From NCBI GenBank assembly GCA_030696345.1, contig JAUYSK010000015.1:62001-126000 (forward strand): a stretch of 64,000 nt of DNA, in the 5' to 3' direction. The stretch comes from Azonexus sp. Its GTDB lineage: Bacteria > Pseudomonadota > Gammaproteobacteria > Burkholderiales > Rhodocyclaceae. Positions 1 through 64,000 of this stretch are shown in pieces. Position 1 is the first letter of the stretch. Every line of letters begins with the position of its first letter. Below the pieces are notes generated by a model. It was given only the letters and a program-made list of their open reading frames with translations, searched no databases and was not told the DNA's origin. Position numbers and translations under genes: made by a program.

Positions 1-84
1 CTTTTTGCCCACACACTCCATGCCTAGCAGCAGACAGGCCAAGAGGCCGCCAACTACAGCAAGAAACCAAGCGATTGAAATCAT
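1..84 (-). CDS. N-terminal part of a small membrane protein, truncated by window edge (MISIAWFLAVVGGLLACLLLGMECVGKK...)
   Basis: ATG on minus strand at 84 (cat 82-84), open to the window edge, hydrophobic N-terminus; preceded by a terminator hairpin. Confidence 0.4.
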   Translation of the reverse strand, partial: MISIAWFLAVVGGLLACLLLGMECVGKK

Positions 85-108
85 GACAAGCGAGCCCTGA
101 AAAATGAA

Positions 109-126
109 AGGGCCATAATGGCCCCT
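109..126 (-). terminator. Rho-independent terminator for the bd-like/cytochrome c operon
   Basis: aggggccattatggccct hairpin on minus strand followed by ttcattttt, just after the stop at 140. Confidence 0.6.
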
Positions 127-139
127 TCGGCAACACTAC

Positions 140-1480
140 TTACTTCAAGCCGTTGATCCACTTGGCGATGATCGCCGCGTCCTCCTTCGGCAACTGCGGT
201 TGCGGCGGCATCGGGATGAAGTCAGGCCAGTTTTCCGGCTTGGGCGCGTAGATCAGGGCGACAATCTGCTCATCGCTATAGCCCTTCTGCGCGACATCCT
301 TGTAGGCTGGGCCGACCAGTTTCTGATCGGCCGAGTGACAAGCCAGGCAGCCGTTCTTTTCCAGCGCGACTTCGGCCGGGCTCAGAGTGGCTACCGCGGC
401 AGCCTTCTGCGCGTTTTTGGCTTCTTCGGAAGCGGCCTTCGAGCGGGCGACAAAGTCGTCGCTCTGCGCCTTCGACTGGGCCATCGCTTCGCTGGTCAGC
501 GACAGCCGCATGCCATGGCGTAGCGTCGCCATCGACAGGACGGTGATGAAAGCCAGACCAACGATGCTCCACAGCTTGCCTTTGGAGAGATCGGGGTTGA
601 AGAAATCCTTGATCGTCAGGTAGGCAGCGCCGAGGATGCTCACCACGCCGAGGATGATCAGCCAGTACCAGCCGGCATTGAAGAAATTCTCGATGCCGTA
701 GCTCGGGAAGTGGAAGAGAACCAGCGGGCCGGCGAACAGGTTCAATACTGTCGGCAGCAGGAACCAGCTCTTGCCGGTATTGACCAGCACATCGCCGGCC
801 TGACGCGTCACTTCATCGTCGCTTTTGCGCTTGGCCGTGCCGTAGATCATCATGAACAGGCCGGTCACCGCAAACGAGGCGAGGTAGAAATGCACCAGAC
901 GGAAGAAGGTGTCGGCGCGGAACAGGGCATCCCAGAAATGGGTGTTAAGGGTCCACGTCGTCGGCGTCATGTAGAGCTGAACCGTTGCCATGAAGACCAG
1001 CGGCAGGGTCAGGAACAAGGCGACGGCAGCGGTGCCGATGGCCAGATGCAGGCTCTTGCGATGCTCCAGCTTGTGCCAGGTGTACTTGTACAGGTAGGAG
1101 AGCAGGAAGGCGGCGATATTGCCGTAGATGATGTGCAGCCACTGCGGCGAGTTCATGATCGCCGCCGCGTAAAACAGCGGCGTAAACATGACACTGATCA
1201 GCAGCAGCGGCGCGACACCCCACAACGCTCCCATGTTTTCGCAGATGGTGACTGGCGTGGTCAGCAGGTAGGCAACGCGGTCGAAGACCGGATTGTTCTC
1301 GCGGGCGCCGCGCTTGTTGAAATACACCGAACCCGTCGAAGCGCCGAGCAGGACGTTGATGAATAGGATGTGTACCAGCCAGGCAACGACCAGCAGCACG
1401 GTTAACACGACATCGACTGCTTCCAGACCGCCGGTAGGTATCGGCAATGGAAGGTCGTTGGGAATGAAATTGAATTGCAT
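140..1480 (-). CDS. Polytopic membrane protein (CydA-like) with C-terminal class I cytochrome c domain
   Basis: ORF 446 aa; many TM segments, FRLVHFYLASFAVTGLFMM resembles CydA helices; C-terminal CLACH heme motif with distal PMPP. Confidence 0.65.
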   Translation of the reverse strand: MQFNFIPNDLPLPIPTGGLEAVDVVLTVLLVVAWLVHILFINVLLGASTGSVYFNKRGARENNPVFDRVAYLLTTPVTICENMGALWGVAPLLLISVMFTPLFYAAAIMNSPQWLHIIYGNIAAFLLSYLYKYTWHKLEHRKSLHLAIGTAAVALFLTLPLVFMATVQLYMTPTTWTLNTHFWDALFRADTFFRLVHFYLASFAVTGLFMMIYGTAKRKSDDEVTRQAGDVLVNTGKSWFLLPTVLNLFAGPLVLFHFPSYGIENFFNAGWYWLIILGVVSILGAAYLTIKDFFNPDLSKGKLWSIVGLAFITVLSMATLRHGMRLSLTSEAMAQSKAQSDDFVARSKAASEEAKNAQKAAAVATLSPAEVALEKNGCLACHSADQKLVGPAYKDVAQKGYSDEQIVALIYAPKPENWPDFIPMPPQPQLPKEDAAIIAKWINGLK

Positions 1481-1510
1481 GTTGAATTGTCCTCGTGTCG
1501 ATTGGCGCGA

Positions 1511-2863
1511 TCAGTGTTTGCTGTCGGCGTTGAGGGTCACCAGATAGGCGGCCAGCGCAGCACGTTCCTCGTCGGTGCCGGCAAACGGCGGCATGTACGG
1601 CGTGGCCGGCGAGTTGAGCTGACCGATGCGGTGATAGATGGTCGCTTCATCCCAGCCCTTGACCCGCGTTTTGACCGAGTTGATGCCGTTGACCGTATGG
1701 CAATAGCGGCACTCGAACAGATAGAGTTGTTCGCCGACCTTGACCTTGTTTTCCGGCGTGATCTTGCGCAGCTCGTCGGGCAGGAAGACGGCCTGTTTCA
1801 GATAGCCTTCCTTGTTGATCAGCGGCATGTCCTGGACGCGGATACCGTTGGCGTACATGTAGCCGTAGATGATGTAAGGCTTGCGGACAAACTCGCGGAC
1901 CCGCTCGAATTCGCCGATCAGCGTGCCGCTGGCGACCAGCAGGCCAATGGCGGCCAGCATCGGTGCCTTGGTTGGTCTGAAGAACAGGTAGGCCGACGAG
2001 ACAACCGCCAGAGCAACGAGACCGAGCGTGATCTGCACAGCCAGTTGGGGATCCACGGCAAAACGACGGGTCACGGCACCGACCGAGAACAGGTCCTTCG
2101 CGGCCTGCGGGAACTGCAGGTAGTACCAGTAACCGAAGACAAGCAGCGGAATCACGCTGGCGTAGAGAAACTTGCCGAAGAAGCGGATGCCCTTTTGCCG
2201 GGTTTCCGCGTCATCTTTGGTAAAGAACCAGGTCAGCACCATGGCGCCGGCCGATGCCCAGAGAATGGCAAAGAAGGTGCGGAAGCCGAGTGACGGGATC
2301 CAGGATGGGTTCATCAGCGATGCTACATAGTCCGGCTTGGCCGGGAACTCGGAGGCCAGCCAGTTGCCCGGTGTCATCTGGAAACCGAGTATGGCGGTGA
2401 TGATCGCCATGGTCAGCCAGGAGGCGACGGCGTAGCCAACGACTAGCTTGAAATGGCCCGCCTTGGCCGGGGTACCGATCGGTTTGCTTTTCCAGGTCAG
2501 GAAGAACATCAAGAGCAGGATCATCTCGACGTTGAAGACGATCCACTCGACGAACCACTTCCAGAAGAAGACTCGCAGCAGGGCACCAATCGCCGCCGGG
2601 TTGATGATGTTGACGTGCACCCAGATACCGATCCCGGTCAGCGCGCCAACGGCCGTAGCCAGAATAAACAGTGTAAACAGTACCTTGTAGGTCAGTTCGT
2701 CGAACTTTTTGTCGTTATTCTTGATGGCGAAATACTGCGCGAATGCCAGGACGATACTGCCGCCGACAGCCGCGTGTGAAACGAAGACATGCACGATCGC
2801 GTCAAAGGCAAAGATAAACCTGTGACCGAACAGAGGCATGGAGAATATTGGAAAATCGAACAT
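1511..2863 (-). CDS. Cytochrome bd-like oxidase subunit I-type membrane protein fused to C-terminal cytochrome c domain
   Basis: MFDFPIFSMPLFGHRFIFAFDAIVHV..., TGIGIWVHVNIINP..., C-terminal CRYCH and YMPPF; start chosen at ATG 2863 with aagggggg SD; ORF track start is upstream. Confidence 0.65.
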   Translation of the reverse strand: MFDFPIFSMPLFGHRFIFAFDAIVHVFVSHAAVGGSIVLAFAQYFAIKNNDKKFDELTYKVLFTLFILATAVGALTGIGIWVHVNIINPAAIGALLRVFFWKWFVEWIVFNVEMILLLMFFLTWKSKPIGTPAKAGHFKLVVGYAVASWLTMAIITAILGFQMTPGNWLASEFPAKPDYVASLMNPSWIPSLGFRTFFAILWASAGAMVLTWFFTKDDAETRQKGIRFFGKFLYASVIPLLVFGYWYYLQFPQAAKDLFSVGAVTRRFAVDPQLAVQITLGLVALAVVSSAYLFFRPTKAPMLAAIGLLVASGTLIGEFERVREFVRKPYIIYGYMYANGIRVQDMPLINKEGYLKQAVFLPDELRKITPENKVKVGEQLYLFECRYCHTVNGINSVKTRVKGWDEATIYHRIGQLNSPATPYMPPFAGTDEERAALAAYLVTLNADSKH

Positions 2864-2943
2864 TGTTCCCCCCTTGTTACTGTTGATTGAAACCCGATGG
2901 CTGGCCCGCGCCAGCCTCCTTCCCCGCCCCTCCAGCGAATGAA

Positions 2944-2965
2944 GGAACCCCGTTGCCGGGGTTCC
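2944..2965 (-). other. Strong hairpin in the leader of the bd-like operon
   Basis: ggaaccccgttgccggggttcc inverted repeat, no T-tract. Confidence 0.6.
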
Positions 2966-3027
2966 AGTGGAGGTGCGCCCTGGCTTGGCAAGCTTCGGGC
3001 GCGACGGATTCTGCGCAGGCAAGGGAG

Positions 3028-3108
3028 CCCCGGGAAGTGACCAAACGCCGCGCGACAATCGGTCACTCCGTCGAAATGCCAGGCGCGACAATTGGTCACT
3101 TCCCGGGG
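3028..3108. promoter_or_regulatory. Repeat array in divergent intergenic region, candidate RegA-type operator region
   Basis: Outer inverted repeat ccccgggaagtgacca (3028-3043)/tggtcacttcccgggg (3093-3108); inner direct repeats cgcgacaatcggtcact (3051-3067) and cgcgacaattggtcact (3084-3100). Confidence 0.6.
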
Positions 3109-3166
3109 TTGGAACTTGCCCCTATAGTCGCCACCGTTCCGTCCAGACAACGGACACCTCTCATTC

Positions 3167-3194
3167 AAAAGCCCCGTCGCCGGGGCTTCTTTTT
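3167..3194 (+). terminator. Terminator-like hairpin plus U-tract immediately upstream of regB-like gene
   Basis: aaaagccccgtcgccggggcttcttttt. Confidence 0.7.
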
Positions 3195-3195
3195 G

Positions 3196-4482
3196 GTGTC
3201 AGATATCGCGGTGATTGACTCACTGACTCAGGTTACCCAGCTTCGCCTCATCAACCTGCGGTGGCTTTCCGTGCTGGCGATGGCGATTGCAGCGATCATC
3301 AGCCCCAGCATTCTTGGCTCTTCCGATCTCATGCCGCGTTTGCTTGCTTTGGCCACGGTGATTGGCTGCGCCAATGTTTGCTTGTTGGTGGCAGCAATGC
3401 TTTACCGTGGAGATCCCGAAGGAATTCCCCTCTTCTCGCCAATCGTTCAGCTTACTTTTGATCTGGCTGCATGGAGCGCGTATGTCTATCTCTCTGGCGG
3501 CGCGAGCAACCCCCTAATTTCGATCCTGTTGCCACTTGTTGCCATCGGGGCAATTATTCTGAGCAATGCCCAGGCATGGCTGATTGGCATTGCCGCTATT
3601 CTTGCCTATTCCTTTCTATGGAAATTCAATCAGCCTCTAGCTATTCACGACGCCAGAACCGCCACCAATCTCCACCTGCTTGGCATGTGGCTGGTCTTTG
3701 CGGTATCGACCATTGTTGTCATCTGGTTTATAAGGCAAATGACCAACGCCATCCGCCTACGGGATATGGCTTTGGCCGAAGCTCGCGAGCAGGCGATTCG
3801 TGATGATTGGCTGATCTCACTTGGCGCTCTGGCGGCTGGTGCCGCGCATGAACTCAGCACTCCCTTGGCAACGCTCAATGTGCTGGTCGACGATCTGCTG
3901 TTTGAGGATACGCTGGCACCTTCGCTGCATCAGGATATTGAGCTGATGAAGCGTCAGATTACGCTATGCAAGCAGGCGCTGACGCAATTGACTGAGAGGG
4001 CTGGTCATTCGAGAAGCGCAGCCAGCAACTTGGTTTCGGCCGGGACGTGGCTACGGCGCGTGGTGGCTGCTTGGCATAGCCTGAATCCAGGCGCTGAGCT
4101 GACCATCCAGATTGCCGATCAATTGACCGACTACGGTTTGAGGCCGGACGTTGCTATCGAACGAGCCATCAATAACCTGCTCGACAACGCCATCAATGCT
4201 GACTCGCGCGCGATCAAGGTACACAGCGAACTCCAGAATGGCGGTTTGTGTTGCACGATTCAGGACGAGGGCTGCGGAATATCGAGTGCAGCCTTGGGTG
4301 CATTCAATCAACGGCAACCGGCTATTTCATCGAATGGCATGGGCATAGGACTGCTGCTGGCGAGGGCAGCGGTCGAGCGTCTCGGTGGCAGCCTGGCATT
4401 AAGGCCAGGAGATATTGGCGGGAGCACCGCTTGTCTTTGTCTTCCCTGTCAAAAAATGGAGGATGTTGCAGATGGATATTGA
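3196..4482 (+). CDS. regB: Redox-type sensor histidine kinase, RegB/PrrB family
   Basis: Six-TM N-terminus, AAGAAHELSTPLATLNVLVDDLL H-box, ATPase motifs; start GTG 3196 tentative. Confidence 0.8.
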   Translation: MSDIAVIDSLTQVTQLRLINLRWLSVLAMAIAAIISPSILGSSDLMPRLLALATVIGCANVCLLVAAMLYRGDPEGIPLFSPIVQLTFDLAAWSAYVYLSGGASNPLISILLPLVAIGAIILSNAQAWLIGIAAILAYSFLWKFNQPLAIHDARTATNLHLLGMWLVFAVSTIVVIWFIRQMTNAIRLRDMALAEAREQAIRDDWLISLGALAAGAAHELSTPLATLNVLVDDLLFEDTLAPSLHQDIELMKRQITLCKQALTQLTERAGHSRSAASNLVSAGTWLRRVVAAWHSLNPGAELTIQIADQLTDYGLRPDVAIERAINNLLDNAINADSRAIKVHSELQNGGLCCTIQDEGCGISSAALGAFNQRQPAISSNGMGIGLLLARAAVERLGGSLALRPGDIGGSTACLCLPCQKMEDVADGY

Positions 4483-5029
4483 AGAACGGCGCTTGCTATT
4501 GATTGATGACGACGAGAATTACCGCGAAGTGCTAGGTCGTTCGCTCAGCCGCCAGGGCTTCATTGTCAGTGCGGCAGCGACCGCTGGTGAGGCGCTACTG
4601 CTCTGTCGGATACAGGACCCGGAATATGTCATCCTCGATCTCAATCTGGCGGGACAGTCGGGACTGAATCTGATCCAGCCTTTGCTGGATATCGCACCGG
4701 GTGCCCGTATTCTGGTCCTCACCGGCTATGCCAGTATCCCGACAGCGGTTAGCGCCCTCAAGCTGGGAGCGACACAGTATTTGCCCAAACCGGCTGACGT
4801 TCGTGAGATCGTCCGTGCTTTGCTTGATCAGCAGATCGACCTGCCGGATATCATCATTGATGAGCGGATGACCGTGCAGCATCTGGAATGGGAATACATT
4901 CAGCGCACTCTTCAAGAGCACGGTGGCAACATAGCGGCGACGGCGCGTGCACTGAAAATGCATCGTCGGTCCTTGCAGCGCAAGCTGGCCAAGAAAAGAC
5001 CTCCTGAGCAGGAGTTTCAGCCCGCTTAG
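4472..5029 (+). CDS. regA: Response regulator, RegA/PrrA/ActR family
   Basis: REC domain (LLLIDDDENYREVL, VILDLNLAGQSGLNLI) and Fis-type HTH HGGNIAATARALKMHRRSLQRKLAKKRP; overlaps regB stop. Confidence 0.85.
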   Translation: MDIEERRLLLIDDDENYREVLGRSLSRQGFIVSAAATAGEALLLCRIQDPEYVILDLNLAGQSGLNLIQPLLDIAPGARILVLTGYASIPTAVSALKLGATQYLPKPADVREIVRALLDQQIDLPDIIIDERMTVQHLEWEYIQRTLQEHGGNIAATARALKMHRRSLQRKLAKKRPPEQEFQPA

Positions 5030-5032
5030 CGC

Positions 5033-7462
5033 TCAGCTTTTTTGCAAACGCAGCGAATTGGTCACCACCGAGACTGAACTCATCGCCATTGCCGCCGCCG
5101 CGATCATTGGGTTGAGGCGGCCGGCAGCGGCAATCGGGATGGCGACGACGTTGTAGCCGAGCGCCCAGAACAGGTTCTGGCGAATGATGCTCATGGTCCG
5201 GCGGGAAAGGTCGATGCCGGCTGCAACGCGGGCAATGTCACCACCGACCAGCGTGATGTCGGCCGATTCGACGGCGATGTCGGCACCGCCGCCAATGGCG
5301 AAGCCGACGTCGGCGGCAGCCAGCGCCGGGGCGTCGTTGATGCCGTCGCCGATCATGCCAACCTTGGCACCGCTTGCCTGCAGCCTGCGGATGACCGCCA
5401 GTTTCTCGGCCGGAGTGGCGCGGGCGACCACTTCATCGATACCGACTTCGCGGGCGACGTGGCGGGCCACGGCTTCGACGTCGCCGGTGGCCATCACGGT
5501 TTTCAGGCCGAGGCGATGCAGCAGGGCAATGGCTTCGCGGGCGCCGGGGCGCGGCTGGTCGGCGATGGCGAAAATGGCCATCGGACGGCCGTCCACCGCA
5601 ACGAATACCGGTGTCTTGCCCTGTTCGGCCAGTCGTGATGCTTCATCGGCCAGCGAGCCGCCATCGATCCCCTGTTCTTCAAGCAGTGCGGCATTGCCGA
5701 CGATGACGGACTGGCCGCCAACCTCGGCCAGTACGCCACGGCCGGGCAGGGCGGAAAACGCGCTGGCAGTCAGGGTTTCCTTGAGGCGCGGCCGGCACCA
5801 GTCGGCCATGGCGCGCGCCAGGAAGTGTTCGGAGCCGGTCTCGGCGGCGGCGACCAGCGAGGCCAGTCGCGCTTCGCCCATGCCGGGCAGGATGAAGCTG
5901 TCGGTGACGACCGGCTTGCCTTCGGTGATCGTGCCGGTCTTGTCGAAAACTACGGTGGTCAGCTTGGCGGCTGTTTCCAGCGCTTCGCCGTTACGGATGT
6001 AAATGCCGCGTTTAGCCGCCTGACCGGTGCCGACCATGATCGCGGTCGGCGTTGCCAGACCTAGCGCGCAGGGGCAGGCAATAAGCAGCACGGCGACCGA
6101 GTGGGCCAAGGCGCGGGAAACCGGATGGCCGGCCAGCGCCCATCCGACGAAGGTCAGCGCGGCGACGCCACCGACGGCCGGCACGAAGCGGGCGGAAATG
6201 CGGTCGGCCAGTTTTTGCACCGGCAGTTTGCTGCCCTGCGCATGATCGACCAGCTTGACGATGCCGGCGAGCACGGTGTCGGGGCCAACGGCAGTGACGG
6301 TCATGATGAAGCTGCCATTGCCGTTCAGACAGCCGCCGATCACGTTGTCGCCAGCTACCTTGATGACCGGCAGCGATTCACCGGTAATCATCGCTTCGTC
6401 GACGGAGGAGTCGCCTTCCTGCACCCGGCCGTCAGTCGGAATCTTGTCGCCGGCACGCACCCGCAGGCGGTCGCCGAGCTGTACTTCGTCGATCGGCACT
6501 TCCCGTTCGCTGCCATCGGCCTCAAGGCGCAGCGCCGTTTCCGGTTGCAATTCGATCAGTTTGCGGATGGCTTCGCCAGCCTTGCCCTTGGCCCGCTCTT
6601 CCATGTAGCGGCCGAGCAGGACGAAAGTGCAGATGCCGGCGGCCGACTCGAAATAGACGTGGTGATGCAGCTTGAAGACGCCGGGAACACTGTAGGCCCA
6701 GGCTGCGCCGGCACCAATGGCGATCAGCGTGTCCATGTTGGCTTCGCCCTGTTTGGCCAGCATCCAGGCCTTCTTGAAAATACTGTTGCTGCTGCCGAAC
6801 AAGATGGCGGTCGACAGGCCGAATTCCATGATGCGCAGCACCGGCGAACGGTGCATCGCCATGCCGGAAATCATCACCGGCACGGTGAGAATGGCGGCTT
6901 GGATGAAGCGCTTCTTGGCTTCTTCGACGCGTTCCTTCTCGCGCTCGACGATCAGGCGGCGCTGGGCCAGGGTGTCCATCGGGCGCGGTTCGTAGCCCAG
7001 GCTGCGGACCACACCGGACACGCCATCGCGGTCGATGACGCCAAAGACGGTGACAGTCGCCGCCGCGAAATTGACCGAAGCCGAGCGCACGCGCGGGTCG
7101 CGCTTCAGCTTCATTTCAATGAGCAGGGCGCAGGAGGCGCAAGTCATGCCTTCGACGGCGACGGCGCATTCTTGAACCGGGCCGTCAATCGGTGGCTGCG
7201 GTGTGGCTGGCGCCCTGGGGGCGGCCAGCAGGTTGCCGAGCACGGCATCGAGCGTTGCCAGGAGGCGTGCTTCGGGCAGGGCCTGCGGGTCGTAATTGAT
7301 GACCAGCGACCCGATGTCAGCCACGATGCGCGCGTCTTTGACAGCCGGATGCTTGCGCAGCAGGATTTCCAGGATGTAGCACCGCTCCTGCTCCCTGATC
7401 AGCGAGGGAGCGACGACGCGGATGCGCCGCGACAGGCGATGAACGACCTGGCAATGCTTCAT
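5033..7462 (-). CDS. P1B-type heavy metal (probably copper) translocating ATPase
   Basis: HMA motif GMTCASC, CPC in TM ([16 protein letters not shown]), [19 protein letters not shown]; start at MKHCQ (7462). Confidence 0.9.
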
Positions 7463-8064
7463 TTGCCGGCGATGCTCTTGCGGTAACGAACGAGCAGGAA
7501 GACCAGATAGAAAATGGTCATCCAGGCGTTGCTGTAGGCCAGCGGCGTCTTGATCCAGCGCTTGGTGATCAGGTCCCAATGTGCCTTGACCAGATAGAAG
7601 GCGACCAGATCGTTAAGGAAATTGATGATGGCCTTCTCGGTCAGGGCGCTGGCCAATACGGGTTGCAGCCGGGCCTGCAGGGAGCCGGCCGGTGCCTCGG
7701 CAGCTGGTGTGATCAGGTTTCTGACTTTGTCGAGCAGCGGTTGGAAACCCACTTTGGCGGGTTCGCTGGCGGCCGGCTCGGTGCTGGCGGCGGGTGCAGC
7801 CTCGGTCGGTAAACCGTCGAGCAGGCCAAAGAGATGGCGGGCGGCCTGGGCGGCGGAGCAGGCCGCACTTTCATAGCGGATGGAAATTCGCTTCCAGCCG
7901 GTGTCCACCGCAGCACTGGTCAGGCCGGCCAGCGTCTGCATGCCCTGTTCGATGGCCGCACTGGCCAGCGGGCCACACAATTCGCCCGGCAGTTCCAGGC
8001 GCAGGTAGCCCGGTTCGCGGTGCAGAACGACAATGCGTTGGGCCAGTTCGGCGGCTTGCGACAT
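7459..8064 (-). CDS. HMA-like domain protein (cysteine-less), operon partner of the P-type ATPase
   Basis: [22 protein letters not shown]... fold-like repeat, TM-rich C-terminus; start at MSQAAELAQ with ggagag SD. Confidence 0.55.
7903..7915 (+). repeat. 13-bp motif copy GTCCACCGCAGCA
   Basis: Exact match by eye. Confidence 0.9.
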
Positions 8065-8075
8065 GGGACTCTCCA

Positions 8076-8459
8076 TCAGGCAGCGGGCGTTTCTTCAGCG
8101 GGTGCGGCGGCTACCGTCGGGGTGGTACCTTCCATCTTTTCCTGCGCTTCGGCCATCAGGTCGTTGAGGTTTTCCTTCTGCTGCAGGGCGAAGTCCTTGC
8201 CCATGCCGCTGACCTTGGAAAGGCCTTCGATGATTTCCTTCTGATACTTGAAGGCGATGAATCCGCCTACCACCCCGGCAGCGACGCCGGCGGCCAGCAG
8301 GGTCAGCGGGTTGCGCAGCAGGCTGGCGCCGAGTAGGCTACGGCCGGCGGCGAAACCGGTCGCCGCCATCATCGCGCCCTTGGCCAGCGGCGTGCCCATG
8401 GCGTGGCCGGCACTGCTCATCATGTGGGGCATCTGCTTCATCATTTCTTCGGTCATCAT
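8076..8459 (-). CDS. Small membrane protein, Met/His-rich N-terminus, YtxH-like C-terminal region
   Basis: MMTEEMMKQMPHMMSSAGHAMG..., single hydrophobic segment, 127 aa. Confidence 0.6.
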   Translation of the reverse strand: MMTEEMMKQMPHMMSSAGHAMGTPLAKGAMMAATGFAAGRSLLGASLLRNPLTLLAAGVAAGVVGGFIAFKYQKEIIEGLSKVSGMGKDFALQQKENLNDLMAEAQEKMEGTTPTVAAAPAEETPAA

Positions 8460-8470
8460 GGTGGTTCCTT

Positions 8471-8653
8471 TCAGGATTTTTCGGGCTGATTGTTGCCATT
8501 CTGAACCGGGGTTTCCTTGATGTCATGCAACATCTCGTAAATTCCCCGACAGCCTTCGCAACAGAACTGAAATTGTTTGTCCGGCGTATTCAGCGTGAAG
8601 GGTTTGACCCCGACATCGAGACCGCAGAGGTCGCAGGCTTGCGGCTGGCTCAT
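8471..8653 (-). CDS. 60-aa TRASH/YHS-like metal-binding protein
   Basis: MSQPQACDLCGLDVGVKPFTLNTPDKQFQFCCEGCRGIYEML; CxxC and CCxxC; correct start is internal to the longer ORF in the track. Confidence 0.75.
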   Translation of the reverse strand: MSQPQACDLCGLDVGVKPFTLNTPDKQFQFCCEGCRGIYEMLHDIKETPVQNGNNQPEKS

Positions 8654-9144
8654 TTGAGGATTTCCAGTGCGTAACGCTCGAAGGTCGCGGCGTCTGCCTC
8701 GCCAACGATCTTGCCGCGAATGATGCCTTGAGCATCGACAAAATACGTCGTGGGCAAGCCAACCACGCCGTAGCGTTTGGCGATGGCGGATTGTTCGTCG
8801 AGCAGAGCCGGGTAGGTGACGGCGATCTTCTGGATGAAGGCGGCGACCGTCGGTTTGTCCTGTCCGGTATTGACGGCGACGATGGCCAGACCTTTGTCTT
8901 TCTGGCGCTGATAGACGGCTTCGATGGCTTTCATCTCGCCTTCGCAGTACTTGCACCAGTCGGCCCAGAAGCGGATGACCAGCGGCTTGCCGGCGAAGGC
9001 AGCGGGGAATTCGTGGTTCTTGCCATCGAGCGCTGGCGCAGAAAATTTTGGGGCCGGGTCGCCGATGTTCAGCTTTACCGCCGGGTTGTCGCCGCCACAG
9101 GCGGTGAGCAGAAAGAGGCTGGCGAGGATGGCTAACAGACGCAT
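8650..9144 (-). CDS. TlpA/ResA-family thioredoxin-like lipoprotein
   Basis: Lipobox LLTACGG, WADWCKYC thioredoxin motif, LPTTYFVD cis-Pro. Confidence 0.85.
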   Translation of the reverse strand: MRLLAILASLFLLTACGGDNPAVKLNIGDPAPKFSAPALDGKNHEFPAAFAGKPLVIRFWADWCKYCEGEMKAIEAVYQRQKDKGLAIVAVNTGQDKPTVAAFIQKIAVTYPALLDEQSAIAKRYGVVGLPTTYFVDAQGIIRGKIVGEADAATFERYALEILK

Positions 9145-9145
9145 T

Positions 9146-10153
9146 TCAGTGTTCGATCAAGATCAGGTTGGAAGTCAGCACGAACCAGGTAGCCAGTGCC
9201 GTAAAGAGAATATAACCGGCGGCGCTCAAACCGGCCAGACGGGCAGATACGCGTGGTACGACAGTGGCGAGGCTGGGCACCCGGGCGAAGGCCTGCAGCG
9301 CCCCGGCACCGAGTCCGGCGGCGGTGGCGGCAAAGAGCGGCACGTAAAGCCAGTAGCCCTGATAGTCGTATTCCGGCTTGAGAATGCAGAAGGGGCAGTG
9401 GTGGTGCGGGTGTTCGTAGATATACAGCGAAATGAAGGACAGCACACCGATGATCGCGGCGATAAAACCCGCCGCACTGGCCCCGGCCAGCAGCGTGCCA
9501 CTGGCCCGACCGCCGGATCGCCAGTGCCAGAGCGCGCTGACGATTGCTGCGGTCAACGTGCCGTAGAACAGAAAAATGGCCGGCTGCGGTGCCATGCCTG
9601 AAGCCTCGCTGGCGATGGTCTTGGCATCACCGGAAAACAGGCTGCCGCAGCATGAGGTAATGACGTTGGCCTTGAGGCCGAGGAAGTACTGCAACTCCAG
9701 CCAGAAACTGAGGACCAGCACCGGCAGCAGCAGGAGCAGCAGGCCGTACTTCAGGCGAACCAGCGGGTAATCCGGGGCGCGGGTATCGACGTGATTGATC
9801 GCCAGCCACATGGCAGCGAGAAAGAAGAGGGCGATCTGGGTAATCAGCGAGGGAAAGCCGTAGCCATTGACGTTGAGGGTGCCGACCGCGCACATGGCGC
9901 CGACGAACATCGCCGACAGCCGGTCGGCGTTGAAAACGAAGAGCAACAGCGCCGCCAGCTGGACGACGAAGACGAAACTGAGCAGCGTCGAAAACAGGTA
10001 GGTGCGCCGCTCCAGCGCCAGTTGCAGCTCCGAGCCGCTACCGATGTCCCAGCGCCGGATGACCTGAATGGCAAAGGGCGCGGCGACAGCCAGCATCAGC
10101 ACGGCGATGCCGGCGGCCAGCAGGAGGGCGATGATTGCGGGCTGGAAAAGCAT
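9146..10153 (-). CDS. Polytopic membrane protein of unknown function with CC and HHHCPFC motifs
   Basis: 335 aa, about 8 TM; NVITSCCGSLFSG and EHPHHHCPFCILKPEY. Confidence 0.6.
   Translation of the reverse strand: MLFQPAIIALLLAAGIAVLMLAVAAPFAIQVIRRWDIGSGSELQLALERRTYLFSTLLSFVFVVQLAALLLFVFNADRLSAMFVGAMCAVGTLNVNGYGFPSLITQIALFFLAAMWLAINHVDTRAPDYPLVRLKYGLLLLLLPVLVLSFWLELQYFLGLKANVITSCCGSLFSGDAKTIASEASGMAPQPAIFLFYGTLTAAIVSALWHWRSGGRASGTLLAGASAAGFIAAIIGVLSFISLYIYEHPHHHCPFCILKPEYDYQGYWLYVPLFAATAAGLGAGALQAFARVPSLATVVPRVSARLAGLSAAGYILFTALATWFVLTSNLILIEH
9545..9557 (-). repeat. 13-bp motif copy GTTGACCGCAGCA
   Basis: Exact match by eye. Confidence 0.9.
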
Positions 10154-10159
10154 CGTGAC

Positions 10160-10834
10160 CTACTGATCAACCAGTTTGCCGTCGCGCATTCCAACTACCC
10201 GATGCACGGCGCTCGATTCCACCACCAGCGGATCGTGGCTGGTCAGCAGCACCGTTTTGCCCGCTGCCGTGAAGCCTTCGAGGATGGTCATGAATTCGCG
10301 GGAGAGGGCAGTATCGAGATTGGCGGTCGGTTCGTCAGCGATGATGACTTCCGGATCGTTGATCAGGGCGCGGGCGATGGCGACCCGCTGCTGTTCACCG
10401 CCGGACAGCCATTCGACCTTGGCCTGGCGGCGATGGCTGAGCTTCAGTTGCTCAAACAGTCCTTCGGCCGCATCAATCAACTCAGCCCGCGGGCGGCCGG
10501 TCGGAAAGCCTGGCAGGATGACGTTCTCCAAAGCCGACAAACCCTTGATCAGGTTGAACTGCTGGAAGACAAAGCCGAAACTCTGCCGGCGGATCTCGGT
10601 CAGGAAACGCTCCGGCAGGCCGGATATGTCCTGACCCTTGAAGCGCACACGGCCACTGGTTGGTCGCGCCAGACAACCGACCAGGGTCAGCAGCGTGGTC
10701 TTGCCCGAACCGCTCGGGCCGCGAAAAGCAGTGACCTTGCCGGCTTCCAGCGTCAGGTCGATGCCGCTCAAGGCCCAGTATTCGTTGGGCCGGCCCTGAT
10801 TGAAGGCCTTCTTGATTTCGGAAAGTTCGATCAT
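10160..10834 (-). CDS. ABC transporter ATP-binding protein (LolD/MacB-type)
   Basis: GPSGSGKTTLL Walker [16 protein letters not shown] signature, VIIADEPTANLD. Confidence 0.9.
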   Translation of the reverse strand: MIELSEIKKAFNQGRPNEYWALSGIDLTLEAGKVTAFRGPSGSGKTTLLTLVGCLARPTSGRVRFKGQDISGLPERFLTEIRRQSFGFVFQQFNLIKGLSALENVILPGFPTGRPRAELIDAAEGLFEQLKLSHRRQAKVEWLSGGEQQRVAIARALINDPEVIIADEPTANLDTALSREFMTILEGFTAAGKTVLLTSHDPLVVESSAVHRVVGMRDGKLVDQ

Positions 10835-11964
10835 CGCATCACCGCATCCGGGTCGGTGATCGCCGCCCGCCAGATCGGGACCAGCACGGCTGCCGTATAG
10901 GGGAAAACCGTGAAGAAGAACAGCGTGGCGACCTGCAGCCCGTCGATGGCTGGCAGTAGCGTGAAGCGCGGGTAGAGCACGGCCCAGCCCTTGAGCACCG
11001 GTTCGAAAACCGCCGCGCCAAAATGGAAGACATGCACATAGGCGCCGATGAAACCGAGCAGGAAGGCGGTCAGCGAAATGAGCAGGCCTTCCCAGAGCTT
11101 CATGCGCAGCACGTCGCCGGTTTCCCAGCCAATGGCTTTCAGAATGCCGATTTCGCGCTTTTCCTCGGCGGAAAGGCCGGAAGCCTTTTCCCAGGCGAGG
11201 ATGGCAAAGGCGAGGATGGCGCCGGCCAGCACGGTCAGGACAATGCCTTCGCGCCAGTCGAAAACGCTCTGGTAGGTGCGCAGCACTTCCTCGCGCAGGA
11301 TGGGGCGTGAGTCGGGCAGGGCGCTGGAAAGTTTGGCGGCGATGTTGCGTACTTCCTGTGGGTTGGCCACCGACAGCGCAATGTCGGTGAAATGGCCGGC
11401 CGGATATTCGAAGAAAGAACGGAAATCTTCTTCCGAAAGCAGGATGAGGTCCGCCGACAGCAATTCCGAATCTGGCGACAAGACGCTGGCGACTTCGAAG
11501 GTGAACAGCTTGCCCGAATAGGAGCGGAAGGAAATGGTGTTGTGGGCATCGAGGCCGCGCTCACGGGCCAGTGCCGCGCCGACCATGATGGTGCCGCTGG
11601 CGACCTCTTCGGCCGGGCGGGCCATGAAGGTGTAGTTGGCGTTGAGCACCGGGTCGTAGTAATAGCCCCAGAGCCGGCCTTCCATCTTCTGGACGCCACG
11701 GATACGGCCGATTTTGTCCAGATAGCCGGGCGGAATCAGATCGTGCCGGCCGGCGACCATGCGCTGCACGATCACTTCCGGCGAGCCGGCCAGGACGAAA
11801 GTCGCCTCGGTGCGCAGGGCGTTGGTGAACAGTGTTAGCGAAGCCAGCACGAAGACAAGCAGCGTGTAGGCAACGAGCAGGCCGATGTTCTTGGTTTTGC
11901 GCCGGGCCAGCGAGGCCAGCGTGAAATCAATCAGGTGACGTTGTTTTTCCAGCCAGATTCGCAT
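10831..11964 (-). CDS. ABC transporter permease, FtsX/MacB-like
   Basis: N-terminal TM, large extracytoplasmic domain, C-terminal three TM; coupled to ATPase gene by 4-nt overlap. Confidence 0.8.
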   Translation of the reverse strand: MRIWLEKQRHLIDFTLASLARRKTKNIGLLVAYTLLVFVLASLTLFTNALRTEATFVLAGSPEVIVQRMVAGRHDLIPPGYLDKIGRIRGVQKMEGRLWGYYYDPVLNANYTFMARPAEEVASGTIMVGAALARERGLDAHNTISFRSYSGKLFTFEVASVLSPDSELLSADLILLSEEDFRSFFEYPAGHFTDIALSVANPQEVRNIAAKLSSALPDSRPILREEVLRTYQSVFDWREGIVLTVLAGAILAFAILAWEKASGLSAEEKREIGILKAIGWETGDVLRMKLWEGLLISLTAFLLGFIGAYVHVFHFGAAVFEPVLKGWAVLYPRFTLLPAIDGLQVATLFFFTVFPYTAAVLVPIWRAAITDPDAVMR

Positions 11965-12259
11965 GGGGTCTTTTCAGCAGTGCAGGAGGCGGCAGCAATG
12001 AGCCGGTCGGGAAATGATCGAAGGCGCCCGGGTGATCCTGGAGCGCTGAATGCAGGTCGGCCTGCGAGGGGTGGCGGGTGTAGCGGGCCTCGGTGAATAG
12101 CGCCAGATCGGTCAGGCCGAGCCGGACGACCAGATCCCGGTTGGCGAGCAGGCGCGGCGTATGTGCTGCGGTGGACTGCCCGGAATGGGCAAAAATCAGA
12201 ACGACGGCGAGGAATAATGTTGCTAGAAGCAAGAAGGCGACGTTCGACGGGCGGCGCAC
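11927..12259 (-). CDS. Hypothetical exported small protein
   Basis: 110 aa with N-terminal signal/TM; overlaps permease start by 38 bp and SCO1 stop by 1 nt. Confidence 0.55.
   Translation of the reverse strand: MRRPSNVAFLLLATLFLAVVLIFAHSGQSTAAHTPRLLANRDLVVRLGLTDLALFTEARYTRHPSQADLHSALQDHPGAFDHFPTGSLLPPPALLKRPHANLAGKTTSPD
12164..12176 (-). repeat. 13-bp motif copy GTCCACCGCAGCA
   Basis: Exact match by eye. Confidence 0.9.
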
Positions 12260-12837
12260 TACAGGTATTTCCGGATGGTGGACAGCAGCTTGTCGTTCGG
12301 TGTGCCGAGATCGAGCACGGCCACCAGTCGACCTTCACGGTCGACGACATAGGTTGATACGGTGTGATCGACGGCGTAGCTGCCATCGGCCTTGGCGGCT
12401 TGTTTGATATAGCCGGCACCAAAGGCCTTGGCCAAGGTGGCAATCTGCTCAGCGGTACCGGTGATGCCGGTCATCTCGGGATGGAAGAAGGCGGTGTATT
12501 CCTTCAAATGCTTGACCGTATCGCGCTCAGGATCGACCGAAACCATCAGCAGCTTGACCCGGCTGCGCTCTTCCGGTGCCAACGCCTTCAGCACCTGGCC
12601 ACCGGCCGCCAGCGAAGCCGGGCAGATATCGGGGCAGTTGGTGTAGCCAAAATAGACGAGCAGCACTTTGCCGCGCAGGGCCTTGGAGTCGACCGGGCCG
12701 TCGGCTGATTGCAGTACGAAGTCGGCGCCTGTCGGCAACTTGTTGTTGGGCGCAGGTTCGCCCCCGCGCAGCAGCAGGGCGAGGCCGAGCAGCAAGGCCA
12801 GGCCAAGCGCGATGCCGATCAAGGCGAATTTTTTCAT
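12259..12837 (-). CDS. SCO1/SenC family copper chaperone
   Basis: YFGYTNCPDICPASL copper-binding CxxxC, HTVSTYVVD. Confidence 0.9.
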   Translation of the reverse strand: MKKFALIGIALGLALLLGLALLLRGGEPAPNNKLPTGADFVLQSADGPVDSKALRGKVLLVYFGYTNCPDICPASLAAGGQVLKALAPEERSRVKLLMVSVDPERDTVKHLKEYTAFFHPEMTGITGTAEQIATLAKAFGAGYIKQAAKADGSYAVDHTVSTYVVDREGRLVAVLDLGTPNDKLLSTIRKYL

Positions 12838-12848
12838 GTTTCGGAAAA

Positions 12849-12874
12849 CAAAAAGGCAGACCCGAAGTCTGCCT
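12849..12874 (-). terminator. Hairpin plus U-tract between small membrane gene and SCO1 start
   Basis: Minus strand aggcagacttcgggtctgcctttttgttttc. Confidence 0.75.
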
Positions 12875-12903
12875 CTGAATTTGCAGATTGGGTAGGGTTC
12901 AGA

Positions 12904-13080
12904 TCAAAAACGGTTGGCTGCCCGCATCAGTGCGCCACGCAGGACGATGGTCAAACTGGAACCGAGACCGACGCGTTGTGCCACGGCCGGCAGGATGATC
13001 AGCGAAGCCAGCGCAAAACCCGCGCCAAGCAGCAAGGACGCCATTTCCGGCTGATTTTGATTGACTTGATTCTGGTTCAT
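12904..13080 (-). CDS. 58-aa small membrane protein missing from the ORF track
   Basis: MNQNQVNQNQPEMASLLLGAGFALASLIILPAVAQRVGLGSSLTIVLRGALMRAANRF; SD gggggag 6 nt upstream; own terminator. Confidence 0.7.
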   Translation of the reverse strand: MNQNQVNQNQPEMASLLLGAGFALASLIILPAVAQRVGLGSSLTIVLRGALMRAANRF

Positions 13081-13175
13081 GGCGCTCTCCCCCGATGCAG
13101 TGCTGCCATGCTAACCAGTTTGCGCTGCGCGCGGTATGCGACAAATTGCCGCATACGACCAAATGACTAGGATAG

Positions 13176-14531
13176 CTACGCCTGATCTTCGGTGAAAGAC
13201 TTGAAGGGCAGGGTGAAACAAAAGTTGCTGCCGACGCCGACCTGGCTGTCAATTTCAAGCTCGCCGCCAAGTATTTCGATCAGTTTGCGCGCGATCGGCA
13301 GGCCGACGCCGATACCCCCATGGCGCCTGGCGCTGGAGCCATCGGCCTGGACCATCAGGCCGCCAAGCAGCTTGAGCTTGTCTGCCGGAATGCCGGGGCC
13401 GGTATCCTTGATACAGAAGCGGACCAAAATCTGCTCCGGCGAAGAGGCTGTGACGGTGGCCGAAACGTCGATGCTGCCTTGATCGGTGAACTTGATCGCA
13501 TTGCCGATCAGGTGGGCGAATACGTGGCGCAGGCGCTCAATGTCGCCGACCAAGACCTTGGGCAGCGCCGGGTCGATTTCGCTGGTCAGCGCCAGCCCCT
13601 TGATGGTTGCAGCCTTGCGATGGGTGAGCAGCAGGATGTCGAGCAATTCCGACGCCATGAATGGCGACGGGGTTGCCGTGATATGGCCTGCTTCAAGTCC
13701 CGAAAGCTCGATCAGGTTGGTGATGATCTGCATCAGTTCATCAGCAGACTGGCGCAGGGGTGCCAGCAGTTGCTGCTGATCCGTGGTCAGTTCTTCGAGG
13801 CTGAGCAATTCGCCGAGGCCGACGATACCGTTCAGCGGCGTGCGCAACTCGTGACTGATGTTGGCGAGAAATTCGGTCTTGGCGCGGTTCGATTGCTCCG
13901 CAACCTCGCGGGCAAGATCGAGTTTGGTGACCAGCGCATCCTTTTCCTGTTCCAGCCGCAGTGTTTCCTGAAGGGCATTGTAGAAATAGTCAGCGCTGCG
14001 CGTCGAAATCAGCAGGAAGAGCAGGGACATGACGCTGAAGGCAATATGCAAGGGATCCGGCCCGAATGTGCCCAGCGCCACGGCGAGCACGATGGGCCAG
14101 GCATAAACGCGGAATATCAGGCGGTCGGCGGCGAGTACCGGGACGGCACCCGCCACCATGCCGGCCATGACAAAGGCGGTGAATAGCTGCAGCGTGGTTT
14201 CGCCGGAGACCATCAGCAATAACGCGCCACCGGCCCAGATCAGACTGCTGGCGGCGGCGCCAAGGAGCGCCCGTTGTCGCCAGAGACCTGCCTGTTGCTG
14301 ACGCTCTTCAACGGGGCAACGATAAAACCTTGCGGCCGTGGTCATCCGGATACCGGCCGCCATAGTCGCCAGTACCCACCAGGACCCCAGTGAGGTCGGC
14401 GCAACCTGGGCATGGGCGATCCACACCATCAAGCTGGCGTTGAGCACCGAAACGATTTGCCCTAGCCGCAAATTGCGGTAGAGCAGGTCGACCTGGCGAG
14501 CGAGGATGAATGGCGCGTTGGGCTGGATCAA
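13176..14531 (-). CDS. Membrane sensor histidine kinase
   Basis: SNRAKTEFLANISHELRTPLNGI H-box, GTGPGIP-like ATPase motifs; N-terminal TMs. Confidence 0.85.
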   Translation of the reverse strand: MIQPNAPFILARQVDLLYRNLRLGQIVSVLNASLMVWIAHAQVAPTSLGSWWVLATMAAGIRMTTAARFYRCPVEERQQQAGLWRQRALLGAAASSLIWAGGALLLMVSGETTLQLFTAFVMAGMVAGAVPVLAADRLIFRVYAWPIVLAVALGTFGPDPLHIAFSVMSLLFLLISTRSADYFYNALQETLRLEQEKDALVTKLDLAREVAEQSNRAKTEFLANISHELRTPLNGIVGLGELLSLEELTTDQQQLLAPLRQSADELMQIITNLIELSGLEAGHITATPSPFMASELLDILLLTHRKAATIKGLALTSEIDPALPKVLVGDIERLRHVFAHLIGNAIKFTDQGSIDVSATVTASSPEQILVRFCIKDTGPGIPADKLKLLGGLMVQADGSSARRHGGIGVGLPIARKLIEILGGELEIDSQVGVGSNFCFTLPFKSFTEDQA

Positions 14532-15409
14532 TGCAGCGCCTTGCCGGTAGAGGACTCGAACAGTGCTGCGACCTCGGCTGCCGAGAAATGGTAGTCGTGG
14601 TTGCAGATATCGTCGCGGATCAGGATTTCGCCATGCTCGGCGAGAATGGTTTCGGCATCCTGCCGGCCGAGGCCACGGATCATGTCGCTCACCTTGGCAC
14701 GGTCTTCCGGGCAGTGATAGACCACCGGCAGGGCGTCATAGATGCGGATGCCGTGCTGGTCCATATCCTCGTGGAAGAGGCGGGTGAGCAGGGTTTCGGC
14801 ATCAAGTTCGAGCAGTTCGGCCGGCTTCACGGTGCTGGCCAGTTGGCTGATGCGCTGCCAGCCATCCTGGTCGTGCTTGTCAGCTTCCGGCATTTTCTGC
14901 AGGAACAGGCAGGCCGCCGCTTTCGGTGCGGCGGTGGCAAACAGGCGCGAGGGCTGTTGTTCGGATTGTTCGAGATAGTGCTCAAAGATGGCAGCGATGC
15001 TGTCGCCGACCATCGGCACGAAGCTTTGGTAAGGCTGGCGGGCATCCGGCATATCGAGGCTCATCATCAACTGGCCGCCTTGTTGGGCGCCGAGCAGGTC
15101 CTGGACCGGTGCTGGCAGCACGACCGGGTTACTGCGTGCCATGCCGCGCATCTGGAGTTGTTCGTTGCAGTCCATGACCAGCAACTGGATCGGGCCATTG
15201 CCGCGCAGTTGCAGGGTCAGGCGGCCAGGCTGTTTGAGCTGGCCGGCGATCAGCGCGGTGACGGCGGCCGTTTCGCCAAGCAGTTGGGCAACGGTGGGCT
15301 GGTAATTGCGGTCGGCCTGCATTTGTTGCCAGGCATCGCCGAGATGCACCAGGGCTCCGCGGATATCGAGGCCTTCGAAGAGAAAACGCTGGACAAAGCT
15401 GCCGCTCAT
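14528..15409 (-). CDS. hslO: Hsp33 family chaperone
   Basis: Hsp33 N-terminal domain sequence and ILAEHGEI motif; atypical C-terminal Cys set. Confidence 0.85.
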   Translation of the reverse strand: MSGSFVQRFLFEGLDIRGALVHLGDAWQQMQADRNYQPTVAQLLGETAAVTALIAGQLKQPGRLTLQLRGNGPIQLLVMDCNEQLQMRGMARSNPVVLPAPVQDLLGAQQGGQLMMSLDMPDARQPYQSFVPMVGDSIAAIFEHYLEQSEQQPSRLFATAAPKAAACLFLQKMPEADKHDQDGWQRISQLASTVKPAELLELDAETLLTRLFHEDMDQHGIRIYDALPVVYHCPEDRAKVSDMIRGLGRQDAETILAEHGEILIRDDICNHDYHFSAAEVAALFESSTGKALH

Positions 15410-15750
15410 TTGAGCTGTTCCGCGTAGCTTTCCGGGGAGAAACCGACCAGCAACAACTTGCCGGTGTCGAGCACCGGGCGCTTGATCAGGCTGGGGTACT
15501 GCGCCATCAATTTAAGGGCTTTTTGCTCGTCCACCGCAGCACGCTCGTCTTCGCTCAGTTTTTTCCACATCAGGCCGCGTGTATTGAGCAGCTTCTGCCA
15601 ACCAGCGCGGGCATTCCAGTCCGACAGGTGGGCTTCGGCGACCCCAGTCTTCTTGTAATCGATGAATTCATAGGCAACGCCATTCGCTTCCAGCCAGGCG
15701 AAAGCTTTTTTCATGGTGTCGCAATTCTTGATGCCAAAGACCTTGTTCAT
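15406..15750 (-). CDS. Spx/ArsC-like (YffB family) protein
   Basis: FGIKNCDTMKKAFAWLEANGVAYEFIDYKK, IKRPVLD. Confidence 0.85.
   Translation of the reverse strand: MNKVFGIKNCDTMKKAFAWLEANGVAYEFIDYKKTGVAEAHLSDWNARAGWQKLLNTRGLMWKKLSEDERAAVDEQKALKLMAQYPSLIKRPVLDTGKLLLVGFSPESYAEQLK
15529..15541 (+). repeat. 13-bp motif copy GTCCACCGCAGCA
   Basis: Exact match by eye. Confidence 0.9.
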
Positions 15751-15800
15751 GGCTGCCGATACTCGTTGCAAAACTGAATAATAACAGCGCCTGCCGAGGT

Positions 15801-16445
15801 CTACCCGGATGCCGTCGGCGGATCGCTGCCAAGCAGGGCAAGGCGCTGCAGGATGACCGTTGCCACGAGCTGGCTGGAGGGCAAGAAGGTATGGACGACC
15901 GGGAGGTGAAACTCATCGCTTGCCCAGCTAGCGGAGACTTCCGAGGCAGCCACCACGCCGTCGTTTGCTTCGCCGCTAAATGGCCCATGCCTGGCAGATA
16001 TGCCGCGCGTGCCGATGATCACGGTGGTTGGTACCGATAACGGAGCAACGCCCTGCATACGTTCCTCGGAGCCAAGAAGCCGGCCACAATCGCGGGTGGC
16101 CAGGCGGTAAAGCAGCCGCTGCTGTAGCCGCTGCGCCAGGCGGGACGGCCGCATCGGGGAGCCGAGAAGAAAGACATGTTGCGGTTGCCTGATACCGGGC
16201 GCTAGGGCATTGACGGCGGCGCGCAACAGCACGCCCCCGAGCGAGTGGCCGATCAGGACGTAATCCCCCTGAGCGGCGAGCCGGGTGATTTTTGCCACCA
16301 GGCGGGCGGTGATCGTGGCGAAATCGTCAAGGCTGACGATGTAGCCGAAGCTGGACGTTACCAATCCGGCTGCCTTCAGTCGGCGCAGCAGAGGCCACCC
16401 CGAAAGCGGCGAGCGGCCCATGCCGTGGATGAAGAGGGCTTGCAC
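15801..16445 (-). CDS. Alpha/beta-hydrolase-like protein
   Basis: LFIHGMGRSPLSGW, LIGHSLGGVLLR nucleophile elbow. Confidence 0.75.
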   Translation of the reverse strand: MQALFIHGMGRSPLSGWPLLRRLKAAGLVTSSFGYIVSLDDFATITARLVAKITRLAAQGDYVLIGHSLGGVLLRAAVNALAPGIRQPQHVFLLGSPMRPSRLAQRLQQRLLYRLATRDCGRLLGSEERMQGVAPLSVPTTVIIGTRGISARHGPFSGEANDGVVAASEVSASWASDEFHLPVVHTFLPSSQLVATVILQRLALLGSDPPTASG

Positions 16446-16451
16446 GTGGGC

Positions 16452-17765
16452 TTAGCGGAACTCGAAGATTTCCCGGTGGAACGCCGTCGCTGGCAAACCG
16501 TTGCCGGTCAGGGTTTGGGCCAGGGCGCTACCCCAGGCGGCCGGGCCGCAGAACCAGACACTGCTGCCGGGTTTCAGGCAGGCGGCGACTTCGGCCGGAT
16601 TGAGCGGGCCTTCGCTATCGGTCTGGCGGTGGTGCAGGCGGACGCCAGCCGCGTGGCAGAGTTCGGCCAGTTGGTCGGGGAAGCCGGTGGCTGAACGGGT
16701 GCAGTAGAAAAGGTCGGTGTCGGCTGCGGCCGATGGCTGGCCTGCCCGTTCGTTTAGTTTTGCGAGGAAAGGCGTGATACCGATGCCGCCGGCGATCCAG
16801 ACTTGCGGGGCGTTAGTGGCGCCGGCCGCGAAGTCGAAACTGCCGTAAGGGCCTTCGAGCACGACTTGCTGGCCGGTTTGCAGGCGGCCAGCCAGTGTCG
16901 CCGTAAAGTCGCCGAGCGCCTTGATCGCCAGGGTCAGTGTGCCATCCTTGGCATTCCAGGCGGAGGCAATGGTGAAGGGGTGAGCGCCTTCGCCGCGTTG
17001 GCCAAAGTCGGCAAACAGAAACTGGCCGGCGCGATGGCCGGGCCAACCGGCTTGCGGGCGGCAGACGATTTCCAGCACCTGATCATCCCGTTGGCGAATG
17101 GTTTCAAGGCTTGCCTGGTGTTGCCGGCTGCGGCCAATGCGGTTGGAGAGTGAGAGCAGGGCCGGTACGACACCGGCAGCAGCCAGCGCAGCAGTCAGCC
17201 AGCCGAGCGGGCTTTGCCAGAAAGTGTTCGGCATCAGGATCAGGCCATGGAAAACGCCGGCCAGGAAAACCAGCCCGAAAGCCTTGTGCACCCAGCGGAA
17301 ATAGCGGTAAGGAATACGTTTGATCAGCGCAATGACGACCAGCCCGAGCAGGATATAGCCAGCCCATTCGCCGACATCCTTGGCCAGATCGATCCAGAAT
17401 TCGGGTTCGCCGCGCGGTCCGCGCGGACGGTTTGGGGCGGTAATCAGGCCGGCCTTGGCCAGGTTCTTGGGCAGCCATTCGATCATCCAGTGGGTGAAAA
17501 CGAGGAGGCCGGCGCCGATGCCGATGTTTTTGTGCAGACGATAGAGCTTGTCCAGCCCGCCAAAACGCTGTTCCAGCCAGCTCGGCCGGGTCGCCAGCAG
17601 CATCCCGGTGCTCATCCACCAGAGGGCGAGCAGGCCGGAAAGCATGATCAGCGGCCGGCGCCATTCCCAGAAGTTGGCCGGGTTGGCAGCGAGGATATCG
17701 GGCAGGGCGAAAATACCCCAAAGTCCGAGCGGAATCAGGGCCAGTAGCAGCAGGGCGCGTTTCAT
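16452..17765 (-). CDS. Ferric reductase-like transmembrane/FAD-NAD oxidoreductase
   Basis: Heme-binding TM His pairs, HPFTIAS FAD motif, GGIGITPF NAD motif. Confidence 0.8.
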   Translation of the reverse strand: MKRALLLLALIPLGLWGIFALPDILAANPANFWEWRRPLIMLSGLLALWWMSTGMLLATRPSWLEQRFGGLDKLYRLHKNIGIGAGLLVFTHWMIEWLPKNLAKAGLITAPNRPRGPRGEPEFWIDLAKDVGEWAGYILLGLVVIALIKRIPYRYFRWVHKAFGLVFLAGVFHGLILMPNTFWQSPLGWLTAALAAAGVVPALLSLSNRIGRSRQHQASLETIRQRDDQVLEIVCRPQAGWPGHRAGQFLFADFGQRGEGAHPFTIASAWNAKDGTLTLAIKALGDFTATLAGRLQTGQQVVLEGPYGSFDFAAGATNAPQVWIAGGIGITPFLAKLNERAGQPSAAADTDLFYCTRSATGFPDQLAELCHAAGVRLHHRQTDSEGPLNPAEVAACLKPGSSVWFCGPAAWGSALAQTLTGNGLPATAFHREIFEFR

Positions 17766-17780
17766 GGTGCGGTCTCGTTT

Positions 17781-17816
17781 GTCATCGATGACGACAGTCT
17801 ACGCCGTCACGGCGTA
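17781..17816. promoter_or_regulatory. Two adjacent perfect palindromes upstream of the ferric-reductase-like gene
   Basis: GTCATCGATGAC (17781-17792) and TACGCCGtcaCGGCGTA (17800-17816). Confidence 0.5.
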
Positions 17817-17874
17817 AAGATATGTGCGCCGGGTGTTGCCAAATGTAAGTGAATGAAACTGGCCGAGCCGTCGT

Positions 17875-19392
17875 TCAGCGCTTGCTTTGCGTGCTGACGG
17901 CGCCCAGATCGGCGGCGACCAGTTCACCGATGTCGGCATCGATCAGCGACCAGAATGGATTGCTGCGCAGACGGGTCAGAGCACTCAAGGAAATACTTAC
18001 CGCACCGCTTTCACCGCGCAGCAGCCAGGAACCGATGCTGGGGATGCCATTGTGGCCGCTGCCGGGGATGAAACCGTAGACCGGGTCATCCGGGGCGAAA
18101 GGCAACGCGACGTGGCCGAGCGAAACCAGACTGGCCGGCCAGGCCAGTCCGCTGTCTCGCACGCTGAGTGCGCCGTCGGGTGCATGGTGATAAATGCTGA
18201 CATTGGCGCTGTCAGCCTCGGGGCTGGAATTGCCGACTATTTCGAGCGTGTAGGCGCGAGGGCTGCCTTTCAGACGCTCGACCAGTGCGGCAGTTTGCGG
18301 CAGCAGCACGCCGGCAAGTTCTCGTGCCCGATTGACATCGAACAGGACAAGGCGGTGCTTGGCACCCGGCAGTTTTGCATAGAGCCGGTCGGCGACACCG
18401 ATAGCGCCGACGGTTGAGTCAACGACGGATTGCCAGGTTACAACCGGCGGCATTTGCGCCAGACGGCCTGCTTCGCTGGCGTGCTGCAGGGATTTCTGAA
18501 GCTCCTTGGTGGCGCGATTGATCTGGCGTGAGGCATTGACCGGAAAGGAGTTGAACTTATAGGGGTCGTACTCCTGGGAGATTTCCTGCCAGCGGACCTT
18601 TTCCAGCACGGGTATGGGCAAGATGCTCAGCGCATCGATGATCGAGGCCAGCGCCGCAACCTTGGTCAGTTCGATGGCGGGGGAGAGCAGCAGAACACGG
18701 TCGGGGCGCCGCAAGGAGGCATCTTCGAGGGCATCCAGCGTGTATTGCAGAGACAAGGTACCGCCGGTCGAGTAGCCGCCGATGTAGAAAGGCTGGCCGC
18801 CGGTGGCGCGTCCGGCAACGTCGTGGGCGGCAATGCTGACGGCAGCGCTCCAGTCGCGGACGCTCATTTCAGTCAGCATCGACGGCAGGGTGCCGTGGCC
18901 CGGCAGGCGCAGCACCGTGACCTCAAAGCCGCGGGTATGCAGCGAACTGGCCAGAGCCTTCATCGAATAGGGCGAATCGGTCAGGCCGTGGATGAGCAGC
19001 GCCTGCCCCCTGGGCTTGGCCTGCGTCAGGCGGAAGGAGCGGTTATATGGGGACCCATCAACCAGTCGGCTGGACATGCTTGACGGGTTGAAACGGCTCG
19101 TCCGAAAAAGCTCGTTCGCGCTGTCCCAACACGCCACCGTTTCGCGCAGTTCGGCGAACAGCTTGTCCTCACGCTGCAGGTAGCCTGCAAAGTCGAGGTC
19201 GCCATGGCGTAGCGCCGAGAATTCCTCGTGCAGGCGGTCGGTATGCCAAGGCTGCAGTGGCGGCAGCATACTCACCGCGTACGTCGTGAAGCCAAGCACG
19301 ATTGCCAGGGTGGCGACGGCCAGTAGCGTGGTGATGCGCTTGCCAAGGAGCCAGGTTTTACGGCTTACCGCCTTGGTCAAGCGCATTAGCAT
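17875..19392 (-). CDS. Alpha/beta hydrolase (serine aminopeptidase S33-like)
   Basis: LLIHGLTDSPYSM, IGGYSTGGTLSL, GSGHNGIP. Confidence 0.7.
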   Translation of the reverse strand: MLMRLTKAVSRKTWLLGKRITTLLAVATLAIVLGFTTYAVSMLPPLQPWHTDRLHEEFSALRHGDLDFAGYLQREDKLFAELRETVACWDSANELFRTSRFNPSSMSSRLVDGSPYNRSFRLTQAKPRGQALLIHGLTDSPYSMKALASSLHTRGFEVTVLRLPGHGTLPSMLTEMSVRDWSAAVSIAAHDVAGRATGGQPFYIGGYSTGGTLSLQYTLDALEDASLRRPDRVLLLSPAIELTKVAALASIIDALSILPIPVLEKVRWQEISQEYDPYKFNSFPVNASRQINRATKELQKSLQHASEAGRLAQMPPVVTWQSVVDSTVGAIGVADRLYAKLPGAKHRLVLFDVNRARELAGVLLPQTAALVERLKGSPRAYTLEIVGNSSPEADSANVSIYHHAPDGALSVRDSGLAWPASLVSLGHVALPFAPDDPVYGFIPGSGHNGIPSIGSWLLRGESGAVSISLSALTRLRSNPFWSLIDADIGELVAADLGAVSTQSKR

Positions 19393-19396
19393 GGGA

Positions 19397-21742
19397 TCAG
19401 CGCTTCAGCTTGGCGAAGGCCGAGGCCATCGCACTGCCGGCCGGAGCAGGGCCGCTGCTACGCTGTTGTACGCCAGGGCTGCCGCCGGGGCGCGAGCGGC
19501 TTTGGGTATTGCCGCGCCCGGCCGGGGCGTTGTCGTGCTGGCCTGCTTTTGGCGGTTCGTCGCCCATCCGCATGGTCAGCGCGATGCGCTGGCGCTGCAG
19601 ATCAACTTCCAGCACCTTGACCTTGACGATCTGGCCGGCCTTGACGATGGTGTGCGGGTCTTTGACGAAGGTGGTGGACAGGGCCGAGACATGCACCAGA
19701 CCATCCTGATGAACGCCAATATCGACAAAGGCGCCAAAGGCGGCGACGTTGGTGACGACGCCTTCGAGGATCATGCCCGGCCGCAGGTCGCCGACCTTTT
19801 CGACACCGTCAGCGAAGGTCGCCGTCTTGAACTCTGGGCGCGGGTCGCGCCCGGGTTTTTCCAGTTCCTTGAAGATGTCCTGGACGGTTGGCAGGCCGAA
19901 ACGCTCATCGGTGTATTTCGACGGATTCAAGCCTTTAAGGGCACGGCTGTCGCCAAGGATTTCCTTGATCGACTTGTTGAGGTCGACAATGATCTTCTCG
20001 ACCACCGGATAGGCTTCCGGGTGCACTGACGAGCTGTCGAGCGGGTTGTCGCCGTTCGGGACGCGCAGGAATCCTGCCGCTTGTTCGAAGGTCTTGTCGC
20101 CGAGGCGCGGAACTTTCTTCAGCGCATCGCGGCTTTTGAAGGCACCGTTGGCGTCGCGGTAGCTCACGATGTTGGCGGCCAGCCCGGCCGTCAGGCCGGA
20201 AATGCGCGCGAGCAGGGGCACCGAGGCAGTATTGACGTCGACCCCGACGGCATTGACGCAGTCCTCGACGACGGCATCAAGGTTACGCGCCAGCTTGGTT
20301 TGCGACACGTCGTGCTGATACTGGCCGACGCCGATGGATTTCGGGTCGATCTTGACCAGTTCGGCTAGCGGGTCCTGCAGGCGGCGGGCGATGGAAACAG
20401 CGCCGCGAATCGAGACATCGAGATCGGGAAATTCCTTGGCGGCAAATTCCGAGGCGGAATAAACCGAGGCACCGGCTTCCGAAACGACAATTTTCGTTAG
20501 CCGCGCTTCCGGGTAGCGCTTCATGACGTCCTGCACCAGCTTGTCGGTTTCGCGGCTGGCCGTGCCGTTGCCGATGGCGACCAGGCTGACCTGGTGCTTG
20601 GCCGCCAGGCGGGCAATGGTTGAAATCGAGCCGTTCCAGTCGCAGCGCGGTTCGTGCGGGTAGATGGTGGCGTGGTCGAGCATCTTGCCGGTGGCGTCGA
20701 CGATGGCGATCTTGCAGCCGGTGCGGATGCCGGGGTCGACGCCCATCGTGACGTGCTGGCCGGCCGGGGCGGCGAGCAGCAGGTCCTTGAGGTTACGGCC
20801 AAAGACGCGGATGGCTTCTTCCTCGGCACGTTCGCGTAGCTCGTTCATCAGTTCGAGTTCGAGGTGGGTGTAAACCTTGACCTTCCAGGTCCACCGAACG
20901 GTGTCGGCCAGCCATTTGTCGGCCGGGCGGTTTTGCGGCTTGATGCCGAAGCGGACGGCGATGCGCTGCTCGCAGGGGTTTTGCGTGCCGGGCTTGACGG
21001 CTTCCGGATCGAGTTCCGAATCAAGGACCAGCGCCACTTGCAGCATGCCTTCGTTGCGGCCGCGGAGCAGGGCCAGGGCGCGGTGCGAAGGCATTGTGGC
21101 AATCGGCTCGGCGAAGTCGAACCAGTCGCGGAACTTGGCGCCTTCGGTTTCCTTGCCTTCGACGACGGTCGAGCGGACATGGCCGTGTTCGCTGAGGTAG
21201 GCGCGCAGCCCGCCGAGCAGTTCGGCATCCTCGGCGAACTTTTCCATGAGGATCTGGCGGGCACCGTCGAGTACGGCTTTGGTATCCGCGAAACCAGCTT
21301 CGGCGTTGAGGTATTTATCGGCTTCTTCTTCCGGTGTCAGGTTCGGGTCGGCCAGCAGGCCTATGGCGAGCGGCTCGATGCCTGCTTCGCGGGCGATCTG
21401 CGCCTTGGTGCGGCGTTTCTGCTTGTAGGGCAAGTACAAGTCTTCGAGGCGTTGTTTGGTTTCGGCATCGCTGATCTCAGCCTTCAATTCAGGTGTCAGT
21501 TTGCCTTGTTCATCGATGCTGGAAAGGATGGCGCTGCGGCGCTCTTCCAGATCGCGCAGATAGGTCAGGCGCTCTTCCAGATTACGCAGCTGGGTGTCAT
21601 CGAGGCCATCGGTGGCTTCCTTGCGATAGCGCGAGATGAAAGGCACGGTGGCACCTTCGTCAAGGAGGGCGATGGCGGCGTTGACCTGGGCCGGGCGGAC
21701 GCCCAGCTCGGTGGCGATACGGTGTTCAATAGGTGGCAGCAT
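19397..21742 (-). CDS. tex: Tex family transcription accessory protein with S1 domain
   Basis: [33 protein letters not shown]1 domain; start at [14 protein letters not shown]. Confidence 0.95.
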
Positions 21743-21860
21743 GGGTGCGGCAGTGCAGCAAAAATGGGGGTGCACTATGCGCAATCCGGACGGAAATTAC
21801 AACCGCGTTTATGTGGTGTAGTATCAAGCGATAAACAATCAAAACGAGGAGAAGATACCT

Positions 21861-22304
21861 ATGAAAGCTGAAACCTATCTGTTTGGTTCTGTTGAAGTAA
21901 GCCCGGAAAAAGTGATTACTTTCCCGAATGGTCTGGTCGGTTTTGAAAGCAGCAAGCGCTACATGCTGGCCCATGAAAATACTGACGGTCAGCCGCAGAG
22001 CTACACACTTCAATCGCTGGATGATCCGATGCTGGCCTTCCAGATCGTTGATCCGACAACGCTGGGCTTCAACTATGAGCTGGAACTGAGTGATGCCGAA
22101 ACGGCGCTGCTGCAGTCGCCGGCCCCTGAAGATGTTGCCGTGATGCAGGTGTTGTTCAAGAGCGAAGGCGAGGGCAAGGCTGCGATCAGCCCGAACCTGC
22201 GCGCACCGCTGATCATCAATACCAAGGCGCGTCTCGGCATGCAGAAAATCATGGAAAAATTCCTGCCGAATATCACGCTTTCCAATCTGGCGAGCGCGGT
22301 TTAA
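21861..22304 (+). CDS. fliW: Flagellar assembly factor FliW
   Basis: [43 protein letters not shown]. Confidence 0.9.
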
Positions 22305-22358
22305 CGAGTTCAGGGAGTAGGGGAAGCCAACCCGGTTTACTCTTGGGTTGGTATGAGA

Positions 22359-22389
22359 AAAGCCACCGTCAAGCGACCGTGGCTTTTTT
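22359..22389. terminator. Terminator after fliW (bidirectional potential)
   Basis: aagccaccgtcaagcgaccgtggcttttttc, preceded by ccaaccc...gggttgg hairpin at 22327-22351. Confidence 0.75.
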
Positions 22390-22425
22390 CTTGGAAGTGA
22401 AAGGGAGGCCTGAGGCGCTTTCGGC

Positions 22426-23088
22426 TTATTTCTGGCGGAGCCGGTTCTTGATCTCACCGGCGCAGGAATTGGCGACGCGCTCGTATTCTTCCGTTGTGTC
22501 GATCAGTGCTTGCGCTTCATCAACCCGCTTGATTTCGCGCTGAACGTAGGGAACCCAGCGCTGATCCAGTTCCCGCTGAAGTTTGCCGGCAGTTTGCCCG
22601 GCGGCACCGCGCCAGGGGGCTCCCGAGGCGAAGCGCTCGGTCAATGTGCTGGTCAAGTCCTTTTCGATGCGGGCGATGTGCTCCTGATAGGTCTTTACGT
22701 GACGCATTTCGTGCTCGAGAATCTCCTTGTAGGCGCAAGTGCCCGGGGGGAACTCCCTGGCGACATAGACCGTCATCGGGCTGAAGCCGAATGTCAGCGT
22801 GATCTGGGGGCTGGCGCATTCCCAGCGGCCGGATGGATCGGTGAAGGATGGCGTGTTTGTCGCGAACTGCACCGAGGCAGTGCCCCGGGTCAGCCCCAAC
22901 ACCTGTTTGCCAGGTCGAGCCAGCGCTGCGCCAATGTTGGTGAGAGAGCGGTAGCTGTACTCTGTGTTGTAGGTGAGGCGCTCTTCAAGGCGTTTGACCG
23001 TGACCGAAGGTTTCGGCAATTGGTCGCACTGATCCGCCCAGCCCAAGGGGGCGAAGGCGATCAACGTTAGACAGAAAAGGAAGCGCAT
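22426..23088 (-). CDS. Exported putative metalloprotease-like protein (DUF922-like)
   Basis: Signal peptide; EILEHEMRHVKTYQEH HExxH-type motif. Confidence 0.6.
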   Translation of the reverse strand: MRFLFCLTLIAFAPLGWADQCDQLPKPSVTVKRLEERLTYNTEYSYRSLTNIGAALARPGKQVLGLTRGTASVQFATNTPSFTDPSGRWECASPQITLTFGFSPMTVYVAREFPPGTCAYKEILEHEMRHVKTYQEHIARIEKDLTSTLTERFASGAPWRGAAGQTAGKLQRELDQRWVPYVQREIKRVDEAQALIDTTEEYERVANSCAGEIKNRLRQK

Positions 23089-23094
23089 TGGCGA

Positions 23095-23616
23095 CTAAAG
23101 CGGCACCAGCGTCTCGCGGTAGCGGCGCGCGTTATCAACATAATGGGCGGCCGATTTCTGCAGATTGGCGACATCATGATCGCTCAGTTCGCGTACCACC
23201 TTGCCGGGCGAGCCGACGATCAGCACGCGGTCAGGAAAGACCTTGCCTTCGGGGATCAGTGTATTGGCACCGACGATGCAGCCCTTGCCGATCACCGCAC
23301 GGTTGAGGATGACCGAGCCGATGCCGATCAGGCTGCCGTCGCCGACGGTGCAACCGTGCAGCATGACCAGATGACCGACGGTGACGTTGTTGCCGATATG
23401 CATCGGCACACCTTCGTCGGTATGCAGCACCGAGCCGTCCTGGATATTGGTGTTGTCGCCAATGTGGATCGGGTCGTTATCGCCGCGCAGGGTCGCGCTC
23501 CACCAGATTGAGGCATTCTCGCCGAGTCGGACATCGCCGATCACCGTGGCATTGGGGGCGATCCAGGCGTTGTTGCCGAGTTGCGGCTTCTTGTCGCCGA
23601 GCTGAAAGAGGGGCAT
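23095..23616 (-). CDS. Gamma-carbonic anhydrase-like hexapeptide protein (YrdA family)
   Basis: Left-handed beta helix hexapeptides, [34 protein letters not shown]. Confidence 0.9.
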
Positions 23617-23732
23617 TGCGTCTCCTTGGAATTTGAAAAATGGTCGTTTTTGGCCGTCGACCGTAGCAGTGCCGCCAATGTTACGCTGAGAGCCGCTTCG
23701 AGGGCAGCAGTCCTGCGGTCCTTGGGTTAGCG

Positions 23733-24179
23733 ATGGGAGTCAGCATGAATTTTCGGCAAGTAAAATCCTGGCAATGGGTGTTGGTTGTCATTGCCCTGCT
23801 GGTCGCGCTCGATTGGGCCATCCGCAGGCCGGATAGCCGGACGCGGGAATTGAACGACATCATCGCAACGCAGGCCAGCCCGCAACTAAAAAACTATCCC
23901 TACAAGTTTTACGTCCTGCGCGTCGAAGGCAAGACAGCGGTGATGTCGACGCCGCGCAATTTCGATGCGCCGGCCTTCCGTATGCTTGGTGTTCTCTACC
24001 CGGACATCAACGTCAAGGACAACAATAACCCGGCCTTCATCGCTGTCGAGCGCCTGCTCGGGCAGGTGCAGGATGAGGTCAAGGCGATAGTTCTTGCCCA
24101 GCCCGAAATCAGTGACGTGCGTTGGGAGCTGGACCGTGCCTGGCTACGCCGTCAAGGCATCGAGATCCTCGACAAGTAG
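23733..24179 (+). CDS. Hypothetical membrane-anchored protein
   Basis: 148 aa ORF with N-terminal TM. Confidence 0.5.
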
Positions 24180-24182
24180 GCG

Positions 24183-25430
24183 TCAGGCAGCCGGTTTCGT
24201 CCCGCCGGCCAGTTTCTGGACGATCAGACTGCCGATCATGTCGCCCTCGACATTGACAGCGGTACGCACGGTGTCGAGGATGCGGTCGATCGGCAGCAGA
24301 ATTGCGATAGCTTCGGTGGGCAGGCCGACCGATTCGAGCACCAACACCATGCTCAGCATGCCGACGCTGGGAATGCCTGGGGCGCCAATTGCTCCCAGCA
24401 TGGCAACGAAAAAGATGATCAACTGGCTGGCAATATCCAGTTCGATACCGGCCAGACGGGCGATGAAGAGCGCTGCTGCCGCTTCGTAAAGCGCTGTGCC
24501 ATCCATGTTCACCGTCGCTCCGAGCGGCACGACAAAATTGGCGATGTCTTTCTTGACATGCAGGTGCTGCTCGGTGCAACGCAGCGTAATCGGCAGCGTG
24601 GCGGCGCTGGAGCTGGTGACGAAAGCGGTGACCAGCGCCTCGCGGGCGCCTTTGAAAAAAACCAGCGGCGACTTGCGGGTGAATAGCCAGAGGATCAGTG
24701 GCAGGACGATGACGCCGTGGAATAGCGTGCTGCCGATAACGACAAGGATGAAGTGGCCAAGGCTCGCCAGCAACGCGGCGTTTTGTGTCGCAACCAGTTG
24801 CAGTAGCAGCGCTGCCAGACCGAACGGCGCCAGGTGCATGATCCAGCCGACAACGCGCAGGCAGAGTTCCTGCAATTCCTCGATCAGCGTTCGCAGGTTG
24901 CGGTAGCGCTCGCCACCGACGACCAGCGCAATACCAAGGAACAGCGCAATCATCACAATGGCCAGAATGTCGCCCTGGGCAAGCGCCTTGAACGGATTCT
25001 GGAACAGGCCACGCAGGAACTGGGCGATATAGTCGGGCAGCGGCATCTGGCGTGCCTGATAGTTTTTCGTCGCCTCGGCGAACATCTCCAGGTGCAGCCC
25101 CTCGCCGGGCCGGAATATGTGGGCCGCGCCAAAGCCGATGATGATCGCCAGCCCCATGGTGCCGAAAAAGAAGGCCATGGTTGTCGTCCAGACGCGATGC
25201 ATCTGGTCATGTGCCCGCAGATTGGCCACACCCACGACAATCGATGAAAAGACCAGCGGCACCAGAACCATGCGAAGCAGGTCAAGAAACAGGTTGCCGA
25301 GCATTTTTGCGCCGTAAAGCGTGTCCTGCGCCAGCGCGGTTTGTCCCTGTCCCTGCAGGGCGAGCCCTGCCGCAAGACCGACTGCGCAGCCGATCAGTAT
25401 CTGGGTGTTGAGTGATATTTTGTGAGCCAT
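24183..25430 (-). CDS. Dicarboxylate/amino acid:cation symporter (DAACS family)
   Basis: TSSSAATLPITLRC, VPLGATVNMDGTALYEA; start at MAHKISLNTQ. Confidence 0.9.
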   Translation of the reverse strand: MAHKISLNTQILIGCAVGLAAGLALQGQGQTALAQDTLYGAKMLGNLFLDLLRMVLVPLVFSSIVVGVANLRAHDQMHRVWTTTMAFFFGTMGLAIIIGFGAAHIFRPGEGLHLEMFAEATKNYQARQMPLPDYIAQFLRGLFQNPFKALAQGDILAIVMIALFLGIALVVGGERYRNLRTLIEELQELCLRVVGWIMHLAPFGLAALLLQLVATQNAALLASLGHFILVVIGSTLFHGVIVLPLILWLFTRKSPLVFFKGAREALVTAFVTSSSAATLPITLRCTEQHLHVKKDIANFVVPLGATVNMDGTALYEAAAALFIARLAGIELDIASQLIIFFVAMLGAIGAPGIPSVGMLSMVLVLESVGLPTEAIAILLPIDRILDTVRTAVNVEGDMIGSLIVQKLAGGTKPAA

Positions 25431-25533
25431 GGGTGGGACGATTAGAGACTCTTCGATGAATTGGCGGACGATGCTATCAGTTTTTGCCAGCGACTTTCCC
25501 CGGTGCCGCTTGCTGCCGCTCAAATGGGTTAAT

Positions 25534-25547
25534 TTGACCTGTGTCAA
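25534..25547. promoter_or_regulatory. Candidate CRP/FNR-family box
   Basis: TTGAC-CTGT-GTCAA, exact 5-4-5 dyad in divergent promoter region. Confidence 0.45.
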
Positions 25548-25603
25548 TTGTCTAGGTTTGTGCTGGACTAAAATGCACCGGTTCTATTGCTAAGGTAATA
25601 ACG

Positions 25604-26515
25604 TTGCTTTCAATTGGTGCCGTTGCCAGAGAAACAGGGATTCAAATAGCGACCCTGCGAAAGTGGGAAGCCAGGTATGGCTACCCGGTGCCGTTGCGGA
25701 CTGAGGGCGGACAGCGCCTGTATCGGCAGCAGGACGTCGATGAATTACTCGAAATAGGCCGTCAGATAGCGGCGGGGGAACGCCCCGGCAAGATTATTGC
25801 CGCCAGGCACGAATGGCGCGTGGCTGGCAAGTCTGTCGATTTGCCGCCCGTCGAAGTCGGGGGGCTGGTCGGTCGGGCGCTGGAGGTGCTGAAGACAAAT
25901 GATCTCAGGCGATTCCGCGAGCTGATTGAAGGCGCCAGACTTTCCTGCCGGGCCGAAGTTTTCATCGAGCATCTGGCCGCACCCTTGACGACTGCCATCG
26001 GTGATGCCTGGCAACGCGGCGAACTGCCAGTGTTTGCCGAGCACTATTTCGCGCGTTTCCTGCGCGAGCAACTGGGGCGCTATTGCCCGCCTGACCGGGC
26101 AGAACGTGACGAACCGATGGTTCTGCTGGCGAATCCATCCGGCGAGCACCACACCCTTGGCCTGGCCATGCTGGATGCCGCCTTGCAGGCCCAGGGCATC
26201 GAAACCGTGATGCTGGACGGCGACCTGCCGGTTGGTGAACTGGTATCAGCGGCCGTGGTCTACAAGGTTCAAGTGGTCGCCCTCTCGGCGAGTCTCGCTT
26301 TTCCGCCAAAAATGTTGCTTACATGGCTGGCAAGTTTGCGCCGTGATATGCCGGCAACGATTCCCATCTGGATCGGTGGCATGGGAAGCCGTAAACTGTC
26401 TTCCCTGCCGCCAGGCGTTATTGGAATGTCGAGCATCCAGGAGGCAGTTGCCGCCTGCAAGCTCATGTTGGGTGAGTCTTCGCCACCAAGTATTCAGGAG
26501 CCGTACCGGTCATGA
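25604..26515 (+). CDS. MerR-family regulator with B12-binding-like domain (CarH/LitR-like)
   Basis: MerR HTH IGAVARETGIQIATLRKWEARYGYPVPLRTEGGQRLY; WQRGELPVFAEH matches W-x9-EH; GEHHTLG near B12 lower-ligand position; TTG start. Confidence 0.8.
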   Translation: MLSIGAVARETGIQIATLRKWEARYGYPVPLRTEGGQRLYRQQDVDELLEIGRQIAAGERPGKIIAARHEWRVAGKSVDLPPVEVGGLVGRALEVLKTNDLRRFRELIEGARLSCRAEVFIEHLAAPLTTAIGDAWQRGELPVFAEHYFARFLREQLGRYCPPDRAERDEPMVLLANPSGEHHTLGLAMLDAALQAQGIETVMLDGDLPVGELVSAAVVYKVQVVALSASLAFPPKMLLTWLASLRRDMPATIPIWIGGMGSRKLSSLPPGVIGMSSIQEAVAACKLMLGESSPPSIQEPYRS

Positions 26516-29448
26516 CCAAGGTCAGCAAGAAAAAATCTGCAGAGCCCACCGTTGAACCCAAAAGCTTCAACGGCTACGTGGTCTGTATTGGTGCTTCAGC
26601 CGGCGGCCTTGAGGCGCTGGAGAAATTCTTTACCGCCTGTCCGCCCGAGACCGATTCAGCCTTTGTAGTCGTCCAGCATCTCTCGCCGGATCACAAGAGC
26701 ATGATGAGCAATCTGCTCGCCCGGCATACCACCATGCCGGTCATCATCGTTGAAGATGAAATGCCGATTGAAGGCAATCATGTCTACCTGATTCCGCCCG
26801 GCGCCATCATGCACGTCACGGCCGGACACCTTCACCTGACACCGAAGAATCCACGCGGACTGACCCTTCCCATCGACATTTTCTTTAGCTCGCTGGCGGA
26901 AATCTATGGCCGGCATGCGGTCGGGGTGATTCTCTCGGGTACGGGAACCGATGGCACGCGCGGTTCCGTCGCGATCAACGCCGCCGGTGGTTTCCTGATG
27001 GTGCAGGAGCCGGAGTCATCGAAGTTTGATGGCATGCCACGCAGCGCCATTGCCACGGGCCTGGTCGATGCCATTCTGCCGGCCGAAGATCTGCCCGAGC
27101 GCCTGCTCGCCCATATCAACAATCTGCCCTATAACGAGCCGGAGGCGCCGCAAGAGATTCCGCATGCGACGATGACCAGCGAAGAGATCGTTACGGCCAT
27201 CCTGCAACTGCTCTTCCAGATCGGCGGCATTGATTTTCAGGAGTACAAGCCGGCAACCATCATGCGCCGCCTTGAGCGTCGCATGCAGGTCCGCCACACG
27301 CCGGAACTGTATCGCTACCTTGACCTGCTGGAGCATGACCGCTCTGAAGTAATTACCCTGCGCCGCGAATTGCTGATTTCCGTGACCAGTTTCTTCCGCG
27401 ATCCGGAAACGTTTTCGACGCTTTACGAGAAGGTCATCGTGCCCATGGTCGCCGACAAGCAGGCCGGCGATACGGTGCGGGTGTGGACGGCGGGTACCGC
27501 CACCGGCGAAGAAGCATACACCATTGGCATGCTCTTCATTGAAGCCTTTGAGCGCGAACGGCGCTGGCCCAACCTGAAGATTTTTGCCACCGATGTGGAT
27601 CAACAATGCGTTGAGACCGCTGGCTTTGGCCAATACCCGGAGTCGGCCGCCGCTGAGCTGTCGCCGGAGCGTCTGGAGCGTTTCTTCGTCAAGAAGGGTG
27701 ACCGCTTCATCATCAAGAATGACCTGCGCCAGTGCATCGTTTTTGCCCGGCACAACCTGCTGGCCGACCCGCCATTTACCAAGATGGATCTGGTGATTTG
27801 CCGCAATACGCTGATCTACTTCAAGTCGGTGGCTCAGGAGCGCGCCTTGCGTTCGCTGCAGTACGCCATCAATCAGGGTGGTGCCTTGCTGCTCGGTTCG
27901 AGCGAGTCGCTTTCGGCGGTGACCGAAGGGCTGCAGACAATCAGTGCCAAGCACAAGATTTTTCGCCGTACCGGTGCCATGGCCTTGCCCTTGCTCGACC
28001 GCAATGGCCGCTATGCCCACTTGCAGCCCGTGCATGGCAAGGGGCGACCACCGAGTCGGAGTCAGCGGGCACAAAGCAATGATCCCAATGTCTCCGATCT
28101 GGGCATTGCGACCCTGCTGGGCAAGTTCTCCCCGCCTGCGCTAGTGGTCAATACGTCGCATGAAGCAGTTCATATCTTCGGCGCCGTCAGCGATTATTTG
28201 CGCCCCAGAGAAGGCGCGGCCAGTCTGGAACTTAACCGCATCCTGCCGGACCGCCTGGTGCCGGTGGCGGCGGCTTTGCTTCACAAGGCCACGCGGGAAC
28301 AGAGTTCGATGGTGTCTGACATCGTTGAGGTGACGTTGCATGATGGCGCGCGCAAACTGCTGCGCCTTTCCGCTCACCCGCTGAACAAGGATGCCGACCC
28401 CCAGGAACGCATGACCTTGCTGTGTTTTGAGGCAGAAACCGCCAAGATGGCGCCCAGCGAACTCACGCCCTTGAATGTCGGGGCCGAAACCTTCGAGCGG
28501 ATTGGTGTCCTCGAGCGCGAACTGGCCGCGACACGGGAGAGCCTGCAGGCAACCATTGAGGAACTCGAAACCTCGAATGAAGAATTGCAGGCGACCAATG
28601 AAGAAATGATGGCTGCCAACGAGGAACTGCAAAGTTCGAACGAGGAGCTGCAATCGGTCAATGAGGAACTGAATACGGTCAACGCCGAATTTCAGGAAAA
28701 AATGCACATCCTCAACCGGGTTAATGCCGACCTCGACAGCATGGCCAAGGCGGCTGCCGTGGCCACCGTATTTGTTGATTCGACGCTGGCCATCACCCGC
28801 TTCAGTCCGGATGCAACACAGATTTTCAAATTGCGTGACACCGATGTCGGACGTCGACTTGATGACATTACCCATGTGCTGGATTACCCGGGTCTGATTG
28901 AAGATATCGAAAAGACACTCAAGACCGAACGCATGACCGAGCGGGAAGTCTCGAGTGCCGACAAGAAGAAAACCTTCCTGGTCCGCATGTTGCCTTACCA
29001 GGTCCCATCGACAACCATGCGTGGTGCCGTCGCGACTTTTGTCGATGTCACGGCCTTCCGCGATGCCGAACATTTGCAGGCCATCGTCGATGCTTTGCCG
29101 GAGCACGTTGCCGTGGTCAATGTCTCCGGAACTATTCGTTTGATCAACGCCGCCTGGCGTCGCTTTGCCCGGGCCAATGGCGATCCCGATCTCAAGCATT
29201 CGGGCATTGGTGCCAACTATCTTGATGCCTGTCTGGCCAGCAACAGCGAGGATGGCGAGGTGGCCAGCGCAGCGGCCAGAGGGTTGCGCGGTGTTCTTGA
29301 GGGCTCACTGCCATCATTCGCGATGGAATATCCCTGCCATTCTCCGACCGAGCAGCGCTGGTTTCTGATGAGTGTGGCGCCGGTGCTGGACAAGGACGGC
29401 GGTGCGGTGGTCAGTCACGTCAATATATCCGAGTGGTATGGGAAATAA
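26512..29448 (+). CDS. CheB-CheR fusion with coiled-coil and PAS domains
   Basis: [12 protein letters not shown] / [10 protein letters not shown] (CheB), [10 protein letters not shown] and FATDVD (CheR), long NEELQ coiled coil, PAS-like C-terminus. Confidence 0.9.
28555..28685 (+). repeat. Degenerate 21-bp repeats encoding (T/S)NEE(L/M)Q heptads in the CheB-CheR fusion
   Basis: [39 protein letters not shown]. Confidence 0.8.
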
Positions 29449-29452
29449 TTTC

Positions 29453-32011
29453 ATGATGCAGCAAAGCGAAAACAACCTGGTCGCGCTCCGGGAGCGGGCG
29501 GAAAAGGCAATAAAGCGTAGCGAAGACGGGTTGCCCGGTTTTGCCGGAACCCCGGCAGAAGTGGAAGTGCGGACGCTGGTTGAAGAACTGCGGGTGTACC
29601 AGACTGAACTGGAATTGCAGAATCAGGAGCTGATTCAGGCCCAGACCAATATTCATTGGGCACTTGGCAAATATCGGGCCTTATTCGAAACCCTGCCGTT
29701 GCCGGCACTGATCGTCGATGACCGTGGTGTGGTACAGGAGGCCAACCATCTCGGTAGTGAACTGCTTGGCCTGCGCAAGCACATGGCTTTGCAGAAGCGT
29801 TCAATCTACCCGCTGTTTGACACCGATGCCCGCGCCGAAATCTATCGCCTGCTCAGGGAATCCAAGGGCAGTGGCCCCAAATGTCTGGCATTTGTCGGAC
29901 TTAATATCGGTGGCGAAGCGCCGGTGCCGTTTGATGTTCACATCATTTATCTTGATGATGAATCTTCCGTCATGGAGCGTGCCCTGCTCGTTCTGGTTAA
30001 CCAGAGTTCCGAAGTGGCGCTACGTGAGAGTCAGCACAGTTTCCATGCGCTGGCCGACAGCAGCATGGCGCTGATCTGGACCGCCGGTACCGACAAGTTG
30101 TGCAACTATTTCAATCAGGGCTGGCTGGATTTTACCGGGCGTGATCTTGAGCAAGAGCTTGGTAATGGCTGGACTGAAGGCGTGCACCCGGAGGATTTCG
30201 AGCGTTGTGTAGATATCTATGTCACGCACTTCGAATTGCATCAGCCGTTTTCCATGGATTATCGCCTGCGCCGCCGTGACGGCGAATTCCGCTGGATCAG
30301 GGATAGCGGCACGCCGCGCTATGACAGCACCGGCCGCTTCGTGGGTTATATCGGCTACTGCACCGACATCACCGACCGGGTTGAAACCGAGCAGCAACTC
30401 CGCAAGCTGACACTGGCCGTCGAACAAAGTCCTGAGAGCATCATCATTACGGACAAGGAGGCGCGTATTGAATACGTTAATGCCGCCTGCCTGGCATCGA
30501 CCGGATATGACGAGGCAGAACTGATTGGCCAAAATCCACGGATATTCAACTCCGGACTGACGCCGAGGGAAACCTATAAAAGCCTTTGGGGCAACCTGAC
30601 TCAGGGCCGGTCGTGGTCCGGGCAGTTCAGTAACCGGCGCAAAACTGGTGAAATCTATTACGAGTATTTGCATGTCTCGCCTTTGCGCGATGAGGCGGGC
30701 AATACGACCCATTACCTGGCAGTAAAGGAAGATGTTTCGGAGAAAAAACGGGTAGCGGAAGAGCTTGGCCATTACCGCCAACACCTCGAGGAAATGGTGG
30801 CTGAACGTACAGTGGAGCTGGCGCGGGCCAGGGACGCTGCCGAAGTTGCCAGCATTGCGAAAAGCACCTTTCTGGCCAATATGAGCCATGAAATCAGGAC
30901 GCCGATGAATGCCGTGATGATGCTGACGCATTTGCTTCGGCAGACATCACTTGATGCCAACCAGCAGGACAAGTTGTCAAAAATTGCATCATCGGCCGAA
31001 CACCTGCTGGTGGTCCTTAACGACATTCTCGATATTTCGAAAATCGAGGCGGGCAAGCTGGTTCTTGAAGCTACTGATTTCTCAGTGAGCGACGTGATGG
31101 ACAAGGCGCTGGCGCTGATCCGCGACAAGGCCAGCGCCAAGGGTCTTGAGCTTAACTGCACGATTGACGCAAAGCTGCCCTCGGAACTGCATGGTGATCC
31201 GACCCGGCTGGCTCAGGCGTTGCTGAACTATCTGGCCAATGCGGTCAAATTTACCGATTCTGGTTCAGTCAGCTTGACCGCCTCGCTGCTTGAGCAGGAC
31301 AGTGATCATGTCCGCGTGCGCTTTGAGGTGGCTGACACCGGTCCTGGTATTGCGCCGGAAGTTGCGGCCCGCCTGTTCCAGAATTTTGAACAGGCCGATG
31401 GCTCGACCACCCGTCGTTTTGGCGGAACGGGCCTGGGTCTGGCGATAACCAAGCGTCTGGTGGAGATGATGGACGGCGATGTCGGGCTGGAAAGTGCGTC
31501 TGATGCCGGCAGTGTTTTCTGGTTTACTGCCAGGCTGAAGCGCCCGATCAGTCGCATGACTTTGCCCGCCAATGCGGTTTCGGCCGGTGCAGATGAAGAC
31601 TCGGCAGAGATGGCCTTGCGGCGCGACTTTTCGGGAATCCGTGTTCTGCTCTGCGAAGATGAAGTCATCAATCAGGAAGTCATGCTTGAGGTACTGCAGG
31701 AGCTTGGTTTCAAGGTGGATATTGCAGAAAACGGTGCGGTTGCACTGGGCCTGGCGCTACATACTTGCTATGGCCTGGTATTGATGGATATGCAGATGCC
31801 TGTTTTGGGTGGTCTTGACGCAACCCGGGGGCTGCGCGAGATGCCGGCTTATGCCGATGTGCCGATCATCGCGATGACGGCGAATGCTTTTGAAGAGGAC
31901 CGCCGGGATTGCTACGAAGCCGGGATGAATGATTTCCTGGCCAAGCCGGTGGACACCGATATTCTCTTCGCGACACTATTGCGCTGGCTGAATGCCGGGC
32001 GAAAGCACTGA
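29453..32011 (+). CDS. PAS-containing hybrid sensor histidine kinase/response regulator
   Basis: STFLANMSHEIRTPMNAV, ATPase motifs, C-terminal REC (LVLMDMQMPVLGGLDATR). Confidence 0.9.
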   Translation: MMQQSENNLVALRERAEKAIKRSEDGLPGFAGTPAEVEVRTLVEELRVYQTELELQNQELIQAQTNIHWALGKYRALFETLPLPALIVDDRGVVQEANHLGSELLGLRKHMALQKRSIYPLFDTDARAEIYRLLRESKGSGPKCLAFVGLNIGGEAPVPFDVHIIYLDDESSVMERALLVLVNQSSEVALRESQHSFHALADSSMALIWTAGTDKLCNYFNQGWLDFTGRDLEQELGNGWTEGVHPEDFERCVDIYVTHFELHQPFSMDYRLRRRDGEFRWIRDSGTPRYDSTGRFVGYIGYCTDITDRVETEQQLRKLTLAVEQSPESIIITDKEARIEYVNAACLASTGYDEAELIGQNPRIFNSGLTPRETYKSLWGNLTQGRSWSGQFSNRRKTGEIYYEYLHVSPLRDEAGNTTHYLAVKEDVSEKKRVAEELGHYRQHLEEMVAERTVELARARDAAEVASIAKSTFLANMSHEIRTPMNAVMMLTHLLRQTSLDANQQDKLSKIASSAEHLLVVLNDILDISKIEAGKLVLEATDFSVSDVMDKALALIRDKASAKGLELNCTIDAKLPSELHGDPTRLAQALLNYLANAVKFTDSGSVSLTASLLEQDSDHVRVRFEVADTGPGIAPEVAARLFQNFEQADGSTTRRFGGTGLGLAITKRLVEMMDGDVGLESASDAGSVFWFTARLKRPISRMTLPANAVSAGADEDSAEMALRRDFSGIRVLLCEDEVINQEVMLEVLQELGFKVDIAENGAVALGLALHTCYGLVLMDMQMPVLGGLDATRGLREMPAYADVPIIAMTANAFEEDRRDCYEAGMNDFLAKPVDTDILFATLLRWLNAGRKH

Positions 32012-32034
32012 TAGGAAGGTTAGGGAGAACGGAA

Positions 32035-32391
32035 TTGGGTGATTTTCAGGCGTTGACCGCAGCACTGCTCGAATTCCGTGACGCCCGTGACTGGAAGCAG
32101 TTCCATTCGCTGCGCAACCTGATTACCTCGCTCAATCTTGAAGCGGCGGAGTTGCTGGAGCTGACGCAATGGCAGAGCGATGCAGAGGTCGAGGCGCTAC
32201 CGACCCGGCCGCAAGCCGCCGAGGCGCTGAGTGACGAGTGCGCCGACATCCTGCTCTATCTGCTGCTGATTGCCGACACGGCCGGTATTGACCTGGCCGA
32301 GGCGGCTCGCCTCAAGCTGCTCAAGAATGCCGAAAAATATCCGGTGGACAAGGCCTACGGTTCGCGGGCCAAGTATTCCGAACTAGGCTGA
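32035..32391 (+). CDS. MazG-like nucleotide pyrophosphohydrolase
   Basis: NLEAAELLELTQW...ALSDECADILLYLLLIAD EExxE/ExxD pattern; TTG start. Confidence 0.85.
   Translation: MGDFQALTAALLEFRDARDWKQFHSLRNLITSLNLEAAELLELTQWQSDAEVEALPTRPQAAEALSDECADILLYLLLIADTAGIDLAEAARLKLLKNAEKYPVDKAYGSRAKYSELG
32052..32064 (+). repeat. 13-bp motif copy GTTGACCGCAGCA
   Basis: Exact match by eye. Confidence 0.9.
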
Positions 32392-33228
32392 CTGGCTTTC
32401 CAGAACGTATTTCGCCCCTTCGCCCTGAGCCAGAAGTTCGGTCAGCTTGGGCAGGGTTTCGTGAAGTTTCTTTTCCAGCGTCCACGGCGGGTTGATGATG
32501 AACATGCCGCTGCCGTGCATGCCATAGCCATCCTTGGCAGGCGTGCTGACTTCGAGCGAGACGCGCAGCCAGTTGTCGGCCCCGAGCCCCTTCAGTTTGT
32601 CCGGCAGCTTGCGCGACTCCGGCTTTGACAGCATCGGGTACCACAGGGCATAGGTGCCGGTCGGGAAGCGCTTCAAGGCTTCCTGCAGGCCCTTGACGAC
32701 ATTGCTGTAGTCGTCCCGGGTTTCATAGGAAGGATCGATCAGGACCAGCGCCCGGCGGGGTGGTGGTGGCAGGATGGCTTTCAGGCCCGCAAAGCCGTCA
32801 CCCGCGGTGACAGTGATCTGGCGACCGGCAGACTTGAAGCATTCCTGCAACAGTTTGACGTCGGTGCTGTGCAGTTCGTACAGGCGCAGACGGTCGCTCT
32901 CGCGCAGCATCTGGCTGGCCAGCCAGGGAGAGCCCGGGTAGTGGCGCAGCTTGCCGTCCGGGTTGAGCATTTTGACGAATTCAAGGTAGTCCACCGCAGC
33001 AGGCGGCAGTCCCTTCTTCTCCCAGAGGCGACCCACGCCATCCTGGAACTCGGCCAGCTTGCTGGCGTGTGCGGACTCCAGCGAGTAGCGCCCGGCACCG
33101 GCGTGGGTATCGATGATCCAGAATGGCGCCGGCTTTTCGCTCATGTATTCGGCGATCTGGAGCAGGATGATGTGTTTCAGCACGTCGGCATGATTGCCGG
33201 CGTGGAAAGCGTGGCGGTAGCTGAGCAT
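32383..33228 (-). CDS. rlmJ: 23S rRNA (adenine(2030)-N(6))-methyltransferase RlmJ
   Basis: MLSYRHAFHAGNHADVLKH, DPSYE catalytic motif. Confidence 0.95.
   Translation of the reverse strand: MLSYRHAFHAGNHADVLKHIILLQIAEYMSEKPAPFWIIDTHAGAGRYSLESAHASKLAEFQDGVGRLWEKKGLPPAAVDYLEFVKMLNPDGKLRHYPGSPWLASQMLRESDRLRLYELHSTDVKLLQECFKSAGRQITVTAGDGFAGLKAILPPPPRRALVLIDPSYETRDDYSNVVKGLQEALKRFPTGTYALWYPMLSKPESRKLPDKLKGLGADNWLRVSLEVSTPAKDGYGMHGSGMFIINPPWTLEKKLHETLPKLTELLAQGEGAKYVLESQSA
32989..33001 (+). repeat. 13-bp motif copy GTCCACCGCAGCA
   Basis: Exact match by eye. Confidence 0.9.
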
Positions 33229-33237
33229 TGAGGGGGA

Positions 33238-34764
33238 TTATTCCGGAAGCTGGTCGAGGGCGACGAATTCTAGCCCTTCGTTGGCTTCTATGCATTTGCC
33301 GATTTGGCGGCTGAGGGTTCGACCCAGCGTATTGAAGGTGATCTGCTGATTGGCGGCGAGGCGACCAGGCGGCACGATCAGGCCGGAAAACTTGCCGTAG
33401 GCGGGCAGGCTGTGCAGGAAGATGGCGCGCAGGCTGGCGGCATCCTGCACCGGGATTTCAACCAGGCTGACCTGCGGCGAGAGCAGTTGCAGGCCGAGTT
33501 CCAGCCGGTTTCGTGTCGTCGCGATACGGCGAACCAGGCAGACATGAATCTTGCTGGATTCGCGGGGCTGCAAGGCGACGATATCGCCGGCACCAATGTT
33601 CCATTTTTCGCCCTTGATGAAGCGAATAAGAAATCCGTCAGGACTTTCATCGACCAGCGACCATTCGCTGGGATTGAGCTCCTGGGCGTCACCACGGCCA
33701 ATGGCATCCAGCGAACGCCGCGAAAAGGCATTGCCGTCCAGAAAGGTGATGACCTGTGACAGCCCGCCGACCAGGTCGGCACGCGGCTTGAAGCGGTTGC
33801 GACTGAAGCGGCGTGCCGTCTTGCCACCGATGGCGACCCGCAGGCTCTGTAGCAGTACCGGCGAGGCATCCAGCGGCGGTTGCACTGTCTGGCCAGGCTG
33901 TCGGGATAAATTTCGATCAAGCGCCGCGAGTACCGGTGTGCAGTCGATGATCAGGCCCGTTTCGGCGGAAGTGCCGGCTGGAAGACGCGTCAGCGGGTAG
34001 CCGGGGCTGCCACGGTCAGGGCGGGCGAGGAAACATGACTCGGCGCTGTGTCGGCTTTGGGCACCGGGCGAGGCATCTCCGACGATGGCATAAGCGGCCA
34101 GTTGCAGTGTGCAGGCATGAACCTGGTCAAGCTCGGCGCGGGGCAGCTTGTTGGGTTCGAGGTAGGCAAAGAGCAGCGCCCCGAGGTATTCATGTTCAAT
34201 CGGTGCGGTCTCGCCATTCAAAGGCTTGATGCGAGGGTCGCATGCCATCTGATAGAGCTCGTGCAGCGCCAGCCAAGAGGCGGGCGACGGTGCAGCGTAG
34301 GCGCGGTAGGCCAGCAACTGGCGTCGGGCGAGCGTGGATATGGCTCGCTCGATGGCGCGATGCAACAGGTGGCTGAGGGCGGAATTGTGGTGGTTGTTGA
34401 GAATGCTGCGGGCAATGCCGGTGTAGGCATTGACCATGCCTTTCAATAGATTATCGGCATGAATGGCCGCGTTCGTCGCCTCTCTGGGCAGTGGCAGGAC
34501 AGCCTTGGCAATGTGTCCTTCGAGAACCGGCAGGGCGTTTTCGGCTTCGTGCCTGACGTCTTCCAGCAGCTTGAAGCGCATGTGGAGGTTGGTCTGACTG
34601 CTGATCCTGGGCAGAAATTCAGTGGTCAATCGGCCGACAATTTCCAGCGGCGAAAGACCGGTGGTGGTCATCAATCGTCCCTGAAAAGCTTCCGCTGCCT
34701 TGTTTTCGGCTTGCGGCTGGCTGAAGGGGAAGAGGTCGCGCAGCAGTCTTAGCGGGGAGTTCAT
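33238..34764 (-). CDS. Hypothetical protein, possible C-terminal PilZ-like region
   Basis: Long ORF, start at MNSPLRLLRD; no clear family recognised. Confidence 0.5.
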   Translation of the reverse strand: MNSPLRLLRDLFPFSQPQAENKAAEAFQGRLMTTTGLSPLEIVGRLTTEFLPRISSQTNLHMRFKLLEDVRHEAENALPVLEGHIAKAVLPLPREATNAAIHADNLLKGMVNAYTGIARSILNNHHNSALSHLLHRAIERAISTLARRQLLAYRAYAAPSPASWLALHELYQMACDPRIKPLNGETAPIEHEYLGALLFAYLEPNKLPRAELDQVHACTLQLAAYAIVGDASPGAQSRHSAESCFLARPDRGSPGYPLTRLPAGTSAETGLIIDCTPVLAALDRNLSRQPGQTVQPPLDASPVLLQSLRVAIGGKTARRFSRNRFKPRADLVGGLSQVITFLDGNAFSRRSLDAIGRGDAQELNPSEWSLVDESPDGFLIRFIKGEKWNIGAGDIVALQPRESSKIHVCLVRRIATTRNRLELGLQLLSPQVSLVEIPVQDAASLRAIFLHSLPAYGKFSGLIVPPGRLAANQQITFNTLGRTLSRQIGKCIEANEGLEFVALDQLPE

Positions 34765-34853
34765 TGTCTTGGCGGAAAAGTTGACGTTCGCATTATCCTG
34801 CAATTTCTTTGAACCTACTGTGGCGTATTACCGCTATTCCGTATACTTGCGCC

Positions 34854-35204
34854 ATGGATCTGTATGAATTACTGACTCTCGTCCTGATGGCGAGCGGCAT
34901 CTGGCTCTGGCTCGACACCCTGAAGGCGCGGGAAGTCGGGGTGCGGGCCGCCCAGTTGGCATGTGCGGAAGACGGCTTGCAGTTTCTTGACGAAACCGTT
35001 GTCGGGCGCTCGTTCCGCCTGGCCCGTGACGATGACGGGCAACTTAAACTGCGTCGCGTCTACGGCTTTGAATACAGTGATACCGGCGACAATCGCTGTT
35101 CGGGCAGCGTTACGCTGCTCGGTAGCGAAGTCGAGTTCCTGCACATTCGCCCCCAACTCTATGTGGTGCCCAAGGCACCGGAAAAAAATGACACCTTCCA
35201 TTGA
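34854..35204 (+). CDS. DUF3301-like protein
   Basis: MDLYELLTLVLMASGIWLWLDTLKAREVGVRAAQLAC...FEYS. Confidence 0.75.
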   Translation: MDLYELLTLVLMASGIWLWLDTLKAREVGVRAAQLACAEDGLQFLDETVVGRSFRLARDDDGQLKLRRVYGFEYSDTGDNRCSGSVTLLGSEVEFLHIRPQLYVVPKAPEKNDTFH

Positions 35205-36036
35205 AAATATCGAATTCCATGGCATCGAAGCGCTGCGCCTGAATGGCCCGCGTGGTTCGAGTGCCGTTATCAGCAAGCTCGGTGCCCAGGTGTTGTCCTG
35301 GATTACACCGGATGGCCGCGAGCACCTTTTTCTTTCCGACAAGGCAGTTTTCGACGGCAGTGTAGCGATTCGCGGCGGTATCCCGGTCTGCTTTCCACAA
35401 TTTGCCGGGCTGGGTGATTTGCCCAAGCATGGCTTTGTCCGCACGCTTCCCTGGGCGGTCAGCACCGAGCGTTGCGCCGATGATTTCGCGCTGGTTACGC
35501 TGGAAATTTCTGACGATGAGGCGACACGGGCGCTCTGGCCGCACTCTTTCACCGCCGAAATTACCCTGATGCTGGAAGCTGATCGTATCGATGTCGAGTT
35601 CTGCGTCACCAATAACGGGGGCGCGCCATTTTCCTTCACCGCTGCCCTGCATACCTACCTGCGGCTGGTCCAGGTCGAGGATGCCGCGATCGAGGGGCTC
35701 TATGGTCACGAATACCGTGATGCCGCCAATGGCGATCGCATCGTCCGTGACTCGGGCACCGAACTGATTATCGAGGATGTCGTAGATCGTGTTTATCACG
35801 ACATCAAGCGGCCGCAAGTGCTCAAGGCCGGGAATCTGAGTCTGAATATCCAGAGCCAGGGCTTTCCCGATGTCGTGGTCTGGAATCCGTGGGTCGATCT
35901 CTGTGCCGGTATGAAGGACATGCCGGCGGATGGCTGGAAGCAGATGCTCTGCATCGAGGCTGCTGTCGCCCAGCAACCCGTAACGCTACCAGCGGGCGAA
36001 GAGTGGTATGGACGGCAAACGCTGGTTGCAGTTTGA
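35188..36036 (+). CDS. D-hexose-6-phosphate mutarotase / aldose-1-epimerase family
   Basis: IRGGIPVCFPQF, KHGFVRTLPW, HTYLRL. Confidence 0.9.
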   Translation: MTPSIENIEFHGIEALRLNGPRGSSAVISKLGAQVLSWITPDGREHLFLSDKAVFDGSVAIRGGIPVCFPQFAGLGDLPKHGFVRTLPWAVSTERCADDFALVTLEISDDEATRALWPHSFTAEITLMLEADRIDVEFCVTNNGGAPFSFTAALHTYLRLVQVEDAAIEGLYGHEYRDAANGDRIVRDSGTELIIEDVVDRVYHDIKRPQVLKAGNLSLNIQSQGFPDVVVWNPWVDLCAGMKDMPADGWKQMLCIEAAVAQQPVTLPAGEEWYGRQTLVAV

Positions 36037-36108
36037 TCTAGGTTAGAGCGGACGCCGGGCGGGCGTCGTTAGACTACAGCGCTTGCCTCAAGCTGCCCGG
36101 AGTCTGCC

Positions 36109-36840
36109 ATGACCATTATTCCCCTTACCCCATCCGGCTTGCGTCTGGCGCTTGCCCAAGGGTGGGCGACCGCCAGCGCGACGCGGGGTGTCAGCCTTGC
36201 CTACGCTGCGATCTTTACCGCTGCTGGCGGCATCATCATGGGAATCCTGCTGTTTCAAGGGCTGACGCCATTTGTTGTCGCGGCGGCGGGGGCTTTCATG
36301 CTGATCGGTCCGGCCATTCTTGCCGGCTTTTTCGGTATTGCGGCAGCACATGAGGCGGGGAAACCGCTTGGCCTGGCCGCAATTGTTTCGGGTTTTCGCG
36401 ACGCGGCTGGCGTCGTCTGGGCCTTGGCGCTGGTATGTGCCCTGCTGTTCATGATTTTTTTGACCGATGCGGCGATTCTCTACAGCTACCTGATCGGCGG
36501 CACCCCCGTATGGCTGACTGATCTGCTGCCAAGTTCGGCCGGCGTGGTCAGTTTCCTGAAGTGGGGCGCTGTTTCCGGCGCCGTTGTCGCGGCCCTGCTT
36601 TTTTCCGTCTCGGCATTTTCGGTTCCCTTGTTGTGCGAACGCCGCACCGGGCTGGTTGATGCCGTGGTGACCAGCGTTCGGGTGGTGTTCAGCAGTTTTC
36701 TGCCGGCCATGCTCTGGGCGGTGCTGCTGTCGACGGTAATCATCGGTAGTGTCCTGCTCCTGCCGCTGCTGCCGCTCACCTTGCCCTGGCTGGCTTACGC
36801 CAGCCGGGCGCTCTACCGGCAGGCGCTGCCGAACGACTGA
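36109..36840 (+). CDS. Integral membrane protein (DUF2189-like)
   Basis: Multiple TM segments; family assignment tentative. Confidence 0.55.
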   Translation: MTIIPLTPSGLRLALAQGWATASATRGVSLAYAAIFTAAGGIIMGILLFQGLTPFVVAAAGAFMLIGPAILAGFFGIAAAHEAGKPLGLAAIVSGFRDAAGVVWALALVCALLFMIFLTDAAILYSYLIGGTPVWLTDLLPSSAGVVSFLKWGAVSGAVVAALLFSVSAFSVPLLCERRTGLVDAVVTSVRVVFSSFLPAMLWAVLLSTVIIGSVLLLPLLPLTLPWLAYASRALYRQALPND

Positions 36841-36902
36841 GCGCCGGTTGTTGCATTGCGGCAAAGGTATAATCGCGCCTTTCCCGAATTCCGAAGCCTG
36901 CC

Positions 36903-38477
36903 GTGACTGCTCTTGATACCGAAATCGCCCGTCGGCGTACCTTTGCCATCATTTCCCACCCCGACGCGGGTAAGACGACGCTGACCGAAAAGCTGCTGTG
37001 GTTCGGCGGCGCCATCCAGGTAGCCGGCGAAGTGCGGGCCCGCAAGGCTTCGCGCCACGCTACGTCGGACTGGATGGAACTGGAAAAGCAGCGCGGCATC
37101 TCGGTGACCTCGTCGGTCATGCAGTTCCCCTACCGCGAATGCATGATCAATCTGCTCGACACGCCGGGCCACGAGGATTTTTCGGAAGACACGTACCGCA
37201 CGCTGACCGCTGTCGACTCGGCGGTGATGGTGATCGACTCGGTGAATGGCGTCGAGGCGCAGACCATCAAGCTGTTGAACGTTTGCCGCATGCGCGACAC
37301 GCCGATCCTGACTTTCATCAACAAGCTCGACCGCGAAGGCAAGGAGCCGATCGACCTGCTCGACGAAATCGAGTCGGTGCTCGGCATCCAGTGCGCGCCG
37401 ATGACCTGGCCGATCGGCATGGGCAAGCGTTTCCGCGGCGTCTATCACCTCTACGACGATGCCATCGCCTTCTTCGATCCGCAGGCCGAGAAGGGTACGG
37501 CCGAGATTATTCAGGGCCTCGACAACCCGCGTCTTGACGAGCTGATCGGCACGCAGGCTGACGAACTGCGTACTGACATCGAACTGGTCCGCGGCGCCTC
37601 GCACGCCTTCGATGCCGAGGCCTACCTTAACGGCAAGCAGTCGCCAGTCTTCTTTGGTTCGGCGGTCAACAACTTCGGTGTGCAGAGTCTGCTCGATGCC
37701 GTGGTTGACCTGTCGCCACCGCCGATTGCCCGGCCATCCACGACGCGCGAAGTGCTGCCGAATGAGCCGAAATTCTCCGGTTTCGTGTTCAAGATCCAGG
37801 CCAATATGGATCCCAAGCACCGTGACCGCATCGCGTTTTTGCGCGTCTGTTCCGGCCGCTTTGAACGGGGCATGAAGGTCAAGCAAGGAACCGGCGGCAA
37901 GTTTCTCGCGGTCAATAACGCCATCACCTTCATGGCGCGGGACCGCAGCACGACTGATGAAGCCTATCCCGGCGACATTATCGGCATCCCCAATCACGGC
38001 ACCATCCGTCTCGGCGAAACCTTCACCGAGGGCGAAGACCTGCGTTTCACCGGTATCCCGTCCTTTGCGCCGGAGCACTTCCGCTTGGCCCGCATCGCTA
38101 ATCCGCTGAAGATCAAGCAATTGCAAAAGGGCCTGCAGCAGTTGGCGGAGGAGGGGGCAACCCAGCTTTTCCGGCCGCTCTCCGGCAACGATCTGATTCT
38201 TGGTGCGGTTGGTACATTGCAGTTTGACGTCGTCGCCAGCCGTCTGGAATTTGAATATGGTGTGCAGGTGATCTTCGAGAGCTACAACTGCTCGACGGCG
38301 CGCTGGATTCATGGCGACCCGGTCGAACTACGTCAACTCTCCGACCGCTACAGCGCCAACGTGGCGCTCGATGGTGCGGAAGATCCGGTCTATCTGGCAC
38401 CGAACAATGTCTATCTGAACATGGTCAAAGAGAAGTATCCCAATTTGCGTTTCCTTGAGGCGCGCGAGGTAATCTGA
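36903..38477 (+). CDS. prfC: Peptide chain release factor 3
   Basis: [45 protein letters not shown] start. Confidence 0.97.
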
Positions 38478-38479
38478 TC

Positions 38480-38935
38480 ATGACGGTGCGGGTGCAGGAA
38501 GCTGATTTTGACCTTGGGGCGGAGTTGACCGCAGCAAGAGCGGGCGACAGCCGCGTTGGCGCACAGGTCAGTTTTCTTGGCCTGGTGCGCGACCTCAATG
38601 AAGGCGCCAGTGTTTCGGAAATGACGCTGGAACACTATCCGGGCATGACCGAAAAGGCACTTGAAGAGATTGTTGCCGAGGCCAAAGGGCGTTGGGATAT
38701 CTACGACGCGCTGGTCATTCACCGGGTCGGCCCGCTCAAGCCTTGTGACCAGATCGTGCTGGTAGCGGTGAACAGCGCCCATCGCGGTGAGGCGTTCGCC
38801 GCCTGCGAATTCATCATGGATTACCTGAAAACCCGTGCCCCGTTCTGGAAGCGGGAAGCGACTCCGGAAGGCGGACGCTGGGTTGATGCGCGAGAAACGG
38901 ACGATACAGCCGCGGCACGCTGGGACAAGCCGTAA
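38480..38935 (+). CDS. moaE: Molybdopterin synthase catalytic subunit
   Basis: SFLGLVRD, LEHYPGMTEKAL, HRVGPLKPCDQIVLVAV, KTRAPFWKRE. Confidence 0.95.
   Translation: MTVRVQEADFDLGAELTAARAGDSRVGAQVSFLGLVRDLNEGASVSEMTLEHYPGMTEKALEEIVAEAKGRWDIYDALVIHRVGPLKPCDQIVLVAVNSAHRGEAFAACEFIMDYLKTRAPFWKREATPEGGRWVDARETDDTAAARWDKP
38524..38536 (+). repeat. 13-bp motif copy GTTGACCGCAGCA
   Basis: Exact match by eye. Confidence 0.9.
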
Positions 38936-38979
38936 ACGAAAAAGGGAGGCCGCAGCCTCCCGGTTGGTAGCGCGACTGA

Positions 38980-40686
38980 TCAGGTCTTGAACTGGCCGAC
39001 TGCCTGATGCAGTGAATCGGCCAAGGATTGCAGATGGCGCGCCGCATCGGCGGTATGTTTGACCGCGATGGCGCTTTCTTCCGACATCTGGGCAATGGTT
39101 TCGAGCTGATGGGCAATCTGGTTGCCGGCCTGGCTCTGTTCCTTGATCGAGTCGGAAATCCCGTTGACCACCTGAGTTACCCGCTCCGAGCCATCGCGAA
39201 TCCGGTTGATCGAATCGCCTGCCCGGTTGGCCAACTGGACGCCGTTGCTGACTTGCGTGACGCCGGCCTGCATGCTGCTGACGGCGCTGCGCGTGCCATT
39301 CTGGATTTTTGCCACCATGCCGGCGATTTCGGTAGTTGAAAGGCTGGTTCGTTCGGCCAGCTTGCGCACTTCGTCGGCAACTACGGCAAAGCCCCTACCT
39401 TGCTCACCAGCACGGGCCGCTTCGATGGCAGCATTGAGGGCCAGCAGGTTGGTCTGGTCGGCAATTTCCTTGATCGTGTTAACGATGGAGGTGATCTGGT
39501 CGGATTGTCGGCCAAGGTCTTCGACGATTTCAGACGATGATTGCACCGCTTCGGAAATCTTGCGCATTTCAGTTGCTGCACCGTGGATGATCTCGGCGCC
39601 TTCCCGGGAAATGGCACCGGCTTCCTGCGAAATGCCGTGCGCTTCCTGAGCGTTATCGCGAACCTGATCGATACTGACCGCCATTTCTTCGACGGAGGCA
39701 GCCATCGAGGATGCCGCATCGCTTTGCTGGCTGGCGCGGTCGGCAACTTCGTCGGATGCTTTCATCAATTGCCGGGCTGCGCTGGCGACCTGTTCGGCAT
39801 GGCCGGTGATGGTGGCGATCATTTGCCGCAGGGTGTTCTGCATGGTGCCAAGGTTGGAGAGCAGGCTGTCGGGGTTGCTCATCGAACATGTTACCGATGT
39901 CGCCAGATCTCCCGCTGCGATGCGACGGGTAATTGCTGTTGCTTCAGTCGGGTCGCCACCCAGCGTGTTGATGATGTTACGCGAGAGCAGCAGCAGCGAA
40001 ATGCCGACAAAACCGCCGATGCCCAGGCCCCAGAGCAGCAGCTTGATGGCATCGCTGCGGAATTTGGCATCGACGTCATCGATATAGATGCCGGAGCCGA
40101 TCACCCAGCCCCAGGGCTCAAATTTCTTGACATAGGAAAGCTTGGTGTACAGCTCACTGGTCGTGCCACCCGCGGCTAGCGGCTTTGGCCACTGGTATTC
40201 GACATAACCTTCGCTGGCACGCTCGACAACCTCAACAAAGGAAACGAAGAGGTTCCTGTTGTCCAGTTTGGTTTCGGCACCATTGATGCCGTCGCGGGCG
40301 AGCGTTGCCTTGTTGAATTTTGCGTCGTCAAGCACCTTGCCATCGAGGGATGGAACGGTTGGGTGCATGACCATTTTGGGTGCCGGTTTTTCCAGATTAT
40401 TTATCCAGAAATATTCAACCTTGTCATAGCGCATCGCCCGAACATCATCAATGGCGGCCTTCTTTGCATCCTCGACCGACATGCGACCATCGCGGGCCTC
40501 TTTTTCGTATCGGGAAACGGTGGCGTGGACAACTTCAACCAGATTGCGGAGCTTGTCCTGACGATCACCCATCATCTGGCTCTTGCCATTGATCAACAAG
40601 ACGGCAAATAACACGATCAGCGCTGCAATTGTTGCCAATGTCATTGCAGCGAGTTTGCCTCGCAACGTAAATCCGCTTGATGCCAT
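38980..40686 (-). CDS. Methyl-accepting chemotaxis protein with periplasmic Cache-like domain
   Basis: IVNTIKEIADQTNLLALNAAIEAARAGEQGRGFAVVADEVRKLAERT signature. Confidence 0.95.
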   Translation of the reverse strand: MASSGFTLRGKLAAMTLATIAALIVLFAVLLINGKSQMMGDRQDKLRNLVEVVHATVSRYEKEARDGRMSVEDAKKAAIDDVRAMRYDKVEYFWINNLEKPAPKMVMHPTVPSLDGKVLDDAKFNKATLARDGINGAETKLDNRNLFVSFVEVVERASEGYVEYQWPKPLAAGGTTSELYTKLSYVKKFEPWGWVIGSGIYIDDVDAKFRSDAIKLLLWGLGIGGFVGISLLLLSRNIINTLGGDPTEATAITRRIAAGDLATSVTCSMSNPDSLLSNLGTMQNTLRQMIATITGHAEQVASAARQLMKASDEVADRASQQSDAASSMAASVEEMAVSIDQVRDNAQEAHGISQEAGAISREGAEIIHGAATEMRKISEAVQSSSEIVEDLGRQSDQITSIVNTIKEIADQTNLLALNAAIEAARAGEQGRGFAVVADEVRKLAERTSLSTTEIAGMVAKIQNGTRSAVSSMQAGVTQVSNGVQLANRAGDSINRIRDGSERVTQVVNGISDSIKEQSQAGNQIAHQLETIAQMSEESAIAVKHTADAARHLQSLADSLHQAVGQFKT

Positions 40687-40803
40687 GATTGCCCCCCGAT
40701 GAAGCGTTGTATGACTAAAGGACTATCTCTGCAATTTTTGTTTTTTCAAGAATACTATTTTTCTGAACAGTGTTTCCAGAAATTGTCGTCGAATAGCGCA
40801 ATG

Positions 40804-40832
40804 GTTGAAATTCGTCGAGTTGTCCTCATCTA
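40804..40832 (+). promoter_or_regulatory. Candidate heat-shock (sigma32-type) promoter for clpB
   Basis: GTTGAAA - 13 bp - CCTCATCTA, 36 bp upstream of clpB ATG. Confidence 0.55.
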
Positions 40833-40867
40833 CTACCCATTCGAATTATTAGTTTCTGGAGAACTTC

Positions 40868-43459
<2,592 letters not shown>

Positions 43460-43529
43460 TAGGTTGATTGCCTGATGAAACGAGGCGGGGCCTTCATGGT
43501 CCCGCCTTTTTTGCTTCTGTCAGCTCGGA

Positions 43530-43829
43530 CTAGCAGTTGCCTTTCTTTGCCTGGCCGGGTGGGCAGTGTCCGCCGCCCTGATGGGGGGCGCCTTTGTTCC
43601 CGCGGCCGGTGTAATATTTTTCGCCGCGCGGACCATTATGTTTTTTCCAGTAGTCCGGTTCGCGCCAATCGTAACCATCCCAGTAATAGCCGCGGTCGTT
43701 GCGGTTGCCGAACGTAATGCTGACACCGGGAGCGTCGACACGTACGTTACCCAGGTTGATGTTGACGTCCGCCGCGTTAGCCATCAACGGGGAGGCAGCG
43801 ATCAACGCTGCAAGCAGGACTTTTTTCAT
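43530..43829 (-). CDS. Small exported protein, DUF2502-like
   Basis: Signal peptide ending ANA; NRNDRGYYWDGYDWREPDYWKKH. Confidence 0.65.
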   Translation of the reverse strand: MKKVLLAALIAASPLMANAADVNINLGNVRVDAPGVSITFGNRNDRGYYWDGYDWREPDYWKKHNGPRGEKYYTGRGNKGAPHQGGGHCPPGQAKKGNC

Positions 43830-43967
43830 TCGTAATTTCCTCAAAGAACACCTGGACAGAAAAAATCACAGGCTTGTTGGCGATTATCGGCCAAGTGGTG
43901 AATGAGCGGATAGCGAATCTTCAATGGCCTGAATGCCAGTCTTGCCGACACCCGGAGCTCCGGTAAG

Positions 43968-44774
43968 ATGCTGGCCATCAGCGGGAAAGGAAATGCATTG
44001 AGCGATATAGAGGAATGGCAACAGCGACGGCATGACGAACTGGCTGGGCCGGATAGCTGGCTGGGGATGCTCGGCCTGTTCTGGCTGGAACCCGGGCGCA
44101 ATGCGGTGGGCCATGCCGCTGATGCAGTGGTTCATTTGCCATCCGGGCCAGCGCATCTTGGCGATTTGCTGTGGGAGCAGGGGCGAGTTTTCTGGCAGCC
44201 AGCCGAAGGTGTTCGCCTTGAGCTGGAAACCGACCGGGCAGGAAAGCCTTCCTCGGTCGACCATGAAAACCTCTCATTTTTTATCGTTGACCGCGACAAT
44301 CGCCTTGCCGCCCGCTTGCGCGACCGAAATTGGGCGAGCAGCAAGCCTTTTGCGGGCCTTGAATACTTTCCCGATGATCCAGCGTGGTGTATCGAGGCGG
44401 CTTGGCAGGCGCTGACGCCGCCGCTCGCCTTGGAGGTGCCAAATGTCGCCGGTGACCTGAAAACTGTTCTGGTCTGCCATCAGGCGGTGTTTGAGGTGGG
44501 TGGAGAGTCAGTCACGCTGTTGCCAATGTCGGTGACCAACGATGAAGTGTTCTTTGTCTTTCGTGACCGTACCAGCGGCAAGGAAAGCTATGGCGCCGGG
44601 CGTTTCCTGAAAGCGACTGCTGCGGTCAACGGCAAAATTACCCTCAATTTCAATTTCGCCTATAACCCGCCCTGCGCCTTCACGCCGTTCGCTACCTGTC
44701 CGCTGCCACCGCCGGAAAACTGGCTGCCGTTCCCGGTTCCGGCCGGTGAAAAGCAGCCGCTCGGCAAACCATGA
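43968..44774 (+). CDS. DUF1684-like protein
   Basis: FFVFRDRTSGKESYGAGRFL, NFNFAYNPPCAFTPFATCPLPPPENWL; start may be TTG 43998. Confidence 0.8.
   Translation: MLAISGKGNALSDIEEWQQRRHDELAGPDSWLGMLGLFWLEPGRNAVGHAADAVVHLPSGPAHLGDLLWEQGRVFWQPAEGVRLELETDRAGKPSSVDHENLSFFIVDRDNRLAARLRDRNWASSKPFAGLEYFPDDPAWCIEAAWQALTPPLALEVPNVAGDLKTVLVCHQAVFEVGGESVTLLPMSVTNDEVFFVFRDRTSGKESYGAGRFLKATAAVNGKITLNFNFAYNPPCAFTPFATCPLPPPENWLPFPVPAGEKQPLGKP
44628..44640 (-). repeat. 13-bp motif copy GTTGACCGCAGCA
   Basis: Exact match by eye. Confidence 0.9.
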
Positions 44775-46003
44775 ACAGCCAGCTCAACCAGCTGTCCGGC
44801 TTCCTGCGCAATCTGGCCGAAGCACTTCACATCAGCGGCATGCCGGCACAGGACCTTGAGCGGCATCTGAACGAGATCGGCAAGCGGCTTGGTGTCCATG
44901 TTGACAGTTTTGCCGTGCTCACCATGCTGACCCTGAACATCGTTGATGGCGCGGGAAATCAGCGCGTTGAAATGCTGCGCCTGCCTTCCTACGACTACAA
45001 CATGGCGCGCCTGATTGCCTTGGAGAGCCTGATCCGTGAGCTGGCAGACGTTGCCGCACTGGAGCGCTACGCCGGCAAGCTGAAGGCGATCATGTGCACG
45101 CCACCGTTGTGGAATGGCTGGAAATTCATGGTTTTTGGCTTCCTGCTTTCGGCCTCGGTGGCCGTTCTGCTACGCGGCGGCTGGGTCGAAATGTTCTGCG
45201 GCGGGCTGGTGGGCATGGCATTTGTCGGTGCGGCCCAGCATTTGGCCAATATTCCCCGACTCGGACCGGCGATCCCGGTGCTTCTGTGCACGGCGGCAGC
45301 GATTGCGGCGCATGCGCTGAGCCTGGTGTTTCCCGGCCAGGTCGCTTTCCTGACGGCAGTGGCCGGTGTGGTTTTGTTGTTGCCTGGCTTTACGCTGACC
45401 GTCGCCATGTCCGAACTCGCCACACAAAATCTGCTGGCTGGCACCGGGCGCCTGGTTGGCGCCTTCGTCCTGCTCTTCATGATGGGGGCCGGGCTGCTCA
45501 TCGGCAGCCAGATCAGCCAGCAAATTTTTCCTGGGTATCCGGTGCATATTCCTGAACCCTTGCCGGCCTGGGCGATCTGGCTGGCAATCGCCGCCCTCGG
45601 CGTCTCGCTGCTGGGTGTCTTGCAGGCGCCGCTACGTGCCGTGCATGTGCTGGTTGGTGGTTGCCTGCTGGCCTGGGCAGTCTATTCGGTGGTCAGCGTC
45701 GTGTTGGGTAGCGTCGTCGGCGCCTTCGCCGGGGCGCTCGCCGTCGCCAGTGCCGGACATCTTTATCACCATCTCACCGGCCAGCCCGATGTGCTGGTCA
45801 AAATCCCCGGGCTGATTACCCTGGTTCCCGGCAGCATGGGCTTTCGCGGGTTATATGCGCTGATGGAAAAGGACAGCGCCATCGGTATTGGTCTGCTGAC
45901 TGACATGCTGCTGATCGGCGCCGTGCTGGCGGTCGGACTGTTGCTGGCCGACAATCTTTCGCCGTTGCTGTTCGCCAAACTGGGGCGAAAGAAGGCAAGT
46001 TAG
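44771..46003 (+). CDS. Threonine/serine exporter family (ThrE-like)
   Basis: N-terminal cytosolic domain then about 10 TM; LLPGFTLTVAMSELATQNLLAGTGRL, LVPGSMGFRG. Confidence 0.85.
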   Translation: MNSQLNQLSGFLRNLAEALHISGMPAQDLERHLNEIGKRLGVHVDSFAVLTMLTLNIVDGAGNQRVEMLRLPSYDYNMARLIALESLIRELADVAALERYAGKLKAIMCTPPLWNGWKFMVFGFLLSASVAVLLRGGWVEMFCGGLVGMAFVGAAQHLANIPRLGPAIPVLLCTAAAIAAHALSLVFPGQVAFLTAVAGVVLLLPGFTLTVAMSELATQNLLAGTGRLVGAFVLLFMMGAGLLIGSQISQQIFPGYPVHIPEPLPAWAIWLAIAALGVSLLGVLQAPLRAVHVLVGGCLLAWAVYSVVSVVLGSVVGAFAGALAVASAGHLYHHLTGQPDVLVKIPGLITLVPGSMGFRGLYALMEKDSAIGIGLLTDMLLIGAVLAVGLLLADNLSPLLFAKLGRKKAS

Positions 46004-46009
46004 TGCCGA

Positions 46010-46043
46010 GGCGGGGGCAGCCCATGCATGGGCTGCCCCCGCC
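46010..46043. terminator. 34-bp perfect palindrome between convergent genes
   Basis: GGCGGGGGCAGCCCATGCATGGGCTGCCCCCGCC; no T-tract. Confidence 0.6.
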
Positions 46044-46051
46044 GGTAGCTT

Positions 46052-47188
46052 TTACCCTGCGGCCTGAACCGCTTCCAGCGCCTTGGCCAGCGTGTTAACC
46101 GTGCGTTCCGGATTGTGCAGTTTTTCCAGCCCGAACAGCCCGATGCGGAAGCTGCGGAAGTCGGCCGGTTCGTCGCACTGCAGTGGCACGCCGGAGGCGG
46201 ACTGGACGCCGGCGGCGAGGAATTTTTTGCACGACTGAATATCCGGGTCGCTGGTGTAGCTGACAACGACACCGGGAGCCTGGAAGCCTTCTGCAGCAAC
46301 ACTCTTGAAGCTTTTTCCAACGAGCAGTTCGCGGACTTGGCGGCCAAGTTCATATTGTTCCTGGCAAACCTTGTCGAAACCGTAGGCTTCGGTTTCCAGC
46401 ATGACGTCGCGCATCGTTGCCAGCGCATCAGTCGGCATCGTCGCGTGATAGGCATGGCCCCCGTTTTCGAAGGCTTCCATGATCTGCAGCCACTTCTTCA
46501 GGTCGCAGGCAAAGCTGGTGCTGGTCGTCGCATCAATGCGCGCCCGAGCCCGTTCGCCGAGCATGACCAGAGCACAACAGGGCGAACCGCTCCAGCCTTT
46601 TTGCGGGGCGCTGATCAGGACGTCGATACCGCTTGCCGCCATATCGACCCAGACTGTGCCGGAAGCGATGCAATCGAGGACAAAAAGGCCGTCGACCGCG
46701 CGCACTGCCTCGCCAACGGCTTTCAGGTAGTCGTCCGGCAGGATCATTCCGGAGGAAGTTTCAACGTGCGGGGCAAAGACCACCGCCGGCTTGTGTTCGA
46801 GAATGGCGGCAACCACCTCTTCAATCGGTGCCGGCGCAAACGGAGCCTGGGTGCCACTGCCAATCTGGCGCGCCTTGAGCACGATGCTTTCGGCAGGAAT
46901 ACGGCCCATGTCGAAAATCTGGGTCCAGCGGAAGCTGAACCAGCCGTTGCGGATGACCAGAACTTTCTGGTCGCTGGCGAACTGGCGGGCGACTGCTTCC
47001 ATGCCGAAGGTGCCGCTGCCCGGAACGACGATGGCGGCTTTGGCGTTGTAGACCGTTTTCAGAATCCGCGAAATGTCCTTCATCACGCCCTGGAAGCGTT
47101 GCGACATGTGGTTCAGGGCGCGGTCGGTATAGACCACCGAGTATTCGAGCAGGCCTTGGGGATCGGGTTGGGGTAGCAGGGCGGGCAT
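46052..47188 (-). CDS. Class V aminotransferase (alanine/serine-glyoxylate type)
   Basis: GSGTFGMEAVAR, APQKGWSGSPCCALV PLP-lysine region; start at MPALLPQPD. Confidence 0.85.
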   Translation of the reverse strand: MPALLPQPDPQGLLEYSVVYTDRALNHMSQRFQGVMKDISRILKTVYNAKAAIVVPGSGTFGMEAVARQFASDQKVLVIRNGWFSFRWTQIFDMGRIPAESIVLKARQIGSGTQAPFAPAPIEEVVAAILEHKPAVVFAPHVETSSGMILPDDYLKAVGEAVRAVDGLFVLDCIASGTVWVDMAASGIDVLISAPQKGWSGSPCCALVMLGERARARIDATTSTSFACDLKKWLQIMEAFENGGHAYHATMPTDALATMRDVMLETEAYGFDKVCQEQYELGRQVRELLVGKSFKSVAAEGFQAPGVVVSYTSDPDIQSCKKFLAAGVQSASGVPLQCDEPADFRSFRIGLFGLEKLHNPERTVNTLAKALEAVQAAG

Positions 47189-47262
47189 GGGGTCTCTCCA
47201 GATATTTTTAGGGGGTAGCAAATACGTAAACCGGCAGGATAACCGGAAGCCTTGAGGGTGCG

Positions 47263-48012
47263 CTAGTCAGGGTGCTGCTGGGGCATTTCCTGTTTTCGCA
47301 CCTCGGCAACATGGTCAGAGACAATCGTTCCGTCGACCAGTTCGATGATTCGGTCACAGCGCGCGGCAAGGCGCGGGTCGTGGGTGACGATGAGGAAGGT
47401 TGTCTGCTGGGAAACATTGACCTCGCGCATCAGCGCAAAGACGCTGTCGGCTGATTTGGTGTCGAGATTACCCGTCGGTTCATCGGCCAGCACCAGGGAT
47501 GGCTGCATGGTCAGGGCGCGGGCAATGGCAACGCGCTGTTGCTGGCCGCCGGACATCTGGTTAGCCTGGTGATTGGCCTGGGCGGTCAGGCCCACCTGAT
47601 CGAGCAATTTGGCCGCCCTCTGGCGCATTTCATCATCGGGGCGGCCGCGTTCAACCAGCAGCGGCATCATGACGTTTTCCAGTGCGGTAAAGGCTGGAAT
47701 CAGGTGGTGATGCTGGAAGACGAAGCCGATACTGCGTCCGCGCAATCGGGTCAGGGCGCCGTCGTCGAGGCTGCCGGTTTCCTGGCCGTCAATCAGCAAT
47801 CGGCCGCTGCTTGGACGGTCGAGCAGACCGATCAGGTTGAGCAGGGTGCTCTTGCCTGAACCGGAGGGGCCGATCAGGGCGGCGAATTCGCCCCGTTGCA
47901 AGCGTAGATTGATGCCGTGCAGCACCTCGGTTTCGACTTCGGAGCCGGTGGCATAGGATTTGTGGATGTCCTCCAGTTCGAGAACTGGTCCATCGAATTT
48001 TGCCTCAGCCAC
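47263..48012 (-). CDS. ABC transporter ATP-binding protein (LolD/MacB-like)
   Basis: [40 protein letters not shown]. Confidence 0.92.
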
Positions 48013-49222
48013 GAATCGCCACCACTGGGTCTAAGCTGGCCGCCCGCCGGGCCGGTATCAGGGCAGAAAAAATGCCGACCAGCGTGGCGCCGGCGGCGGA
48101 AATGGCAAACAGTTCGGGCTCGACGGTAATCATGAACATCGGCGTGCCATCCGGATTCAGCGCCAGTGCCCGCCAAAGCGCCAGGAAGACCCAGGCAAGG
48201 CTGGAGCCGAGGACCGAGCCCAGCAGGCCGACGATGCCGCCCTGGATCAGGAAAGTGCGCAGCATCTGACCACGGGTGGCGCCCATGGCGCGCAGGATGC
48301 CGATTTCTTTCGAGCGCTGCACTACCGAAACGACCAGCACACTGGCGATGCCGAAGGCCACCGAAAGGCCGATGAAAAAGCGGATGACGTTGCTGGAGAT
48401 CTTTTGTGAGGTCAGGGCCGTGAAAAACTGGGCATTGGTCTTGATCCAGCTATCTGCCTGCAGGCCGGTTTCGCGGGCAATGCGCAGGGCGATGGCATCG
48501 GCGGCGTACATGTCGCGCAGGCCGAGGTCGATGCTCGAAACGCCACCGACGAGGTCAAGCAGGGTTTGCGCGCTGCGCAGACCGACATAGACATTGCGCG
48601 CATTGACGCCCTTGTTGCCAAGGTCGAAGAGGCCAGTGATGGTCAGGGTGTCGGTGGTGCCGTTGCTGCTGTTGATTCTCAGCTTGTCGCCAACGCTGGC
48701 GCCGAGATCCTTGGCCAGTTCGATGCCGATCACCGTTTCGCCGGCATTCAGGCGCAGCCGGCCGGCGACCATTTTTTCATCGAGCGCGATGATCCGGTTG
48801 TAGTTGTCTGGCTCAATGCCGATCAGCGTCACCGATTTGTTGGCATTACCGCGCACGGCAAAGGCTGGCCCGGAGGCAATGGGGGAAACCGCGGCAATTT
48901 CAGGCATTTCTGCCAGTCGACCGCGCAATTTTTGCCACTGGTCAATCGATCGTAGCCGCTGGGCCTGCTTTTGCAGGATCGGGCCAAGCGTGCTGTCGCG
49001 CTGCGGACGGGCGACTTCCTCGGGGGGCAGGATGACGACATGGGCCTGCGAACTCAGGGTTCGGCGAACCAGGTTGGACTGCAGGCCGGAGAGCAGGGCT
49101 GACATGAAGACGATGACCGAGACGCCCACACCGACGCCGACAATGATCAGCAGGCTCTGCATTCGTCCTTCGCGCAGGAAGCGGGTCGCCGCGATCCATT
49201 CAAACGGTAGCCAAGGATACAT
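48005..49222 (-). CDS. ABC transporter permease, MacB/FtsX type
   Basis: [40 protein letters not shown]...; [14 protein letters not shown]. Confidence 0.88.
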
Positions 49223-49229
49223 TGGCAAC

Positions 49230-50462
49230 TTACTGGCTGTTGGCGCGAACGCGGCTGCCGTCGCGCACCGACAGGATGCTGGCTGGAACTAACTGTTCTC
49301 CCACCGCAATGCCTTGCAGAATTTCCACCTTGCCATCACTGCGCACGCCCGTCTTCAGTTCCTGGCGCTCGGCCTTGCCGTCACGAACGACGAGGGCCCA
49401 GGGTTTGGGACTGCCGGCGTCGCGGATCACTTCATTCGGGACGATGATGGCATCGCTGCGCTTTGCCGTTTCAATGTCGATCGAAATGGTCATTTCCTGA
49501 CGCAGATAGTCGGGCGGGCTGGGTACCCGCAGGCGTATTTCCACCGAGCCACGCAATGGGTCGACAGCCGGGCTGATGAAGGTGATTTCCGCTGCGAACC
49601 GTTGGTCAGGATAGGCATCGGCCGACGCCATGGCTTTTTGCCCCAGACTGAGCAGGCGCAGGTTCTTTTCGTCGATCTGGACGATCATTTCCGTGTCACC
49701 GGCCGGTGAGAGTGTCATCAGCACCTTGCCGGGCTGGACGGTATCGCCCGGCTCCGTGCTGCGCGTCAGCACCGTGCCGGCGAGTGGCGCCTTGATCGTG
49801 GCGTAGGCCAGCCGCGATTGCGCTACCTCTAGGCTGGCGCGGGCCTGATCGATGGCGCTCTGGGCGAGGCGGAAATCGCTGCCCCCGCTTTGGGCGCTAA
49901 GCGTCTGTAGCTGGGTTGCCTGCGACTGGCTTTCGGCAATCGCCAGATTGCGCTGCGCATCGTCCAGTTGGGTCTTGCTGTAGAAGCCCTTGGCTGCCAG
50001 ATCACGGGTCCGCTCGAAGTGCTGGCGGGCCTGAGTCAGGTTGGCTTCGGCTTGGCGCTGCGATTGCTGCGCCAGCGGCAAGGACAATTGCTTCATCTGG
50101 GTAAGGCGTGTCTCGCTTTGCGCCAGGCTTGCCTTGGCCTGCGCCACTGCAGCGCGCCATTCCGTATCGTCGAGTTGAATCAGCAAATCACCGGGTTCGA
50201 CTTTGTTGCCTTCACGAACCGGAATCTGCACGACGCGTCCGGTAATCTGGCTGGCCAACTCGACGCGTTGCGGCGAACGGACTTTGCCGCTGGCGACGAC
50301 GGATTGAGTGATATCCCCCTGAGTTGCAGTCAGGACATTAACTTTTTCACCGAACAGTCTGGGCAATCCGAAGAAGGCGAGAAGACAGCAGGCAAGAACC
50401 GCCAGTACAGCGAACCGGCGAGTTTTTGGTGGCAAGAGTTTCAGGCGTTGAATGAGTGGCAT
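49230..50462 (-). CDS. HlyD/MacA-type periplasmic adaptor
   Basis: N-terminal TM, VQIPVREGNKVEPGDLLIQLDDTE lipoyl-like, long coiled coil. Confidence 0.9.
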   Translation of the reverse strand: MPLIQRLKLLPPKTRRFAVLAVLACCLLAFFGLPRLFGEKVNVLTATQGDITQSVVASGKVRSPQRVELASQITGRVVQIPVREGNKVEPGDLLIQLDDTEWRAAVAQAKASLAQSETRLTQMKQLSLPLAQQSQRQAEANLTQARQHFERTRDLAAKGFYSKTQLDDAQRNLAIAESQSQATQLQTLSAQSGGSDFRLAQSAIDQARASLEVAQSRLAYATIKAPLAGTVLTRSTEPGDTVQPGKVLMTLSPAGDTEMIVQIDEKNLRLLSLGQKAMASADAYPDQRFAAEITFISPAVDPLRGSVEIRLRVPSPPDYLRQEMTISIDIETAKRSDAIIVPNEVIRDAGSPKPWALVVRDGKAERQELKTGVRSDGKVEILQGIAVGEQLVPASILSVRDGSRVRANSQ

Positions 50463-50541
50463 CTTGTAGCGATATTAACCGGTTACGGCAATATATTAGT
50501 TTGTGCTAATTCGTGATCCTGCTTTTTGCCTGTTTTTGCCC

Positions 50542-50554
50542 GTTGACCGCAGCA
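50542..50554 (+). repeat. 13-bp motif copy GTTGACCGCAGCA
   Basis: Exact match by eye; this copy is intergenic. Confidence 0.9.
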
Positions 50555-50559
50555 TCATG

Positions 50560-50589
50560 AAAAAGCCCCGGCGGTTTCCTGTCGGGGCT
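50560..50589 (-). terminator. Terminator after DsrE-like gene
   Basis: Minus strand agccccgacaggaaaccgccggggctttttc. Confidence 0.75.
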
Positions 50590-50639
50590 ACTGCGATACC
50601 TTTCCTGGCGCAGCGACCATTCAAAGGTCGCTTCAGCGC

Positions 50640-51056
50640 TCAGAAAACAAAGACTTTACGTTGCGGTTCCATAAGGCTGCGGGCCATGGCATCCGGTTTG
50701 GCCGCGACAATGCCGTCCTTGAGCATTTCCGGTGTGTTGCCGGAGTTCGGCAGATAGAGGGCACAAACCGAAGCGGTGGCGCCTTTTTTCATGGCGCCGT
50801 CGAGCAACTGGGCCGGGGTGACATCCTGCGGCTTGAGCTTTTCACCGCCGGCACCTTTCAGTGCCAGATCTCCAGCCTTGTCGCACAGCAGAATCTGAAC
50901 CTGTCCACCCTGCGCCTGGATCTGGTTGGTAAGCACCATGGCGATGCCCTGGGTCATCGTGCTGGCGGAGTTGAGGATGACTGTCACTGGCAGGGCATCG
51001 GCGTAAGCGACAGAAATGCTGGAAGCCAGGGTCAATGCAATAAGGGCTTTTTTCAT
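50640..51056 (-). CDS. Exported DsrE-like protein
   Basis: Signal peptide; VTVILNSASTMTQGIAMVLTNQIQAQGGQVQILLCDKAGDLAL. Confidence 0.65.
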   Translation of the reverse strand: MKKALIALTLASSISVAYADALPVTVILNSASTMTQGIAMVLTNQIQAQGGQVQILLCDKAGDLALKGAGGEKLKPQDVTPAQLLDGAMKKGATASVCALYLPNSGNTPEMLKDGIVAAKPDAMARSLMEPQRKVFVF

Positions 51057-51091
51057 GAGTCAGGTACTCCGGTGAGGTCGGTTGGAAGGAT

Positions 51092-51514
51092 TTAATAAGT
51101 AAGTCGAATGTCGATGGTCGTTTCTGGCTCGACAACATCGAAGGCGCTGTCTACAAATTTCGGCGGCCCCATGACTTTCGTGTTGTTGGAAAGCCCATAG
51201 CCTTCGACCGGGAACATGCCGAAGCGCAGGTTCAGTTTTTCGTCAGAGTTTTCGTCATGGTAAGCCATGATGGCGTAACGGCCTGGCGGCAAACCATTAA
51301 AAACGAGTTTCGTGTCTCCTTTTGCTGCTGGGATGGAGAGTGTCTTCAGCGCCTTGTTTTCCTTGCGGAAGGTTTCCTGGTCTTGATAGAGCGAAGCGCG
51401 AATGTTGCCGACATCGTTGCTGATACCCTGCAGCGTAATGACGAGGCGAGACTCTGCAGCCTGAAGTTGGCCTGATGCGAGCAGGCAACACAGTAGCAAG
51501 CCAAAATTGGGCAT
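51092..51514 (-). CDS. DUF2141-like exported protein
   Basis: GNIRASLYQDQETF, FNGLPPGRYAIMAYHDENSDEKLN; start uncertain (51514 or 51577). Confidence 0.75.
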   Translation of the reverse strand: MPNFGLLLCCLLASGQLQAAESRLVITLQGISNDVGNIRASLYQDQETFRKENKALKTLSIPAAKGDTKLVFNGLPPGRYAIMAYHDENSDEKLNLRFGMFPVEGYGLSNNTKVMGPPKFVDSAFDVVEPETTIDIRLTY

Positions 51515-51560
51515 GCGTGGGACCTGTCGCCCAATTAATTTTGAGAGAACGGTTTTCAAT

Positions 51561-51923
51561 TTAGTGATGATGCGCATGGCAATGGTTGCTTTGGACGATG
51601 CTCTGCACATCAAGGTTGTTTTTCAGAAACGCCAAGACTGCGGCATCGGGGTTTTCCTCCAGGGTAATGACAGAAAGAATACCGTTCTGCATTAGTCGCT
51701 GATGAAGCCCGTTACCCATGCTACCGGTGATCAGCACATTGATGTTGACCAGTGCTTTCGGGAGATCGTGATGATTGTTGTGGAAACTTTGCTCGAGGGG
51801 CAACTCAACCATAAATTTGTTTGCTACCGCACCCTCGTCAATCTGGAAAATCCAGAAATTTCGGCACTTGCCGGCGTGCTCTGAGATATTCCGGCGGTTC
51901 TGGCTGGTGACGGCGATTTGCAT
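51561..51923 (-). CDS. Dinitrogenase iron-molybdenum cofactor (NifX/NafY-like) family protein
   Basis: MQIAVTSQNRRNISEHAGKCRNFWIFQID...VLITGSMGNGLHQRL, C-terminal HCHAHHH. Confidence 0.75.
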   Translation of the reverse strand: MQIAVTSQNRRNISEHAGKCRNFWIFQIDEGAVANKFMVELPLEQSFHNNHHDLPKALVNINVLITGSMGNGLHQRLMQNGILSVITLEENPDAAVLAFLKNNLDVQSIVQSNHCHAHHH

Positions 51924-51924
51924 A

Positions 51925-52545
51925 TCAAGCTTTCTCGGTTTCATCGCTACCGATGATGAGGTGTGTATCGGTGAGATATTGGTGAGGCGGGACTTCAAGA
52001 TTGGTGGGGGCTGGCTTGTTCTTGAATACCCTGCCGGCAAAATCAAAGGTTGAACCATGACAGGGGCAGAGGAAGCCGCCAGGCCAATCGGCGCCGAGTA
52101 CCGGGTCGCCGGGCGTGAAAGCTTGCGAAGGCGAGCATCCAAGGTGGGTGCAGATTCCAACGGCAATCAAAATTTCAGGTTTGCGCGAGCGTGTTTCGTT
52201 GGCAGCATAGGCTGGCTGTTGTTGCCGTTCCGAAAACGGATCGACCAACATGGGTTCGGCCTTTTTCAGTGCAGTCATCATTTCAGTTGTGCGGTTCAGT
52301 ATCCAAACAGGTTTGCCGCGCCATTCGACGATCATCATGTTGCCGGGGGGCAGCTTGCCGATATCGATCTCAACCGGTGCGCCGGCTGCTTTTGCCCTTT
52401 CGGAAGGCAACAGGCTGGACACAAACGGGGTGATTGCGGTCAGTGCCAACGCGCTACCGGCACCGAGCGTGGCGATCATCCATTGTCGACGGCTTGGACT
52501 GTCACTGATGGAGAAGGAATCGCCGTGGCAGAGACATTCGCTCAT
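51925..52545 (-). CDS. Rieske [2Fe-2S] protein (orphan)
   Basis: Tat-like SRRQW leader; CTHLGCSP and CPCHGSTFD cluster ligands. Confidence 0.92.
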   Translation of the reverse strand: MSECLCHGDSFSISDSPSRRQWMIATLGAGSALALTAITPFVSSLLPSERAKAAGAPVEIDIGKLPPGNMMIVEWRGKPVWILNRTTEMMTALKKAEPMLVDPFSERQQQPAYAANETRSRKPEILIAVGICTHLGCSPSQAFTPGDPVLGADWPGGFLCPCHGSTFDFAGRVFKNKPAPTNLEVPPHQYLTDTHLIIGSDETEKA

Positions 52546-52705
52546 AATTTTTTCCTGAAATATGGGGGATTGGGACGACAGCAAATATTTGTATATTCGC
52601 TAATGCTTATCAATAGTCGTGCCAGCCGTGGTTTTGCCAAATTAATCGGCCAAAACAACATGTTGCAGGATTGGAATCAAAAGGCCTCCCTTTGTTTCGG
52701 GAGTG

Positions 52706-52736
52706 ATTGACAAAATTGACGGTCAATATTGTCAAT
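52706..52736. promoter_or_regulatory. 31-bp dyad with four TTGAC half-sites upstream of the Rieske operon
   Basis: ATTGACAAAATTGAC-G-GTCAATATTGTCAAT, one mismatch between arms. Confidence 0.6.
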
Positions 52737-52880
52737 TGGCACGGTCGCTAAAGGACCGCGCTAAATTTGAGTATGCTGCGTTTGCCCAGAAAAATTAATT
52801 GATTTTCACGAGCAATTTTCGGGCAGTAGTGAGTGGCGCGGTCAACCGGATAAAAGAGCAAAATCCGGCGCTTTGACGAT

Positions 52881-53621
52881 TCAGCGAATAATCACGATTT
52901 CCTGGTAAAGATCACCGAAGCAGGTGGATTTGACCAGGCTCTCCGGTTTGAATGAACTGGGCAGATAGCTGGCGATTTCCTTTTGCCAGAGATCGCAGGC
53001 GAACGGTTCGAGTGCTTTCAGTATGCCTTTCATCACATAGCGCAACGGATTGCTGCGTTTCGGCGAGTGGTAATCGACGATGACAATTTTTCCGCCCGGG
53101 CGAGTTACTCGTATTGCTTCGGCCAGCGTGGCGCGACGAACCGCCTCCGGTTGCTCGTGCAAGAGGAAGAAGAGCAAGGTGGAGTCGAAACTGGCGTCGG
53201 CAAAATGCAGCGCACTGGAATCCTGCCGATGCAGCCTGATTCGATCATCACTGGCAAGTTTGCGGCGAAGGTTGTCGATCTGGATTGGCGCCACATCGAC
53301 GACATCAAGTCTTCCCTGAGCTCCCAGACGGGCGGCGATACGTTGAGTGAAATCGCCGTAAACGCAGGCTACCTGAAGAACACGCTGATCAATGGTATCG
53401 CCGAGTTCAGCCAGAGCAAGATCACGCAGGCGACTGAAGTTTCCCCAGAGAATCAGGTTGACCAGCCACTCGCGCTCAAAGAGGCGGACTGCATTCGGAT
53501 GCAGGTAGGCCCACCAGTAAACTTTCTGGAGATACTCGGGAATCGCGGGGTCGATTTTGGAGTGGGGCGGGTTTGCCGGCGGGTAAAGAGCGGCGACGCT
53601 TTCAGCGCTTTGCTTCATCAA
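52881..53621 (-). CDS. rquA: RquA-like methyltransferase-family protein (rhodoquinone biosynthesis)
   Basis: YLQKVYWWAYLHPNAV, ILWGNF, VLQVACVYGDFTQRIA, LFFLLHEQP as remembered for RquA. Confidence 0.7.
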   Translation of the reverse strand: MMKQSAESVAALYPPANPPHSKIDPAIPEYLQKVYWWAYLHPNAVRLFEREWLVNLILWGNFSRLRDLALAELGDTIDQRVLQVACVYGDFTQRIAARLGAQGRLDVVDVAPIQIDNLRRKLASDDRIRLHRQDSSALHFADASFDSTLLFFLLHEQPEAVRRATLAEAIRVTRPGGKIVIVDYHSPKRSNPLRYVMKGILKALEPFACDLWQKEIASYLPSSFKPESLVKSTCFGDLYQEIVIIR

Positions 53622-53697
53622 TGGTTTTCTCTTGTTGTTCTAAATCCGGGCAGGACAAAACGGCTCGTGCCGCCCAGGGGTGTTTCAATCAGTCTGA

Positions 53698-54303
53698 CTA
53701 CTTGGTATTTTTTTCGTCGCCGTGTTCCCAGCCGGTGATCATGGCCCGAAGTTGTTCGGTGACGGTGTCGCCGGTGGTGATCAAGTACAGGTGCGAGATT
53801 AGGAAGGCTAGCATCAGGAAGGCACCGATGGTGTGCGCCAGCGCGATGGTGCCCAGATCGAGGCCATAGCCCAGCGCCGCCAGCTCGTTGTAGTACAGGT
53901 AGAGCAGGCCGGAGATCCAGATCAGCGGATTGAGCAGCACCTTGATAGCCAGATAGGTTTGCGCCTGCATAGGGTTGTGCTTGCGGGCGCGGGTGATTTT
54001 GAATGGATGCGGTTCCCCTTGGAAGATGCCCCAGGCGTAGTGACGGATGATCTTGTCTACGCCCTGCATGGTCGGGATGTACTGCCGCCACTCGCCGGTG
54101 GTGAAGTGCCAGAAAATGGCGAACACCCAGAGGATGATCAGCGCCCAGGCGGCGACGGTGTGCACCTGATGTGCCAGCGTGAAGCCGAGCAGGCGGTAGC
54201 TGCCGTGGATTTCGAAACCGGTCACCAGCATGCCGATGACCAGCAGCGCCTGCATCCAGTGCCAGAAGCGTTCGAAGCGGGAGAAAATGTAGATGCGTTC
54301 CAT
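53698..54303 (-). CDS. Cytochrome b561-type membrane subunit
   Basis: RFERFWHWMQALLVIGMLVTGFEIHG, His-bearing TM helices; adjacent to octaheme cytochrome. Confidence 0.85.
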   Translation of the reverse strand: MERIYIFSRFERFWHWMQALLVIGMLVTGFEIHGSYRLLGFTLAHQVHTVAAWALIILWVFAIFWHFTTGEWRQYIPTMQGVDKIIRHYAWGIFQGEPHPFKITRARKHNPMQAQTYLAIKVLLNPLIWISGLLYLYYNELAALGYGLDLGTIALAHTIGAFLMLAFLISHLYLITTGDTVTEQLRAMITGWEHGDEKNTK

Positions 54304-54315
54304 GATGGTTTCCGA

Positions 54316-55905
54316 TTATTGCTTGCGACGCAGGAAGCGAATCAGGCCGTGTAACGACACACCGCAGAGGACACCGCCGGCGGCCAGCCAGCCCAGCGTA
54401 TTGACCAGCGGGTTGCCGTCGCGGCCCGGGATGTAGATGCCCTTGACCTGATCGAGGCGGCCGCCCTTGGCATGGCAGGATTCGCAATCCAGCGCCTTTT
54501 CCTTGGGGGCAACCATGTGTGTGATCGGCCAGTACATTTCCGTCTTCACGAAATCAACCTTGCCGGAGAAAGGTGCGTTGGCGGCCTTCATGCCGGTCTC
54601 AATGGCCTTTTCCCAGTTGAAGTTCTTCCAGTAGGCGGTATCGTCGTTGCCGGCGAGGTGCGGTTTGACCAGCGTCTTGTTTTCCGGGTCGTAGGGCTGG
54701 CTGCCGCGCATGACCTTCATCGGCCAGATCAGTGAGCGGCCATCGCTGGCGTTGCCGCCGAGCGCGTTGATCAGCGTCACGCCGTTGGCCTTGTCGACCG
54801 TGTCGCCGAGCAGGGTGTAGGTGACTTCACCATTGAACCAGGCGTATTCCGGCTTGACGTTCTCGGCGACAACGAAATCGCCCTTGCGTGAGTCATAGAC
54901 GATATGGCCCTTGTCATCCTTTTTCAGGATGGGCTTGCCTTCCGGGCTCAGCTTGCCGGCGGTCGACCAGTCCCAATGCATCTTGGTCGGCACGCCGCCG
55001 CGGGCGAATTCCGGGATATGGCAGGTCTGGCAGGCGACCTTGTCGCTGTGGTGATTCAACTTGGCTGCATGCGAACCGGCCTTGTGCGGTGACTGGCCGT
55101 GGCAGGACTGGCAGGTAGCCGGATTCGATTTGCTCTGCTGGCCGCGCATGTGTGCATCGCCGGTATCCTTGCCGGTGGCTGCGTAGCGGCTGCCGACAAC
55201 TTCATGTGCCGGCGCCTTGTGGCAAGTGGCACAGCTGAAGTCGAGGCCGGTGGCATCCATGTGTACGTCGACTTCCTTGTCTGGCGCGGCCAGTGAGGAG
55301 TCCATGTCGCCATGCTTCACACCGTCGCCGCCGCCGCCGAAGAAGTGGCAGGCACCACAAGTGTCGCGGCTGGTTTTGCCAACTTTTTGCGCGACTTTGG
55401 TGAGGTCAATTGCCTTGACGAACTTGCCCGATCCCGGCGGGTTTTCAGTGTCCTTGATCGGCGGCTGGCCGCCGCCAGGCATCTTCTTATAGGTGCCGGT
55501 ACTATCGTGACAGACGAGACAATCGACGTTTTCCTGCGAGCTAAAATCAAAACTGGAATTTACCCAGCCGTAACCAACGTGACAGGTAGCGCAGGCGCCG
55601 AGATTGCTCGCGGTAGAGGTGCAGTAGTTGTTGATGACGTTCTTTTTGCCCAGGCGCTGCTGGTTCACCGGATTGATGACTTCCCAGGTCCAGTGTTTGG
55701 TGCGATGAACCTGCATCGCGGCCTCGGTATGGCAACCGAGGCAGGCCTTGGTTACCTCCGGACCTGAGTTGAATTGACGTTGCAACTCCTTGAACTTGCC
55801 ATGGTCTGCGGTCGTGTTCAGCTTGACTGCAGGGGATGCACCGCTAAATCCGGGCAAGACAAGGACAATGGCGGCCAGCACCGCAAAAAATCTTGATTTC
55901 AGCAT
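54316..55905 (-). CDS. Octaheme c-type cytochrome, tetrathionate reductase (OTR) family
   Basis: Eight CxxCH motifs (CLGCH, CATCH, CLVCH, CGACH, CATCH, CQSCH, CQTCH, CESCH), signal peptide and C-terminal TM. Confidence 0.85.
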   Translation of the reverse strand: MLKSRFFAVLAAIVLVLPGFSGASPAVKLNTTADHGKFKELQRQFNSGPEVTKACLGCHTEAAMQVHRTKHWTWEVINPVNQQRLGKKNVINNYCTSTASNLGACATCHVGYGWVNSSFDFSSQENVDCLVCHDSTGTYKKMPGGGQPPIKDTENPPGSGKFVKAIDLTKVAQKVGKTSRDTCGACHFFGGGGDGVKHGDMDSSLAAPDKEVDVHMDATGLDFSCATCHKAPAHEVVGSRYAATGKDTGDAHMRGQQSKSNPATCQSCHGQSPHKAGSHAAKLNHHSDKVACQTCHIPEFARGGVPTKMHWDWSTAGKLSPEGKPILKKDDKGHIVYDSRKGDFVVAENVKPEYAWFNGEVTYTLLGDTVDKANGVTLINALGGNASDGRSLIWPMKVMRGSQPYDPENKTLVKPHLAGNDDTAYWKNFNWEKAIETGMKAANAPFSGKVDFVKTEMYWPITHMVAPKEKALDCESCHAKGGRLDQVKGIYIPGRDGNPLVNTLGWLAAGGVLCGVSLHGLIRFLRRKQ

Positions 55906-55917
55906 GGCAAGCTCCGC

Positions 55918-57066
55918 TTATTTCTTCTCGACGATGGTGTAATTGCCGTCCTTCGTCCACTTGATGTCGGCGTCCATGAAGAAAGTCTTCAGTGCCGGCT
56001 TGTATAGCTTCACCATGTCGACCGCCTCGCCGCTGCGCCCGCCGGCGCCGCAGACGAAGACGATGGGCTTGTCGGTCGGGAGCTCGTCGATACGCTTCTC
56101 AAGCGCATTGATCGGAATGTTGCGGGCCCCCTTGAAGGTGCCGGTCTCGACTTCCTTGGCATCGCGGACATCGATGATGTAGATGCTGTCCGGTGATTCC
56201 TTGTATATCTTCTCAAAGGAGGCGGTGGTTATCGTGCCGCTTTCCTTGCCTTGCTGGATGGCCGGTGCGGCTGCCGCAGGGGCGGCGCTGCCGACAGTCG
56301 GGCCGGGACCATAGAGCTTGGCCCACAGCGGGTAGCCTTCAGGAACGACCATGACTTTCTTGTAGCCGAGTTTGACAGCCTTTTCGGCCGAATCCGAACT
56401 GAGCTTGCAGCTCAGGCCTTCGCAGTAAAAGTACAGGGGTGTGGCCTTGTCGGCCGGCAGGCGTTCGGCGGCAAGCTTTTCGAACTGGGAATCGGGCAGA
56501 TTGATCGCGCCGGGGATATGGCCCTTGTCGAACTTGCGCTCCTTTGGGCGCGAGTCGATCAGAAGCAGCGGTGATTTTTCATCGAGCAGCTTCTTGATGT
56601 AGGGCACGCTGACGGCGCCGATATGCCCCTTCTGGATCCACTCCGGATAGCCTTCGGCATAGACGCGAATATTGTTGTAGCCAAGTTTTTCGGCCTTGAA
56701 GGCGGAGTTGTGGCTGAGCATGCACTCATGACCTTCGCAGTAGAAAATCAGCAGCGTGTTTTTGTCTGCCGGCAACTGGTCTACCAGCTTCTCGAACTGG
56801 GTATCCGGGATGTTGATCGAAGTCGGGATGTGGCCCGGATCGAACTTGCGTCCGGTCGGGCGAGAATCGATGAGTTGCACGCCGTCCGGCTTGGGCAGGA
56901 TGGCGTAGCGGGCGACAAAGGCGTTATCGACGAGCTTGGTGTACCAGCCTTCTTTCACCTGGACGGTTGCTGCATCGGCAGCAAGTGCGACGGAGACATT
57001 GGGCAACGGGGCGACAAACAGCGCGGCCAAAAGGCTCGCGACAGCGATCATGCGTACGGATTTCAT
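55918..57066 (-). CDS. Exported triple-rhodanese-domain protein
   Basis: Three repeats DSRPTGRKFDPGHIP/FYCEG, DSRPKERKFDKGHIP/FYCEG, DVRDAKEVETGTFKG/FVCGAGGRS. Confidence 0.88.
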   Translation of the reverse strand: MKSVRMIAVASLLAALFVAPLPNVSVALAADAATVQVKEGWYTKLVDNAFVARYAILPKPDGVQLIDSRPTGRKFDPGHIPTSINIPDTQFEKLVDQLPADKNTLLIFYCEGHECMLSHNSAFKAEKLGYNNIRVYAEGYPEWIQKGHIGAVSVPYIKKLLDEKSPLLLIDSRPKERKFDKGHIPGAINLPDSQFEKLAAERLPADKATPLYFYCEGLSCKLSSDSAEKAVKLGYKKVMVVPEGYPLWAKLYGPGPTVGSAAPAAAAPAIQQGKESGTITTASFEKIYKESPDSIYIIDVRDAKEVETGTFKGARNIPINALEKRIDELPTDKPIVFVCGAGGRSGEAVDMVKLYKPALKTFFMDADIKWTKDGNYTIVEKK

Positions 57067-57131
57067 GGTGAGCTCCTGAATTCAGCGCGGGTTACGGTTA
57101 ACCCGGAACAATGAAGAAAAGTCGGGTCGGG

Positions 57132-57524
57132 TCAGCTGCAGCTGGCCGGCGAATCGCCATCCTTCGCGCCCTTGATGACGAAGGCCTTGATGTCTTCGAA
57201 CAGTTCGTCTTCAGGAACGTCGGCGAATTTCTCGGCCGCCTTGTTCTGTGATTTGATACTGGCTCGGTAGGCCTTGCTGACGTACTGCTTCATTGAGTCC
57301 TTGCCCTTGGCGTGCTTGTCTGCCTGCAGGTAAGTGCCCCACTGGCTTTTGCTCATCGTGCTTGGGGCGATCGACCCACCCGCCTGGGCGGCGTGGCAGG
57401 CCGTACAAACGCTACGGTAATAGACGCGACCGCGTTTCCAGTCGGCATCGTAGGCACTGGCCAGTGTCGAAACACACAAAAGACCCGTGGTAATTACTGT
57501 GGCAAAGATGTGACTTTTTTCCAT
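57132..57524 (-). CDS. Small exported c-type cytochrome
   Basis: Signal peptide; VCTACHA heme motif. Confidence 0.8.
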   Translation of the reverse strand: MEKSHIFATVITTGLLCVSTLASAYDADWKRGRVYYRSVCTACHAAQAGGSIAPSTMSKSQWGTYLQADKHAKGKDSMKQYVSKAYRASIKSQNKAAEKFADVPEDELFEDIKAFVIKGAKDGDSPASCS

Positions 57525-57730
57525 GACAGACTCCGGTAGAACTGTTGTAATTTTTTTCGCGGTTGCCGTCTGAGCGGAAATCCACGTTGAAAATATCTTA
57601 CTGCTGATGCATTAGTAAATCATTAGATTCATATGATATGCGTCAACAATCGTTTTAATTTCGCACTGTCTTCAGAATATCCTGAAAGTGCCGTGAACAG
57701 GCTTGAATCGGTAGTTATTGGAGGTGTGCA

Positions 57731-57964
57731 ATGAACGTGATCTACAGTAGTGAGCACTTCTGGATTTTTGCTTATCCAGCCGAACAGGGCTTCGAGTTGC
57801 TGGACAAGGAAACACTGCGCACACTGTTTCTGCAGGGGCCGTCTGCCCGGCATTTCAGCGACGCCATGGAGGAAATTCCGGAAGACATGCGTGACGAAGA
57901 AAACATTGACGCCTTCCTGGATGACTACTGTACCGGTACCGCCCGACCCATCGTCTTCCACTGA
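57731..57964 (+). CDS. Small hypothetical protein (DUF3567-like)
   Basis: MNVIYSSEHFWIFAYPAEQGFELLDKETLRTLFLQG... Confidence 0.55.
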   Translation: MNVIYSSEHFWIFAYPAEQGFELLDKETLRTLFLQGPSARHFSDAMEEIPEDMRDEENIDAFLDDYCTGTARPIVFH

Positions 57965-58013
57965 CGTGCTAGAATCACGGAATTGTCTTGATTAGCCTGG
58001 GGAATTTAGCCAA

Positions 58014-58223
58014 ATGGGTGATGTAAATACGAGCTATGTATCCGACCACACGAAGTGGATGGATGAGCTACTGGAAAAGAACCCGGCATGGGTTGAAGAT
58101 CAAAAAGCCGGTCGTGCCCTTTGGTGGGACAAGAAACAGACTGTCGACAGTACGGTTCGCAATGCCGAATCCAATGTGTCGCAAAAGCCTTATCCCTACG
58201 ACGTCCATTTCTACGGCGAATAG
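58014..58223 (+). CDS. DUF3460-like small protein
   Basis: YVSDHTKWMDELLEKNPAWVEDQKAGRALWWDK. Confidence 0.7.
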   Translation: MGDVNTSYVSDHTKWMDELLEKNPAWVEDQKAGRALWWDKKQTVDSTVRNAESNVSQKPYPYDVHFYGE

Positions 58224-58244
58224 TTTTCGATAGGTTTACCCAAT

Positions 58245-58271
58245 AAAAAACCGGTCTTTGACCGGTTTTTT
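58245..58271. terminator. Intrinsic terminator
   Basis: aaaaaaccggtctttgaccggtttttt. Confidence 0.85.
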
Positions 58272-58276
58272 ATTGT

Positions 58277-58301
58277 CTTCGCCAGGCTGAGCCTGGCGAA
58301 G
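58277..58301. terminator. Second hairpin in convergent intergenic region
   Basis: cttcgccaggctgagcctggcgaag. Confidence 0.55.
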
Positions 58302-58309
58302 AAGGGTGC

Positions 58310-61006
58310 TCAGGAACCTGTCAGTGGCTTGACGACGCGTTTGACGGCGGTGTCTTCCGGGTGCGGGTGGATGGTAAAGCCGAGGCTGGTCATCAGGCGG
58401 AACATCTTGCTGTTGGTCGAAAGCACATCACCGACTACTGCGCGGTAACCCTTTGTGCGGGCGCAATCGATCAGCGCCGACATCAGCTTGCGGCCGACGC
58501 CACACTTCTGGAAGTTATCGCCAACGGCCAGCGCAAATTCCACCGACTCGCCATCCGGATTGCCGACGTAGCGCGCAACGCCAATCTGCAACTCCTTGCC
58601 TTCATCGTCCGTCATCACGGCGACCAGTGCCATTTCGCGGTCATAGTCGATCTGGGTGAAACGGACCAGCATGGTCTGGGTCAATTCGCGCAGCGTGTCC
58701 ATGAAGCGGTAGTAACGCGACTCGTCGGACATGGCCTTGACGAATTCCTGCTCCAGTTCGGCATCTTCCGGACGGATCGGGCGAATGATGACGACCTTGC
58801 CGTCGTTCATCTGCCATTCCTGGATCAAATGCACCGGGTAGGGATAGATCGCCATGTGGGCATAACGGTCACCACTGGCATTCGTTGCATGGTCGATGAC
58901 GATGCGGGCATCGGCAGCGATTGCGCCATTCTCGTCAACGATCAACGGATTTAGGTCCATTTCCATGATCCATGGCAGTTCGCAGACCATTTCGGAGATG
59001 CAGAGCAGCACCTCCTTGATTGCTTCGCGGTCAGCCGGCGGCATGTTGTGGAACTGGTCGAGAATCTTCGAGGCGCGGGTTGATTCGATCAGATCCTTGG
59101 CAAGGAATTTGTTCAGCGGTGGCAGGGCAACCGAGCGGTCGCTGAAGATTTCGACATCAAAGCCGCCAGCCCCGAAGGTGATCACCGGCCCGAAGATCGG
59201 ATCGCGGAAGACACCGATCATCAGTTCTCGACCGTTCGGACGGGACAGGAATGGCTCAATCGAAACGCCGTTGATCTTGGCGTTCGGATGCCGCTTATGC
59301 ACGGTGTCGATGATGTCGTGATAGGCATTGCGCACGGCCGGCGCATTGACGATGTTGAGACGCACGCCGCCGGCATCAGACTTGTGCGGCAGTTCCGGCG
59401 AATCGACCTTCATGGCGATCGGGAATCCGATCTGCTCGGCCAGGAGCAGCGCTTCGGTGGCGGTACGGGCGACCATGGTCTGGGCGACCGGCACCTTGAA
59501 AGCGCGCAGGATGGCCTTGGATTCCATTTCGGAGAGCACCTTGCGGCGTTCGGCGAGCAGGGCCTCGATCAGCATCTTCGCGCCTTCGGCTTCCGGGCGG
59601 CCGTGCTGGCGGGTTGGTTCCGGTGTTTGCAGCAGCAGCTTCTGGTTGCGGTAATACTTGGAAATATGGTGGAACAGTTCGATCGCGGTTTCCGGCATGC
59701 GGAAGGCCGGAATCCCCGATGCCTCGAGCAGTTTGCGGGCTTCCGCGACCTGTTCTTCGCCCATCCAGCAGCAGATGATGGAGCGATTCAGCTTGTCGGC
59801 AACCTCGATGATCGCCTTGGCTACACCCATCGGGTCGGTCATCGCCTGCGGCGAGAGCATGACCAGCGTGCTGTCGACGTTGGGGTCGTGCGTCACGGCC
59901 ATGATGGCTTCGCGATACCGCTCCGGTGTCGCATCACCAGCAATGTCGATCGGGTTGTTGTGCGACCAGTTGGTGGGCATCGTCTTGTTGAGGATGGCCA
60001 TGGTTTCGTTGGACAGTTCGGCCAGCGGGATGCCCAGATCGCCGGCACGGTCGGCTGCCATGGCGCCGGGGCCGCCACCGTTGGTGATGATGGCCAGACG
60101 ATTGCCAAGCGGACGGAATTTTGAGGCCAGTGCCTTGGCGGCATAGAACAGTTGGCCAACGTTCTGGACGCGGACAACGCCGGCACGACGGACGGCAGCA
60201 TCAAACACGATGTCGGAAACAGCGGCCATGCCGGAGTGGGTTGCAGTTGCCATGGCGCCAGCCTCATGACGGCCAGCTTTGAGCAGGATGATCGGCTTGA
60301 TGCGGGCGGCGGAGCGCAGGGCACTCATGAAACGGCGGGCGTTACGGATGCCCTCGACGTACATCAGGATGTAGTGGGTGCGGCTGTCGTAGATCAGGTA
60401 GTCGAGGATCTCACCAAAATCGACGTCGGCCGTCATGCCGAGCGAAATCACTGAAGAGAAGCCGACCTGGTTGGACTTGGCCCAGTCGAGTACGGCCGAA
60501 CACATGGCGCCGGACTGGGAGACGAGGGCGAGGTTGCCCGGGGCGGCGGTGATCTTGGTAAAAGTGGCGTTGAGGCCAAGTTCGGGGCGGATGATGCCGA
60601 GGCAGTTGGGGCCAAGGATGCGCACATTGTAGGAGCGGGCAATTTCAAGCACCTTGCGCTCAAGCGCAGCGCCGATGTGGCCGGCCTCGGAGAAGCCTGC
60701 GGAGATAACGATGACGTTGCGGACGCCGCTGCGGCCGCATTGTTCGATCAGTTGCGGTACGGTCTGCGGGCGGGTGGCGATGACCGCCATTTCAACGCGC
60801 GCACCGATTTCCTCGATCGACTTGTAGGCTGGCTGGCCGAGAATTGTCTCGTGCTTGGGGTTGATGGCGTAGAGCCGTCCCTTGTAGCCGGAGCCGAGGA
60901 TGTTCCGGAAAATAACGTTGCCAACCGAGTTCTCGCGGTCGGAGGCACCAATGACCGCGACTGATTTCGGTTCAAAAAGTGAGGTTAGATAGTGCTGTTC
61001 CAACAT
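58310..61006 (-). CDS. Acyl-CoA synthetase (NDP-forming)-GNAT fusion, Pat-type protein acetyltransferase
   Basis: CoA-binding N-terminus (VAVIGASDRENSVGNVIF), ATP-grasp, C-terminal GNAT. Confidence 0.9.
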   Translation of the reverse strand: MLEQHYLTSLFEPKSVAVIGASDRENSVGNVIFRNILGSGYKGRLYAINPKHETILGQPAYKSIEEIGARVEMAVIATRPQTVPQLIEQCGRSGVRNVIVISAGFSEAGHIGAALERKVLEIARSYNVRILGPNCLGIIRPELGLNATFTKITAAPGNLALVSQSGAMCSAVLDWAKSNQVGFSSVISLGMTADVDFGEILDYLIYDSRTHYILMYVEGIRNARRFMSALRSAARIKPIILLKAGRHEAGAMATATHSGMAAVSDIVFDAAVRRAGVVRVQNVGQLFYAAKALASKFRPLGNRLAIITNGGGPGAMAADRAGDLGIPLAELSNETMAILNKTMPTNWSHNNPIDIAGDATPERYREAIMAVTHDPNVDSTLVMLSPQAMTDPMGVAKAIIEVADKLNRSIICCWMGEEQVAEARKLLEASGIPAFRMPETAIELFHHISKYYRNQKLLLQTPEPTRQHGRPEAEGAKMLIEALLAERRKVLSEMESKAILRAFKVPVAQTMVARTATEALLLAEQIGFPIAMKVDSPELPHKSDAGGVRLNIVNAPAVRNAYHDIIDTVHKRHPNAKINGVSIEPFLSRPNGRELMIGVFRDPIFGPVITFGAGGFDVEIFSDRSVALPPLNKFLAKDLIESTRASKILDQFHNMPPADREAIKEVLLCISEMVCELPWIMEMDLNPLIVDENGAIAADARIVIDHATNASGDRYAHMAIYPYPVHLIQEWQMNDGKVVIIRPIRPEDAELEQEFVKAMSDESRYYRFMDTLRELTQTMLVRFTQIDYDREMALVAVMTDDEGKELQIGVARYVGNPDGESVEFALAVGDNFQKCGVGRKLMSALIDCARTKGYRAVVGDVLSTNSKMFRLMTSLGFTIHPHPEDTAVKRVVKPLTGS

Positions 61007-61096
61007 GACGAGCCTCTTTTTAGAAAATCATTGTGCATCGCACAATTTTAACACGAATAGCCGGTGGTATTCCTTACGAAACGTAGGGATAAGGCC

Positions 61097-61504
61097 TCAG
61101 TTCGCCAGTGCGCTGGCAATCAGCAGAGGCTGGCCAAGGGCGCGATGAATTGGGCATTTATTGGCAATTTCGAGCAAGCGCTGGCGCTGATCGGCGGTCA
61201 GTTCGCCTTCCAGCATGATCGTGCGATTGATGCGGTCACGCAGGCTGCCTTCAATCTCGACTTTTTCGTGCATCAATGAAACGCTGACCCGGGTCAGCGC
61301 CAGGTTTTTGCGCTCGGCGTACATGCGCAAGGTCATCGAGGTGCAGGCGCCGAGGGCCGCCATCAGAAAATCAAAGGGGGCCGGTCCGGCATCGGCTCCG
61401 CCAACACTTGCTGGTTCATCGGCAATCAGGCTGTGTTCGCCGACCGTGACTGCTTGCTGGTATCTTCCTTGTCCACTCTCTGCAACGACGACAACACCTG
61501 ACAT
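61097..61504 (-). CDS. OsmC family protein
   Basis: GPAPFDFLMAALGACTSMTLRMYAERK, NKCPIHRAL. Confidence 0.9.
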   Translation of the reverse strand: MSGVVVVAESGQGRYQQAVTVGEHSLIADEPASVGGADAGPAPFDFLMAALGACTSMTLRMYAERKNLALTRVSVSLMHEKVEIEGSLRDRINRTIMLEGELTADQRQRLLEIANKCPIHRALGQPLLIASALAN

Positions 61505-62042
61505 GACCGGCTCCGTGAAAGAAACGAACCAAATGATACCTGCTTCGCCCTGGGTCGAGCGTTACATAGGACACATTCAGCGTACTGGAAGCGTGCTTGA
61601 TCTGGCCTGTGGCAACGGCCGTCACACGCGGCTTCTCGCCGATCGCGGTTATCCGGTTCTGGCGGTGGACCGGGATGCTCAGGGGTTGGCTGGTTTGCGG
61701 GGTATCCCTGGCGTAACTACCGCCAAGCTCGATCTTGAAGGTGATGACTGGCCACTGGTAGGGCAAAGCTTTGCTGGCATCGTCGTGACCAACTATCTCT
61801 GGCGGCCGCGCCTTGCTGATTTGTTGGCCTTGCTGGCGCCGGGCGGAGTGTTGATCTACGAAACCTTCATGGTCGGCAACGAGTCCTATGGCAAGCCGTC
61901 CAATCCGGATTTTCTTCTTCGCTCAGGAGAGTTGCGCACCGTGGCTGCTCTTGCCGGGTTGCGTGAAATCGCCTTCGAGGAAGGCTACACAGCCAGCCCG
62001 AAGCCGGCCATGCGTCAGGCAATCTGCGCCGTGCGGGACTGA
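61503..62042 (+). CDS. SAM-dependent methyltransferase
   Basis: VLDLACGNGRHTRLLADRGY; start 61503 or 61533. Confidence 0.8.
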   Translation: MTGSVKETNQMIPASPWVERYIGHIQRTGSVLDLACGNGRHTRLLADRGYPVLAVDRDAQGLAGLRGIPGVTTAKLDLEGDDWPLVGQSFAGIVVTNYLWRPRLADLLALLAPGGVLIYETFMVGNESYGKPSNPDFLLRSGELRTVAALAGLREIAFEEGYTASPKPAMRQAICAVRD

Positions 62043-63076
62043 GCGATGGTGTTGGCCAGTTGGTTGATGCCGGCTGGTGACAGATCGTCGGTCGTGAAGT
62101 TTTGCAGTTGCTGCATGCCGGTGAAATTGCGGTTTTGCGAACGCTGGTAAAGCGGGTCGTAATGCAGTTCCAGCAGTTCACGGACCAGCGTTGGCCATTG
62201 AGCATCGCGGATCATTTGTTGCCAGCGGCTTAAGGTTTCCCGGCTTTGCAGGCTGTGCAGGGCTTCCAGGCGGTTGATCAGGAACTCCGGCAGGGTCAGG
62301 AAATAGTCGTAGTCCTTGAGCAGGAATTCGACGCGGGCTTCGGTCGTGGCGTCGACATTGAGGCATTCGCCGTTGCGGATGCATTCGATCAAGGCGTCTG
62401 GAACATGCAGATTGCCGATCTTGCGACTTTCCGCCTCGACATAGAGTGGGCGTGCCGGATCGAGGGTCAGCAGCTTTGCCAGCAGTGCAGTTTCAAAGCT
62501 TTTCTGCGAGGGCTGCGGTTCACCGGGTAGCACGCCCAAAACCGAACCCTTGTGACTGGCCATGGACTCAAGATCGATTATCTGTTCGCCCAATTCGCCG
62601 ATGGCTTGCAGGACGCGGGTCTTGGCATTGCCGGTGGCGCCCGAGATAACCTTGAATTGAAATTGTCCGGGCAATTCCTGCAGGCGCGCGATGACGTGGG
62701 TGCGCCAGGCCTTGTATCCGCCATCCAACTGGCCAGCGTGCCAGCCGATGGCGCGAAAGACGGTAGTCATTGAGCCGCTGCGGTCGCCGCCGCGCCAGCA
62801 ATAAATTAGCGGCTTCCAGGTTTTTGGGCGGTCGAGAAAGCGCTCGCGCAGGTGACGGGCAATGTTTTCCGAAACCATCGCGGCACCGATTTTCTTGGCC
62901 TCGAACGGTGAAACCTGTTTGTAAATCGTGCCGACTTCGGCGCGCTGGGCATCGTCCAGTACCGGACAGTTGATCGCCCCCGGGATGTGGTCTTCAGCAA
63001 ATTCGGCCGGGGAGCGGACGTCGATGATTTCGTCATAGGTGGCGAGATCGGCAATGGTGGGGCGGCTTTGCTTCAT
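62015..63076 (-). CDS. mnmH: tRNA 2-selenouridine synthase MnmH/SelU
   Basis: Rhodanese DVRSPAEFAEDHIPGAIN, IYCWRGGDRSGSM, P-loop-like GATGNAKTRVL. Confidence 0.93.
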   Translation of the reverse strand: MKQSRPTIADLATYDEIIDVRSPAEFAEDHIPGAINCPVLDDAQRAEVGTIYKQVSPFEAKKIGAAMVSENIARHLRERFLDRPKTWKPLIYCWRGGDRSGSMTTVFRAIGWHAGQLDGGYKAWRTHVIARLQELPGQFQFKVISGATGNAKTRVLQAIGELGEQIIDLESMASHKGSVLGVLPGEPQPSQKSFETALLAKLLTLDPARPLYVEAESRKIGNLHVPDALIECIRNGECLNVDATTEARVEFLLKDYDYFLTLPEFLINRLEALHSLQSRETLSRWQQMIRDAQWPTLVRELLELHYDPLYQRSQNRNFTGMQQLQNFTTDDLSPAGINQLANTIAQSRTAQIA

Positions 63077-63080
63077 TGCG

Positions 63081-63683
63081 TCATTTTAGCAGTGGCGCGA
63101 GGGCCGGCCAGACATGGTCGAGGATCAGCGGCTGGGCTTCGGCAGTCGGATGCAGGTTGTCGGCCTGGAAAAGTTCGGGTCGAATGGCGACGGGTTCGAG
63201 CAGGAATTCAAGCAGCGCCGTCTTTTTGCTGCGGGAAATATTGGCAAAGCTGGCTTGAAATTCTGTCGCGTAGGGGCCGTAATTGGGCGGCAGGCGCATG
63301 CCGGCGAGCAGCACGCTGGCGCCGGCCGCACGTGCAGCATCGACCATGACATTCAGGTTGTCACGCATCTGGGTAAGTGGCAGCCCGCGCAAACCATCAT
63401 TGGCACCGAGTGCGATGATGACGACACTGGGTTTCTGCTGCTTGATTGCCTGAGCAAAGCGGGCGCGTCCGCCGGCGGTGGTTTCGCCGGAAATCGACAG
63501 GTTGGCGACGCTATAATCAAGGCGCTTTTCGGCCAGGCGCTTGCCGAGCAGCGATGGCCAGGCCTGCTCCAGGCGAATGCCGTAGCCGGCCGAGAGCGAG
63601 TCGCCCATGACCAGAATGGTTTTGGCGGCCCAGGCCGAGGAGTTGAAGACAAGCAGGGCAAACAGGAAGAGAGCAAGCCGCAT
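63081..63683 (-). CDS. tesA: SGNH-hydrolase arylesterase/thioesterase, TesA family
   Basis: ILVMGDSLSAGYGI, LGANDGLRG, NLHPTAEAQ; start ATG at 63683. Confidence 0.9.
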   Translation of the reverse strand: MRLALFLFALLVFNSSAWAAKTILVMGDSLSAGYGIRLEQAWPSLLGKRLAEKRLDYSVANLSISGETTAGGRARFAQAIKQQKPSVVIIALGANDGLRGLPLTQMRDNLNVMVDAARAAGASVLLAGMRLPPNYGPYATEFQASFANISRSKKTALLEFLLEPVAIRPELFQADNLHPTAEAQPLILDHVWPALAPLLK

Positions 63684-64000
63684 GGCAGATGTACCGGTTG
63701 TTGATGTAATGAATCTGGGCAAGACTGTTGATAACGGTGGCGAGCCGCTGACAATTCTGCAGGATATTTCTTTCTCGGTCAGGTCGGGTGAAACCGTGGC
63801 GATTGTCGGTGCCTCCGGCTCCGGTAAATCGACGCTGCTCGGACTGCTGGCCGGGCTGGATGTTCCCACAGCGGGTGAAATCCGGCTCGACGGTGTGTCA
63901 CTGGCGGCGCTTGATGAGGATGATCGGGCCCGGCAGCGCGGCAAACTGCTTGGGTTCGTCTTTCAGTCTTTTCAATTACTGCCTTCATTGAATGCGCTGG
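63682..64000 (+). CDS. ABC transporter ATP-binding protein (YbbA-like), truncated at window end
   Basis: [60 protein letters not shown]; not in ORF track because it runs off the end. Confidence 0.85.
   Translation, partial: MADVPVVDVMNLGKTVDNGGEPLTILQDISFSVRSGETVAIVGASGSGKSTLLGLLAGLDVPTAGEIRLDGVSLAALDEDDRARQRGKLLGFVFQSFQLLPSLNAL

What the first reader, a model, noticed from the sequence alone, without database searches (positions are those of the whole stretch)
140..2863. Two CydA-like membrane subunits, each fused to a C-terminal cytochrome c domain
Both adjacent genes encode polytopic membrane proteins with CydA-like helix motifs and end in a mono-heme c domain (CLACH, CRYCH). Canonical cytochrome bd has no heme c and uses a CydA/CydB pair. 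A CydA/CydA'-like pair with two tethered c hemes could be an unusual oxidase or quinol/cytochrome c oxidoreductase. The neighbouring divergent RegB/RegA pair suggests redox control.
Basis: partly seen in the sequence, partly recalled or inferred. Interest (0 to 1): 0.65.

Follow-up and report, generated by a model that had tools for sequence, protein, structure and literature searches.

The report
Paired CydA-like oxidase with tethered hemes
Two neighbouring genes encode a matched pair of membrane proteins related to the oxygen-consuming enzyme cytochrome bd, but with built-in cytochrome c domains in place of the quinol site, so they probably form a copper-free respiratory oxidase fed by cytochrome c rather than by quinol.

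Summary
Genes at 1511-2863 (subunit A) and 140-1480 (subunit B), both on the minus strand, encode two ancient CydA paralogues, each with a C-terminal mono-heme c domain (CRYCH, CLACH). Predicted folds of both match solved CydA best. A keeps the residues equivalent to the active-site ligands and carboxylates of cytochrome bd (H25, E106, E113, E324). It lacks the quinol heme b558 ligands and the Q-loop, and its partner is not CydB. B keeps H37 and H197 but no catalytic set. A's c domain is present in every relative read. B's is a fused c551/c552-type domain, confined to one clade in scattered Pseudomonadota and Aquificota. The genes are always adjacent, and the A and B trees mirror each other. 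RegB/RegA genes lie beside the pair in three lineages, and RegA-box-like repeats sit in its promoter in three genera. Best explanation: a quinol-independent, cytochrome c-fed bd-type O2 reductase (A catalytic, B its electron-entry partner), a variant of the non-quinol bd branch, which is inferred in the literature but not biochemically shown. Copper-acquisition genes nearby in several lineages, and no other copper-free oxidase detected in this genome, suggest a copper-sparing role; this is unproven. No activity was tested.

The parts
1511..2863 (-). Subunit A (P0002): 8-TM CydA-type catalytic subunit with C-terminal mono-heme c domain
   Evidence: PDB profile hit 5doq_A E 2e-17; AF2 + Foldseek: all eight matches with E<1e-3 are CydA-type chains of bd oxidases, the next eight are further bd subunits; PF01654 26.3 bits
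2774..2791 (-). H25 (equivalent to E. coli CydA H19, active-site heme ligand) and H30 (extra His specific to this clade)
   Evidence: H25 aligned with EcH19 and present in all rows; H30 in all A rows but in none of the CydA, NOB-type or B rows
2525..2548 (-). E106 and E113 (equivalent to Geobacillus CydA E101/E108, E. coli E99/E107, proton-pathway/active-site carboxylates)
   Evidence: Invariant in alignment A1; aligned to FMETFAFFFEA of 5doq_A; one Asp exception at E113 in Thermus
1874..1894 (-). E324-F-V-R-K-P-Y: equivalent of E445-Y-G-R-Q-P-W (heme b595 ligand and GRQPW motif)
   Evidence: HMM alignment to 5doq_A; the Glu conserved in all A rows of the tree alignment
1511..1744 (-). c domain of A, CRYCH at 1697-1711, invariant axial Met (M424)
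   Evidence: Pfam Cytochrome_CBB3 E 5.9e-9; present in every A relative read
140..1480 (-). Subunit B (P0001): 8-TM CydA paralogue lacking the catalytic carboxylates, with C-terminal c551/c552-type domain
   Evidence: hhalign B vs A probability 97.9, E 4e-13; Foldseek top hits CydA; 5doq_A E 1.4e-4
1370..1372 (-). B H37 (equivalent to EcH19)
   Evidence: Invariant; hhalign to CydA
890..892 (-). B H197 (equivalent to EcH186, a b558 ligand); candidate low-spin heme b ligand
   Evidence: Invariant in A2, but lost in the Methylosinus, Thermus and L021/L110 B proteins
140..424 (-). c domain of B, CLACH at 335-349, c551/c552 family
   Evidence: A2 profile hits 2d0s_A cytochrome c E 5.4e-16 and 1a56_A cytochrome c-552 E 1.2e-10
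3037..3099 (.). Three RegA/RegR-box-like repeats GCGRCRWTNGGTCAC (3037-3051 -, 3052-3066 +, 3085-3099 +) in the divergent promoter
   Evidence: No other match with 0-1 mismatches in the window; repeats kept upstream of the pair in L008/L020 and in Zoogloea L003/L004
3196..4482 (+). RegB-type sensor kinase (GGASNP motif, HELSTPL H-box)
   Evidence: Pfam HATPase_c; motifs; homologues beside the Agrobacterium and Methylosinus pairs
4472..5029 (+). RegA-type response regulator with Fis-type HTH
   Evidence: Response_reg E 1.9e-21, HTH_8 E 3.4e-11; 40-43% identity to the RRs beside the Agrobacterium and Methylosinus pairs
5033..7579 (-). Copper-type P1B ATPase (neighbour, link to the pair uncertain)
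   Evidence: TIGR01511 572 bits over its 397 cut-off; TIGR01525 612 bits

Best explanation
A heterodimeric, quinol-independent oxygen reductase of the cytochrome bd superfamily that takes electrons from cytochrome c. Shown from sequence: two CydA-fold paralogues, predicted N-out/C-out with 8 TM helices, so both c domains lie in the periplasm, where CXXCH hemes are attached. A keeps the active-site diheme ligand residues and carboxylates; its quinol heme (b558) ligands are absent and there is no Q-loop. Inferred: electrons from the bc1/cytochrome c pool enter through the c551-type domain of B (or directly through the c domain of A), pass to the invariant c heme of A, which replaces b558 as electron entry, and reach the two active-site hemes, where O2 is reduced to water with protons from the cytoplasm. 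B is the structural and electron-entry partner in the place of CydB and may hold one low-spin heme b on H37/H197. No CydC passes its cut-off in this genome, so the active site may hold b-type hemes only. Expression is probably set by RegB/RegA (respiratory redox state), and the enzyme would be a copper-free complement to the cbb3 oxidase.
For: CydA homology and fold of both subunits. H25, E106, E113 and E324 kept in the family; E. coli H186/M393 equivalents absent in A. Positive-inside counts 3/3/3/2 in cytoplasmic loops against 1/2/1/3 in periplasmic ones (A), and 4/4/4/3 against 0/0/2/0 (B), for an N-out topology. c domain in every A relative read. Mirrored A and B trees, adjacency in all loci where both were read. 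RegBA linkage in three lineages and RegA-box-like repeats in three genera. Cytochrome c1 of a bc1 complex present as electron source. In this genome the only other O2 reductase seen is a cbb3.
Against: No biochemistry for this pair was found, and related non-quinol bd-like enzymes are also unproven oxidases (PMC10839748). Structure models are of moderate confidence (pLDDT 76 and 79, thin alignments) and heme placement could not be modelled. A truncated haemoglobin gene next to the pair in the window genome, Zoogloea and Thiothrix could equally point to NO. All Pseudomonadota and Aquificota hosts checked also carry heme-copper enzymes, so the pair is not shown to be needed for O2 respiration.
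Confidence: 0.68

Rival explanations
1. A cytochrome c-dependent nitric oxide reductase or NO-detoxifying enzyme built on the bd scaffold: the diheme site reduces NO, and the neighbouring truncated haemoglobin handles NO as well.
For: Truncated globin (PF01152) directly downstream in the window genome, Zoogloea and Thiothrix. Host carries NorB and NosZ, and its only two NosL genes lie 1.6-2.2 kb from the pair.
Against: This genome and several relatives already carry a cNOR-type NorB. No relative pair was seen inside a nor/nir cluster, and the Hydrogenothermaceae and Thermus loci show no denitrification genes beside the pair. The proton-pathway carboxylates of an O2 reductase are kept. Truncated globins are also linked to O2 supply (own knowledge).
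Confidence: 0.12
2. Not a terminal oxidase but an electron hub: a c-type cytochrome/quinone oxidoreductase (forward or reverse electron transport), as once suggested for bd-like proteins of nitrite oxidisers.
For: Such a role was proposed for the bd-like oxidases of Nitrospina/Nitrospira if an alternative quinone site exists (PMC3578206). A distant branch carries octaheme proteins.
Against: Catalytic ligands are conserved in A; no Q-loop and no b558 ligands in A; the NOB-type proteins form a separate clade without heme c and without the E106/E324 equivalents.
Confidence: 0.12
3. A heme-copper-like site: the clade-specific H30 plus other residues bind copper next to the heme, and the nearby copper genes mature the enzyme.
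For: Invariant H30, five residues after H25, in the A clade only. Copper genes near several pairs: NosL, CopA-type ATPase, TonB-dependent copper receptor TIGR01778, methanobactin genes. A copper site was proposed for a Nitrospira bd-like protein (PMC8115632).
Against: H25 and H30 are the only invariant His in the membrane part of A; a CuB-like site needs three, and H25 is used as the heme ligand.
Confidence: 0.06

Closest known systems
Cytochrome bd quinol oxidase CydAB (e.g. Geobacillus 5doq, E. coli bd-I 6rko)
   Same: CydA fold; equivalents of H19/H21, E99/E101, E107/E108, E445/E378 and the GRQPW region in subunit A
   Different: No Q-loop, no H186/M393 equivalents in A, 8 TM instead of 9 (TM9 replaced by a c domain), partner is a CydA paralogue with its own c domain instead of CydB
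Non-quinol branch of the bd superfamily, families OR-C and OR-N (Murali, Gennis and Hemp 2021, ISME J 15:3534; paper not held, known here through PMC10839748, PMC12342949, PMC13189123 and memory)
   Same: Quinol site absent, paired CydA/CydA' paralogues, presumed cytochrome c donor
   Different: The Nitrospirota bd-like proteins read here, taken as OR-N, lack heme c, are longer (573-593 aa) and form a separate clade. I believe OR-C is the c-fused family, which would contain this pair, but could not check the original.
Archaeal CydAA' (Caldivirga maquilingensis)
   Same: Two CydA paralogues form the complex
   Different: That one oxidises quinol and has no fused c domain (from memory of Murali 2021)
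Deltaproteobacterial cydA chimaeras fused to multiple c-type cytochromes (noted and set aside in PMC5322542)
   Same: CydA-like domain fused to heme c, no CydB
   Different: Multi-heme tails as in the distant octaheme branch found here; no second mono-heme subunit mentioned
cbb3 and caa3 oxidases
   Same: Cytochrome c oxidases with tethered c domains
   Different: Unrelated heme-copper catalytic subunit

Membership tests
Cytochrome bd superfamily | CydA fold / four-helix core | tested here: met
   Foldseek and HMM searches
Cytochrome bd superfamily | Ligands of the two active-site hemes (H19, E445) and acids E99/E107 in the catalytic subunit | tested here: met
   A: H25, E324, E106, E113; alignment equivalence, binding not shown
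Canonical quinol oxidase (qOR) | b558 ligands H186 and M393 | tested here: not met
   A has no His at the H186 position and no Met was found at M393; B keeps only the H186 equivalent
Canonical quinol oxidase (qOR) | Q-loop between TM6 and TM7 | tested here: not met
   Only about 20 residues between predicted TM6 and TM7 of A
Canonical quinol oxidase (qOR) | CydB partner | tested here: not met
   The adjacent partner gene is a CydA paralogue; B aligns with A at E 4e-13 and matches CydA before CydB
OR-N (nitrite-oxidiser bd-like) | Groups with the Nitrospirota bd-like proteins | tested here: not met
   Separate clade, support 100; profile A1 scores the best of them at E 1e-22 to 1e-15 against 1e-100 to 1e-206 for the c-fused relatives in Nitrospirota. 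That these proteins are OR-N is inferred from length and host phylum.
OR-C | Placement in the published OR-C clade | not testable with these tools
   Reference alignment and paper not held
Heme-copper oxidase | COX1 fold with six His ligands | tested here: not met
   No Pfam COX1 hit; only two invariant His in the TM part
Any O2 reductase | O2 reduction with a cytochrome c donor | not testable with these tools
   Needs enzyme or mutant assays
Cytochrome c551/c552 (domain of B) | Sequence family with CXXCH and Met ligand | tested here: met
   2d0s_A E 5.4e-16, 1a56_A E 1.2e-10; conserved MPP
RegB/RegA two-component system | Sensor with GGxxNP motif and H-box; short RR with Fis HTH | tested here: met

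The most novel reading that the evidence does not exclude
A copper-free cytochrome c oxidase, made when copper is scarce or the chain is over-reduced, that stands in for the copper-dependent cbb3 oxidase. It would be an oxidase in which two covalently tethered c hemes replace the quinol site of cytochrome bd. Support: the only two NosL genes of this genome lie 1.6-2.2 kb from the pair; a TonB-dependent copper receptor lies near the Thiothrix pair and methanobactin genes near the Methylosinus pair; the genome shows no canonical CydA.
Probability: 0.3. Interest if true: 0.75.

Novelty: new variant of a known kind. Interest (0 to 1): 0.5.

Why it matters
Whether the non-quinol members of the cytochrome bd superfamily are real cytochrome c oxidases is open, also for nitrite oxidisers, where bd-like proteins are the presumed terminal oxidase. 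This pair carries its electron-entry hemes covalently on both subunits and occurs in groups with cultivated members (Zoogloea, Thiothrix, Sulfurihydrogenibium; a more distant one in Agrobacterium), so the question can be tested directly. A proven copper-free cytochrome c oxidase would be a respiratory solution not described in the literature I could read.

Tried and rejected
Copper-containing active site: only two invariant His in the TM part of A. Quinol oxidase: ligands and Q-loop missing. OR-N membership: separate clade. Pfam alone is misleading: hmmscan shows only the cytochrome c domains. The idea that the pair is the sole oxidase in Aquificota was dropped: both genomes also hold a CcoN-like gene with the helix-VII Tyr. 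The separate c-type cytochrome of Methylosinus is not a clear source of B's c domain (26%, E 0.004), and the diheme tails of the Nitrospirota B proteins L122/L123 are not clearly homologous to it either, so those look like independent fusions. RegA-box-like repeats were not found before the Agrobacterium, Thiothrix, Aquificota, Magnetococcales or Rhodospirillaceae pairs, and only one site with 3 mismatches before the Methylosinus pair (the stretch available upstream of some is short). A search for alternative oxidase found nothing, but its controls were silent too, so that absence is not shown. The key paper (Murali 2021) is not held; the literature searches gave only secondary mentions.

Full report
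OBSERVATION. Two minus-strand genes, A (2863-1511, 450 aa) and B (1480-140, 446 aa), lie 30 bp apart, each with a plausible ribosome-binding site and each ending in a CXXCH domain. Pfam sees the c domains only, and PF01654 barely reaches A (26.3 bits). The CydA relationship is nevertheless solid. A profile of 17 A sequences finds Geobacillus CydA (5doq_A) at E 2e-17, and a profile of 16 B sequences finds the same chain at 1.4e-4. AlphaFold models (pLDDT 76.4 and 78.7) match CydA chains first, with CydB chains further down. A and B are paralogues (hhalign probability 97.9, E 4e-13).

ANATOMY. A has eight predicted TM helices and B likewise. Positive charges favour the cytoplasmic side for an N-out topology, clearly in B and less so in A, which puts both C-termini, and so both c domains, in the periplasm. 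In A the c domain stands where CydA has its ninth helix. A keeps H25 (EcH19), E106 and E113 (Geobacillus E101/E108) and E324 in REFVRKPY (E445 in AEYGRQPW). These are conserved across the A rows of the tree alignment, apart from one Asp at E113 in Thermus. The H186 and M393 equivalents that bind the quinol-side heme b558 are missing in A, and the TM6-TM7 segment is about 20 residues, so there is no Q-loop. B keeps H37 (H19) and H197 (H186) but none of the catalytic acids. An extra His, H30, is found in all A rows and in no CydA, NOB-type or B row. Ligand equivalence comes from alignment; no heme was modelled.

FAMILY. Close pairs occur in Zoogloea, Magnetococcales, Thiothrix, a Rhodospirillaceae MAG, Hydrogenothermaceae and Sulfurihydrogenibium, 53-90% identical. 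Only 2 genomes of the own genus among those sampled have it, and 3 of 399 sampled across the phylum have a full-length B, so the pair is rare and scattered. More distant pairs (A about 28-38% identical) occur in Agrobacterium, Methylosinus and Thermus plasmids, Nitrospirota, Ignavibacteriales and Prolixibacteraceae. The genes are adjacent in every locus where both could be read. In one tree all A rows group (99), all B rows group (100), and the subgroups of the two mirror each other, as expected for an ancient co-evolving heterodimer; Nitrospirota bd-like proteins and CydA stand apart (quick tree, several long branches). The c domain of A is present in every A read, with seven further hemes in one branch. 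B carries a c domain only in the close clade (c551/c552 type, 2d0s_A E 5.4e-16) and, with a different diheme tail, in two Nitrospirota. In Agrobacterium, Methylosinus, Thermus and the octaheme branch B has none. So A's c heme is probably ancestral and B's a later addition, perhaps a captured soluble electron carrier (inference).

REGULATION. RegB/RegA lie divergent from the pair. The intergenic region holds three copies of GCGRCRWTNGGTCAC (3037-3099), with no other match of 0 or 1 mismatch in the 64 kb. The pattern was taken from the window, so the independent tests are the relatives. L008/L020 has three repeats in the same place, two of them perfect, and Zoogloea has three with 1-2 mismatches although no RegBA was found adjacent there. 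The motif resembles the RegR box as I remember it (GNGRCRTTNNGNCGC, 1-2 mismatches); the papers read do not print that consensus. RegB/RegA homologues also lie directly downstream of the Agrobacterium and Methylosinus pairs (28-30% and 40-43% identity).

NEIGHBOURS OUTSIDE THE WINDOW (window position = L002 position - 12000). Downstream of B come a truncated globin, a DsbD_2 membrane protein and two NosL genes. The globin also follows the pair in Zoogloea and Thiothrix. The two NosL genes are the only ones in the genome, while NosZ is on another contig. L008 has three places that match NosL_b and one that matches NosL_a, Thiothrix a TonB-dependent copper receptor (TIGR01778, 673 bits), and the Methylosinus plasmid methanobactin genes. 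This is a suggestive but uncontrolled pattern.

FUNCTION. The genome has one CcoN, one NorB, NosZ and cytochrome c1, no canonical CydA, and no CydC above cut-off. A cytochrome c-fed, copper-free O2 reductase alongside cbb3 is the simplest reading. Electron path (inferred): cytochrome c pool, then c(B) or directly c(A), then the active-site hemes of A, then O2. Without CydDC the site may be b-type only. NO reduction is the main rival.

KNOWN OR NEW. Reviews and genome papers state that the bd superfamily has qOR, OR-C and OR-N families and that OR-N probably uses cytochrome c, without experimental proof (PMC13189123, PMC10839748, PMC12342949). CydA chimaeras with multiple c hemes were noted earlier and set aside (PMC5322542). 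The pair therefore belongs to a recognised non-quinol branch, very probably OR-C, but I could not read the founding paper. What I did not find described is the double fusion with a c551-type domain on B, the extra H30, and the recurrent RegBA and copper-gene linkage.

Noticed in passing
L002:9478-10589 and 10634-11374 (window -2522 to -626): Two NosL genes, one with a weak TAT-signal match, and a DsbD_2 protein sit downstream of the pair; they are the only NosL genes in the genome although NosZ is on another contig.
   Followed up: partly
L002:11531-11893 (window -469 to -107): Truncated haemoglobin (PF01152) directly downstream of B, also after the pair in Zoogloea and Thiothrix; in L008 only a short stretch resembling its N-terminus remains.
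   Followed up: partly
L104 8983-19329 (Methylosinus plasmid pMSC49c): A CydA-like pair, a free c-type cytochrome and RegB/RegA lie directly beside the methanobactin (copper chelator) gene cluster.
   Followed up: no
L007:6655-8697: TonB-dependent copper receptor (TIGR01778) about 3 kb downstream of the globin gene that follows the Thiothrix pair.
   Followed up: partly
L012-L016 (e.g. L012:4923-7574): 883-aa fusion of the CydA-like domain with eight CXXCH motifs, paired with a heme-free CydA' gene, in Thermodesulfovibrio and relatives; possibly a multiheme oxidase or electron hub.
   Followed up: partly
L122, L123: Nitrospirota pairs in which the B subunit carries two C-terminal CXXCH motifs, apparently an independent fusion.
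   Followed up: partly
window 7459-8459: Two small ORFs beside the copper-type ATPase without any Pfam match.
   Followed up: no
L010:9139-10471: B gene of the Rhodospirillaceae MAG is split by a frame change near codon 220, likely an assembly error or a pseudogene.
   Followed up: no
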